Below are positions 1 to 38,607 of a DNA stretch of 38,607 bases, piece after piece. The stretch is from positions 1 to 38,607 of the IMG/VR virus record IMGVR_UViG_3300033182_000503, one strand, 5' to 3'. How positions within the stretch are numbered: position 1 is the stretch's first letter; every line of letters begins with the position of its first letter. The notes beneath the pieces are model-generated. The model made no database searches, was not told the DNA's origin, and worked only from the letters and a program-made list of their open reading frames with translations. The stretch comes from a virus. The position numbers were made by a program, and so were the translations under genes.

Positions 1-1
1 C

Positions 2-658
2 ATCGACATGGGACGGACCATGTGGGGCCTGGAGCTCAAGGACAACCCGGTACGAGCGGCTATGAAGGTTATGTCGCAGCTCTCCATGACCGGAGGAAGC
101 CGGAAGCGGGAGAGAAGGGTTCAGCCTGGGGAGATCGAGCGGATCATCGAGGCCACCCGTAAAGGTCATTGGCTTATCCCCATCGTGCGCATCGCCCTTG
201 AGAGTGGCATGCGGCAGAAGGAGATTGCTGAGCTCCACTGGGAGGACATCAATTTCGAGGATAAGAGCCTGCTGGTCCGGGACCGGAAGCACCCCACGGA
301 GAAGGAGGGGAACCACCAACTGATCCCGCTTTTACCCGCTGTGGAGGCGCTCCTACGCGCAGAATTAAAGACGAGTAAGGGGGTAGGGAGGATCTTTCCC
401 ATTGAGAGCGCCGCCAGCGTATCGGATCGTTTTGCACGGACGTGCAAAAGGCTAGGAATCGAAGGGCTTCGGTTCCACGACCTACGACATGAGGCAATCA
501 GCAGGATGTTCGAGCGGGGCATGTCCATCCCCGAGGTTGCTGCTATCTCGGGGCATAGGACATGGACCCAGCTTAAGCGTTACACGAACCTTAAGCCGCT
601 TGACTTGATCTCGGCGTTTGAACGAGGGAGTCAAGATACTCAGCAACTGCAAGAGTAG
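2..658 (+). CDS. int: Tyrosine recombinase / phage integrase, C-terminal catalytic part (5' end cut by window)
   Basis: Site-specific recombinase that would integrate and excise the phage chromosome. The reading frame is open to the left edge, so the N-terminal arm-binding domain and most of the core-binding domain are missing. Counting from the first visible Met (position 8), the catalytic set of the family is complete: Arg69 in ESGMRQKEIAEL, Lys94 in RDRKHP, His157 and Arg160 in FHDLRHEA, His183 in ISGHRTW and the nucleophile Tyr192 in KRYTNL. It is the only credible plus-strand gene in the window, opposite in direction to all structural genes, and its last 68 bases overlap the 3' end of an excisionase-like gene on the other strand. 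Family assignment is very safe; whether the element integrates, and where, cannot be read from here. No attP core could be recognised. Confidence 0.93.
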   Translation: MDMGRTMWGLELKDNPVRAAMKVMSQLSMTGGSRKRERRVQPGEIERIIEATRKGHWLIPIVRIALESGMRQKEIAELHWEDINFEDKSLLVRDRKHPTEKEGNHQLIPLLPAVEALLRAELKTSKGVGRIFPIESAASVSDRFARTCKRLGIEGLRFHDLRHEAISRMFERGMSIPEVAAISGHRTWTQLKRYTNLKPLDLISAFERGSQDTQQLQE

Positions 659-818
659 GGAAGAGATAGCGCTTGCCCCGCTTTACATGGGGCACATCTA
701 ATCGACCAGCGTAAATCTGGTTATAGATCGTCGCCTTCTTAATACGAAGTAAGGTCGCCAGTTCGGCGAGATCCATGAAAGGACCGTACTTATCAAGCAG
801 GAATTCAGTCAGACCCAC
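591..818 (-). CDS. Excisionase-like helix-turn-helix protein (HTH_17/MerR-like fold)
   Basis: A 75-residue DNA-binding protein. The segment FMDLAELATLLRIKKATIY followed by NQIYAGRLDVPHVKRGKRY and a closing LAVAEYLDSL matches the winged-helix HTH_17 pattern of excisionases and small phage regulators: a helix-turn-helix, a basic wing and a final helix. A GGAGG sits 6 bases before a GTG at 818, which I take as the start; the TTG two codons earlier is too close to the ribosome site. The gene overlaps the preceding DUF3310 gene by 14 bases and converges on the integrase with a 68-base antisense overlap. The position next to int makes a recombination directionality factor the likeliest role; a transcriptional regulator is the alternative. 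Family fold is well supported, exact job is inference. Confidence 0.8.
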   Translation of the reverse strand: MGLTEFLLDKYGPFMDLAELATLLRIKKATIYNQIYAGRLDVPHVKRGKRYLFPTLAVAEYLDSLVQTPRSSQAA

Positions 819-1032
819 GTTCAACCTCCGATTTTAGCTTTCCTAGGTACCACCCCGCTTTCGCGAGGTCTTCCCTCGGTTTTCCCTTGTACCGGTAGCG
901 CCATAGATATTTGAGCGTGTTCCCTTTGAGGTAACCCTCAAACTCTTCCTGGGACATGCTCGCCTGTATTGCGTCGATACATTCGATCCCGCCGTTGTTG
1001 TAGTGTGCTGGGCTGTTGACGGGATCACTCAT
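805..1032 (-). CDS. DUF3310 (SaV-like) small phage protein
   Basis: A 75-residue protein with the family signature: NSPAHYNNGGIECIDAI near the start, then GYLKGNTLKYLWRYRYKGK and a C-terminal DLAKAGWYLGKL helix. This family is widespread in phages; as I recall it includes the T7 gp1.7 type, for which a nucleotide kinase activity was reported, but I would not assign an enzymatic role here. The start has only a poor ribosome site (GAGG 11 bases upstream), and an operator-like palindrome lies at 1039-1053, only 6 bases before the ATG, so a bound regulator would block transcription or initiation. It is the first gene of a two-gene unit with the excisionase-like protein. Confidence 0.85.
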   Translation of the reverse strand: MSDPVNSPAHYNNGGIECIDAIQASMSQEEFEGYLKGNTLKYLWRYRYKGKPREDLAKAGWYLGKLKSEVERGSD

Positions 1033-1038
1033 GGGGTA

Positions 1039-1053
1039 ATTAGCCTCACTAAT
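1039..1053 (-). promoter_or_regulatory. Operator-like palindrome ATTAG-N5-CTAAT, site 5, with extra half-site
   Basis: Read on the minus strand the site is CATTAG-TGAGG-CTAATT, ending 6 bases before the DUF3310 start codon. A further half-site ATTAGTG lies at 1067-1073, exactly 20 bp upstream (two helical turns). A possible promoter further up has TAGACA as -35 with an AT-rich tract above it and TAGTGT as a poor -10, which would put the half-site over the -10. This is the same palindrome as at 8296, 17749, 31655 and 37719. Binding by a regulator is inferred. Confidence 0.6.
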
Positions 1054-1114
1054 GTGTCCCTTCTAACACTAATGGTTTCACGCTATTTGTCTATGTTTTT
1101 TTCCCGAAAAACCG

Positions 1115-1146
<32 letters not shown>

Positions 1147-1171
1147 GAATCAACTACTTACAGGTTAAAAC

Positions 1172-1188
1172 AGTTGCTAATTGCAACC
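1172..1188 (-). terminator. Weak hairpin with short U run after the last tail gene
   Basis: On the minus strand GTTGC-AATTA-GCAAC (extendable by one G-U pair) is followed by TGTTTTAA, just downstream of the stop at 1206. The stem is short, so this is a modest candidate for the end of the tail transcript. Confidence 0.4.
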
Positions 1189-1205
1189 ATTACAGGGCAA
1201 AGGGA

Positions 1206-1388
1206 TTATGACGCTGTGGGCTTGGGCGGGGTCATGATTCTGAGGTCAGGAGAGCTGTCATCTACGATTATGCGGAAGGCTTTGCGGACCCGGTGAAGCA
1301 GGTTTGTGTCTTGGCTAATGATGGTGAGAGTGATGGTGACATCCCCGTCGGCATCGGGGTCGGACTCTTCGTAGGACAAGAAGTTCAT
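1206..1388 (-). CDS. Small acidic protein, last gene of the tail block
   Basis: A 60-residue protein beginning MNFLSYEESDPDADGD and containing VTITLTIISQDTNLLHRVRKAF. I do not recognise it. The start at 1388 is chosen because its ATG overlaps the stop of the upstream gene (ATGA) and an AGGAG lies 8 bases upstream. Its place after the fibre and the tail-assembly chaperone suggests a small accessory tail or assembly protein. No membrane segment or signal peptide. Confidence 0.65.
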   Translation of the reverse strand: MNFLSYEESDPDADGDVTITLTIISQDTNLLHRVRKAFRIIVDDSSPDLRIMTPPKPTAS

Positions 1389-1786
1389 GACACAGGCTCC
1401 TCTGGCCATGGGACCTCTTCAAGAGACAGCAGGGGGCGCTCAATGGTCTGCGGTAGCTCCCGAAGCGCCGTTCGATACGCAACCCATAGTGCCCGCTGCT
1501 CATCACTAATCGGTGAATCAGGCATCACGCGCCAGTCACAGGCAGCAAGCTTCTGGTTCCGAAGCCCACGCAGCGTCACCATGTTCTCCGTGTCCAGCTC
1601 TTCATGAGACTTGGTGCGTGGTTCGAGCTGCATGGTGTCCAGATTGACGCGCCACTCCGCCGGGTAGAGCTCTTCGTCGATGGGGAGGAAGCCCACCTCA
1701 TCAGATACCGGGGGCGCATCCTTTGCGGACTGCTTCCGCAGCCCAAGCCCATCGCCAGTAGTGAGGTCGTACTTGAGATATATCAT
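1385..1786 (-). CDS. Phage tail assembly chaperone-like protein
   Basis: A 133-residue protein with the C-terminal signature TLRGLRNQKLAACDWRVMPD, then SPISDEQRALWVAYRTALRE and a Trp-Pro-rich end (VPWPEEP). This RN-x-L-...-DW-...-D-x-P-...-W-x-x-YR-x-ALR pattern is that of the Phage_tail_APC family, small proteins encoded directly after long tail fibres and thought to help fibre assembly. The N-terminus (MIYLKYDLTTGDG) is variable. It overlaps the preceding fibre gene by 4 bases (ATGA), indicating coupled translation with its likely client. The family match is good; the chaperone role is inferred from the family. Confidence 0.8.
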   Translation of the reverse strand: MIYLKYDLTTGDGLGLRKQSAKDAPPVSDEVGFLPIDEELYPAEWRVNLDTMQLEPRTKSHEELDTENMVTLRGLRNQKLAACDWRVMPDSPISDEQRALWVAYRTALRELPQTIERPLLSLEEVPWPEEPVS

Positions 1787-4700
1787 CGCTGTATACCAAG
1801 AAGGATGATGTAGGCCTCATAGAGCGGCGAGTTATATGCCGTCCAGCGCATGGAGTAGGTGTAGGTCCCAGCAGCCTTCGAGCGTCGGATCGCACCCCCA
1901 ACGAAACCGCTGTTGCTGACCGCATTCGGTGAGGAGGTGGTATTACCGATGTTCAGAATACGAGTGGTGCCCTCGTATATCTCTATAATCATGTTCCCTG
2001 CACCACTGGACTGTCCTTGGAAGCGCACGCCCCAGAGCACAAGCACCTCGGTATCGAGGGATAGGGTAATTGAGGCGCTAGGCAGACCATTCGCCGAGGT
2101 GCGGAAGGTAGGCCAGGACGCAGCAATGTACCCGCTGTAGGTATCCGCCACCGGCACGATGACCGACTCCCCAGCAAGCTGGAGCGTGTCCACCGCAGCC
2201 GTGCCGATCTTGGCGTTGGTGATCTGCGCATCACCAATCTTCGCGCTGGTGATCGCCGCATTCCCGATCTTCGCGTTGGTGATCTGCCCGTTGGCGATGT
2301 TCGCCTCATAGATCTGGGCGGCTCCGATCTTCGCTGTCGTGATGCTGGCGTCAGCGATCTTCGCGTTATCTACCGCAGCCGCACCGATCTTGGCGTTGGT
2401 GATCGTACCGTTACGGATGTAGGCGTCGTTCATGTAGACGCCTGCCGGAACACTCACACCATTAATAGTGGTAGCCGAGGCCTGGACGATGAAGGGGATA
2501 ACGCTCGTTTGGCCAGGAGAGCCAATGGAGAAGCGGTCGGCTCTGATGATGAACTCGGACGTCGGGGTCGCGTCGTTGGCATTAACGGCAAGACCAAACC
2601 CCGCGACGTAGCCATTCGCGTCGATCTTCACTGTGTAGCGGCCTTCGAGCGCTTCCCCCGAGGCCTTGGTGTAGTAGTTCTGCTGGAGCGCGACGTTAGT
2701 CGCGTACCCCGTCAGCGTATTGTTGAAGGTCGAGGTTAGGGTGCTGCTGGCCGTCGAGATCGCGCTGTCGGTCGCAGTCTTCGTGTAGTAGTTGTTCGTC
2801 AACGTCGCGTTGGTTGCGTAGTTATTCAGCGTCGTTGAGGAGACGAGATTCTGCGTTGCCGCGCTGATCGCCGAATCCGTGGCAGTCTTCGTGTAGTAGT
2901 TGTTGGTCAGCGTCGCATTGGTCGCGTAGGCGCCTAGGGTGTTACTCAGCGAGGTTGTGGAGACCAGGCTCTGGGTCGCGGTGCTGATCGCCGAATCCGT
3001 ATCAGCCTTCGTGTAGTAGTTGTTAGTGAGGCTGGCAGCAGTGCTTGCGATGCGTGCATCGTCGATAGCTACCCAGCTACTGCCATTCCAGCGGTGCGCC
3101 TTGTTGTTATTGTCACTCTCGAACCACAAATCCCCGATGGTCAGGCCGGAGGACCCGGGGGCTGCTGCCTGATAGAAGGAGCGGTTCTTGGAGTTAATCG
3201 AGGACTGAAGGGTCTGGGACGCAGCGGTGATGGCCGAGTCCGTAGCAGTCTTCGTGTAGTAGTTATTCGTCAGGTTCGCGATGGTGCCCGCGATCCGGGT
3301 ATCGTCCGTCGCCACCCAGGAAGAGCCATTCCAACGGTAGGACTTGTTGCCGTCATCCGAATCAAACCACACGTCTCCCGTCACCAGTCCGCTCGAAGGG
3401 GCAGAGGCCTGACGGTAGGTGCGGTTCTTCGCCCCGATCTGCGAGGACAGGGTGCTGGTCTGCGCACTGATCGCAGAGTCCGTCTGCGTCTTCGTGTAGT
3501 AGTTCGTCGTCAAGGTCGACGTGGTGGGGTAGCTCCCCAGGGCGGTGGATAGGTCCGTGGTCGACACGAGGTTCTGCGTCGCCGTCGAGATTGCCGAGTC
3601 AGCGTCCGTGATCGTGTAGTAGTTACTCGTCAGAGTGGAGTTGGTGACGTAACCGCCAAGGGTGGTGCTGAGATCGGTCGTTGACACGAGGCTCTGCGTG
3701 GCAGTGCTGATCGCGCTGTCTGTTGCCGTACGGGTGTAGTAGTTATTCGTCAGCGTGGCGTTGGTGACGTAACCACCAAGGGTGGTGCTGAGATCGGTCG
3801 TTGACACGAGCGTAGAGGTTGCAGCAGAGATCGCAGAGTCAGTCTCAGTCGCCGTGTAGTAGTCACTCGTCAGAGTGGAGTTGGTGACATAGCTACCAAG
3901 CGCTGTGCTGAGGTCCGTGTTCGACACGAGTGTAGAGGTTGCAGCAGAGATCGCAGAGTCAGTCTCAGTCGCCGTGTAATAGTTGTTGGTGAGCGTGGCC
4001 GTTGTCGCGTAGGCGCCCAGGGCTGTGGACAGCCCGGTGTTAGTGACGAGGTTCAGCGTGGCCGTAGCGATGGCGCTGTCAGTGGCCGTCTTGGTGTAGT
4101 AGTCGTTTGTCAGCGTGGCCAGCGTGCTTGCGATGCGAGCGTCGTCAGTCGCGACCCAGTTGGTGCCATCGAAGCGGTAAGCCCGATTATTGTCGTCGCT
4201 ATCGAACCAGAGATCGCCGGTACTCCGTCCCGTGGTGCTTGGTGCCGTGGCTTGGCGGAAGGTGGTGTTCTTACCGTCGATCTGCGCTTCGAGGAGCAGG
4301 GACGCCGCAGAGATCGCGGAGTCTGTTTGCGCGCTGGTGTAGTAGTTGTTCGCCAGATTAGCGATGGTGCCAGCAATACGGGTGTCGTCAGTGACGTCCC
4401 AAGAACTGCCGTTCCAGCGGTAGGCCTTGTTCCCGTCATCGGAGTCGTACCAGATATCACCACTGACCAAGCCCGCAGAGGCAGGCTCTGCTGCCTGCCG
4501 ATAGGTGCGGTTCTTAAGGTTAATCGCCGCGCTGAGCTGGGTCGATGCGGTCGTGATGGCTGAGTCGGTTTCGGCGCTGGTGTAGTAGTCGTTGATGAGC
4601 AGGGCTCGGGTAGCCGCCAAGCCCGTCGTCCCATCTCCTACCGTGCTCTCCAGGGTCGATACCCGGTTAGCTGTGGCGACCACCCCGTTAGTGCCGTCAT

Positions 4701-6075
4701 TGACGGTCGTTTCAACCAGATCAAGGGCGTTCGAGGTGGCGACCACCCCGGTATTTACATTGTCGACCGTGGCTTCAAGGGCCCCCACCCGGGTTACGGT
4801 GGCGGCAAGACCGGTGGTGCCGTTCTCCACTGTGGCCTTTAGGCTGCTCAAGCCCGAGGCAGTGATCGCTACCCCCGTTGTGGGGTCGTCCACCGTGGCT
4901 TCCAGCGCCGCAATGGCCTGAGCGGCTGCGGAGCTGCTGTTTGCGTCGACGTAGTTGATCTGCTGAATCGCAGCCGCGTTCGCCCCCACCGCATCCCCGA
5001 GACTGGTGTAGTCCCCGATCAGGGTCCAGTTCGAGTTCGAGGCGCTAGGTGCTGAGTTACTGTTGGCCGCCGCCGCTTTCCACAGCTTGTTGTTGTAAAC
5101 CACCTGATCGTCGATGGCGTAAGACGTAGAGCTCGACCAGGGGTCGATGGCGTTCAGATCGTCGATCTGACTCTGGAGGTTGGCCACAGCAGTGCTAATA
5201 GCTGAGGCCCGAGCCGCCGCTTCATTGTTGACCGCCGTGTTCCGAGCACTGGTTTCAACTGCGATGGCGGCGTTTCGGTCACTTACCTCCTGCGCAATGG
5301 CAGCGGTGCGCGCCGTGGCTTCCGCAGTCACCGCAGCGGTTCGATCTGAAATCTCTTGGTTGATCGCCGCGACCCTGGCCGCTGTCTCTTGAGCGATCTG
5401 GTAGGCCACGGAATTAACCACAGACGCATCGGCGTCAATGAGGTCGATGCGAGCCTCAAGGTCCTGATGGAGCTGGCTCTCGGTGATCGCCCCGGTCAGC
5501 TCGCTGAGGATAAGCTCGACATTCAGAGCCGTCTCGGCAAGGGTGCCTGCCGTTGCGTTGAACGGCCCAGGCACGCCGGAAGTGGAAACATGGCGGACCC
5601 AGTAGTAGTAGCTCTCCCCCTCGCCAACGGCATCCACATAGGCAAGGCCTGGAGAGACGCCGACAAGCTGAGCGTCCCCCAGCACATCGCTATCGTGGCG
5701 CCAGATCTCCGTGAGGCTGTGGTTCCCATAGGTCGGGAAGTCCCAGTAGAGCTGGATGAGGGAATAGCCGCCGGTAGCTGAGAACCCCGTCGGCCTCGGC
5801 GGGACAGCTAGGTCCTGGGCGGGGTCAAGGAAGTCCAGATCGTTTGGTCGATTCGGGTTGAACTGGCGCCCCCGAAGCTCCTGAGCCAAGCCAGAGTTGA
5901 TCAGCTCCCGCAGCGTGACGGCCCGGTCTCGCGGATCACCCCTTCGCCCAAGGCGAATCTCAAGGGCCTCCGAGACCGCTTCAAGGTACGCCCGCAGGGA
6001 AGGAGATACGTCCGCAGGGGGCTTCGGAATACCCGGAACGGTGGTGGGGTTATTCGTCCGTACCGTCGTCGTCAT
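1783..6075 (-). CDS. Long J-like tail fibre / tip protein with tandem YYT modules
   Basis: A 1430-residue fibre. Residues about 80-180 hold a fibronectin-III-like segment (FSATGGYSLIQLYWDFP); then LSELTGAITESQLHQDLEA and a coiled coil of AEATARTAAI type repeats, as in lambda J-like proteins. Next comes a CBM5/12-like patch (PWSSSTSYAIDDQVVYNNKL), where a Trp/Tyr surface could bind sugars. The middle is built from 13 'NYYT-x-TDSAIS' units of 40 residues, four of them enlarged by a GD[IVL]W[YF][DE]SD...RWNGSSW insert. The C-terminal part has a DUF1983-type segment (YTVKIDANGYVAGFGLAV), a hinge of TNAKIG repeats, and a terminal beta-rich domain likely to be the receptor-binding tip. ATGA overlap with the nozzle-like gene upstream. 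Role in host recognition is well supported by architecture; the receptor is unknown. Confidence 0.85.
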   Translation of the reverse strand: MTTTVRTNNPTTVPGIPKPPADVSPSLRAYLEAVSEALEIRLGRRGDPRDRAVTLRELINSGLAQELRGRQFNPNRPNDLDFLDPAQDLAVPPRPTGFSATGGYSLIQLYWDFPTYGNHSLTEIWRHDSDVLGDAQLVGVSPGLAYVDAVGEGESYYYWVRHVSTSGVPGPFNATAGTLAETALNVELILSELTGAITESQLHQDLEARIDLIDADASVVNSVAYQIAQETAARVAAINQEISDRTAAVTAEATARTAAIAQEVSDRNAAIAVETSARNTAVNNEAAARASAISTAVANLQSQIDDLNAIDPWSSSTSYAIDDQVVYNNKLWKAAAANSNSAPSASNSNWTLIGDYTSLGDAVGANAAAIQQINYVDANSSSAAAQAIAALEATVDDPTTGVAITASGLSSLKATVENGTTGLAATVTRVGALEATVDNVNTGVVATSNALDLVETTVNDGTNGVVATANRVSTLESTVGDGTTGLAATRALLINDYYTSAETDSAITTASTQLSAAINLKNRTYRQAAEPASAGLVSGDIWYDSDDGNKAYRWNGSSWDVTDDTRIAGTIANLANNYYTSAQTDSAISAASLLLEAQIDGKNTTFRQATAPSTTGRSTGDLWFDSDDNNRAYRFDGTNWVATDDARIASTLATLTNDYYTKTATDSAIATATLNLVTNTGLSTALGAYATTATLTNNYYTATETDSAISAATSTLVSNTDLSTALGSYVTNSTLTSDYYTATETDSAISAATSTLVSTTDLSTTLGGYVTNATLTNNYYTRTATDSAISTATQSLVSTTDLSTTLGGYVTNSTLTSNYYTITDADSAISTATQNLVSTTDLSTALGSYPTTSTLTTNYYTKTQTDSAISAQTSTLSSQIGAKNRTYRQASAPSSGLVTGDVWFDSDDGNKSYRWNGSSWVATDDTRIAGTIANLTNNYYTKTATDSAITAASQTLQSSINSKNRSFYQAAAPGSSGLTIGDLWFESDNNNKAHRWNGSSWVAIDDARIASTAASLTNNYYTKADTDSAISTATQSLVSTTSLSNTLGAYATNATLTNNYYTKTATDSAISAATQNLVSSTTLNNYATNATLTNNYYTKTATDSAISTASSTLTSTFNNTLTGYATNVALQQNYYTKASGEALEGRYTVKIDANGYVAGFGLAVNANDATPTSEFIIRADRFSIGSPGQTSVIPFIVQASATTINGVSVPAGVYMNDAYIRNGTITNAKIGAAAVDNAKIADASITTAKIGAAQIYEANIANGQITNAKIGNAAITSAKIGDAQITNAKIGTAAVDTLQLAGESVIVPVADTYSGYIAASWPTFRTSANGLPSASITLSLDTEVLVLWGVRFQGQSSGAGNMIIEIYEGTTRILNIGNTTSSPNAVSNSGFVGGAIRRSKAAGTYTYSMRWTAYNSPLYEAYIILLGIQR
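2660..4615 (-). repeat. In-frame 120-bp and 240-bp tandem modules within the fibre gene
   Basis: The DNA encoding the YYT modules repeats with a 120-bp period (for example the marker tgtagtag recurs near 2785, 2905, 3025 and then near 3620, 3740, 3860, 3980, 4100), alternating with ~240-bp units carrying the WYDSDDGN insert. Some neighbouring units, such as 3640-3700 and 3760-3820, differ by only one or two bases, showing recent duplication or gene conversion. Confidence 0.85.
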
Positions 6076-7790
6076 GTGCTGGAGATCTCATCCATGGACT
6101 GGGCGAGGCAGACCTCGTCGATCTCAACAGCACCTGATACCTCAACCTCCCAAACCTGACCGATCTTCGGAGGTAGGCGCATGATGGGCTCACGAAGCGT
6201 CCCGGTACCGGCGCCAGCAGGCGTGGTCACAGTTTGGGTATAGACGTTGTTGGCGTAGGAGAGGGCGTAGTTCGCGATGAGCTCGCCATCCGCCCAGACC
6301 TTAACGGTGATTGGGTAGGCCTGAGCATGGACGGACACCCAGCTCATGCTCACAGGCTTGGGTGTGACGTACTGCTTACTCTTCCAGCGAAGGGTCCGAG
6401 GAGTGGAGCTCCCCCGGTACTTCTGGATCTTGTCCGCGACGACCAGATACAGCTCGCCATCCTTCGGGTTCATGTACCCGCCGTTCACCTGCCCTGCGGT
6501 GGTAATCGTGGAGATAGCGGCTCGGTCGGCACGGGGGTCGAAGACGAAGCCCTTGTGGCTGGAGCCGTCGGTCCAGAAGGCGACGTAGGTGTTCTCGTGG
6601 CGGAAGGCACGGTACCCGGTGGGGTTGAAGTCCGCGTTCCACGTCGTGGGGTCGATCAGCCCCTCGGTAACCACCTGCCCCTCGCCGCCACTGACCGCTA
6701 CTAGCCCGTCAGGTCCGGCGTAAAGCAGGTAGCTCCCCATATCCACCACGCTGCGGGCGTTTACGCAGGCTTGGGGGAGGTCCACCCGGATAGCCGTCAT
6801 GGCGCTTGAGTCGGTCCCGGTCACGAAGTAGGGAGTACCGTCAGTGAGGGCGATGATCCCGTTGGCTACGGCGCCAATGGCCACGATGTCCTCTTCGAGG
6901 GTGATGCGGTATTCGATGGGCCAAGCGTGGGGTAGGAATGCTTCGCTAAGGCACAGGCGCTTGCCCGTAAAGCCAGCGAAGACCCCATTAGCCACCGCGA
7001 TCAGCCCCTTCATGGGCCCGTCCGGGTAGAGAGAGGTGTCGTCGTCCGGCGGACCGATCCAGCTCTCGCTCGGGAGCACTTCCCCCAGCCCAGCAGAAGG
7101 GGTGCTGTCCACATAGGTCGTGGTGGTGATGGGCACCTCAGCGAGGAACTGGAAGGTGGTGTTTGTCGAACCCGTGTTCGAGCGGTAGATTCGCTTCAGG
7201 GCACCAGTGCCGAAGTTGTAGTTCCCAGATGGGACATCAGCCGCCGCCATGGTGATGGTGACAGTCTCCGTATCGGTGCGTTCGATAGGGCTGGTGGCGA
7301 GGCTAGGTGGGCCCTCCTCACCGAAGGCAGTGACAAAGGTATAGACGTACGAAACATCGTCCGGCGTCTGGGCCTCGTCGGGGGTGCCAGCGATGGCCAC
7401 GCTGGGGGCGTTATCAGGAGCAGGGACACCGAGGCGGTAAGAGTTGGCGGGGTACCCACTGGTCCCTGCCACCATAGTCGCTGCTGTACCGACCCTAGGG
7501 TAGCTGTCGCCGGTAAAGTAGAGCCGGTCTAGGGTGTCCCCTGGGATAGGACCTGGGACTGCTTTGACGTCTTCTTGGTCCCACTCAAGCCAGTTGGTGT
7601 CTCGGTAGAAGAAAATCGACCGGACAGCGCCACTCTGGAGCGTGAACTCCTCGGAATCATCAGTGGTAGGGGTCAGTCTGCCGCTCACGAAGTCGACATT
7701 CTCGGCGACCTGAGCGAACTCTTCTGCTAGGAGACGGGGGGATAGACCGGGGGCGATTCCGCTAAATCGTTCTCGCTTGAAGTAAGCCAT
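6072..7790 (-). CDS. Tail nozzle-like / tail stabilisation structural protein
   Basis: A 572-residue protein starting FSGIAPGLSPRLLAEEFAQV and continuing AENVDFVSGRLTPT, a pattern typical of podovirus tail nozzle or stabilisation proteins (T7 gp12-like role): Aq-x-a-x-N-x-D-...-SG-x-LxP. The body is beta-rich with recurring blade-like segments (GVFAGFTGKRLCLSEAF, YLLYAGPDGLVAVSGGEG, GELYLVVADKIQKYRG), consistent with a propeller. GAGG lies 8 bases before the ATG. It is followed with an ATGA overlap by the J-like fibre, which it probably carries. Unusually, it lies some 20 kb away from the neck/adaptor genes. The nozzle call is a fold-level inference; a generic tail structural protein is the fallback. 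Confidence 0.65.
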   Translation of the reverse strand: MAYFKRERFSGIAPGLSPRLLAEEFAQVAENVDFVSGRLTPTTDDSEEFTLQSGAVRSIFFYRDTNWLEWDQEDVKAVPGPIPGDTLDRLYFTGDSYPRVGTAATMVAGTSGYPANSYRLGVPAPDNAPSVAIAGTPDEAQTPDDVSYVYTFVTAFGEEGPPSLATSPIERTDTETVTITMAAADVPSGNYNFGTGALKRIYRSNTGSTNTTFQFLAEVPITTTTYVDSTPSAGLGEVLPSESWIGPPDDDTSLYPDGPMKGLIAVANGVFAGFTGKRLCLSEAFLPHAWPIEYRITLEEDIVAIGAVANGIIALTDGTPYFVTGTDSSAMTAIRVDLPQACVNARSVVDMGSYLLYAGPDGLVAVSGGEGQVVTEGLIDPTTWNADFNPTGYRAFRHENTYVAFWTDGSSHKGFVFDPRADRAAISTITTAGQVNGGYMNPKDGELYLVVADKIQKYRGSSTPRTLRWKSKQYVTPKPVSMSWVSVHAQAYPITVKVWADGELIANYALSYANNVYTQTVTTPAGAGTGTLREPIMRLPPKIGQVWEVEVSGAVEIDEVCLAQSMDEISST

Positions 7791-7797
7791 GCGTACC

Positions 7798-8058
7798 TCA
7801 CTTCAGTAGCAAGGTGACGATCAGCCCAGCCATGCTACAGATGATGGTGAACCCGATCATGAACATCTGTCGGGACATCGTGTCTAAGCGACCGTCAATG
7901 CGCTCTAAGTGATTAAAAATCGTCTTAGAGCGCTCTTCGCACATAGCTTCATGAGCGGTAAGGCGGTTGATGGCTTCCCAATAACGGGAGTCATCTGATG
8001 GACAGCTACTGGATGACATGGCCTTCAAGGGGGGCTTCGGATACGCCATCTGGTTCAT
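7798..8058 (-). CDS. Small tail-anchored membrane protein, XhlA/holin-like
   Basis: An 86-residue protein with a hydrophilic coiled-coil-like part (CEERSKTIFNHLERIDGRLD) and one C-terminal transmembrane helix (MFMIGFTIICSMAGLIVTLL) ending in a single Lys. This layout resembles the XhlA family of small membrane proteins linked to lysis. The ATG at 8058 has GGAGG only 3 bases upstream and overlaps the previous gene by 53 bases; an ATG at 8019 (73 residues) is an alternative with a 14-base overlap. It lies far from the holin and lysozyme, so a role in tail-membrane contact rather than lysis is also possible. Confidence 0.65.
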   Translation of the reverse strand: MNQMAYPKPPLKAMSSSSCPSDDSRYWEAINRLTAHEAMCEERSKTIFNHLERIDGRLDTMSRQMFMIGFTIICSMAGLIVTLLLK

Positions 8059-8257
8059 CAGCCTCCACCTTGCTCTTGATCATGCTGGCCAGGTTGCTTG
8101 CCGAAAGCTCATGGATGATGGCTTGACGGCGAGCGTTAATCATCATGTCCTGAGCCTGCGCGTGCAGAGAGAGTAACTCCTTGACTTCATTGGACAAATC
8201 CTCGATGGGATAGATCTTTTCACCAATGGTCACGGTCTGCGGCTGCTGGTCGTTCAT
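8006..8257 (-). CDS. Small conserved-type phage protein, first gene of the second tail block
   Basis: An 83-residue soluble protein with VTIGEKIYPIEDLSNEVKEL near the start and an Ala-rich helical middle (MINARRQAIIHELSASNLAS). The N-terminal pattern recalls small proteins of marine phages (xIxGxxYxxxxLSxExKxxL), whose role is unknown. A strong AAAGGAG lies 8 bases before the ATG at 8257; a longer frame exists upstream but would read through the promoter. It is the first gene after the promoter/operator at 8292-8319. Confidence 0.75.
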   Translation of the reverse strand: MNDQQPQTVTIGEKIYPIEDLSNEVKELLSLHAQAQDMMINARRQAIIHELSASNLASMIKSKVEADEPDGVSEAPLEGHVIQ

Positions 8258-8291
8258 GCTAACTCCTTTAGGGTGAACAGCTCCGATGTTC

Positions 8292-8319
8292 ATTATATTA
8301 GCTCCACTAATAGACGCAA
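8292..8319 (-). promoter_or_regulatory. Promoter with operator palindrome (site 4) for the second tail block
   Basis: On the minus strand TTGCGT (8314-8319) and a perfect TATAAT (8292-8297) are separated by 16 bp. The spacer contains TATTAG-TGGAG-CTAATA (8296-8312), whose last two bases are the first two of the -10. A bound protein would therefore exclude RNA polymerase. The start codon of the first gene lies 34 bases beyond the -10. Confidence 0.7.
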
Positions 8320-8328
8320 GCGACTTAA

Positions 8329-8796
8329 TCAAGCTAAGAAGAACCATAAAAGGGCAGCGGGGATACCCAAGCCAGCAACAATGATGCAGCTCGCAGTAAC
8401 CCAGAATCGGACCTCCGCCTGCCGCTCTAGCTGCTTATGGACCGTGGCCTCACGCTCAGCTTTGATCTTGCGCCGCATGGCCACCATCTCGTTCCAGCCG
8501 TCCTTGCCGTAAGCGTACAGAACCATCTCGCGGATCTGCTTCTCCTGGGCTTCGAGCTTCTTCTTATGGGCGAACATCTCCATGGCCTCCTGTTCAATAG
8601 AGGACTTGTGGAGGATGCGCCGGAACAGGGGAGGGTTCTCGGCCTTCTTCTTAGCGAAGTTGAAATCGCTGACAGCGCCGTACCACTTACCTAGCTGACC
8701 AAATACGTCCTCGACTTCCCGGCCTGCGCCGACAAGTTTCTGGACAGTCTTAAAAGCGGTGGTCGCAGCGGCTACTGCGGTTATGGGGTCTATCAT
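8329..8796 (-). CDS. Conserved phage protein with C-terminal membrane helix
   Basis: A 155-residue protein starting MIDPITAVAAATTAFKTVQK, followed by LVGAGREVEDVFGQLGKWYG, a long charged helical stretch (residues ~45-125) and a C-terminal hydrophobic helix FWVTASCIIVAGLGIPAALL. I associate this family with the tail regions of marine T7-like and T4-like phages; its function is unknown to me. The topology (long helical domain, single membrane segment) would also suit a lysis accessory or a membrane-associated ejection factor. The start at 8796 has AAGGA 8 bases upstream, but that site lies in the loop of a perfect hairpin (8798-8818); an ATG three codons earlier is an alternative. Confidence 0.75.
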   Translation of the reverse strand: MIDPITAVAAATTAFKTVQKLVGAGREVEDVFGQLGKWYGAVSDFNFAKKKAENPPLFRRILHKSSIEQEAMEMFAHKKKLEAQEKQIREMVLYAYGKDGWNEMVAMRRKIKAEREATVHKQLERQAEVRFWVTASCIIVAGLGIPAALLWFFLA

Positions 8797-8812
8797 GCCA
8801 GTCATCCTTCAT
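8750..8812 (-). CDS. Possible 20-aa leader ORF overlapping the start of the 155-aa gene
   Basis: An ATG at 8812 in another frame has the best local ribosome site (AGGAAGAGG, 6 bases upstream) and encodes MKDDWHDRPHNRSSRCDHRF before a TAA at 8752-8750. It starts inside the hairpin and runs across the start of the downstream gene, so it could open the structure and couple translation. It may equally be fortuitous. Confidence 0.25.
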   Translation of the reverse strand: MKDDWHDRPHNRSSRCDHRF

Positions 8813-8818
8813 GACTGG
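8798..8818 (-). promoter_or_regulatory. Perfect 8-bp hairpin enclosing the ribosome site of the 155-aa gene
   Basis: Minus strand CCAGTCAT-GAAGG-ATGACTGG folds as a perfect 8-bp stem with the purine-rich GAAGG in the loop, one base before the ATG at 8796. There is no U run, so a translation-control hairpin is more likely than a terminator. Confidence 0.5.
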
Positions 8819-8835
8819 CCTCTTCCTAAGGGGGG

Positions 8836-9360
8836 TTAAAGATACCGATATTTGATCAAAGCCACGTTGTCGTCGGTGTCCACTGAGTCCACCGTGACCT
8901 CATAATAGGTGCCCGCGTTGGGCTTGTTCATGTGGTAATTCATGATGCTGCTGTTGTTCAGGCAGCTAATCATGTAACCCTGCACGCCCCAGTTATCCCG
9001 AAAATAATCCCGACACTGCGTTATGTAGTTCTCGCTGTGCAACCAGGACTTGGACCCGCCTGCATCAGGACCGTAGATCGCCATGATCCAAGTGATATAG
9101 CCCGGCTCCCAGGCGTCCATCGAGCCTACCGCAATGTGTATCGCGTGCCCGTCCTTACGCCAAAGCACGCCCTTGGTTTCAGGCGTATCAATGATCTCCT
9201 GAAACTTTGCCCTGACCGCTTCGCGCTTCTCGTCGTCAGTTGCCGGATTCCCAAGAAAGGACCAGTCGTAGGTTCCTCCTTCCATATAGGGAAGGCTCGC
9301 GCTAAAGAGCGAGTCGAATTCACTTCCTGAGACAGAGGTGATCTCTTCGATGGTGATCAT
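8836..9360 (-). CDS. Unknown tail-region protein, possibly acyltransferase-like
   Basis: A 174-residue protein not recognised with confidence. It begins MITIEEITSVSGSEFDSLFS; it has mixed alpha/beta character with central strands (GVLWRKDGHAIHIAVG, YITWIMAIYGPDAGG), then a helix (ENYITQCRDYFRDNWGVQGY) and late strands (TYYEVTVDSVD). The strand-loop-helix order is loosely reminiscent of GNAT-type phage proteins, without a clear acetyl-CoA loop. Its ATG overlaps the upstream stop by 4 bases, placing it in the fibre operon. An accessory tail or fibre-modifying role is only a guess. Confidence 0.6.
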   Translation of the reverse strand: MITIEEITSVSGSEFDSLFSASLPYMEGGTYDWSFLGNPATDDEKREAVRAKFQEIIDTPETKGVLWRKDGHAIHIAVGSMDAWEPGYITWIMAIYGPDAGGSKSWLHSENYITQCRDYFRDNWGVQGYMISCLNNSSIMNYHMNKPNAGTYYEVTVDSVDTDDNVALIKYRYL

Positions 9361-9734
9361 GCAGCCCTCGACAGGTCGTAGTAAAAGAAACCCGCACCCT
9401 TGAGATAGGTGGTGTATTGCAAAGTGCCCCTGGTGTAGGTGAATCCTCCAGCGGTTGCGGTGGTCGCTGAGTTAGCGAACCCATTGGTCACTTCTGTGCC
9501 GTTCCAGTAGATTCGATTTGTGTACGAATCACTCCACAGCCAGTAGAAAACTGGCGTGGTCGAGCGGCTGTAGTGGATTTTCTTGGAGCCATAAAAGTCC
9601 GCCATGTCGATAGTCCCAGAGTTGGGAATCAACGGGTCGCGTCCGTAATACTCCGACATGCTAATCGGATTACTGCCGCCAAACTCCCCCTGCACTTGCG
9701 AGAGGGAGATTGCTCCTGATGTCTGAAGCGCCAT
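9357..9734 (-). CDS. Small tail/fibre-associated protein with SLSQVQGEFGG module
   Basis: A 125-residue protein. The N-terminal 50 residues contain ISLSQVQGEFGGSNPISMSE ending in YYG and a second, degenerate copy TIDMADFYGSKK, a module I associate with small tail proteins of marine T4-like and podoviral phages. The remaining part is aromatic and beta-rich (FYWLWSDSYTNRIYWNGTE, FTYTRGTLQYTTYLKGAGFF), typical for a virion surface protein. It starts with TAATG, sharing one base with the upstream stop. Structural or adhesin-like role inferred from composition and context. Confidence 0.7.
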   Translation of the reverse strand: MALQTSGAISLSQVQGEFGGSNPISMSEYYGRDPLIPNSGTIDMADFYGSKKIHYSRSTTPVFYWLWSDSYTNRIYWNGTEVTNGFANSATTATAGGFTYTRGTLQYTTYLKGAGFFYYDLSRAA

Positions 9735-9994
9735 TAGTCAGTCCAGACAGCCGCCGCGATGGTCTGCACCAGGGGATCGTGACCGGAGACATCGGTAGCA
9801 GTCTCGGTGATCGTCCCGTCCTCTGCGGTGGTGCTGGTCATCTTGGTCAGATGGACCACCCGATCTGACGCATGGGGGAGCTGGTCATCGTCCGGGTCAT
9901 CAAACAGGTCCGTGTAGACCACCATCAGGCGGGGGTCGTCGTCCCCGGGGTAAACCTCAACACGCTGAACGGTCGTCGTCTTAGTGATTGCCAT
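9734..9994 (-). CDS. Small acidic tail-region protein
   Basis: An 86-residue protein beginning MAITKTTTVQRVEVYPGDDD with VVYTDLFDDPDDDQLPHASD in the middle, followed by a strand HLTKMTS and a Thr-rich turn. I know similar small proteins downstream of S74 fibres in marine phages but no function. It overlaps the fibre gene by 14 bases and is coupled to the next gene by TAATG. A fibre accessory or assembly protein is the likeliest role. Confidence 0.7.
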   Translation of the reverse strand: MAITKTTTVQRVEVYPGDDDPRLMVVYTDLFDDPDDDQLPHASDRVVHLTKMTSTTAEDGTITETATDVSGHDPLVQTIAAAVWTD

Positions 9995-12900
9995 TTTCTA
10001 GCTCCTCGATTTTTGCCTGTAAGGCTTCGATTTGGGTTTGCTGCTCTTTCATTGCTTCGATCAGCAGACCCACCATGTTGCCGTAGGCAACTGATTTCAT
10101 GCCGTCTTCGTTGTCGGTAATGACTTCGGGAAGTACAGCCTCAACTTCCTGCGCGATGACGCCTGCGTGTCTACGATCTCGGTCGTCGTCTTTGCGCTTG
10201 AACGTAACTCCCCGGATCGCCTTAACCTTGTCAAGCGCGCCCGTGATCTCCTGAATTTCCTCTTTGATGCGGATGTCGCTGTAGGCGGTCACGTTGCCGA
10301 TGCTTGTGATACCGCCACGGGTTATGCGAGCAATTTCATAGTAGGTGCCCGTATCAGATGTCTTGAAGTAGAAGCCGGTGGTATCTGTAGTGTTGCAATA
10401 CTCGACTAAGGTCAGGTTGTGCCCGCCCGTGATAGTGGGAGAAGACGTAGTCCCAGTAACAATACCCCGGGAAACCACCATGTGGTTGTTGTTTGAGGTG
10501 TAACCCTTAAAGATTCCGTACCCGCTTCCGCCCTCAATAGCCGCGTCGCCCTGGAAATCGACCTTGCCGCTAAAGTTTCCGGTGCCAATGTTCGTTAGGT
10601 TGCGAGCTGAGTCGATGACTGTAGTGCCTGCTATTTGAACTGCGCCCGTTACGCTAATGCCAGCAGATGTAGTTCTGAACCGCTCAGAGTTAGCCTGATA
10701 CAGCCGCACATAGTGATTGTTAGAAGAACCACTTGAGTTTTCAGCGACGATAAGATTGTAGGCACCGCCAAGCCCCCCTCGGACATGAAGCCCTCGGTAG
10801 GTGTTCCACAGTATGCCGTCAAAACCGCTGCCAGCATTGCCTTTGGTGGTCGGTCCACCGTAGTAGTCATTCCACAGGCAATGGTTTGTGTCTACAGAGC
10901 CCGTAAACCAGATGGCGCTGTTGTCATAGGCTCGATTTGGGCGCAGCCCTGACCGCACTTCAATGTGTCCAGTGCTGGTGATGGAGCCTGAGGAAATGGT
11001 TCCGGAAAGGTAGAGGTTTTTGAAGCGGGTGCTAGACGAACCAAGATCAATAGCATCATCTCTGTCGGAAGGAGTGGCTGCGGAGTTGTCATACGGCAGG
11101 ATGGAGTTACCAGAGTTGTAAAAGTAAATCCCAGTCGAGCCTGTCCCTATCGAGAGCCTGTCATCAGTGTGGATTCTTCCTGCGACCGATCCATTCTTGC
11201 CAAACTGGATTTGCGTAACGTGGGCAAAGTCATCCCGGCTGAGGTTTAGATAACCTTTTCCTAGCTCTGATCCGTTTATATCAGGGGGAGTTCCGCCAGC
11301 ACCGACTGCTGATGCTTGGTTCACCAGCACGTTGCCAGCAAACTCAGCGCTCTGGTCGTACCGGAGAGTCAGCGCGACAGCCGGTGATGCTCCAGCGTTT
11401 CGCGTTAAGAGTTGAAGCTGACCCGAGTACGACGATCCTCCGGTATCTCGCTTTCCGATAATCTGCGCCCGGTGATGGTCCCCGTCGCTATCCACCGTTG
11501 CGAGTCCGATCTGTGCTTTTTGCCCAACTACCCCAGAGCTACCGTAGTTAGTATTTCTGATGAAAAGGGTGTCGTAATAAACTTGGTTATCGTTCCTTGA
11601 GCTGTTCTGCACCGTTAGAGCGTACTGGGTATTCCCGAAAATCGAGTTAGCTGAGCCGCTTTGAGATCCGCCGGCACTGAGGCTTGTGATGTTGGTCAGA
11701 TTCCGGCTTGAGTCGATGACGGTGGTGCCGTTTAGCTGATAACCACCAACGGTGTTCAGGCTCCCATAAACGGTCGTATTCCCAGAAATATCAACCAGCA
11801 AATCAACCGAATAACTGTTACCACCAGTCCCTATGCTTACGCCGTCGCCGCCGCTGATATGTAGGCCGTCTGCATAGTTGCCATTGTGGTCCTGCACGGT
11901 GATAGAGCAGTTGTAGGCAAGGGAGCCAGAGGTAAAGCCGTCGCGGAAGAAAATACCGTTCCCATCCCCACCGTTACTTGAATCCAAATAAATGTTACGC
12001 CTGGCAGCGTCAACGAAGGTGTCTCCACTGAGCAGAAGATTCCCGCTGTTGATGTTGACGTTTGTATTTGACGCAATATGCAGCGCTTGCGCCCTTGCAG
12101 CGTTGGTTCCGACCCAAAAGTTAATACCTTGGTTTGAATCGTTGTCGTAGTTGAAGAGATGCAAGCCTCTAGCTGTAGAGGTGCTTTGGTTTAGACCTGA
12201 CATACCCTTGTGATAAGAGCCTTGCCCGTCATAATCCATTGATATCGTCTTGTTATACCCTGTCTTGATGTCACCGCTACTGGTAATAGCGCCAGAGGAA
12301 ATCGTGCCGAGGTTCGTTAGGTTGCGGCTGTTGTCGATGACGGTAGTGCCGTTTAGACTGTAGGACGTTGCTGCGTTAAGCGTGCCGAAACTGCGGCTGT
12401 CTGCTCCTGTTGCGAAATTACCCGCGTGCCACGCTAGATTGTTCCCGTCAACGTAAAGCGGGCCGGTATAAACATTCGCCTGCCCTGAGCCATTTAGGGC
12501 ATTGATATAAATAGGGGCCCAGGCAGTTAGGGCTGCATTGTGGGCAAAAACCCCGGCATAGCCGTTGTAGTTACCCAAAAACGAAGAAACACCTGTGGTG
12601 TAGTTGGTGCTGACAATGCGAGCAGACCACGCGCTGCCGCTTTGGTCTTTCCTCGCCACTATTGCTTCTGCTGGCCCCGTTATATTTATGGCGCTATATG
12701 CGGTCAGCCCATCAGCATCAATGCGTAACTTTCGGCTCAGATGCGTCGTTGCATCTGAGGTGTTGTTGTTGTGGACAAGGAAGTCTAGGTAGGTTCCCCA
12801 GTGCGATGCAGAGTTTGACCGCCCAAACTCAATGGCCGTTCCAATATTGTCAGACCCCTTCATAACAATGGCACCTTTGCCAGCATTAGAGGTCCGCCGA

Positions 12901-15488
12901 AGGATTAAGGGCGAGGAGTAATCGCTTTGGTCGTCTATCGTTGCAGTAGTGGTATCACCGATAGAGATATAACCAAGGTTATGAAGGTTCCTTGAGGAGT
13001 CGATGACGGTGGTGCCGCCCATCTTGAGATTAGGCGTACCTGAGCCGCTCGCCCCATTTAGGTTGATAGAGCCGCCGGAGAGCTCAAGCGTACTGTTGCT
13101 AGTCCCTATCCATTCCGCGCCGGTCCCCACCGGACCATATAACCCGATCTTCTGCTTATTATGAACGCTTGGAAGTATGACCTTGTTGGCGGTCAGCGTT
13201 CCGGTCGTACTGAAGTTGCCGCTGGAGGTAAGGGCTGCGATCTCTGTGCTGTTTGAGTACCACTTGTGGGTACCTTGTCGAGAGTTATAGCGTGCGTTCC
13301 CGGTGGCGCCGTCGGTTCCAATGTAAACTTCCCAGGTTCCGTCCGTATTGTGGTACTCAATCCCAGCGAATCCATTGTTCGTAATCCGCTGCACTCCCAC
13401 CATGTGCAGCGTCTTGTTAAAGAGCCAGTTTCCGTCAGCGTTGTCGTAGGTCAGGGTCGCGTTTGCGCCGTCAATCGTGATACCCGCGCCGTCTGCTGCT
13501 GCTGCATTAGCTGCACCGTCTGCGAGAACGATGTTCTTATCGTCCACCGTCAGGGTGGTGCTGTTGATGGTGGTGGTAGTCCCGTCCACCTGAAGGTTCC
13601 CGGCGATGATCACCGTCCCGGTATCGTCCCCGTGAGTAGCGGGGTCAATGGTGAAGCTAGCAGGGCCGCGAAGGTAGCCAGAGGTCGTAATGTTTCCGAA
13701 GGACGAGTCGCCGGAGACTGTCAGCCCATCAGCCGTGACGGTGCCTAAAATATCTGTCCCGCTGATCCTTACCCGAACAGCTTGCGAGCCTCCAACAAAA
13801 AATCTAAGGTCATTTGCCGCTGATTCTTGAATGTATGTATCACTACCGCCATCTAAATAAATTCGTTCTGTTGCGCCAACCTTCAGCTCATCAGCAGTCA
13901 CTGTGCCGGTAACGTCGATGCCGGTGGAGGTGGTAGCAAACTTAGAACTGTTGTCGTAATACAAAGTAACACCAGCATCAGGTGTTGCAATAATCATGCT
14001 TTCATTATTAGCTGGATTACGAACTGTAAAGTTTTGTGCAAGTATTCTTAAATTTCCTGTACCTTGGTCGCTAACGTAGCTATGGCTACCATCATGATAA
14101 ATCTGCAGGTCCGACCCAGCGCCGAAGATGGCTTTAGCCCCATCTGAGAACGAAAGATTCCCAGACATCGTATCGCCAGTCTTGGCAACGTAACCGCTCA
14201 GTGATGAAGCGGGGGCATAGTAGGAACCGTGCTGACCATCGAGAAGGTCTGCGTCGAGGGATGACCCAGCCCCATCGTTCCCGGAGTGCCAGACGTCATA
14301 CCAAGAAGTGAAGGTGCCGTTGCTAGAGCTGCGCCACCGAAGACCAGTGCCACCTGTCTCAAATCCGATTTGCGCGACGTAAGAAGCCGAACTTGTGTTT
14401 GGGATGTTGATCATGTTGTGGTGAACACCAAACGCACGATGATCTGTGCCGGTAAATCCAGTCACCCGGAGCACCTGAAACCCCGTTACGTCGTTTACGT
14501 CATCCGCAAAGCCAACGCTGTAAGTGCCGCCGTCATTAACAAATACGTTAGCTTCGAGGCGAGCGTTGTTAAGAGTGCCACTAGTAATGTTGCTTGCGCT
14601 CAGCGCGGAAGAAGACGTCAGCTTTGCGTCCAGCGCAGACTGCAACCCATCGACGTTGCTGATGACATGGTTGTGCGAGTCGTCGGCAATGGTGACCGAG
14701 ATGCTGGTCGTACCAGAGCCAGAGACATCGCCGGTAAGGGTGATGGTCTGGTTGCCGGTTAGGTAGCCCTCAACACTGTGATCGCCCCAGCCGTAGGCGG
14801 TGTCCCAGTTGGTCTTGTTGTACCCCGTGATCGCCGATGAGCCGGAGAAGTAGTTGTCGATTTCTGTTTCGGTGTAGTACCGCGTGTCATGAGTGTGGCT
14901 GTCGTCCGCAATGACAATCGCGTTGTAGGTGCCAGAGACATCACCGCCAAAGGTCGTGCTGGTGGTGAGGGCGGTGGAGGCGTTCTGCTTCGCGTCTAGC
15001 GCAGCCTGGAGACCATCGACGTTTGCCACGGTGTGGTTGTGGGAGTCATCAACCACCGTAACGCTAATGGTGACATCGCCAAGATCGGTCAAAGTGCCCT
15101 GGCCGGTCGCGTCTCCAGTAAGAAACACGGTGGGGTCGGGCTTGTTTTGGACGTCAGTCCAGTCAGTCTGACTGGCCTCCGTCGCAACATCGTTCAGCAA
15201 CGCAGCGTTCAGGCGCAGCTCAACCTTGATACCCGCACCAAAGGCTGATGCGGTCGTGCCGTCTTGGCCTCGGACTACCGTAACCACCTTGGTGCTGGTG
15301 TTGATGGCGGTGACCTTAACTACCTCGATGGTCGGACTGGCGGTGTCCGTATCAATCGTCAGGTAGGTGTAGTCACCGGCCCCCAGTGTTGGGAGCCCCG
15401 AGACGCTGAGCAACTGAATAGAGGTAGCTGACGACGTGATGGCCGAAGCTAGCTCCGTAGAAAAGTTGTTGCTGAACTTTACCGCCAT
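9981..15488 (-). CDS. Giant tail fibre with C-terminal self-cleaving S74 chaperone domain
   Basis: An 1835-residue fibre. Residues 1-105 form a virion-anchoring type domain (SATSIQLLSVSGL, VVRGQDGTTASAFGAGIKVE). Residues ~105-330 repeat the module DDSHNH...VDGLQ(A/S)ALDAK with HxH motifs typical of trimeric fibres. The long shaft carries four copies of G-TTVIDSSRNLTN and motifs such as SDLQIYHDGSHSYVSDQG. The last 100 residues are an intramolecular chaperone of the endosialidase/S74 type: YSDIRIKEEI gives the Ser1737-Lys1742 dyad with the usual +5 spacing, followed by HAGVIAQEVEAVLPEV and a C-terminal coiled coil (EAMKEQQTQIEALQ). It is expected to trimerise, fold the shaft and then cleave itself off. 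AGAGGA lies before the ATG. Assignment is very secure; the receptor is unknown. Confidence 0.92.
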   Translation of the reverse strand: MAVKFSNNFSTELASAITSSATSIQLLSVSGLPTLGAGDYTYLTIDTDTASPTIEVVKVTAINTSTKVVTVVRGQDGTTASAFGAGIKVELRLNAALLNDVATEASQTDWTDVQNKPDPTVFLTGDATGQGTLTDLGDVTISVTVVDDSHNHTVANVDGLQAALDAKQNASTALTTSTTFGGDVSGTYNAIVIADDSHTHDTRYYTETEIDNYFSGSSAITGYNKTNWDTAYGWGDHSVEGYLTGNQTITLTGDVSGSGTTSISVTIADDSHNHVISNVDGLQSALDAKLTSSSALSASNITSGTLNNARLEANVFVNDGGTYSVGFADDVNDVTGFQVLRVTGFTGTDHRAFGVHHNMINIPNTSSASYVAQIGFETGGTGLRWRSSSNGTFTSWYDVWHSGNDGAGSSLDADLLDGQHGSYYAPASSLSGYVAKTGDTMSGNLSFSDGAKAIFGAGSDLQIYHDGSHSYVSDQGTGNLRILAQNFTVRNPANNESMIIATPDAGVTLYYDNSSKFATTSTGIDVTGTVTADELKVGATERIYLDGGSDTYIQESAANDLRFFVGGSQAVRVRISGTDILGTVTADGLTVSGDSSFGNITTSGYLRGPASFTIDPATHGDDTGTVIIAGNLQVDGTTTTINSTTLTVDDKNIVLADGAANAAAADGAGITIDGANATLTYDNADGNWLFNKTLHMVGVQRITNNGFAGIEYHNTDGTWEVYIGTDGATGNARYNSRQGTHKWYSNSTEIAALTSSGNFSTTGTLTANKVILPSVHNKQKIGLYGPVGTGAEWIGTSNSTLELSGGSINLNGASGSGTPNLKMGGTTVIDSSRNLHNLGYISIGDTTTATIDDQSDYSSPLILRRTSNAGKGAIVMKGSDNIGTAIEFGRSNSASHWGTYLDFLVHNNNTSDATTHLSRKLRIDADGLTAYSAINITGPAEAIVARKDQSGSAWSARIVSTNYTTGVSSFLGNYNGYAGVFAHNAALTAWAPIYINALNGSGQANVYTGPLYVDGNNLAWHAGNFATGADSRSFGTLNAATSYSLNGTTVIDNSRNLTNLGTISSGAITSSGDIKTGYNKTISMDYDGQGSYHKGMSGLNQSTSTARGLHLFNYDNDSNQGINFWVGTNAARAQALHIASNTNVNINSGNLLLSGDTFVDAARRNIYLDSSNGGDGNGIFFRDGFTSGSLAYNCSITVQDHNGNYADGLHISGGDGVSIGTGGNSYSVDLLVDISGNTTVYGSLNTVGGYQLNGTTVIDSSRNLTNITSLSAGGSQSGSANSIFGNTQYALTVQNSSRNDNQVYYDTLFIRNTNYGSSGVVGQKAQIGLATVDSDGDHHRAQIIGKRDTGGSSYSGQLQLLTRNAGASPAVALTLRYDQSAEFAGNVLVNQASAVGAGGTPPDINGSELGKGYLNLSRDDFAHVTQIQFGKNGSVAGRIHTDDRLSIGTGSTGIYFYNSGNSILPYDNSAATPSDRDDAIDLGSSSTRFKNLYLSGTISSGSITSTGHIEVRSGLRPNRAYDNSAIWFTGSVDTNHCLWNDYYGGPTTKGNAGSGFDGILWNTYRGLHVRGGLGGAYNLIVAENSSGSSNNHYVRLYQANSERFRTTSAGISVTGAVQIAGTTVIDSARNLTNIGTGNFSGKVDFQGDAAIEGGSGYGIFKGYTSNNNHMVVSRGIVTGTTSSPTITGGHNLTLVEYCNTTDTTGFYFKTSDTGTYYEIARITRGGITSIGNVTAYSDIRIKEEIQEITGALDKVKAIRGVTFKRKDDDRDRRHAGVIAQEVEAVLPEVITDNEDGMKSVAYGNMVGLLIEAMKEQQTQIEALQAKIEELENGNH

Positions 15489-15513
15489 GGCGAATTCCTC
15501 TGAATCAGATCAC

Positions 15514-15939
15514 TTAGGAAACGGTTACGCTCCACGTGATCGTCATCGAGTCCGAGGCCCCTTTGTTTACTACTGCAAAGGTTGTGCGGCAGAACATGGT
15601 TCCTGCCGTCGATGCGTTGAATAGTCCTGCCTCGGTAATTGCGCCGGTCCCACTGCCAGCCCCGAAGGTGGCGGTGTAGGTGACCACGTTGTTGGCTACC
15701 GTCGTCGACGTCAGCGTTTGACGGGTGGCTTCGCCGCCCAGCGTCGTGTCGCCAGCGGCGGCAGAAACAGACCCCGTACCAATCGCCATATGGGTCATGG
15801 CCGTGGTCGTGGCGTCCTTGATGCGGCTGGCGACGAAGTTCTTACCCGTGGTGACCACGAGGTTCGGTACTTCGTGGACAACCTCGTCATTCAGCTTGAT
15901 GCTGAGGTGGCCTTTCAGTTTCAGGTCGTCGAAGAACAT
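15514..15939 (-). CDS. Phage tail/fibre structural protein (GTG-AAAGDT-LG-E family)
   Basis: A 141-residue protein with the pattern THMAIGTGSVSAAAGDTTLG, then GEATRQTLTS, VVTYTATFGAG and ITEAGLFNAS, closing with CRTTFAVVNKGASDSMTITW. This belongs to a widespread family of beta-rich phage proteins located next to tail fibres, usually annotated as tail or baseplate proteins. It starts with AGGAG upstream (ATG at 15939), ten bases after the preceding gene and just before the giant fibre. Attachment or collar role inferred from the family. Confidence 0.75.
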   Translation of the reverse strand: MFFDDLKLKGHLSIKLNDEVVHEVPNLVVTTGKNFVASRIKDATTTAMTHMAIGTGSVSAAAGDTTLGGEATRQTLTSTTVANNVVTYTATFGAGSGTGAITEAGLFNASTAGTMFCRTTFAVVNKGASDSMTITWSVTVS

Positions 15940-15949
15940 AACCCTTCTC

Positions 15950-17347
15950 CTAGTTATTAAAAGGCGCGTAGTTCAGTGCGCCTGCGTTAAGCACCGAAGA
16001 AGCTTCAGACTTCTTCGACAGACTTATGGCATCAGCCAGTGAGAAGCTCTCGGCGGCTGCTTTATCGGGGTGTAGTGCAGTTGCATCCGAGACGCTAAAG
16101 CTGTCCGAGCGCTGCTTGGCTACGGAGAAGGTCTGGATTTCAACGAAGGACAGCACGTTCGACTTTGCGAACTGGCTGTCTTTGATAACGCCTCCAACCG
16201 TGGCGTTATCGTCCAAGGTGAAGGCATCACTGAAGGCGCGGCTGAACAGCACCACGCGCTGGAAGGTGTCAGCGACGCTGATGCCGTCAGCCTCTGGCCG
16301 TTCCGTGAGCAGGGCAGGGGAGTCACTGACCGTTGCCGTGTCTTCTCGGAAGAAGGACAGGTCATAACTAAGGGCTTCGAGGACCGAGACCTCTTCCGCT
16401 TTACCAAGCCCGAAGGCGAGCACCGGACGGGTGTCTGCGACCGCAGTGATGGCTTCGCTGAAGGCCCGCTGGTAGGAGGTTGCCGAGACGAAGGTGTCTG
16501 CAACAGCGAACCCATCACTGGAGAATCGGCTTAGGTCAATGACCTGCTCATCGTAGTGCGAGAAGCTGTCGTCGGAGACCTTAACGAAGTCCGTGAAACT
16601 ATCATCGCTCCAGGCAAAGCTATCTGCCGCAGGCGTGATCGTGACATCGAGGGCGATGTCGGCATCACCCAGGGGGTCCAGCTCATCGGCAAAGCCACGG
16701 TCGTACTGCACCACCCGGCTAAAGGCATCGGTAAACGAAAAGGCGTCTGCCTTCTCCGTGGTGTGGTCAAAGCGCGTGGCATCTGAAAGAACCGCCAGAT
16801 CACTCCGGGGCTTAACGAAGTCGATGGTGTCGACTGCATCGCCCAGGCTAAAGGTGACATCCTCCAAGGGCTTGTCGATGTCAAAGCTCGGGGCGTCGAC
16901 AAAGCCAAGCTCGTCAGTGAAGTCGCGGATGATCGTGAGCAGGATGTCGAGGTATTCGGCAAACTCCAGATCGCTTGCCAGCGCCTTACCAACGTCCTTG
17001 GCGTCGACAGCATCAGACGACCCGAAGGCGTCTTCGAGGGGCTTGCTGACCCCAAGAGCCGCTGCGTCGATGAAGGCAATCGGGTCCTGGCCACGGAAGT
17101 AACGGTTCAGCGTATCCGGGTCGAGAATGACCCCCGTGGCGCGCATCTCCTGATAAGCAATGAGCGTTGCGAGCTGGCGGTAGTCGACGGAGGCTTGGTA
17201 GTCCTTGTAGGCAGCTACGGCTGCCAGGACAGGGCGAGATACGGTAGCGGTGGCCGCTCTAAATTGAGGCGCAACTACCCGCAGGCTGCTGGTTTGGACA
17301 GAGGCCCGGAGGTAGGTAACCGACTCAACAAAGAGGCGAATAGCCAC
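15950..17347 (-). CDS. Tail-region protein with degenerate 'DSFSVSDA' repeats
   Basis: A 465-residue protein I do not recognise. Residues 1-120 look like a folded N-terminal part (RLATLIAYQEMRATGVILD is close in style to structural proteins), and from about residue 130 to 450 it consists of a degenerate repeat of roughly 20-25 residues around D/E-SFS-x-(S/T/A)D-A/T: DAFSFTDAFSRVV, DGFAVADTF, DGISVADTFQRVV, DSFSVSDATAL, ESFSLADAISL. The repeats suggest an elongated, acidic virion or adhesin-like protein. The start is a GTG sharing its last base with the upstream TAG stop (TAGTG). It sits between a BppU-like protein and the fibre, so a tail-spike or fibre-connector role is plausible. Confidence 0.7.
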   Translation of the reverse strand: MAIRLFVESVTYLRASVQTSSLRVVAPQFRAATATVSRPVLAAVAAYKDYQASVDYRQLATLIAYQEMRATGVILDPDTLNRYFRGQDPIAFIDAAALGVSKPLEDAFGSSDAVDAKDVGKALASDLEFAEYLDILLTIIRDFTDELGFVDAPSFDIDKPLEDVTFSLGDAVDTIDFVKPRSDLAVLSDATRFDHTTEKADAFSFTDAFSRVVQYDRGFADELDPLGDADIALDVTITPAADSFAWSDDSFTDFVKVSDDSFSHYDEQVIDLSRFSSDGFAVADTFVSATSYQRAFSEAITAVADTRPVLAFGLGKAEEVSVLEALSYDLSFFREDTATVSDSPALLTERPEADGISVADTFQRVVLFSRAFSDAFTLDDNATVGGVIKDSQFAKSNVLSFVEIQTFSVAKQRSDSFSVSDATALHPDKAAAESFSLADAISLSKKSEASSVLNAGALNYAPFNN

Positions 17348-17721
17348 TAATCAAAATCACTCCGCACCTTGAGCTTGATCAGATCGTTGACGGTCTGTTT
17401 GCCACCGCTGGCAAACGTGATCTCAAGCTCAGCCTCAAAGATTCCAGCCGTATCTAGCGTCCCCTCAGGGAAGTCAGTGATGACCTTCCCAGCAGTGGGC
17501 TCACTCACCGTGCAAGTGAGGGTCGACTTCACCGTGGTGCTACCGAGCTCTCGGATGCGCAGGCGAACCTGAGCACCGGTCAGATTGACGGGAGCCCAGG
17601 TGGCCTCGTCATTGGGGTCAAGGGTTTTGCCCTCTGCCGCCGTGTTGCTGTCCTTCAGCGTGAAGGTAAGCTCAGGAAGCGTGTCCCCAGTGACGAGGTT
17701 GAGAGTATCGGAGTAGGCCAT
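17347..17721 (-). CDS. BppU-N-like baseplate/tail domain protein
   Basis: A 124-residue, beta-rich protein: MAYSDTLNLVTGDTLPELTF, then VNLTGAQVRLRIRELGSTTV, GKVITDFPEGTLDTAGIFEA and ELEITFASGGKQTVNDLIKL. This matches the general layout of BppU N-terminal domains (DT-x-P-x-L-x-F; DLTGAxVxLxIR; GxYxAExEI...G), which attach receptor-binding proteins to the tail tip in other phages. It is the first gene after the promoter at 17745-17773 and only carries a weak ribosome site (GATGGG). Domain match is moderate; role as fibre adaptor is inferred. Confidence 0.65.
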   Translation of the reverse strand: MAYSDTLNLVTGDTLPELTFTLKDSNTAAEGKTLDPNDEATWAPVNLTGAQVRLRIRELGSTTVKSTLTCTVSEPTAGKVITDFPEGTLDTAGIFEAELEITFASGGKQTVNDLIKLKVRSDFD

Positions 17722-17744
17722 GGTCTAAACCCATCAACGTGTTG

Positions 17745-17773
17745 AGTATATTAGCTCAACTAATAATTTTACA
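17745..17773 (-). promoter_or_regulatory. Promoter with operator palindrome (site 3) for the first tail block
   Basis: On the minus strand TATACT (17745-17750) is a near-consensus -10 with TGTAAA (17768-17773, weak -35) 17 bp upstream. TATTAG-TTGAG-CTAATA (17749-17765) fills the spacer and overlaps the first two bases of the -10 exactly as at 8296. It lies in the 56-base gap between lysozyme and the BppU-like gene. Confidence 0.68.
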
Positions 17774-17777
17774 TAGG

Positions 17778-18224
17778 CTAAGCGAGGTTTCGCCACTCTT
17801 TACCTTCAAAGAGTGCAGCCTCGGCAGCCCGCCGTTTCACTAACCCCGGGAGCTCTTTGCCCCCAGCCTTCGTCCACCTTTTGATCTGGGTGGGCACTTC
17901 CTCATAGTTACCGGCGTTCAGCTCGCGGAGGAGGGTGGACTCTTTGAGATTTCCTGGCCCGAGGTTGAAGGTCCAGGCAACCAGGGCATCGAACTGAGCC
18001 TGGGTGAGCTCCACCGAAACAAGATCGGAGACGTAGTCCTCAAACTCCTCAAGGTCCTCGATCAGAAATGCCTCGGCGGCCTCCTGATCTATGGTGTCGC
18101 CGCTTTGGACCCCTTTCGTGTGTCCATAGCCGATGGTCCACACCTGGGCAGGGCACAAGTACGCATCGAGGCGGCACCCCTCGAACTCCCGAATCAGCGC
18201 TACACCTTCCTCACTGGTTCTCAT
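17778..18224 (-). CDS. Endolysin, T4-type/P22-type lysozyme (GH24)
   Basis: A 148-residue muramidase that would cut peptidoglycan for host lysis. The N-terminal IREFEGCRLDAYLCPAQVWT followed by IGYGHT carries the family catalytic arrangement E-8aa-(D/C)-5aa-T as Glu15-Cys24-Thr30, the Cys variant being common in phage lysozymes. Later signatures are QFDALVAWTFNLGPGNLKES and GKELPGLVKRRAAEAALFEG. No signal peptide or SAR helix is visible, so it needs a holin, and the holin gene is directly upstream (stop TGA, one base, ATG at 18224, with AGGA before it). A longer frame upstream has no ribosome site and runs through the holin gene. Confidence 0.92.
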   Translation of the reverse strand: MRTSEEGVALIREFEGCRLDAYLCPAQVWTIGYGHTKGVQSGDTIDQEAAEAFLIEDLEEFEDYVSDLVSVELTQAQFDALVAWTFNLGPGNLKESTLLRELNAGNYEEVPTQIKRWTKAGGKELPGLVKRRAAEAALFEGKEWRNLA

Positions 18225-18225
18225 T

Positions 18226-18699
18226 TCAGTCCTGTTTGTTTGAGGCACCGAAGTAGAACGAGATGATCGCCGAGACAATCCCGCCCAAATAGCCAAGCAC
18301 CAAGTTAATAACCGCTTCACTGTTCTGCTCCGGGGGCATGATCGTGACCATGTAGATGTATCCGCCGAAGAACAGCACACAGACCAAGGCGATCACCCGA
18401 GGCGTCCAGTCCCCTTTGTGGGCATTGCGGGCGTGCTGGATGTCCTCGGTCTCCAAGGCAAACACGTCCACTTCGAGCTCCTTCATCCGGGTCTCGAAGG
18501 CAATCTCCGCCTTTTTGATCTCCGCGAGTTGCTCCGGGGTCGCCGTGCTCAGGGCTCGCTCCACAGATCGGGGGTTAGGATCTACCCCCAGAACCTGAGC
18601 CACCGCCTGCATCGCAGCTCCCCCAAGAGGGCCCCCAAGAGCGGAGCCAATGGTCGGAGCAACAGCCCCTATGATCCCTTTCAGTTTGTCAAAGCCCAT
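18226..18699 (-). CDS. Holin of the GTA_holin_3TM type
   Basis: A 157-residue membrane protein. The start at 18699 is fixed by GAGGAG 5 bases upstream. It begins MGFDKLKGIIGAVAPTIGSA with a hydrophobic Gly/Ala-rich helix, then ERALSTATPEQLAEIKKAE and a helical stretch ending ETEDIQHARNAHKGDWTPRV, followed by two membrane helices (ALVCVLFFGGYIYMVTI and INLVLGYLGGIVSAIISFYF) and a short NKQD tail. This order matches the three-TM holins found in gene transfer agents and many proteobacterial phages. It immediately precedes the lysozyme, forming a two-gene lysis cassette. No separate spanin gene is evident next to it. Confidence 0.88.
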   Translation of the reverse strand: MGFDKLKGIIGAVAPTIGSALGGPLGGAAMQAVAQVLGVDPNPRSVERALSTATPEQLAEIKKAEIAFETRMKELEVDVFALETEDIQHARNAHKGDWTPRVIALVCVLFFGGYIYMVTIMPPEQNSEAVINLVLGYLGGIVSAIISFYFGASNKQD

Positions 18700-18700
18700 G

Positions 18701-18973
18701 TCAGCTCCTCTTTTTATAGTTTCGGCTACGGTTCTTGCTGCGGCTCTCGATGGTGTAGCCGTCCCTGTTGCTCCCACCCCGGCTCAAAGCCTTCTTGTGG
18801 CTGATGTCCTTACCTTCCCGCTTATCTGCCTTCCCATTCTTGTTCCGGTCTGCGCCGGTTTTATCCACAGCTCGCCGGGCTCGCTGCCGCTCCATGCGGT
18901 TCTTGTGCTCGCCACGGGCCTTCTGCTGCTGATACTCCTTCTTATAAGGGCGCTTTTTGTTCACATACGGCAT
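18701..18973 (-). CDS. Small very basic HNH-like protein
   Basis: A 90-residue protein with MPYVNKKRPYKKEYQQQKAR, then RMERQRARRAVDKTGADRN and the C-terminal motif DISHKKALSRGGSN with SKNRSRN. I recall a family of small phage proteins with the D-x-(D/S)H-K-x-(P/A)LS-x-GG-x-N core that is often labelled HNH-type; here the usual Asp-His is Ser-His, so nuclease activity is doubtful. Its high Lys/Arg content favours DNA or RNA binding. It lies between the largest virion protein and the holin, whose ATG follows one base after its stop. Confidence 0.65.
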   Translation of the reverse strand: MPYVNKKRPYKKEYQQQKARGEHKNRMERQRARRAVDKTGADRNKNGKADKREGKDISHKKALSRGGSNRDGYTIESRSKNRSRNYKKRS

Positions 18974-18982
18974 AAGGCCCCC

Positions 18983-21900
18983 TTAGAACGATGCGTAGAT
19001 CGGCGCTAACCGATCGGTGAAGGTCTTACTAATCCCGCCAGCGGAGAACCCGTTGCGGAACGCCGTTTCGATAGTCTCCGCCGTCGGCCCGAGCAGGCTC
19101 GTGATAGCGCTGCCGCCATAGTTAGCCGATTGGCTCATCATCATCCCGAGGCCCAGGGGACCGGAGAACCCGGAGCGGTCGAAGATCTCGGCCAGATAGG
19201 TGGGCCAGTCCATGGAGTCAGAGCGGAAATACTTAGTGTCCGCATCGAGGCCCGGGAGGAGGGCGGCTCCCCCATACTTGGCGTACTCCCGAAGCTCCAT
19301 GGACAGCATGGCCAGAGGCATGGTCGCAAGGGCCGTAAGAGCCAAGATGCTGAGGCTTGAGGCCACCTGCCCGGAGCGTGATCCTGGCTCCTGGGCACGG
19401 GTGCGGGCTTCGCGGAAGAGGCCCCCCATGATTACCTTGCCGTAGGAGTAGAAGAACCCCTTGAGCTGCCAGACCAGGGCCCAGTGAGGATCAGAGGCCC
19501 AGACCGGACGCTCCGCCGCATTCGGACGCAGAACCGACGACTCCACAAAGCGCTGGAGGCCCCGCTTGACCTTGATCCCCTCAGGGGTGGTCAGGGGACG
19601 ACCCTGCTCGATCCAGGCCAGGACGTCCTTCTGGGTCAGCCCGAGCTCCGCCAGATAGCGCTCAGAGCGTGGGTTGTTGAATTCGTTGCGGGCGTGCTTC
19701 GTGATGAACTGCACCCCCATACCGGCGGCGAACTCCCGGGTGAAGCGGGTGAACCAGTCCAGGCCGATGAGCTTAAAGAAGCCGTCGGAGAGCTTACGGA
19801 CCCCTTCCTCCATGAAGTCCTGCTCGGCCTCGCTCATCCACGAGCTGGCGACCACTTCACTGGTCACCACCCCGATGTCCCGGGCGAACTGTTGCGCCTC
19901 CTGGCGATTACGGATGGTCGCGGCGATGGTCTTCATACCCGTGGCAAGGGCAGAGAAGTCCTTCGAGGCGATCACCGGACCCGCGAGCTCCGGCAGGGAG
20001 GCAATAGCGGCGAAGGGCAGGATCGTCACAAACTGGAGGAACTGCCCCCAGCTATTCACCTTCCGCCAGAAGGGGCTCAGCGGCTCGCTCTGGTAGCCGA
20101 GGTAGGCCTTAATGACGTCCTGCACCAGCGCCAGCTCCTCGGGATCAAGCTTCTTAAGCTCGACATCGAGGAGGCTGTTCCCATCCTCATCCTTCGTCGC
20201 CCGGTTCCACTCGACCCGCTTAACAAGGGAGCGAACATAGGAGACGAACGCCGCTTGGGGCTTCTTCAGGAACCCGTTGTCGGCAAGGATGCTGGGGTCA
20301 ATATTCGCTGTCAGTTGCCGCGCAGCTTCAGCCCTAGCGGCGGGGTTGGTCAGATCCACCTTGTCGGAGATCTTGATCTCTTCCTCCCCGAGCACGGCAA
20401 GGTTGTACGCCCGGATGTGCGCGATGGCCTGATCTACCGTCTGGGCCGTTAGAGTGGGGTCATTGGCCAGGAGCAGGGCTTTGAACTCCTCGGCGTTATT
20501 GGCGATCTTGTCGAGATCCAGGGCAATCGGGAAGTAGTTATCCAGACGGCCCATCGTGGTGTTCGAGGGCTCAACATAGCTGTCGTAAAGCCGCTCAAGG
20601 AACCGGCGAATATCCTGCGCCTTCGGGTTCAAGAGCTGATTGGTCGGCGTGCCCGAGGCTGCATCCTCGAAGGCCTGGATAACCTCCGGGTCCTCAATGG
20701 AGCCGATCTCGTCCTCGAACTGGTTCTGAATCTCAGCGAACTTCCGCCCGCTGGCCGTGATGAACCCGAGCGGCTTGCCCTTGGCATCGGTCTGCGAGCG
20801 CACATAGAACATGTCCGCGAGGGCCTGACTGCCGTAAATCCGCAGCAGGTTATCAGCGGGCATGATCACCTTGAGGATCGGCTTCAGCGTCTGCCGAAGC
20901 TGCTCCCGCCAGGTCTTGGCTAGGCGCTCACCACCCATCTCCTGAACGATCTCGTTGATCTGGTAGGAGAGGGACCTCGCCGTGGTCGGTGGGCCGTTGA
21001 GATCGCGCTGAGAGTTGCGCCGAGCAATGGTCGCCTCGACGTAGGACTCAAAGTCTTGCGTGACCCCGCCCCCAAAGCGCTTGCGAAGGGAAGCACTCAG
21101 GCTCCGCCAGAGCTTACGGAGCCGGTCGACGAAGTCCTTGAAGTGCTTCTCCACCATGTTCCGGGCTTGGCGACCCTTGTAGCGCTTGTTCGCCCAGAGG
21201 GATACCTGATCGGCGTACCACTCCTCGAAGCCGTCATCGAAGCCGTAGCGCTCCTTCAGCTCTTCAAAGGCCGGGGACTTCTTGTAGGCAGCAAGCAGAC
21301 GCTTACGGAGGGCAGGGTTCGCCAGAAGACGGGCCTGCTCCTCCTTGAACAGGCTGTGCCCAAGCTCATGGCCCAGGACTAGCGCGTTCTGAAGCGGGTT
21401 ACGTGATTCGCGGAAGAGGATGATCTTCTCGTCGCCCACGGTGATGTGCTGGGCGAGGACGTCCTGATTCGTGTTCAGGTTACGAACTGCTTGAGCGAGG
21501 CCCTGCTGCATCGCCGCAGTCTTAGAAAGCTGCGCGGGTTCGAGGTAGATAACCTCACCATTGCGCAGGGCGACGATCCGCCCCTCTTGGAACAGGTAGA
21601 ACTTCGGAGGGCTCTTGAGTCCAAGCGCCTTAATCATGTCCCGAATGATGTCTCGGACCATGTTGGAGAAGGCAGGACCTACATAGTCCTTCGCTCCCCG
21701 AGGGCCAGCGAGACTGTCGGGCTGGTCGTAATCAGTGCTCTGGGCGGCAGCCTCGGGGCTCTCCAGCCCCTCGCCCTGAAAGGTCTCCTGCTCGCTGATA
21801 TCGAGATCCACCGGCGTGCGCTCGAAGTACAGCGTTGAACGCTCGTTGCGGGCGAGGTTCTCCTCGTCCATGGTCTGCTCAATAAGATCGAGCTCTTCAT

Positions 21901-24730
21901 CGCTCGCAGTCTTCTGAAAGACTAGATCGTTGTAATTGACGTTACCGAAAGCGTCCATGCTATAGACGCGGAGCGTGCTTCGACCGTCAGTCGCTCGGAC
22001 ACGCCCCCTAACCTGGGGCCTCTTCTGCTCCGCCGTGGGCTGCATCATGCTGCCAAGGGTGCGGCTAGAGCCTGCCCCTAGGTCCGCAGTGAGGTCGGAC
22101 CTTTGTAGGAGCCGAGCCCCCTCCGGCGTGTTGATGGACTGCCCGTCAATCTGAACGTCGTAGCCGTTGTTAAGCAGCTCGGCGAGGAGAGCCATGAGCC
22201 CCTCTCGCCCGGAGTCCGAGAACTGCGCATTGTCCGTGGTCTCGCGAAGCCGCTGCCCCGCCCGGGTCAGATCAACTGGATTGACCTTAGTAACTTTCCC
22301 CTCAGGCGATCTAATGGTGAGCTTCGAGTCCCTCGCAAACCTACTACGGCCTGCGACACGAACGGCTTCAGCAAGGAACTGCACAAGGGGCAGGGTCTTC
22401 TTGTTCCCCCTCTCGTCGGTGAGGGTGAAGCCCTGCTCGTCGAAGTTCCGGCGCTGAAGGGTGTAGCCGTTCTCGTCAGCGATGATCTCGACGACTGAGT
22501 CAGTTCTACCTTTCTGCTCCCTTGCGGCGCGGCGGAGCATGGCTTCCGTCATGCCCGCGAATACTGGGTTGTCCCAGGACACCTCCATGGGCTTCCCGTT
22601 CACTATCACCTGCGAAGGAACCGTTGTTACGCCCTGAGGAGTGAGATCGGAGGGGGTGTTGGGGTCAGCGAAGGCCTCCTCGAAGGCGTCCCGGGCGCTC
22701 TGGGTGTTGCCAAACACTGCGTCGGGGTTTTTCTTCCGCCCGAATGAACCGATCTCCGTGACCTCAAGGCCGAGGAAACTTTGCTGGGGGCCAGAACGGG
22801 TCGGGGTGCGAGGCTCTTTCTGCTGCTGGTTAAGGGCCTCTCTAGCCTTTGCAGCCTCCTGAGCGATTAATTCCTCATCACGGGCACCCGCAAATTTCTC
22901 CGGTACCGAGTCTGCGGCGCCTCGATTTCGTCTTGCGGCTGCTTCTTGGCGGCTACGCGCTAAAGCCTCTCTTGCTCGCGCTGCTTCCCGCTCAACAAGC
23001 GCAGGGTCATAGCCCCCGCGTGGAGGCATATTATCTATGTCGAACACCACATACTCGGGATCGCCCGTGTCCTCCATGGGCCGAATGTCCGGGCCGCGCT
23101 CCTCCTGAAGGCGCCGGTTCCGATCCTCAAGGGCCTTGTCTACGGAGGTGACGTTGACCTCCTGGCCTTCGCGCTTCTGCCGGTTGGCAGCCTCCATCGC
23201 AGCGGCAAGACCAGCCTCGTTGGTCTCTTCTGCCCAAACCACGGCCCCTTTCTTATCGCGAACCTCAACCACAAGGGAGGAGTCGGCAGGCCGAAAGCCG
23301 CTATAGCCGAGGGCGACCTGAAGACCATAGTCGGACCCATTGGTCTCGAAGACGGCGTCCGCTACCTCAGGATCAAGGGACAGGATCGTCCCCTTGCCAG
23401 GGACAAAGCGCCCATAGAAGGTCTTGCCCCCTGAGGTGAAAGTCTTGGCAGAGCCGTTCTTGGGGAGGTCAAAGCGCGGCGTGGTGCCAGCAATCCACAC
23501 TGAATCCCGAGCGGAGTTGTCGTCGAGCATGGCCGAAAGCTGAGCTCGAACGTCGGCTTCGGGTTCCGGCATGGTCCCACCCTGGGACATATCACCGAAG
23601 ACCTCTTTATCTACGGCTGCGTCGACTTCCTGCTCACGACCTTTCTCAAGGAACTGGGTGGCCTTCTCCATGACATTTCGGGCAACGGAGATCGAACCGA
23701 CCCCCGCGCCAGCAACACCACCCATCGCCTTACCACCGATGGCGCCAAGGAACGCCCCTTCGGCGATCCGCATGTACCCGTCTTGAATACTATAGTTATC
23801 ATCCATGTCCATACGGTTGGCGACGGAGATGGCTTCCTGGCCACCCTCCGCAAGACCTTCCGTAACGGCCCCCACCCCCGCAAATTTCGCAATGGAGCCA
23901 AATAGCGTCGCTTCCTCATTCCCGGTGCGGGCGAGGCGGCTCTTGGCGACAGCACCCACGCCCTTCAAGAGAGCTAGGTCGATGCCGACATCGAGCGCTG
24001 CCTGGGGCGCAGCGACGAGAAGCGACCGGACCGCTAGGTCCTCATCGGGAGCTCGACCCGCATCGAGGCCCTCCCCAAAGTTCTGGCCCGCAAGAGGACC
24101 GTAGGACGCAGCGGTAGCTCCCGCTACGGCACCCCGCTTAAAGCCTTGGAACGCAAGCTCTGCGAGACTCTTTTCGTCCGGGGACGCGACCCCACGAAGG
24201 GTGCGGTCCACCGAGTCCTTGATGACCCGCTTCATTACCGCTTTCTGAGCGACACTGACCCCGGCCTTACCGAGGAGCGGCGCCATTGCCCCAACACCAC
24301 CAGTTGCCAGGGCAGAAGCAACGGTCAGTCCCATGGAAGGGACCACCATCCCCGAACCAACAATCGCCTGAGTCCACCCGGCTTCGAGGGTGGGAGACTC
24401 TACAAACTCAGCGAAGGTCGGGAGCCCCTGAAGCGCTGCGGCTGCTTTCTCTTCATAGCGCTGCGCCTGGAGGATGCGATCAGCCGTGCCCTTCTCATCG
24501 CCGAGCAGGGTGTTCGCCAGTGCGTTGAAGTAGTTTGCCGAGGACTGGAGTCCGCTGATCCCAGCAGTAAAGCCCGCATCGAACTTCTCACCCGTGGTAC
24601 GCGGGGCAGCCGGTGCCGCAAGCAATGCTTGCACATCGGGGTCGTCGGTCTGAGACCCATAAGCAGGAGGGCTAGATAGAACTAATGCTTCTAGCGCCTG
24701 ATCTTCTGGGCTTAGGGCCGGCTCAGCCAT
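18983..24730 (-). CDS. Giant internal virion/ejection protein with zincin metallopeptidase motif
   Basis: A 1915-residue protein, by position and size the major ejected core protein. Early Gly/Ala-rich hydrophobic stretches (IVGSGMVVPSMGLTVASALA near 130; FLGAIGGKAMGGVAGAGVGS near 330) and late ones (FLQFVTILPFAAIASLPELA; SSLSILALTALATMPLAMLS) could insert into membranes. Near the middle VLGHELGHSLF gives an HExxH zinc site at residues 1121-1125, and GFEEWYADQVSLWA supplies Glu1169/1170 as a possible third ligand, a gluzincin-like arrangement. The flanks are long and helical, as in polyvalent phage proteins. Stop of the previous gene is 2 bases before its ATG. Ejection role is inferred from place and size; the peptidase motif is directly visible, its activity is not proven. 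Confidence 0.8.
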   Translation of the reverse strand: MAEPALSPEDQALEALVLSSPPAYGSQTDDPDVQALLAAPAAPRTTGEKFDAGFTAGISGLQSSANYFNALANTLLGDEKGTADRILQAQRYEEKAAAALQGLPTFAEFVESPTLEAGWTQAIVGSGMVVPSMGLTVASALATGGVGAMAPLLGKAGVSVAQKAVMKRVIKDSVDRTLRGVASPDEKSLAELAFQGFKRGAVAGATAASYGPLAGQNFGEGLDAGRAPDEDLAVRSLLVAAPQAALDVGIDLALLKGVGAVAKSRLARTGNEEATLFGSIAKFAGVGAVTEGLAEGGQEAISVANRMDMDDNYSIQDGYMRIAEGAFLGAIGGKAMGGVAGAGVGSISVARNVMEKATQFLEKGREQEVDAAVDKEVFGDMSQGGTMPEPEADVRAQLSAMLDDNSARDSVWIAGTTPRFDLPKNGSAKTFTSGGKTFYGRFVPGKGTILSLDPEVADAVFETNGSDYGLQVALGYSGFRPADSSLVVEVRDKKGAVVWAEETNEAGLAAAMEAANRQKREGQEVNVTSVDKALEDRNRRLQEERGPDIRPMEDTGDPEYVVFDIDNMPPRGGYDPALVEREAARAREALARSRQEAAARRNRGAADSVPEKFAGARDEELIAQEAAKAREALNQQQKEPRTPTRSGPQQSFLGLEVTEIGSFGRKKNPDAVFGNTQSARDAFEEAFADPNTPSDLTPQGVTTVPSQVIVNGKPMEVSWDNPVFAGMTEAMLRRAAREQKGRTDSVVEIIADENGYTLQRRNFDEQGFTLTDERGNKKTLPLVQFLAEAVRVAGRSRFARDSKLTIRSPEGKVTKVNPVDLTRAGQRLRETTDNAQFSDSGREGLMALLAELLNNGYDVQIDGQSINTPEGARLLQRSDLTADLGAGSSRTLGSMMQPTAEQKRPQVRGRVRATDGRSTLRVYSMDAFGNVNYNDLVFQKTASDEELDLIEQTMDEENLARNERSTLYFERTPVDLDISEQETFQGEGLESPEAAAQSTDYDQPDSLAGPRGAKDYVGPAFSNMVRDIIRDMIKALGLKSPPKFYLFQEGRIVALRNGEVIYLEPAQLSKTAAMQQGLAQAVRNLNTNQDVLAQHITVGDEKIILFRESRNPLQNALVLGHELGHSLFKEEQARLLANPALRKRLLAAYKKSPAFEELKERYGFDDGFEEWYADQVSLWANKRYKGRQARNMVEKHFKDFVDRLRKLWRSLSASLRKRFGGGVTQDFESYVEATIARRNSQRDLNGPPTTARSLSYQINEIVQEMGGERLAKTWREQLRQTLKPILKVIMPADNLLRIYGSQALADMFYVRSQTDAKGKPLGFITASGRKFAEIQNQFEDEIGSIEDPEVIQAFEDAASGTPTNQLLNPKAQDIRRFLERLYDSYVEPSNTTMGRLDNYFPIALDLDKIANNAEEFKALLLANDPTLTAQTVDQAIAHIRAYNLAVLGEEEIKISDKVDLTNPAARAEAARQLTANIDPSILADNGFLKKPQAAFVSYVRSLVKRVEWNRATKDEDGNSLLDVELKKLDPEELALVQDVIKAYLGYQSEPLSPFWRKVNSWGQFLQFVTILPFAAIASLPELAGPVIASKDFSALATGMKTIAATIRNRQEAQQFARDIGVVTSEVVASSWMSEAEQDFMEEGVRKLSDGFFKLIGLDWFTRFTREFAAGMGVQFITKHARNEFNNPRSERYLAELGLTQKDVLAWIEQGRPLTTPEGIKVKRGLQRFVESSVLRPNAAERPVWASDPHWALVWQLKGFFYSYGKVIMGGLFREARTRAQEPGSRSGQVASSLSILALTALATMPLAMLSMELREYAKYGGAALLPGLDADTKYFRSDSMDWPTYLAEIFDRSGFSGPLGLGMMMSQSANYGGSAITSLLGPTAETIETAFRNGFSAGGISKTFTDRLAPIYASF

Positions 24731-24732
24731 CG

Positions 24733-26817
24733 TCAGCGCGACGCCTTAGCGCTGTTTGCCTGCGCAAGGGTTAAGAGGTAGCCCTCAATTTCTTCGCCGT
24801 AAATCTCACTAAGTCGCTGGCGAGACAAAGTAAAGTCATATTCACGCCCTTTGGTGGGGTGTTTGAAGTAAACACCGTTCCCATCAGGGCTTAGGAACAG
24901 GAAGGGCGCCTCATTACCAACATTCGGAGTTCCGTTTCTATTAAACCAGTTGTCGATTTTGTCGCCAATGTCGAACATCCCAGGAGAGGCGCCTCCGACC
25001 ACGCCTCTCAGGTGCGAGATCAACGCTACAGGCATTAGCTGGCGACGCACAGATAGACCTGGATTGTTCTCAGCCCCTGGACGCTTCTCCAAAGCGGCAA
25101 TTTCAGAGACAAGCTGTTTAAGCGCTAAGGTCGCGTCGTTTGTTGGCGTTGTGTAATTGCCGTTTTCGTCAATAGCCCCGGCAACAATCGGACTAACGTA
25201 TTTATCCATGATGTCGGTGACTAGTTTTGTATCACCTTGAATCCTGTCGGCAGCATATTTCTCCCATGCAAGTGCAGAATCCGCAGCTTGCCGAGCAGCT
25301 TGCCGCTCAAACTGACGAAGCCTCTCGTTCTGATAGTCCATTGCAGGGCGGTTCACTTCCTGCGACCCAGTGTCGACGTAGTTCAGCAGCTTATTGGCCA
25401 GATCAACGCGGTCCTTGGTCGTACCGCTCTGACGAGAGGCCATGAGCCATGCGGCCATGTGTGCTTCGCGAGTAGGCAGGCGCCGTAGGTCTGAGGCCCG
25501 CTGCACTCCCTTAGACTGGAGGTAGCGCGACATCTGTTGGAACTGCTCGTCGCTAGGCTCAGCAAGCTGCTCTTGCAGGGCCTTGAGGACCTGATCCCGG
25601 GTGTTGAGGGACACCGGAGGCGTAACGCCGGACTCGGGCAGGGGAGAGGTGTCCTCTGCTGCGGTAGCCGGAGCTGCGGTCGGGGGCGTAGCCTGCGGGG
25701 CTGCCTGCTGGTCCGGTTCTGCTATCGCAGGCCCACCCCCCATGCGAGCAACACGAGCGTCGAAATCTTCCAGGGCTTTACGAGCAGCCTCAAGTTTCTG
25801 TCGATATTGAGGCGCGCTGCGCTGACCAGAGGCAGATGCAACCCCCCGGCTATCTAACGCCCTATCTAAAGCGGCTTGCGCATTTTCTATATTGTCCAGA
25901 AGACGCTGACGCTGGCGTTCTCTATTTCGAGCAAGCCTGTCTAACCGCTGTGAGCTATTCGCACGCTGCTCATCAGTCATCGGCTGACGGTTGCGCGCCG
26001 ATATCGGCCCTCGTACCGAAGGCGTGTTCTGCTCATTTGCAGGCTCGGGGGCGGGGGCAGGAGCCGCCTGGGTCTGCTGCTGCGCCTTCTCCTTCAGGCC
26101 AGCGACGTCCACCCCGAACTCTGAGGCGATCTGCTCAAGGGCGGCGCTATCAGCGCGGTTTACCACCCCCCAGAACTGGCTGAGCGCCCCCGGATCGTTA
26201 GCCAGGGGGCTGTTAGCTGCATTATCGAGCGTGGCGCCTCGGAGGTATGCGTCGGTAAGCTGACCCGCATCCCGAAGAAAGGTGGAGGCATTCTCCCCTG
26301 CGCCCTTAGCGACAATGGCCCCAAGGTAGTTCGAGCCGATCCTGTTGAAATCCTCGGCGGTGAACTTCGCGACCACGTCGTTCCCAGCAGCGGTGCGGTT
26401 CTCCGTGATCGGCGCACGGCGGCCATCCGGGCGCTTGATCAGCACCGAGTAGGTCCCGTCGTCGTTCTTAACGAAGGAGTCCACCTCGGTCTGGATCTTC
26501 CGCCCCCGCTCATCCACAGCGATGTTGAAGCGCGGATCAGCGTTGAGGATGCGCTTGGCGATGTCAGGACGCTCTTCGGCAATCCGACCAAAGTCGTACT
26601 GGAACAGCGCCCCAGAGGTATCCGTCGGGTCGATGCGGTAGTTTCCGGCCTGCTCGATGACGGCCATGAGCTCCTGCTCATCCCTGCGGTCCGTCTGCCG
26701 CTGAGCCTCATTGAGAGTGATCTCATTGGCACGGGTGCGCTGCATCTGGGAGCGATAATTAAGGAGATCGTTCCCAAGAGCCGCTAGAGAGTCACCAACC
26801 GTCGACCGAACCGCCAT
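24733..26817 (-). CDS. Internal virion protein (694 aa)
   Basis: A helical, Gln/Ala/Arg-rich protein, with N-terminal MAVRSTVGDSLAALGNDLLN, a Pro/Ala linker (QTQAAPAPAPEPANEQ, ~250), a second charged coiled-coil stretch (RLDRLARNRERQRQRLLDN, ~300) and another Pro/Ala linker near 380 before a C-terminal domain ending with KHPTKGREYDFTLSRQRL. Such composition is typical for podovirus core proteins (the T7 gp15 position) that leave the capsid with the DNA. AGGAG lies 6 bases upstream of the ATG. It is followed at once by the giant virion protein. No catalytic motif was found. Function is inferred from position and composition. Confidence 0.7.
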   Translation of the reverse strand: MAVRSTVGDSLAALGNDLLNYRSQMQRTRANEITLNEAQRQTDRRDEQELMAVIEQAGNYRIDPTDTSGALFQYDFGRIAEERPDIAKRILNADPRFNIAVDERGRKIQTEVDSFVKNDDGTYSVLIKRPDGRRAPITENRTAAGNDVVAKFTAEDFNRIGSNYLGAIVAKGAGENASTFLRDAGQLTDAYLRGATLDNAANSPLANDPGALSQFWGVVNRADSAALEQIASEFGVDVAGLKEKAQQQTQAAPAPAPEPANEQNTPSVRGPISARNRQPMTDEQRANSSQRLDRLARNRERQRQRLLDNIENAQAALDRALDSRGVASASGQRSAPQYRQKLEAARKALEDFDARVARMGGGPAIAEPDQQAAPQATPPTAAPATAAEDTSPLPESGVTPPVSLNTRDQVLKALQEQLAEPSDEQFQQMSRYLQSKGVQRASDLRRLPTREAHMAAWLMASRQSGTTKDRVDLANKLLNYVDTGSQEVNRPAMDYQNERLRQFERQAARQAADSALAWEKYAADRIQGDTKLVTDIMDKYVSPIVAGAIDENGNYTTPTNDATLALKQLVSEIAALEKRPGAENNPGLSVRRQLMPVALISHLRGVVGGASPGMFDIGDKIDNWFNRNGTPNVGNEAPFLFLSPDGNGVYFKHPTKGREYDFTLSRQRLSEIYGEEIEGYLLTLAQANSAKASR

Positions 26818-26826
26818 AACCTACTC

Positions 26827-27441
26827 CTAGAACGCCATTGCCATGATCGCCATAGCGCCGAGCGATCCGATGGTCTGGTAAGTGGCCTGCTTCTGCTGAG
26901 CCTTCGCTGAGTCATAGGCCTGCGCCCGAGCGCTCGCGTTGGATGCTGCGCTCGCAAGCCCCTGCTGGGACGACCGATTCAAACCCTGACCAATGTTGAT
27001 CAGGTCAGAGAGGAGGGCGGTGTTCGCCTCTCGCTGGTTAAGGCGAGCGTCGTTGACGGACTGCAAAGTGCCCAGGGTGTTGGCACGCTGAAGGCGAACC
27101 TGCTGCTGTTGGAGCTGGGCAGGGGTAAGGGCTGCGCCGTAACGCGACTGGTTACGCTGCGCGATACCCTGGGTTAGGAGCGATGCCCCCACAGAGTCCT
27201 GCCGGGCCTGATCAATGAGCGTCGTATCGTTCTGCGCCTGATTGATCAACGTGTCCTCGAAGCCCCGGTAGTCCCGGAGGAAGGACATGTACTCATCCCG
27301 GGTGATCGCCGCATAAGCAGCTTGGGGGTCCGTGACCGTAGGTAGGCCAAAGGCCGACCCGACCACGTTCTGGGGCTCGACCCCCGGGGCGTCTAGCTGA
27401 ATATCCCGTCGCAGGGTGCTAAGGAGACTGTTCGCAGGCAT
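26827..27441 (-). CDS. Small internal virion protein (204 aa)
   Basis: A Gln/Ala-rich helical protein with GFEDTLINQAQNDTTLIDQA, GAALTPAQLQQQQVRLQRAN and SQQGLASAASNASARAQAYD, ending in a hydrophobic ATYQTIGSLGAMAIMAMAF tail that could contact a membrane. This matches the style of small ejection proteins (gp14- or gp7-like roles) in podoviruses. The start shares one base with the upstream stop (TGATG) and has GGGAGG 8 bases upstream. No family assigned with certainty. Confidence 0.7.
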   Translation of the reverse strand: MPANSLLSTLRRDIQLDAPGVEPQNVVGSAFGLPTVTDPQAAYAAITRDEYMSFLRDYRGFEDTLINQAQNDTTLIDQARQDSVGASLLTQGIAQRNQSRYGAALTPAQLQQQQVRLQRANTLGTLQSVNDARLNQREANTALLSDLINIGQGLNRSSQQGLASAASNASARAQAYDSAKAQQKQATYQTIGSLGAMAIMAMAF

Positions 27442-28073
27442 CAGCCACGCCTCCCTTGGGCTACCTTAAATCTTTCGCTCAGAGTCGTAGCCAAATTGCC
27501 ACTGACACCAGGGGCAGTCGCCTCGTCTTTGTTCGGCGTAAAGAAGCTGTCTCCCCCGTTACCGGCAAGGTTTTTAATCCCCTCACCGACAAACGCAGTG
27601 CCGAGCTGCACGCCAGCATTAAGAAGCGATTGCGCCGTGTCCTGGCGGTTCTTAGCCCGGGTCAGTGCCTCCTGAGTGTTGATCCGCGCCAGCGTGGACA
27701 TGCCCGAGGAGGCATCCGCTGCCTGTCCCCGAGCCGTGCCGAGCACGTTGGTGCGCATCTGGTTCTGTACCCCCAGAGCCTGATTATTCGCAGCAGTGAG
27801 CTGAGCCTGGAGGGCCTGGGACATATCCCCCCCAGCGGTAACGCTGTTCGCTCCCGCGAGGGTGGGCTTCGAGGTAAGGGCCTGCATGGTGTCGGCGTTC
27901 GTCCGCCCACGGGCGAGGGACGCCGTGTCTTCGGAGAGAGACTTGTCCCGCATCTCCAACAGCAGCGGGCTGTATTTCTCCTTGAAGGTGTTGTAGTCGG
28001 CCAAGGCAACGGAGGCAGAAAGCTTCTCCTGCTCCGTCGGCTGGTAGTCTGACTTACTTGGTTTCGAGCCCAT
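27441..28073 (-). CDS. Small internal virion protein (210 aa)
   Basis: It starts MGSKPSKSDYQPTEQEKLSA and SVALADYNTFKEKYSPLLLE, then Ala/Gln/Asn-rich helices (MSQALQAQLTAANNQALGVQ) and a Gly-rich hydrophobic patch LLNAGVQLGTAFVGEGIKN. The N-terminal pattern is one I associate with internal core proteins of podoviruses, next to a second protein of the same style. The ATG follows the upstream stop directly. The two small proteins and the two large ones form the ejection set. Confidence 0.7.
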   Translation of the reverse strand: MGSKPSKSDYQPTEQEKLSASVALADYNTFKEKYSPLLLEMRDKSLSEDTASLARGRTNADTMQALTSKPTLAGANSVTAGGDMSQALQAQLTAANNQALGVQNQMRTNVLGTARGQAADASSGMSTLARINTQEALTRAKNRQDTAQSLLNAGVQLGTAFVGEGIKNLAGNGGDSFFTPNKDEATAPGVSGNLATTLSERFKVAQGRRG

Positions 28074-28529
28074 CTACACTCGCCTCGTATACACCACCGT
28101 ATTCACGTCCCAACCACGGGTGGTCAGGTGTCCTTGCAGCTCCCGTACCGCAGAGCGCGTTTCTAGCTGAACGTGCCCGGTCTGCCGGGCCAGGTCTCCG
28201 AAGAAGTTCTGATACTTCGAGACCATGTCTGTCCCCCGGTTAAAGGCCCATGCGAGCCAAAGCACCAAGGTCCGTCTATTCGTGAAGGGGTCCGTCTCAC
28301 CACTGGTAACGACAAATCCCTCACTGGCTACCCATAGCTGCGCCTGATTCATGACGCATGCTGCGTATACGTCTTCTGGGCGGAAGGTGAGCTGCGGGTC
28401 CACCTTCAAGATCTCTTCCACCCCGGGCTTAACCCAAGCCCACTCCTCTCTTACGTCAGCGAGAACCGGGTCAACGACCCGATCCATAGCGGTTTCGCTT
28501 TTTGGCGAAAGCTGAATGTATTCCGCCAT
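28074..28529 (-). CDS. Neck-region protein, possibly GNAT-like
   Basis: A 151-residue protein beginning MAEYIQLSPKSETAMDRVVD. The second half, YAACVMNQAQLWVASEGFVV, GETDPFTNRRTLVLWLAWAF and QLETRSAVRELQGHLTTRGW, resembles the W...R-x-x-W-x-x-L-x-x-x-GW layout of acetyltransferase-fold proteins found among phage neck and core genes, though a clear acetyl-CoA-binding loop is missing. The start is firm: AGGAGG 7 bases upstream of ATG 28529, which gives a 59-base overlap with the preceding gene in a different frame. It precedes the internal virion proteins. Fold assignment is low confidence; existence of the gene is high. Confidence 0.65.
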   Translation of the reverse strand: MAEYIQLSPKSETAMDRVVDPVLADVREEWAWVKPGVEEILKVDPQLTFRPEDVYAACVMNQAQLWVASEGFVVTSGETDPFTNRRTLVLWLAWAFNRGTDMVSKYQNFFGDLARQTGHVQLETRSAVRELQGHLTTRGWDVNTVVYTRRV

Positions 28530-29157
28530 AACTCACCCTCCTGGCTACGCCGACATCGGCGTGTCTTCCCCGCCGCTCGGCCTGCTGAATGCCCTCCTGA
28601 AAGAGAGCGCCGTATACCTGAGCCCCTGCGTAGTCCGTCCACTCTTTGGAAGGCATGCGTAGGAGCCGGAATAGGGCACCGCTGACAATCGTGTCGCGGT
28701 AATCGCTCATGACTTCGTCGTCAGTCGCGTTGGAGGTCAGCGTGGGCTTGAGCTGGGCCCGGACGATGGTGCTCGAAGCGAGGGTCTCGTTCGGCACCGG
28801 CACCATCCAGAACAGGGACTGGGTGATCTTCATGAAGTATTCGGGGGTGCCCCGATACTCCGCGTCCCGCCAGTTAGGCTTACGCTGCTCAAGGAGCGTC
28901 GTGGTGGTCGGCTCAAGGTCCCGACCCTTGTGGGTGACCCACATGACCTTATGCACCGCCGTCTGGGACGGGGGTTCAAGGTCGTACTCGTAGATACCGG
29001 CCACCGTGGTCACCGGATCGAGCTCAGCCTGATAGACCGCCGCCTTCTCACACAGCTCAATCACCGCAGAGCGGATGTTGTTTTCGATGAGCGTGTCAGG
29101 GCACCCGGGGACCATCGGGATGAGCTCGGGCAGCAGTGACTCGTAGGTAGTCGCCAT
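28471..29157 (-). CDS. Head-tail adaptor / neck protein (gp11-like position)
   Basis: A 228-residue protein: MATTYESLLPELIPMVPGCP, IENNIRSAVIELCEKAAVYQ, then strands (YEYDLEPPSQTAVHKVMWVT) and LFRLLRMPSKEWTDYAGAQV followed by YGALFQEGIQQAERRGRHAD. The helical ends around a beta core and the signature of residues that pair 'AVIEFCEKS...W' and 'LY...W-x-D...A' are common in podovirus neck/adaptor proteins (tail tubular A or gp4-like role). It comes directly after the DUF6682-like adaptor. Two adjacent neck proteins between capsid and core proteins are usual. Exact homology is inferred. Confidence 0.7.
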   Translation of the reverse strand: MATTYESLLPELIPMVPGCPDTLIENNIRSAVIELCEKAAVYQAELDPVTTVAGIYEYDLEPPSQTAVHKVMWVTHKGRDLEPTTTTLLEQRKPNWRDAEYRGTPEYFMKITQSLFWMVPVPNETLASSTIVRAQLKPTLTSNATDDEVMSDYRDTIVSGALFRLLRMPSKEWTDYAGAQVYGALFQEGIQQAERRGRHADVGVARRVSYGGIHSAFAKKRNRYGSGR

Positions 29158-29163
29158 TGGGCT

Positions 29164-29859
29164 TTACCCCACCATCGGCTGCTGAGGAGGCCTCGACTGC
29201 AAGTTCGGCGTCGTCAGCGCATCCACCTGACCCTTACCGGTGATAGAGGTGGTAAAGATCTGGAAGTGAGAGGCTGCGCGCTGGTTGTTCCCGGCGTAGT
29301 CCGCATCCTTCATGTACGCCATGTACAGGACGTAGTTCATCACTGCGTTGGCGTAGATGTCGGGGATATCGAGGTTGTCGTTCTGGCCCACCTGACTCGG
29401 GTTTGCCGAGTAGATGATCTCCAGATACGCAGAGCCAGAGATACCCGGATACACATAGAAGTTCCGGGGATTCTGCTCGTCGTAGACGTAGTGCTTAACC
29501 GTGGCGGTGTGGGCGGCGTCGCCAGTCACCGTCGGGTCGTGCCAGTCAGGCGTCTGGGCATCGAGCACTTCGCGCTGCACCAGCCGCACTGCTCGCTTAC
29601 CCACCCCGTTGCTGGCAGCGGACATGTTACGAACAGCCCGCAGGAGCCGGTTCCCGTCGCTCGGGATCTCCTGCTTGGTGCCCGTGGAGAGGGTGATGGT
29701 CGTGTTCTTCGCGGAAGCGTCAGGCTTGAGGAGAGCGATCTCGCGCTGAGCGTCGTTGATCCAGAGCACGAGCTCGCCAACAACCGGCCAGCGAACCCCC
29801 GTGGTGTCTTGAAGCGTAGTTTGAACGCGATCAATCACGCTCTGAACTGAGACTGCCAT
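29164..29859 (-). CDS. Phage adaptor protein (DUF6682-like)
   Basis: A 231-residue protein with VQSVIDRVQTTLQDTTGVRW, ELVLWINDAQREIALLKPDA and later YVYPGISGSAYLEIIYSANP, VMNYVLYMAYMKDADYAGNN and RAASHFQIFTTSITGK. The pattern 'I-x-x-v-x-x-x-LqD-x-x-x-vRW...LL-WiNdaQre-iv' marks a family of portal-bound adaptor proteins in podoviruses, labelled DUF6682 as I recall. It would join the portal ring to the tail. It sits between the capsid-proximal small protein and the second neck protein. Confidence in the role is fair. Confidence 0.75.
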   Translation of the reverse strand: MAVSVQSVIDRVQTTLQDTTGVRWPVVGELVLWINDAQREIALLKPDASAKNTTITLSTGTKQEIPSDGNRLLRAVRNMSAASNGVGKRAVRLVQREVLDAQTPDWHDPTVTGDAAHTATVKHYVYDEQNPRNFYVYPGISGSAYLEIIYSANPSQVGQNDNLDIPDIYANAVMNYVLYMAYMKDADYAGNNQRAASHFQIFTTSITGKGQVDALTTPNLQSRPPQQPMVG

Positions 29860-29868
29860 AGCCTACCC

Positions 29869-30240
29869 CTACGAGTTGAGGAACGCTTCCCAGGCTGCTT
29901 CTCGTTCATCGGTTCGGACTACACGACCGACTACGCGATTTACGGCTGTCGCCTTAGGCGTTCCATCTGCCTTAAAGTCCATGGGATCGGAGAGCTCTAC
30001 GAGATCCTCAATCCCCTTCAGCACCTCACTTGCGACTTGCAGGTCACTGCTCGGCACTTCTTCTTCGGGAAGGCTGGTAGCCGCCTCAACCTTCTTGCTT
30101 TCACTTACCTGTTTGGCCCCAAGCTTCAGAGCTTCGAGCCCAATCTCGTCTGCAACTTCCCGCTCTACACCGGGCTGGAGGACAACCACCGCCCCAGAGA
30201 GGGTCGCTACACGAATCTCCGTATCCGCGATTACTTTCAC
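29869..30240 (-). CDS. Small capsid-proximal protein
   Basis: A 123-residue protein starting at a GTG (30240) with AGGAGG 4 bases upstream. It has a short N-terminal beta part (MKVIADTEIRVATLSGAVVV, LQPGVEREV) and a charged C-terminal part (VNRVVGRVVRTDEREAAWEA). Proteins of this size and place, following the capsid gene, are often head decoration or head-completion proteins, but I see no proof of that here. It is separated from the capsid gene by a strong terminator hairpin whose 3' flank nearly touches this ribosome site. Confidence 0.7.
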   Translation of the reverse strand: MKVIADTEIRVATLSGAVVVLQPGVEREVADEIGLEALKLGAKQVSESKKVEAATSLPEEEVPSSDLQVASEVLKGIEDLVELSDPMDFKADGTPKATAVNRVVGRVVRTDEREAAWEAFLNS

Positions 30241-30250
30241 GCTTCCTCCT

Positions 30251-30279
30251 TAAAGAAGCCCCCCTCCGAAGAGGGGGGC
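30251..30279 (-). terminator. Strong hairpin terminator directly after the major capsid gene
   Basis: On the minus strand a 9-bp stem GCCCCCCTC-TTCG-GAGGGGGGC with a C(UUCG)G tetraloop (30258-30279) is followed by TTCTTT. It lies 9 bases beyond the capsid stop and would end or attenuate the transcript so that most message covers capsid only. The following T run is short, so partial readthrough is likely. Confidence 0.8.
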
Positions 30280-30288
30280 ATGCTCAAC

Positions 30289-31431
30289 TTACTGAGCGGT
30301 GTCGAGGCAGATCACCCCGAAGTCTTCGACAGCGCCGTTGTAGTCGCTGTTGTACTTCGGCTTACGCAGACCGAAGATCTTGCCGATGGAGATACCAGCT
30401 TGGTTCTCGTAGTCGAAGGTGTCTTCGACGATCTCGGGAAGACCGATGTCTGCCATGGCCAGGGCTTGAGCACCGCAGAACAGGGCACGGGCCCCGGACA
30501 CATCTGCGTCTGCACCCCACTTGTAGCCAGCAGCGCCAGCGTTAACGGAGGTCCCGGTGGTTGCGCCAGCGGTGTTAAACACGTGGCGGAACTCGTGGAT
30601 CATCACCCCGTCGACCATGAGGGAGCTGCTGCCAGCGAAGAGCTGGTTGCTCGGCCCACGGACGCCAGCGTTACGGACGTTCGCCAGGAAGTCCGAATCA
30701 AGCTTGAGGGACGCCATCTGCTGGGGCGTGACGAACATGTGGAACATCTCGTCGTTACCAGCGCCGCGAATGCCACGGATGTAGTTGTCCTTGGCATAGG
30801 CCTTCAGCTCGACGATGTGCCGATACTTCAGCAAGTCGGTAGCCGTCACAGCGGTCGTGTCGCCAGCCGCGAGGTCATTGGCGCTGACGCGACGATGACG
30901 GTTTGTGGTCGGAGCGGACACGTCGGAGGCGTACTCAAGGTTCGACAGGTTCTGACCGGTTGCCAGGGAGCCACGGAGGCCGCCGTTGGTCTTGTGGGTG
31001 TACGCCACACCAGCCAGGGTGAGGAACGCGAGCTGGTCCATCCGGTCGGCCATGGCATATGCCAAGGCATCACGGCTGGTTTCGCGGAAGTTCACCACGG
31101 ACTTCTGATCGGCAAGACGGCCAGCGATGCGGTTTGCAAAGCGGAGCTGGTCAAGCTCGATGGTGATGTCGTAGGCACGAAGCGCTTCTTCGTTGCCTTC
31201 GAGGGTGTAGTCACCCGTCACACCATCGCCGTTCATGTCGGCCAGAAGCGTGATCACTGCCCGCGTACCTTTGTCGGAACGGGTCAGTTCGGTGATCCGC
31301 TGGACCATTGCGTTGGAACCAGAACCAGCGAACTGGTTCACGAAAGACATGTTGCGAGCAACACGCCAGAAGTCGCGACTCCACGCGGTAAGCTGTTCGG
31401 AAGTCAGCGACGCAAAGTTAGTAAGAGCCAT
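30289..31431 (-). CDS. Major capsid protein (N4-gp56/DUF4043 type)
   Basis: A 380-residue shell protein: MALTNFASLTSEQLTAWSRD, FVNQFAGSGSNAMVQRITEL, KGTRAVITLLADMNGDGVTG, DYTLEGNEEALRAYDITIEL and DQLRFANRIAGRLADQKSVV, then LFAGSSSLMVDGVMIHEFRH near the C-terminus. This sequence style is that of the N4-gp56/DUF4043 capsid family (HK97 fold). The start at 31431 has AGGAGG 6 bases upstream; a longer frame from 31467 lacks one. The gene has its own promoter with operator, a long structured leader and a UUCG terminator after it, all consistent with the most highly expressed late product. It follows the scaffold by about 670 bases. Confidence 0.9.
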   Translation of the reverse strand: MALTNFASLTSEQLTAWSRDFWRVARNMSFVNQFAGSGSNAMVQRITELTRSDKGTRAVITLLADMNGDGVTGDYTLEGNEEALRAYDITIELDQLRFANRIAGRLADQKSVVNFRETSRDALAYAMADRMDQLAFLTLAGVAYTHKTNGGLRGSLATGQNLSNLEYASDVSAPTTNRHRRVSANDLAAGDTTAVTATDLLKYRHIVELKAYAKDNYIRGIRGAGNDEMFHMFVTPQQMASLKLDSDFLANVRNAGVRGPSNQLFAGSSSLMVDGVMIHEFRHVFNTAGATTGTSVNAGAAGYKWGADADVSGARALFCGAQALAMADIGLPEIVEDTFDYENQAGISIGKIFGLRKPKYNSDYNGAVEDFGVICLDTAQ

Positions 31432-31650
31432 GGTAGGCCTCCTAATTTCGTCGATGTTATGCAGCAAAAACGCTGCGTTACCTTCGTTTTCAGCCGACTT
31501 GTGGAGCGGCTAACCCGTACCCCGTATCGTGGGGTAACGACTTAGCGCGTATTAACGAGGCGCGACCTCGGCACGTTTAACGCCATTGCAGGCGAGAACG
31601 TTTTTAGCGTGTGCGACACGGCCCGATATCGTTCGGGCAGACGTATGCAG
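31432..31650 (-). promoter_or_regulatory. Structured 5' leader of the capsid gene
   Basis: The ~220 bases before the capsid start contain no gene but at least five hairpins on the minus strand: gcccga/tcgggc (31621-31638), cgtgt/acacg (31608-31620), cgagg/cctcg (31556-31570), tacccc/ggggta (31518-31536) and gcagc/gctgc with an A/T loop (31461-31476). The last one ends about 30 bases before the ATG. Such a leader may stabilise the message or tune its translation; no known riboswitch fold is recognised. Confidence 0.5.
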
Positions 31651-31653
31651 CCA

Positions 31654-31682
31654 ATATTAGTAGCACTAATGTAAAAAGGCAA
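31654..31682 (-). promoter_or_regulatory. Promoter with operator palindrome (site 2) for the capsid transcript
   Basis: On the minus strand TTGCCT (31677-31682) and TAATAT (31654-31659) are 17 bp apart. CATTAG-TGCTA-CTAATA (31655-31671) covers the spacer and -10. The promoter overlaps the end of a small gene by nothing but lies directly beyond it, and feeds the long capsid leader. Confidence 0.65.
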
Positions 31683-31685
31683 ACA

Positions 31686-31790
31686 CTAGCGGTAACTTGA
31701 AGTTTTCTTCTTAGTCGCCGCCGCTCGACGCAGGCACTTACCGGCTTTTTTGCACTTCGCAGGGCTCGGACACCCAGGGCACGGTTTCAT
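31686..31790 (-). CDS. 34-aa Cys-rich basic microprotein
   Basis: A short gene with a strong AGGAGG 9 bases before its ATG at 31790, 13 bases downstream of the preceding gene. The product is MKPCPGCPSPAKCKKAGKCL followed by a basic RRAAATKKKTSSYR tail. Cys4, Cys7, Cys13 and Cys19 (C-x2-C-x5-C-x5-C) could form a zinc knuckle, and the Lys/Arg-rich tail suggests nucleic acid contact. It closes the packaging-scaffold transcript, just before the capsid promoter. Function unknown; the ribosome site and context make it a credible gene. Confidence 0.65.
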   Translation of the reverse strand: MKPCPGCPSPAKCKKAGKCLRRAAATKKKTSSYR

Positions 31791-31803
31791 AGGTACTTTC
31801 CTC

Positions 31804-32094
31804 CTACCACTTGGTTCGATCCGCCCAATAAGCGGCGCTCATACGACCCTTCGCGATGTTTTTTGCATGGCGAGCCTTAAAGGACTCCCGGCGCTTCCGG
31901 TAGGAAGACGATTCACCGTCCTTTTTGGGCGACCCACTCACCCCCTGCTGGCCAAAACGGATCGTTTTGACCTTATCCCCCTCCTTGGCGACCACAACGT
32001 GGCTCTTGGTGGGGTGATTCGGGGTCCTTTTCGGCTTGTTGTAGCCAGAGACACCTGCTCTGGCTAACCGAGGGTCCTTTTTACGCTCTGCCAT
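31804..32094 (-). CDS. Small basic phage protein (DUF5872-like)
   Basis: A 96-residue, Lys/Arg-rich protein: RLARAGVSGYNKPKRTPNHP, TKSHVVVAKEGDKVKTIRFG, QQGVSGSPKKDG and YRKRRESFKARHAKNIAKGR with a closing AAYWADRTKW. I recognise the family (DUF5872 as I recall), widespread in phages near capsid and portal genes but without a known function. AGGAGG lies 4 bases upstream of the ATG. The location between scaffold and capsid suggests a head-assembly or DNA-binding virion protein. Confidence 0.8.
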   Translation of the reverse strand: MAERKKDPRLARAGVSGYNKPKRTPNHPTKSHVVVAKEGDKVKTIRFGQQGVSGSPKKDGESSSYRKRRESFKARHAKNIAKGRMSAAYWADRTKW

Positions 32095-32102
32095 AGGGCC
32101 TC

Positions 32103-33143
<1,041 letters not shown>

Positions 33144-33153
33144 GGTCAATCTC

Positions 33154-35307
33154 CTATTGGGGGGTGCCCATGGGAGCCTGAGCAGGCCCCATGGATGGCC
33201 GCTTCGCAGCGGTTTGCATCGCCGTGGCAGCGATTCGGGTAGCCGCCGCAGTCTCTTGCTGCGAACGGCGGGTCTCGTTGGTCAGGTCAGCAAGCTCACG
33301 GCGCAGTTCGAGCTCCTGCTCCTTCATCTGGATCTTGGCCTGGAGCTCTGCCATGCGGAGCTGAGGCTCAACATCCGCCGTGTCCTGAACCTTGGCGATG
33401 TTCATCGCGGCTTCGGACTGGAGCTTCTGCACCTCGGCCTGGAGCTTGGCCAGTTCAAGCTGTGCCTGCTGCATGGCCATCTGCGCCTGCATGGACTGGA
33501 TCTCAGCCTGCTCCGGCGTCGGCGGCTCCTGACCCGTGAGCATGCGGATACGCTTAGCCAGCTCCTGCTTCCGGGCCAAGTGGCTGTACTCAACGATGGC
33601 ATCGTCAGGGATGGCGACCCCCACCTGACGGAGACTCAAGGCTTCAGCGAACTGCACCTCGTCGAAGCTGTCTCTGGCCGGAGCCGTGGCCACTACAACG
33701 TCATACTCACCAAGGGTGAGATCGTTAAGAATCCGCCCCTCAGGGGTCATCTGGTTAATCAGGAGAGGCTCCCGGGGCTTAAGGGGGTCGTCCTCATTGG
33801 TGATCATGATGATCCGCTCCTCGGTGTAGAAGCGCTGGACCAAGTTGAGCACCTTCTCCGCGAGGTACTGGCGGGACTTACGCAGGTTATCCAGGGGCAC
33901 CTGAATCATGATGGCGCCACGGTTCTGCTTCGCCTGGATCGCGATGCCTGATACTTCTGCACTGTCCGACCCGAGCATCGAGTCGTTGATCCCACTGATG
34001 GCCTTAATGTTCAGCGCAGCCTTCTGGCTGATACGGTCCAGGCCCGTCGGAATCTGGTTCGGCTGGATCTTGGCCGGGGGGTTCGAGCCCCGGTTGTACT
34101 CAAGCACGAGGCCTGTTTCGGCTCCATGCTCCTCCAGATCGTCCGCCGTCATACCCACGAGCGATCCGCTCTCCACCACCCAGCCACTATTAGCGGTGGT
34201 ATTAACGATATGCAGCTCTTGGCTGGCGATCTTGTTCAACTGCTCCTGGGGAGAGAGGAGGTTACGCACCATCCCAAAGGGCCGACCGCGCCGGAAATAG
34301 GCGAAGTAGGGCACCAGGGTGAAGTCGTCATAGGGGGACCAGTCGTCATGAAGCACGACCTTGTCGCAGGTGACGGTCCAGCGCACCCGACGCTTCAGCT
34401 TCGAGATGATGTTTAGGCTGTGCTGCTTGGCGAACTTTTTGGTCTTAGTCTCAGACCAGTTCTCGGGCACGTCGCGCTGGTCCCCGGTGAAAGGATCAAC
34501 GAAGCACTCGACGCGGTGCATGCGCCGGTGCTGTCGTTCCACGACCCGCAGCGCACGCACATTCCGGTATTCGTCATCGCCAGGAATACCCGCCCCAAGA
34601 TAGTCAGATGCCGCATCAAGGTCGCCATAGCGATTCTCTTCGTACTCGATTGAGTCGCGCCCGAAGCTGTTGCCGTTCTCTGCGATAAAGCGCAGTTCTT
34701 CGGCTTTTTTCTTCCCGTACAGCTCTTCGATTTCGTCGAGAGTCATCCATTTGGTTTCAAACACCTCGTTCCACGTTTTGGGGTCGTAGTCCTTGGCATC
34801 TGGATCAATGAGGATGTCTAGGGGGTCCTTAGCCATGATGCGGACCTCCCCCTCGACGTGATCGCTGAAGTCCATGCGAACGTCAAAGTATCCCCGCCCG
34901 TCCATGATCAGGCCGTCGCTGAATACCTGCTGCTCGACCCAGTCGAGCTTGTTGTTGTCCGCGATCTGCATGTACAGCTTGGTCAGCACCTGGGCGACCT
35001 CGCTGTCCCCACCCCGGCGCGGCTTGAACTGAATGTCCGCCCGCCGCGTGGACTGCTCACCCAGCACCGTGTTTACCGTCGGCAGGATGGTGTTGATGGT
35101 CAGGGCAGGGCGCCCAACCGCTTCGAGGGCGGCAATGTCAGCCTCGTCCCACTGCTCCCCCCGGTAGTACGCATCGCAGCGCTTGGCCAGCTCGATGTAC
35201 TCAAGGTGCCCGTGGTCCCGGGCCCTGACATAACGGTCCCACTGCTTGCTCGCAATCTCTTGCTGCTCGCCAGGGGTTAGCCGCTTCGCGCTCTTCAAGG
35301 TAGCCAT
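33154..35307 (-). CDS. Portal protein (P22-like)
   Basis: A 717-residue portal that forms the ring through which DNA is packaged and released. Typical stretches are CDAYYRGEQWDEADIAALEA, GRPALTINTILPTVNTVLGE, IADNNKLDWVEQQVFSDGLI, YDDFTLVPYFAYFRRGRPFG, LLSPQEQLNKIASQELHIVN and GINDSMLGSDSAEVSGIAIQ, which together are characteristic of P22-type portals. The C-terminal 150 residues are a long Gln/Ala-rich helix (barrel), as in P22. The ATG at 35307 lies one base after the terminase stop (TGATATG); a GTG 9 bases earlier is possible. It follows the large terminase and precedes the scaffold, the standard head order. Confidence 0.92.
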   Translation of the reverse strand: MATLKSAKRLTPGEQQEIASKQWDRYVRARDHGHLEYIELAKRCDAYYRGEQWDEADIAALEAVGRPALTINTILPTVNTVLGEQSTRRADIQFKPRRGGDSEVAQVLTKLYMQIADNNKLDWVEQQVFSDGLIMDGRGYFDVRMDFSDHVEGEVRIMAKDPLDILIDPDAKDYDPKTWNEVFETKWMTLDEIEELYGKKKAEELRFIAENGNSFGRDSIEYEENRYGDLDAASDYLGAGIPGDDEYRNVRALRVVERQHRRMHRVECFVDPFTGDQRDVPENWSETKTKKFAKQHSLNIISKLKRRVRWTVTCDKVVLHDDWSPYDDFTLVPYFAYFRRGRPFGMVRNLLSPQEQLNKIASQELHIVNTTANSGWVVESGSLVGMTADDLEEHGAETGLVLEYNRGSNPPAKIQPNQIPTGLDRISQKAALNIKAISGINDSMLGSDSAEVSGIAIQAKQNRGAIMIQVPLDNLRKSRQYLAEKVLNLVQRFYTEERIIMITNEDDPLKPREPLLINQMTPEGRILNDLTLGEYDVVVATAPARDSFDEVQFAEALSLRQVGVAIPDDAIVEYSHLARKQELAKRIRMLTGQEPPTPEQAEIQSMQAQMAMQQAQLELAKLQAEVQKLQSEAAMNIAKVQDTADVEPQLRMAELQAKIQMKEQELELRRELADLTNETRRSQQETAAATRIAATAMQTAAKRPSMGPAQAPMGTPQ

Positions 35308-35308
35308 A

Positions 35309-36958
35309 TCACGCACTCATCGCAGATTTATGCCGCTCCCCACGAGCCAGGAACTGCAACCTGTCTCGCCAGGACGCCTCTTTAACCACAGGAGCTTGGA
35401 AGCTAGAGAATTCGGTCATCATCAGACCTAGCCATGCCAATGCGTCCACTTGGTCGTCATGCACCCCGTTGGGGAACCGTAAGAGCTCCGCAACCAAAGG
35501 CCCCGTGAACACCGCATCACGAGGCAGGAATACCATTCCTTGCTGCATCCGACCTTGGATCGCTCGGGCCCTGGCCTCCTTATCCCGGCGACCAGTCTTC
35601 AGATCCTTGAAATACGCCTCAAAGAGCCCCCGCTCTCGAACCCGCTTCTCAAGGAACGGCCCCAGGGCCATCTCGATGTGGCCCCGTTCAATACCGATGA
35701 TGGAAGGGCGCCACTGCTCATAGAGGTCCAAGATCCGCTCCACGAGCTCGAAGCCGTCATAGCGACCTCGCACCACATCCATCACAAACAACTCATCAAA
35801 CTCATTGACCCCAACCACCATCCCCACGGAATAGTCATTGCGGTCCTTCTTCCCGATGGCCAAGTCCCAAGCGCAGTAGTAGCGCATCGCCTCTTGGTCA
35901 ATGTCGTCCGGGTCGTAGTACCGGATCATCTGTCGGGTGAAGTAGTCTCCATCGTCGGCGACGGGGGTTTGCTGATAAAGCGCGGCCCAGTCTCGCGGTC
36001 CAACAGCTTTCTGGATGCGGAGCAGGGCGTCTCGGTCGTATCGCTCGGCGTGGAGAGGCTCTCCGGTCTTACGAAACTCCTCATCCTCCTCAGCCAGCGC
36101 CGGATAGCGGACCACCTCCCACTGATCACCGCCGTCAGCCGCAGCACGCAGTAATCGACCAGCGAGATCATCGTCATGCCAGCGAGTAAGGATGACCAGA
36201 ATGCCCCCTCCCGGAGCGAGTCGGGTGTACGCAGTCGACGTGTACCAATCGTAGTTCGCGTCGCGGTTGTTCTGACTCTCTGCGTCATCTCTGTTCTTCA
36301 CCGGGTCGTCGATTACGAGAACATGAGCACCCTTACCAGTAATACCGCCGCCAACCCCAGCAGCAACATATCCACCACCAGAGGTGGTAAGCCATGCCTC
36401 AGCAGACTGGCTGTCCGGGTCCAGCCGCGTTTTGAACATTGACTTATAAGTAGGTTCTCGAAGGAGCTGGCGGACCTTTCGGCTGAATCCCATAGCCAAA
36501 GAACCGGAGTAAGAACTCGATATAAACTCGTGCTCCGGGTTTCGACCAAGGTGCCAAGCCGGAAACGCAACCGACGCGAGAGTGGATTTTCCGTGGCGAG
36601 GCGGCATAAAAAGCATAAGACGGGGCGAACGCCGCGCCACAACATCCTGAGAAAATTTCTCAAGGCGGCGGCAGATATCCTTATGCACCCAACCAGCAAG
36701 GTAGTCAGGGTTAAAGCGCTCCACGAAGGGAAGTAGCCGCTTACGTGCAAGGATTCGTAGGGCAAGCTCTTTTCGTGCTCGTTGCTCAACGGTCTGCCCA
36801 TCCTCGGAGCTCTGCTCCGTCCCCGGTGCCTCCTCGACCTGAGGCTCCTCCGCCGCATCGGCCTTGCAGTAGACGCATAAGGCACCCACCTCTGCTGAGA
36901 ACAGTGTCTCCGGTCGTAGCTCCTTGCACCGGATGCACCGCTTCTGAGGCACCTCCAC
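35309..36958 (-). CDS. terL: Terminase large subunit with N-terminal zinc-finger-like extension
   Basis: A 549-residue packaging motor and nuclease. The ATPase has Walker A PPRHGKS (119-125), Walker B VLVIDD (213-218) and the coupling motif LTRWHDDD (257-264). The RNase H-like nuclease has YCAWDLAIGKKD (Asp365), GIERGH (Glu424) and HDDQVDALAW (500-509). Unusually, residues 8-31 carry C-x2-C-x16-C-x2-C (KRCIRCKELRPETLF and ALCVYCK) followed by an acidic linker to about 58, an extension not usual for terminases. The start is a GTG sharing one base with the upstream stop (TAGTG). The enzyme is complete and lies between TerS and portal. Confidence 0.95.
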   Translation of the reverse strand: MEVPQKRCIRCKELRPETLFSAEVGALCVYCKADAAEEPQVEEAPGTEQSSEDGQTVEQRARKELALRILARKRLLPFVERFNPDYLAGWVHKDICRRLEKFSQDVVARRSPRLMLFMPPRHGKSTLASVAFPAWHLGRNPEHEFISSSYSGSLAMGFSRKVRQLLREPTYKSMFKTRLDPDSQSAEAWLTTSGGGYVAAGVGGGITGKGAHVLVIDDPVKNRDDAESQNNRDANYDWYTSTAYTRLAPGGGILVILTRWHDDDLAGRLLRAAADGGDQWEVVRYPALAEEDEEFRKTGEPLHAERYDRDALLRIQKAVGPRDWAALYQQTPVADDGDYFTRQMIRYYDPDDIDQEAMRYYCAWDLAIGKKDRNDYSVGMVVGVNEFDELFVMDVVRGRYDGFELVERILDLYEQWRPSIIGIERGHIEMALGPFLEKRVRERGLFEAYFKDLKTGRRDKEARARAIQGRMQQGMVFLPRDAVFTGPLVAELLRFPNGVHDDQVDALAWLGLMMTEFSSFQAPVVKEASWRDRLQFLARGERHKSAMSA

Positions 36959-37431
36959 TAGGACGCCTCAGGCTCTAAGTAGTCCGATTTCTGCCCCACC
37001 AGCTTCAACAGCTCCTCGTCCGACAGCCGCTCTAGCTGCTTAGAACTGGTGTTGATGTTCACGTTGATTTGCGTCGCCTGATCCGGCGTCGCCAACCCGT
37101 GGAGCTTCACCAGGGAATCCACGGTGTTCTTCATCTCCGTCGCGTTCGCCGCAACGTTGTACGCTTCTAGGTACATCTGATGCGCCGTCGTACGGTCAAA
37201 GAACACCTCCTCCCGGAGCTGCTCCCGAAAATACTGAAGCGCCTTCTGCACCGACGGGTGCTTCGACGCCTCCAAGGCCGTGTTGTAGGTCGCGTAGCCC
37301 GCAGCACGCCCCGCAGCAGCGATGGACATGCCCCGCGCCATCATGAGCACCAGCTTCTCCTGCTGGACCGTCAGAGCATTGAGCGTTAGCCCCATGTATG
37401 GCATGTGGGACTGGAACTCGACCCTCGACAT
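36958..37431 (-). CDS. terS: Terminase small subunit
   Basis: A 157-residue DNA-recognition subunit. LTVQQEKLVLMMARGMSIAA followed by AGRAAGYATYNTALEASKHP is the helix-turn-helix type segment of phage small terminases, then an oligomerisation helix (YFREQLREEVFFDRTTAHQM) and a C-terminal LVKLHGLATPDQ stretch preceding the tail that contacts TerL. The start at 37431 is chosen because it lies 4 bases after the upstream stop (TGAGGACATG), so initiation would be coupled; longer frames to 37494 or 37578 overlap the 90-aa gene and lack a ribosome site. It is followed directly by TerL. Confidence 0.83.
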   Translation of the reverse strand: MSRVEFQSHMPYMGLTLNALTVQQEKLVLMMARGMSIAAAGRAAGYATYNTALEASKHPSVQKALQYFREQLREEVFFDRTTAHQMYLEAYNVAANATEMKNTVDSLVKLHGLATPDQATQINVNINTSSKQLERLSDEELLKLVGQKSDYLEPEAS

Positions 37432-37435
37432 GTCC

Positions 37436-37708
37436 TCAGTGGAGAGATCTGTGATCTCGTTTAGCTCGCTCAACTTCCTCTGCAACCTCGGCATCAAGAA
37501 AGACAAAGACTGGGGCGTGTTCCCCCAGCTCATGCGCTCCAATGATCTCCAAGAACTCTTCGAGGTACTCGACCTCAAAACCCATCTGATGGACTAAGGC
37601 CAGGGCTAGGGCCCCGTCATAGGCCAGGACCTCGTTCCCATCCCGGTACCCTGTACCAATGACGGCGCTATCCAGCCCTTCGATGGCAACCACCTGCACT
37701 TTCACCAT
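37436..37708 (-). CDS. Small acidic protein upstream of the terminase genes
   Basis: A 90-residue protein beginning MVKVQVVAIEGLDSAVIGTG, then LALVHQMGFEVEYLEEFLEI and HAPVFVFLDAEVAEEVERAK. I do not recognise the family. The alternating strand-helix pattern suggests a small globular domain. Its start is only 9 bases downstream of a -10 (37718-37723), so the message may be leaderless, and no clear ribosome site is seen. Coupling of its stop to the TerS start argues it is real. A role linked to packaging is inferred from position alone. Confidence 0.6.
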   Translation of the reverse strand: MVKVQVVAIEGLDSAVIGTGYRDGNEVLAYDGALALALVHQMGFEVEYLEEFLEIIGAHELGEHAPVFVFLDAEVAEEVERAKRDHRSLH

Positions 37709-37717
37709 TGGCTTCAG

Positions 37718-37746
37718 ATATTAGTCGGACTAATAGTTAATCACAA
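37718..37746 (-). promoter_or_regulatory. Promoter with operator palindrome (site 1) for packaging genes
   Basis: On the minus strand TTGTGA (37741-37746) and TAATAT (37718-37723) are 17 bp apart. TATTAG-TCCGA-CTAATA (37719-37735) fills the spacer and -10. The -35 overlaps the end of the HNH gene. The transcript would begin at about the first codon of the 90-aa gene. Confidence 0.65.
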
Positions 37747-38207
37747 GAGTAATCGTGAATTGTCTTCACCCACCAGTAGAGCATGTCCGTGCTCAGGGTG
37801 TGCTTCAAAAGGTTCACCCGGTAGGCGACAAGCTGCACATTCCCCCTCAGATACCCCCGGTTCGAGTCAATCCGATCCAGGGACGCATTGAACTCCTTCT
37901 TCCCGGTGCCATCCGCATGATGCGTGAGGATGACGCCTGATACGGCGCACCTGCCTTGCTGAGCCTCCCAAAGCTCAATCACGTCCTCCGGCGTGATCTC
38001 GAAGGCGTGAGTGTCCTTGCGGGCGCTCCTGGCCTTCGTCAACAGCCTACGCAGATACATCTCGTAGGAGCCTGATACGGATTTGTTTCGCATGGTGCCG
38101 ACACATTCGCGGCACTGGGCGCGAGTCCAACCGTCCTTAGTTGTCTCGAAACGTCCTATTGGAAGCTCGCGCCCGCACGCCTCGCAGGTGCGGTCGGTTT
38201 CTTCCAT
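37737..38207 (-). CDS. HNH endonuclease with N-terminal Cys4 finger
   Basis: A 156-residue nuclease. The N-terminus has C8-x2-C11 and C32-x2-C35 (RTCEACGRELPIGRF and AQCRECVG). The HNH core has GRCAVSGVILTHH (87-96), ASLDRIDSNRGYLRGNVQLV (108-126) and a final Asn in YRVNLLKH, the typical phage HNH layout. I chose ATG 38207 because the protein begins there with the finger; a 20-residue longer version is open upstream. HNH proteins encoded next to terminases are known to work with the terminase in DNA end formation for several phage groups. Here it lies immediately upstream of the terminase promoter, so this role is likely; a free-standing homing nuclease is the alternative. Confidence 0.85.
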   Translation of the reverse strand: MEETDRTCEACGRELPIGRFETTKDGWTRAQCRECVGTMRNKSVSGSYEMYLRRLLTKARSARKDTHAFEITPEDVIELWEAQQGRCAVSGVILTHHADGTGKKEFNASLDRIDSNRGYLRGNVQLVAYRVNLLKHTLSTDMLYWWVKTIHDYSCD

Positions 38208-38478
38208 AGCCCCCAGCTCGACATAGAGCAGATGGGCCGACCATAGCAGAGGAATAGGGCAGGGCAATTTTTCTGGAGAAATTTTTTGGAAAATTTTTTC
38301 TGAAATCTCTTTCTATTTCACTCTCACACTATCTCCCCACTTGCCACCAGCCAACCCCCTTCCCCCGAATCATGTACCCGGAACCTTGTTTCATGAATCG
38401 GCCTTGGAACCTTGTCCCGCAGTAACCCCCTCGCTCCTTCGTCGTCCAGTTTGACTGGGATTCGGAGACAACGACCCG
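38208..38478. other. Non-coding region upstream of the HNH gene
   Basis: About 270 bases without a convincing gene. The left part holds an AT-rich stretch of A/T tracts; the right part is C/T-rich on the plus strand with no recognisable element. A promoter for the HNH gene must be here or beyond, but I could not place one with confidence. Confidence 0.6.
38266..38299. other. Spaced A/T tracts (possible bent DNA)
   Basis: Three tracts (AATTTTT, AAATTTTTT and AAAATTTTTT) start about 12-13 bp apart between the HNH start and the terminal repeats. Near-helical spacing of such tracts often bends DNA. It could be part of a packaging (cos/pac) region or act upstream of a promoter. Confidence 0.45.
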
Positions 38479-38607
38479 ACTAGTCAGGCGGCTTCGCCGC
38501 CTGAGGAACACACTAGTCAGGCGGCTTCGCCGCCTGAGGAACACACTAGTCAGGCGGCTTCGCCGCCTGAGGAACACACTAGTCAGGCGGCTTCGCCGCC
38601 TGAGGAA
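38479..38607. repeat. 33-bp tandem repeat with internal hairpin, at least four copies
   Basis: Units at 38479-38511, 38512-38544, 38545-38577 and 38578-38607 (30 of 33 bases, cut by the window edge) are identical. Each has ACTAGT, a perfect stem CAGGCGG-CTTCG-CCGCCTG and the tail AGGAACAC. There are no spacers between units and no following T run. The array continues to the edge, so its true length is unknown. Confidence 0.93.

Follow-up and report, generated by a model that had tools for sequence, protein, structure and literature searches.

The window analyzed here, the whole 38,607-nucleotide stretch of viral DNA, ends in a tandem array of 33-bp hairpin units upstream of the late genes. 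Relatives of this phage carry, at the corresponding place and before several early genes, a hairpin element whose two stem arms change together, and this covarying element of the phage family is a stronger finding than the array itself. The array is tentatively regarded as a multiplied form of that element, which would serve as an early promoter; we hold this reading with slightly less than even confidence.

The array occupies positions 38479-38607, for which TRF reported a period of 33, 3.9 copies, 100% matches, and a score of 258. By direct comparison, its 129 bases comprise three full units (38479-38511, 38512-38544, and 38545-38577) and 30 of the 33 bases of a fourth (38578-38607, where the contig ends), all identical and assigned to neither strand. 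The hairpins of these units are located at 38484-38504, 38517-38537, 38550-38570, and 38583-38603, the last being complete as well, and each is followed by GGAACACACTA. The original prediction of at least four perfect tandem copies holds for the identity of the units and for the four complete hairpins, but the fourth unit is short by 3 bases; the true copy number is at least 3.9. The perfect identity of the units implies recent expansion. Instead of the 7-bp GC stem that had been described, the stem consists of 9 bp (TCAGGCGGC/GCCGCCTGA) closed by a 3-base loop, which reads TTC on the plus strand and GAA on the minus strand. As single-stranded DNA the unit folds at -11.1/-11.3 kcal/mol (z -4.5/-4.8), and none of 200 shuffled sequences was equally stable. 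The 13-mers of the unit were found nowhere else in the window when both strands were compared, and no tRNA or Rfam RNA was detected.

Among the viral contigs searched, the 33-mer was present in one other contig, IMGVR_UViG_3300033183_000081 (L002, 6535 bp), which comes from another sample; this search may omit near relatives of the window's own record. L002 differs from the flank of the window by 4 mismatches in 6420 ungapped positions and contains 115 bases of the same array, reaching its contig end. The presence of the same array and flank in a different sample rules out a one-off misjoin or assembly artefact. The two contigs break at different phases (129 and 115 bases into the array), a difference that speaks against a single fixed DNA end. 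Both break inside the array, which is probably the reason why the sequence stops here, as had been proposed. The far side of the array was not found, since patterns of the unit, the hairpin core, and the flank matched only L002 across the viral contigs. The full 33-bp unit occurred in no genome contig, and a DNA search among cultured phages gave no match to the array stretch. The 21-mer hairpin of the unit is present in 2 bacterial genomes of Bacteroidota, so that hairpins with a GAA loop are not confined to the phage family; this was not taken as a sign of the host.

The predicted position of the array, upstream of the HNH and terminase genes, is borne out by gene annotation. To its left, the minus strand encodes in order an HNH/endonuclease VII-like protein, the first late gene (37737-38267; phrog_3322, 1.5e-23; phrog_1035, 6.8e-20), the terminase small subunit (36958-37578; phrog_51, 8.5e-05), the terminase large subunit (35309-36958; phrog_38, 9.4e-118), the portal protein (33154-35316; phrog_156, 1.1e-127), a head protein, and other virion genes. 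The phage is podovirus-like, and the window represents the late side of its genome together with the end of an integrase gene at the far left. This C-terminal part of the integrase (2-658, plus strand; phrog_1, 1.6e-33) is cut by the left end of the contig and suggests that the phage may be temperate. Positions 1115-1143 are a run of 29 T. On the plus strand at 30037-31545, opposite the gene for the major head protein, there is an open frame of 502 aa. The relative G003 has a comparable antisense frame that is 48% identical to it over 426 aa, a likeness probably due to conservation of the head gene.

The nearest array hairpin is located about 290 bp upstream of the HNH gene. Direct reading of the minus strand reveals an apparent remnant of the family's single hairpin at 38426-38447, with a C-GA-C(GAA)G-GA-G core adjoining GGGGG. 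Its outer pairs have decayed in the window, whereas the relative L004 keeps the hairpin with further paired steps. Alignment of relatives places on the same strand a conserved GGGGGTTACTG block adjoining the hairpin site (38420-38430) and two conserved copies of the ACAAGGTTCC repeat (38406-38415 and 38380-38389). No sigma70-like promoter was found by scanning 37700-38607. An intrinsic terminator, with a GC stem and a T run, was considered and rejected, the same region containing 0 terminator-like sites.

Relatives were collected with two anchors: the large terminase, which yielded at least 599 loci, 80 of them retained, and the HNH/endonuclease VII-like protein (72 loci). Beyond the HNH gene, they carry genes on the opposite strand, which in one 56-kb record include DNA polymerase A, a primase-helicase, and other replication genes; these opposite-strand genes indicate that the array sits in a divergent gap between late and early genes. 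Within 1500 bases upstream of HNH (some loci end sooner), the 33-bp array was found in only one of the 72 HNH loci, L082, which is the same contig as L002. Most clades carry a small GAA-loop hairpin on the late-coding strand, with its loop approximately 190-295 bp upstream of HNH, and this hairpin adjoins the conserved GGGGGTTACTG and ACAAGGTTCC block and immediately precedes the first early gene. The stems vary (ATCGC, GACAC, GACGC, CGCGC, and others), and many of the hairpins contain a tandem G.A step on both sides and then an outer CGC/GCG stem. In a few loci, such as L129, L140, L141, and L146, the GAA hairpin was not seen at the gap.

Similar hairpins also stand before early genes at distances of up to about 7 kb, and several genomes contain two to four elements before different early genes. 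Six larger relative records hold 11 G.A hairpins, compared with 1.0 expected from shuffles, and in L106 the whole hairpin element has undergone a 112-bp tandem duplication. Clusters of 9-21 bp repeats bearing TGTGTG/CACACA can also be observed in the early region of relatives such as G001 and G007, approximately 0.8-1.8 kb upstream of HNH. These clusters may be iterons, and the records G007 and G008 terminate within or at these clusters.

Scans of 2.9 million viral contigs were performed with patterns that make no demand on pairing. In the free-arm pattern, CGCTC-N5-TTC-N5-TCGCGGTCAG, the outer stem, the G.A steps, the loop, and GTCAG are fixed and both inner arms are free. It gave 77 matches in 51 stretches (35 distinct contexts, as many of the matched contigs are closely related), and the N5 arms are perfectly complementary in 75 of them. 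Eight different paired arm sequences are represented, and the two unpaired matches, L199 and L208, resemble chance matches. A pattern consisting of the right half and the downstream block gave 34 matches (14 distinct contexts, for the same reason), and in every one of them the left half is complementary and includes both the mismatch step and the outer stem. Such complementarity of arms that were left free to differ indicates that the hairpins of the relatives are selected as structures. Over 22 sites, which had been preselected as paired, both sides changed in 7 of 8 pairs, with a covariation of 0.72 compared with 0.18 after shuffling. The units of the window array all share a single stem sequence, so the array by itself cannot display covariation. 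As counted from the free-arm scan, the hairpin with the GTCAGT..TTnTGTAT element occurs in 46 viral contigs.

The loop and the strand are also conserved. Among 122 distinct G.A-flanked triloop hairpins in the relatives' loci, the loop is GAA in 48 and GGA in 4, with no other loop occurring more than 5 times. All 37 fully paired GAA contexts with exact G.A steps lie on the late-coding strand, which is the template of the early genes, and GT(C/T/A)RG follows within 12 bases on the early strand in 35 of them, the exceptions being L135 and L136. The downstream consensus of the element is GTCAGT, then TTnTGTATC. A ribosome-site-like motif and a start codon are located 37-61 nt downstream in 29 of 33 distinct sites; in the remaining four, a simple rule gives start-codon distances of 15, 15, 83, and 84.

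Sheared G.A steps and GNA triloops stabilize DNA hairpins. In L004 and G007, G.A steps alternate with single pairs, and early mRNA would have U.C mismatches in place of these steps. DNA folding energies do not separate the two strands, and the G.A-rich L004 form folds poorly on either strand with the DNA parameters used; thus, the strand argument draws on sequence logic and on the general chemistry of such hairpins. Wobble counts are too few to separate DNA from RNA. We infer from these sequence features that the template DNA strand is a likelier functional form than RNA.

The array shares the GAA loop, the strand, and the place with the elements of the relatives. Its stems contain no G.A steps, and the visible units are followed by neither GTCAGT..TTnTGTAT nor a GTCRG block, the absence of which is the main point against equating the array with the relatives' element. 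Uninterrupted 10-bp stems followed by GTCRG, and by a ribosome site as well, are found in L154 and L051 (GAA loop) and in L043 (GGA loop). Among 22 distinct uninterrupted stems of at least 9 bp, GTCRG follows 3 of 5 with a GAA or GGA loop and 0 of 17 with other loops. Thus, G.A steps do not appear obligatory. When a covariance model of the family was run unfiltered over the whole window, the four array hairpins were top-ranked on the expected strand, with weak scores for the inner hairpin alone (9.6 bits, E 0.71). The early gene presumed to be served by the array is located past the contig end, outside the window.

In phage N4, template-strand hairpins with a 3-base loop are extruded by supercoiling and read by the virion RNA polymerase (PMC4496689, PMC3715699), and the loop has a central purine (PMC3715699). 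The elements of the relatives resemble the N4 early promoters in being small template-strand hairpins with a 3-base G-purine-A loop, present in several copies and each placed before early genes, in which non-conserved stem bases are free provided that pairing holds. The features of the N4 type found in the relatives are the template-strand triloop hairpin, the compensatory stem changes, and the G-N-A loop. Several differences from N4 can also be observed. The stems of the relatives are longer (8 pairs plus G.A steps, or 9-10 pairs), the loop is mostly GAA rather than the GGA of N4, a conserved downstream block (GTCAGT..TTnTGTAT) is present, the hairpin is multiplied in tandem in the window phage, and an N4-type virion polymerase was not recognized in this phage or in the relatives examined.

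On the promoter reading, which we consider the likeliest, the array would be a row of DNA hairpins that can form cruciforms, located in the control region where the late and early genes diverge. The late operon runs leftward in the window and the early genes are predicted to run rightward, just past the contig end; the hairpins would serve as N4-like early promoters or as parts of them. Negative supercoiling would extrude the hairpin, and its GAA-loop arm on the template strand might be recognized by a polymerase or a polymerase-loading factor. In the window phage, the old single hairpin may have partly decayed and a stronger 9-bp GAA hairpin may have been amplified, giving at least four copies. 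Extrusion of one hairpin or more would thereby become more probable, or more binding sites would be available. Around the elements of the relatives in two genomes, 0 sigma70-like promoters were found, compared with 3.2 and 1.0 in shuffles.

Searches with Pfam and PHROGs found no virion RNA polymerase in the window proteins and ten proteins of one relative. A search for RNA polymerase motifs in seven genomes and a search for PF00940 found none either, although the control of the PF00940 search was also silent. A 1915-aa ejection-type virion protein (18983-24730, minus strand) carries a HELGH zinc-peptidase-like motif, the HE, G, and H of which are identical in all 26 sequences aligned. This protein was considered as a candidate virion polymerase. 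It had no PDB sequence match, and neither part gave a Foldseek hit at E 0.001. Its best fold match in a second look was a phage ejectosome protein (Z 8.7, rmsd 4.4, 245 aligned), and none of the matches listed was conspicuous as a T7/N4-type polymerase. By comparison of folds, the protein looks like an ejectosome protein and not like a polymerase.

The divergent arrangement of late and early genes is shared at a distance with Kochitakasuvirus KPP25 and Aeromonas phage phiA008, in which the family model found nothing convincing (one hit, E 0.61). In KPP25 (NC_024123), 9-bp C(GGA)G hairpins are located at 24020 and 24321, near the start of the early operon; they lie on the early-coding strand, which is the opposite orientation, and were not counted as members. 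Stable small intergenic hairpins of phages also include the CUUCGG hairpins of T4-like phages and the stem-loop of phage 7-11 (PMC8948821). The T4-like CUUCGG forms an RNA tetraloop, C(UUCG)G, whereas the plus strand of the array reads CTTCGC with a triloop, on which ground a T4-type tetraloop was rejected; moreover, the conserved letters of the present element make structural sense on the opposite strand.

A packaging role, in which the 33-bp units would be small-terminase iterons or a cos/pac element, was favored by the original prediction. The array does adjoin the HNH and the small and large terminase genes, where relatives conserve about 250 bp of non-coding DNA, including the two ACAAGGTTCC repeats, and upstream contig ends within 200 bp of HNH number 8 compared with 1.6 expected among 72 contigs. 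However, this excess lies between HNH and the hairpin; at 200-310 bp upstream there are only 3 ends compared with 0.9, with no sharp pile-up at the array position, and the window and L002 stop at different phases. Relatives with the same HNH and terminase genes lack the array, and their hairpins recur before early genes as far as about 7 kb off. Since the hairpin recurs before early genes kilobases from the terminase, a function in gene expression fits better than packaging. The packaging role gains no support from the place in a divergent gap, the hairpins before distant early genes, or the relatives without an array, and is considered unlikely. The array may also be a site for a regulatory protein, as the original prediction allowed. 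Iteron arrays consist of short units repeated identically in tandem close to genes for replication or packaging. The window array resembles them in its tandem identical short units; the single copies of the relatives, with their changing stem sequence and constant fold, are unlike sequence-specific duplex binding sites. The probability is likewise low that the one-strand hairpins are loading sites for a primase or a replication initiator, as part of an origin or of an element for single-strand initiation. Every fully paired GAA hairpin is indeed on the same strand, a relative encodes a primase-helicase (DUF5906) and the DNA primase families phrog_1829 and phrog_1156, and TGTGTG-bearing short-repeat clusters lie 0.8-1.8 kb upstream of HNH in relatives. 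An origin would, however, not be expected to keep a tight spacing to the ribosome sites and start codons of several genes, and the iteron-like short repeats are separate from the hairpins.

Positions 37-61 nt before start codons are where 5' leaders lie, so that the element might instead act in RNA, as a leader hairpin of early mRNA in stability, antitermination, or translation control. In the mRNA, however, the hairpin would have U.C/C.U mismatches and a UUC loop, whereas the template strand has tandem G.A steps and a GAA loop, and the alternating G.A and single-pair variants of L004 and G007 make sense on the template strand only. The lack of terminator-like sites in 37700-38607 also speaks against a leader hairpin, which seems improbable. 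Neutral or selfish expansion, in which replication slippage multiplied a short functionless hairpin, would agree with the finding of the array in one virus only among the viral contigs searched and with its lack of the family's downstream motif. It is nevertheless very unlikely, considering that two samples contain the array, their neighboring DNA differing at only 4 positions over 6.4 kb, and that the hairpin site is conserved, with the loop and the strand of the family.

To our knowledge, detailed descriptions of DNA hairpin promoters are limited to N4 and related phages. A description of the hairpin with the GTCAGT..TTnTGTAT element was not found in the literature searched, which consisted of open-licence papers. 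It is conceivable, if rather doubtful, that a widespread podovirus-like family drives its early genes from covarying DNA hairpins, characterized by the GAA triloop, the G.A steps, and GTCAGT..TTnTGTAT, without an N4-type virion polymerase. The host polymerase or an unrecognized phage enzyme would then read the folded strand, and the tandem in the window would be a promoter strengthened by copy number. If true, a second lineage with dozens of covarying early-gene hairpins would raise the question of which enzyme reads folded DNA. The stem variants of this lineage would provide a natural series for testing a hairpin-reading enzyme, and the tandem array would represent a hairpin site strengthened by the number of its copies.
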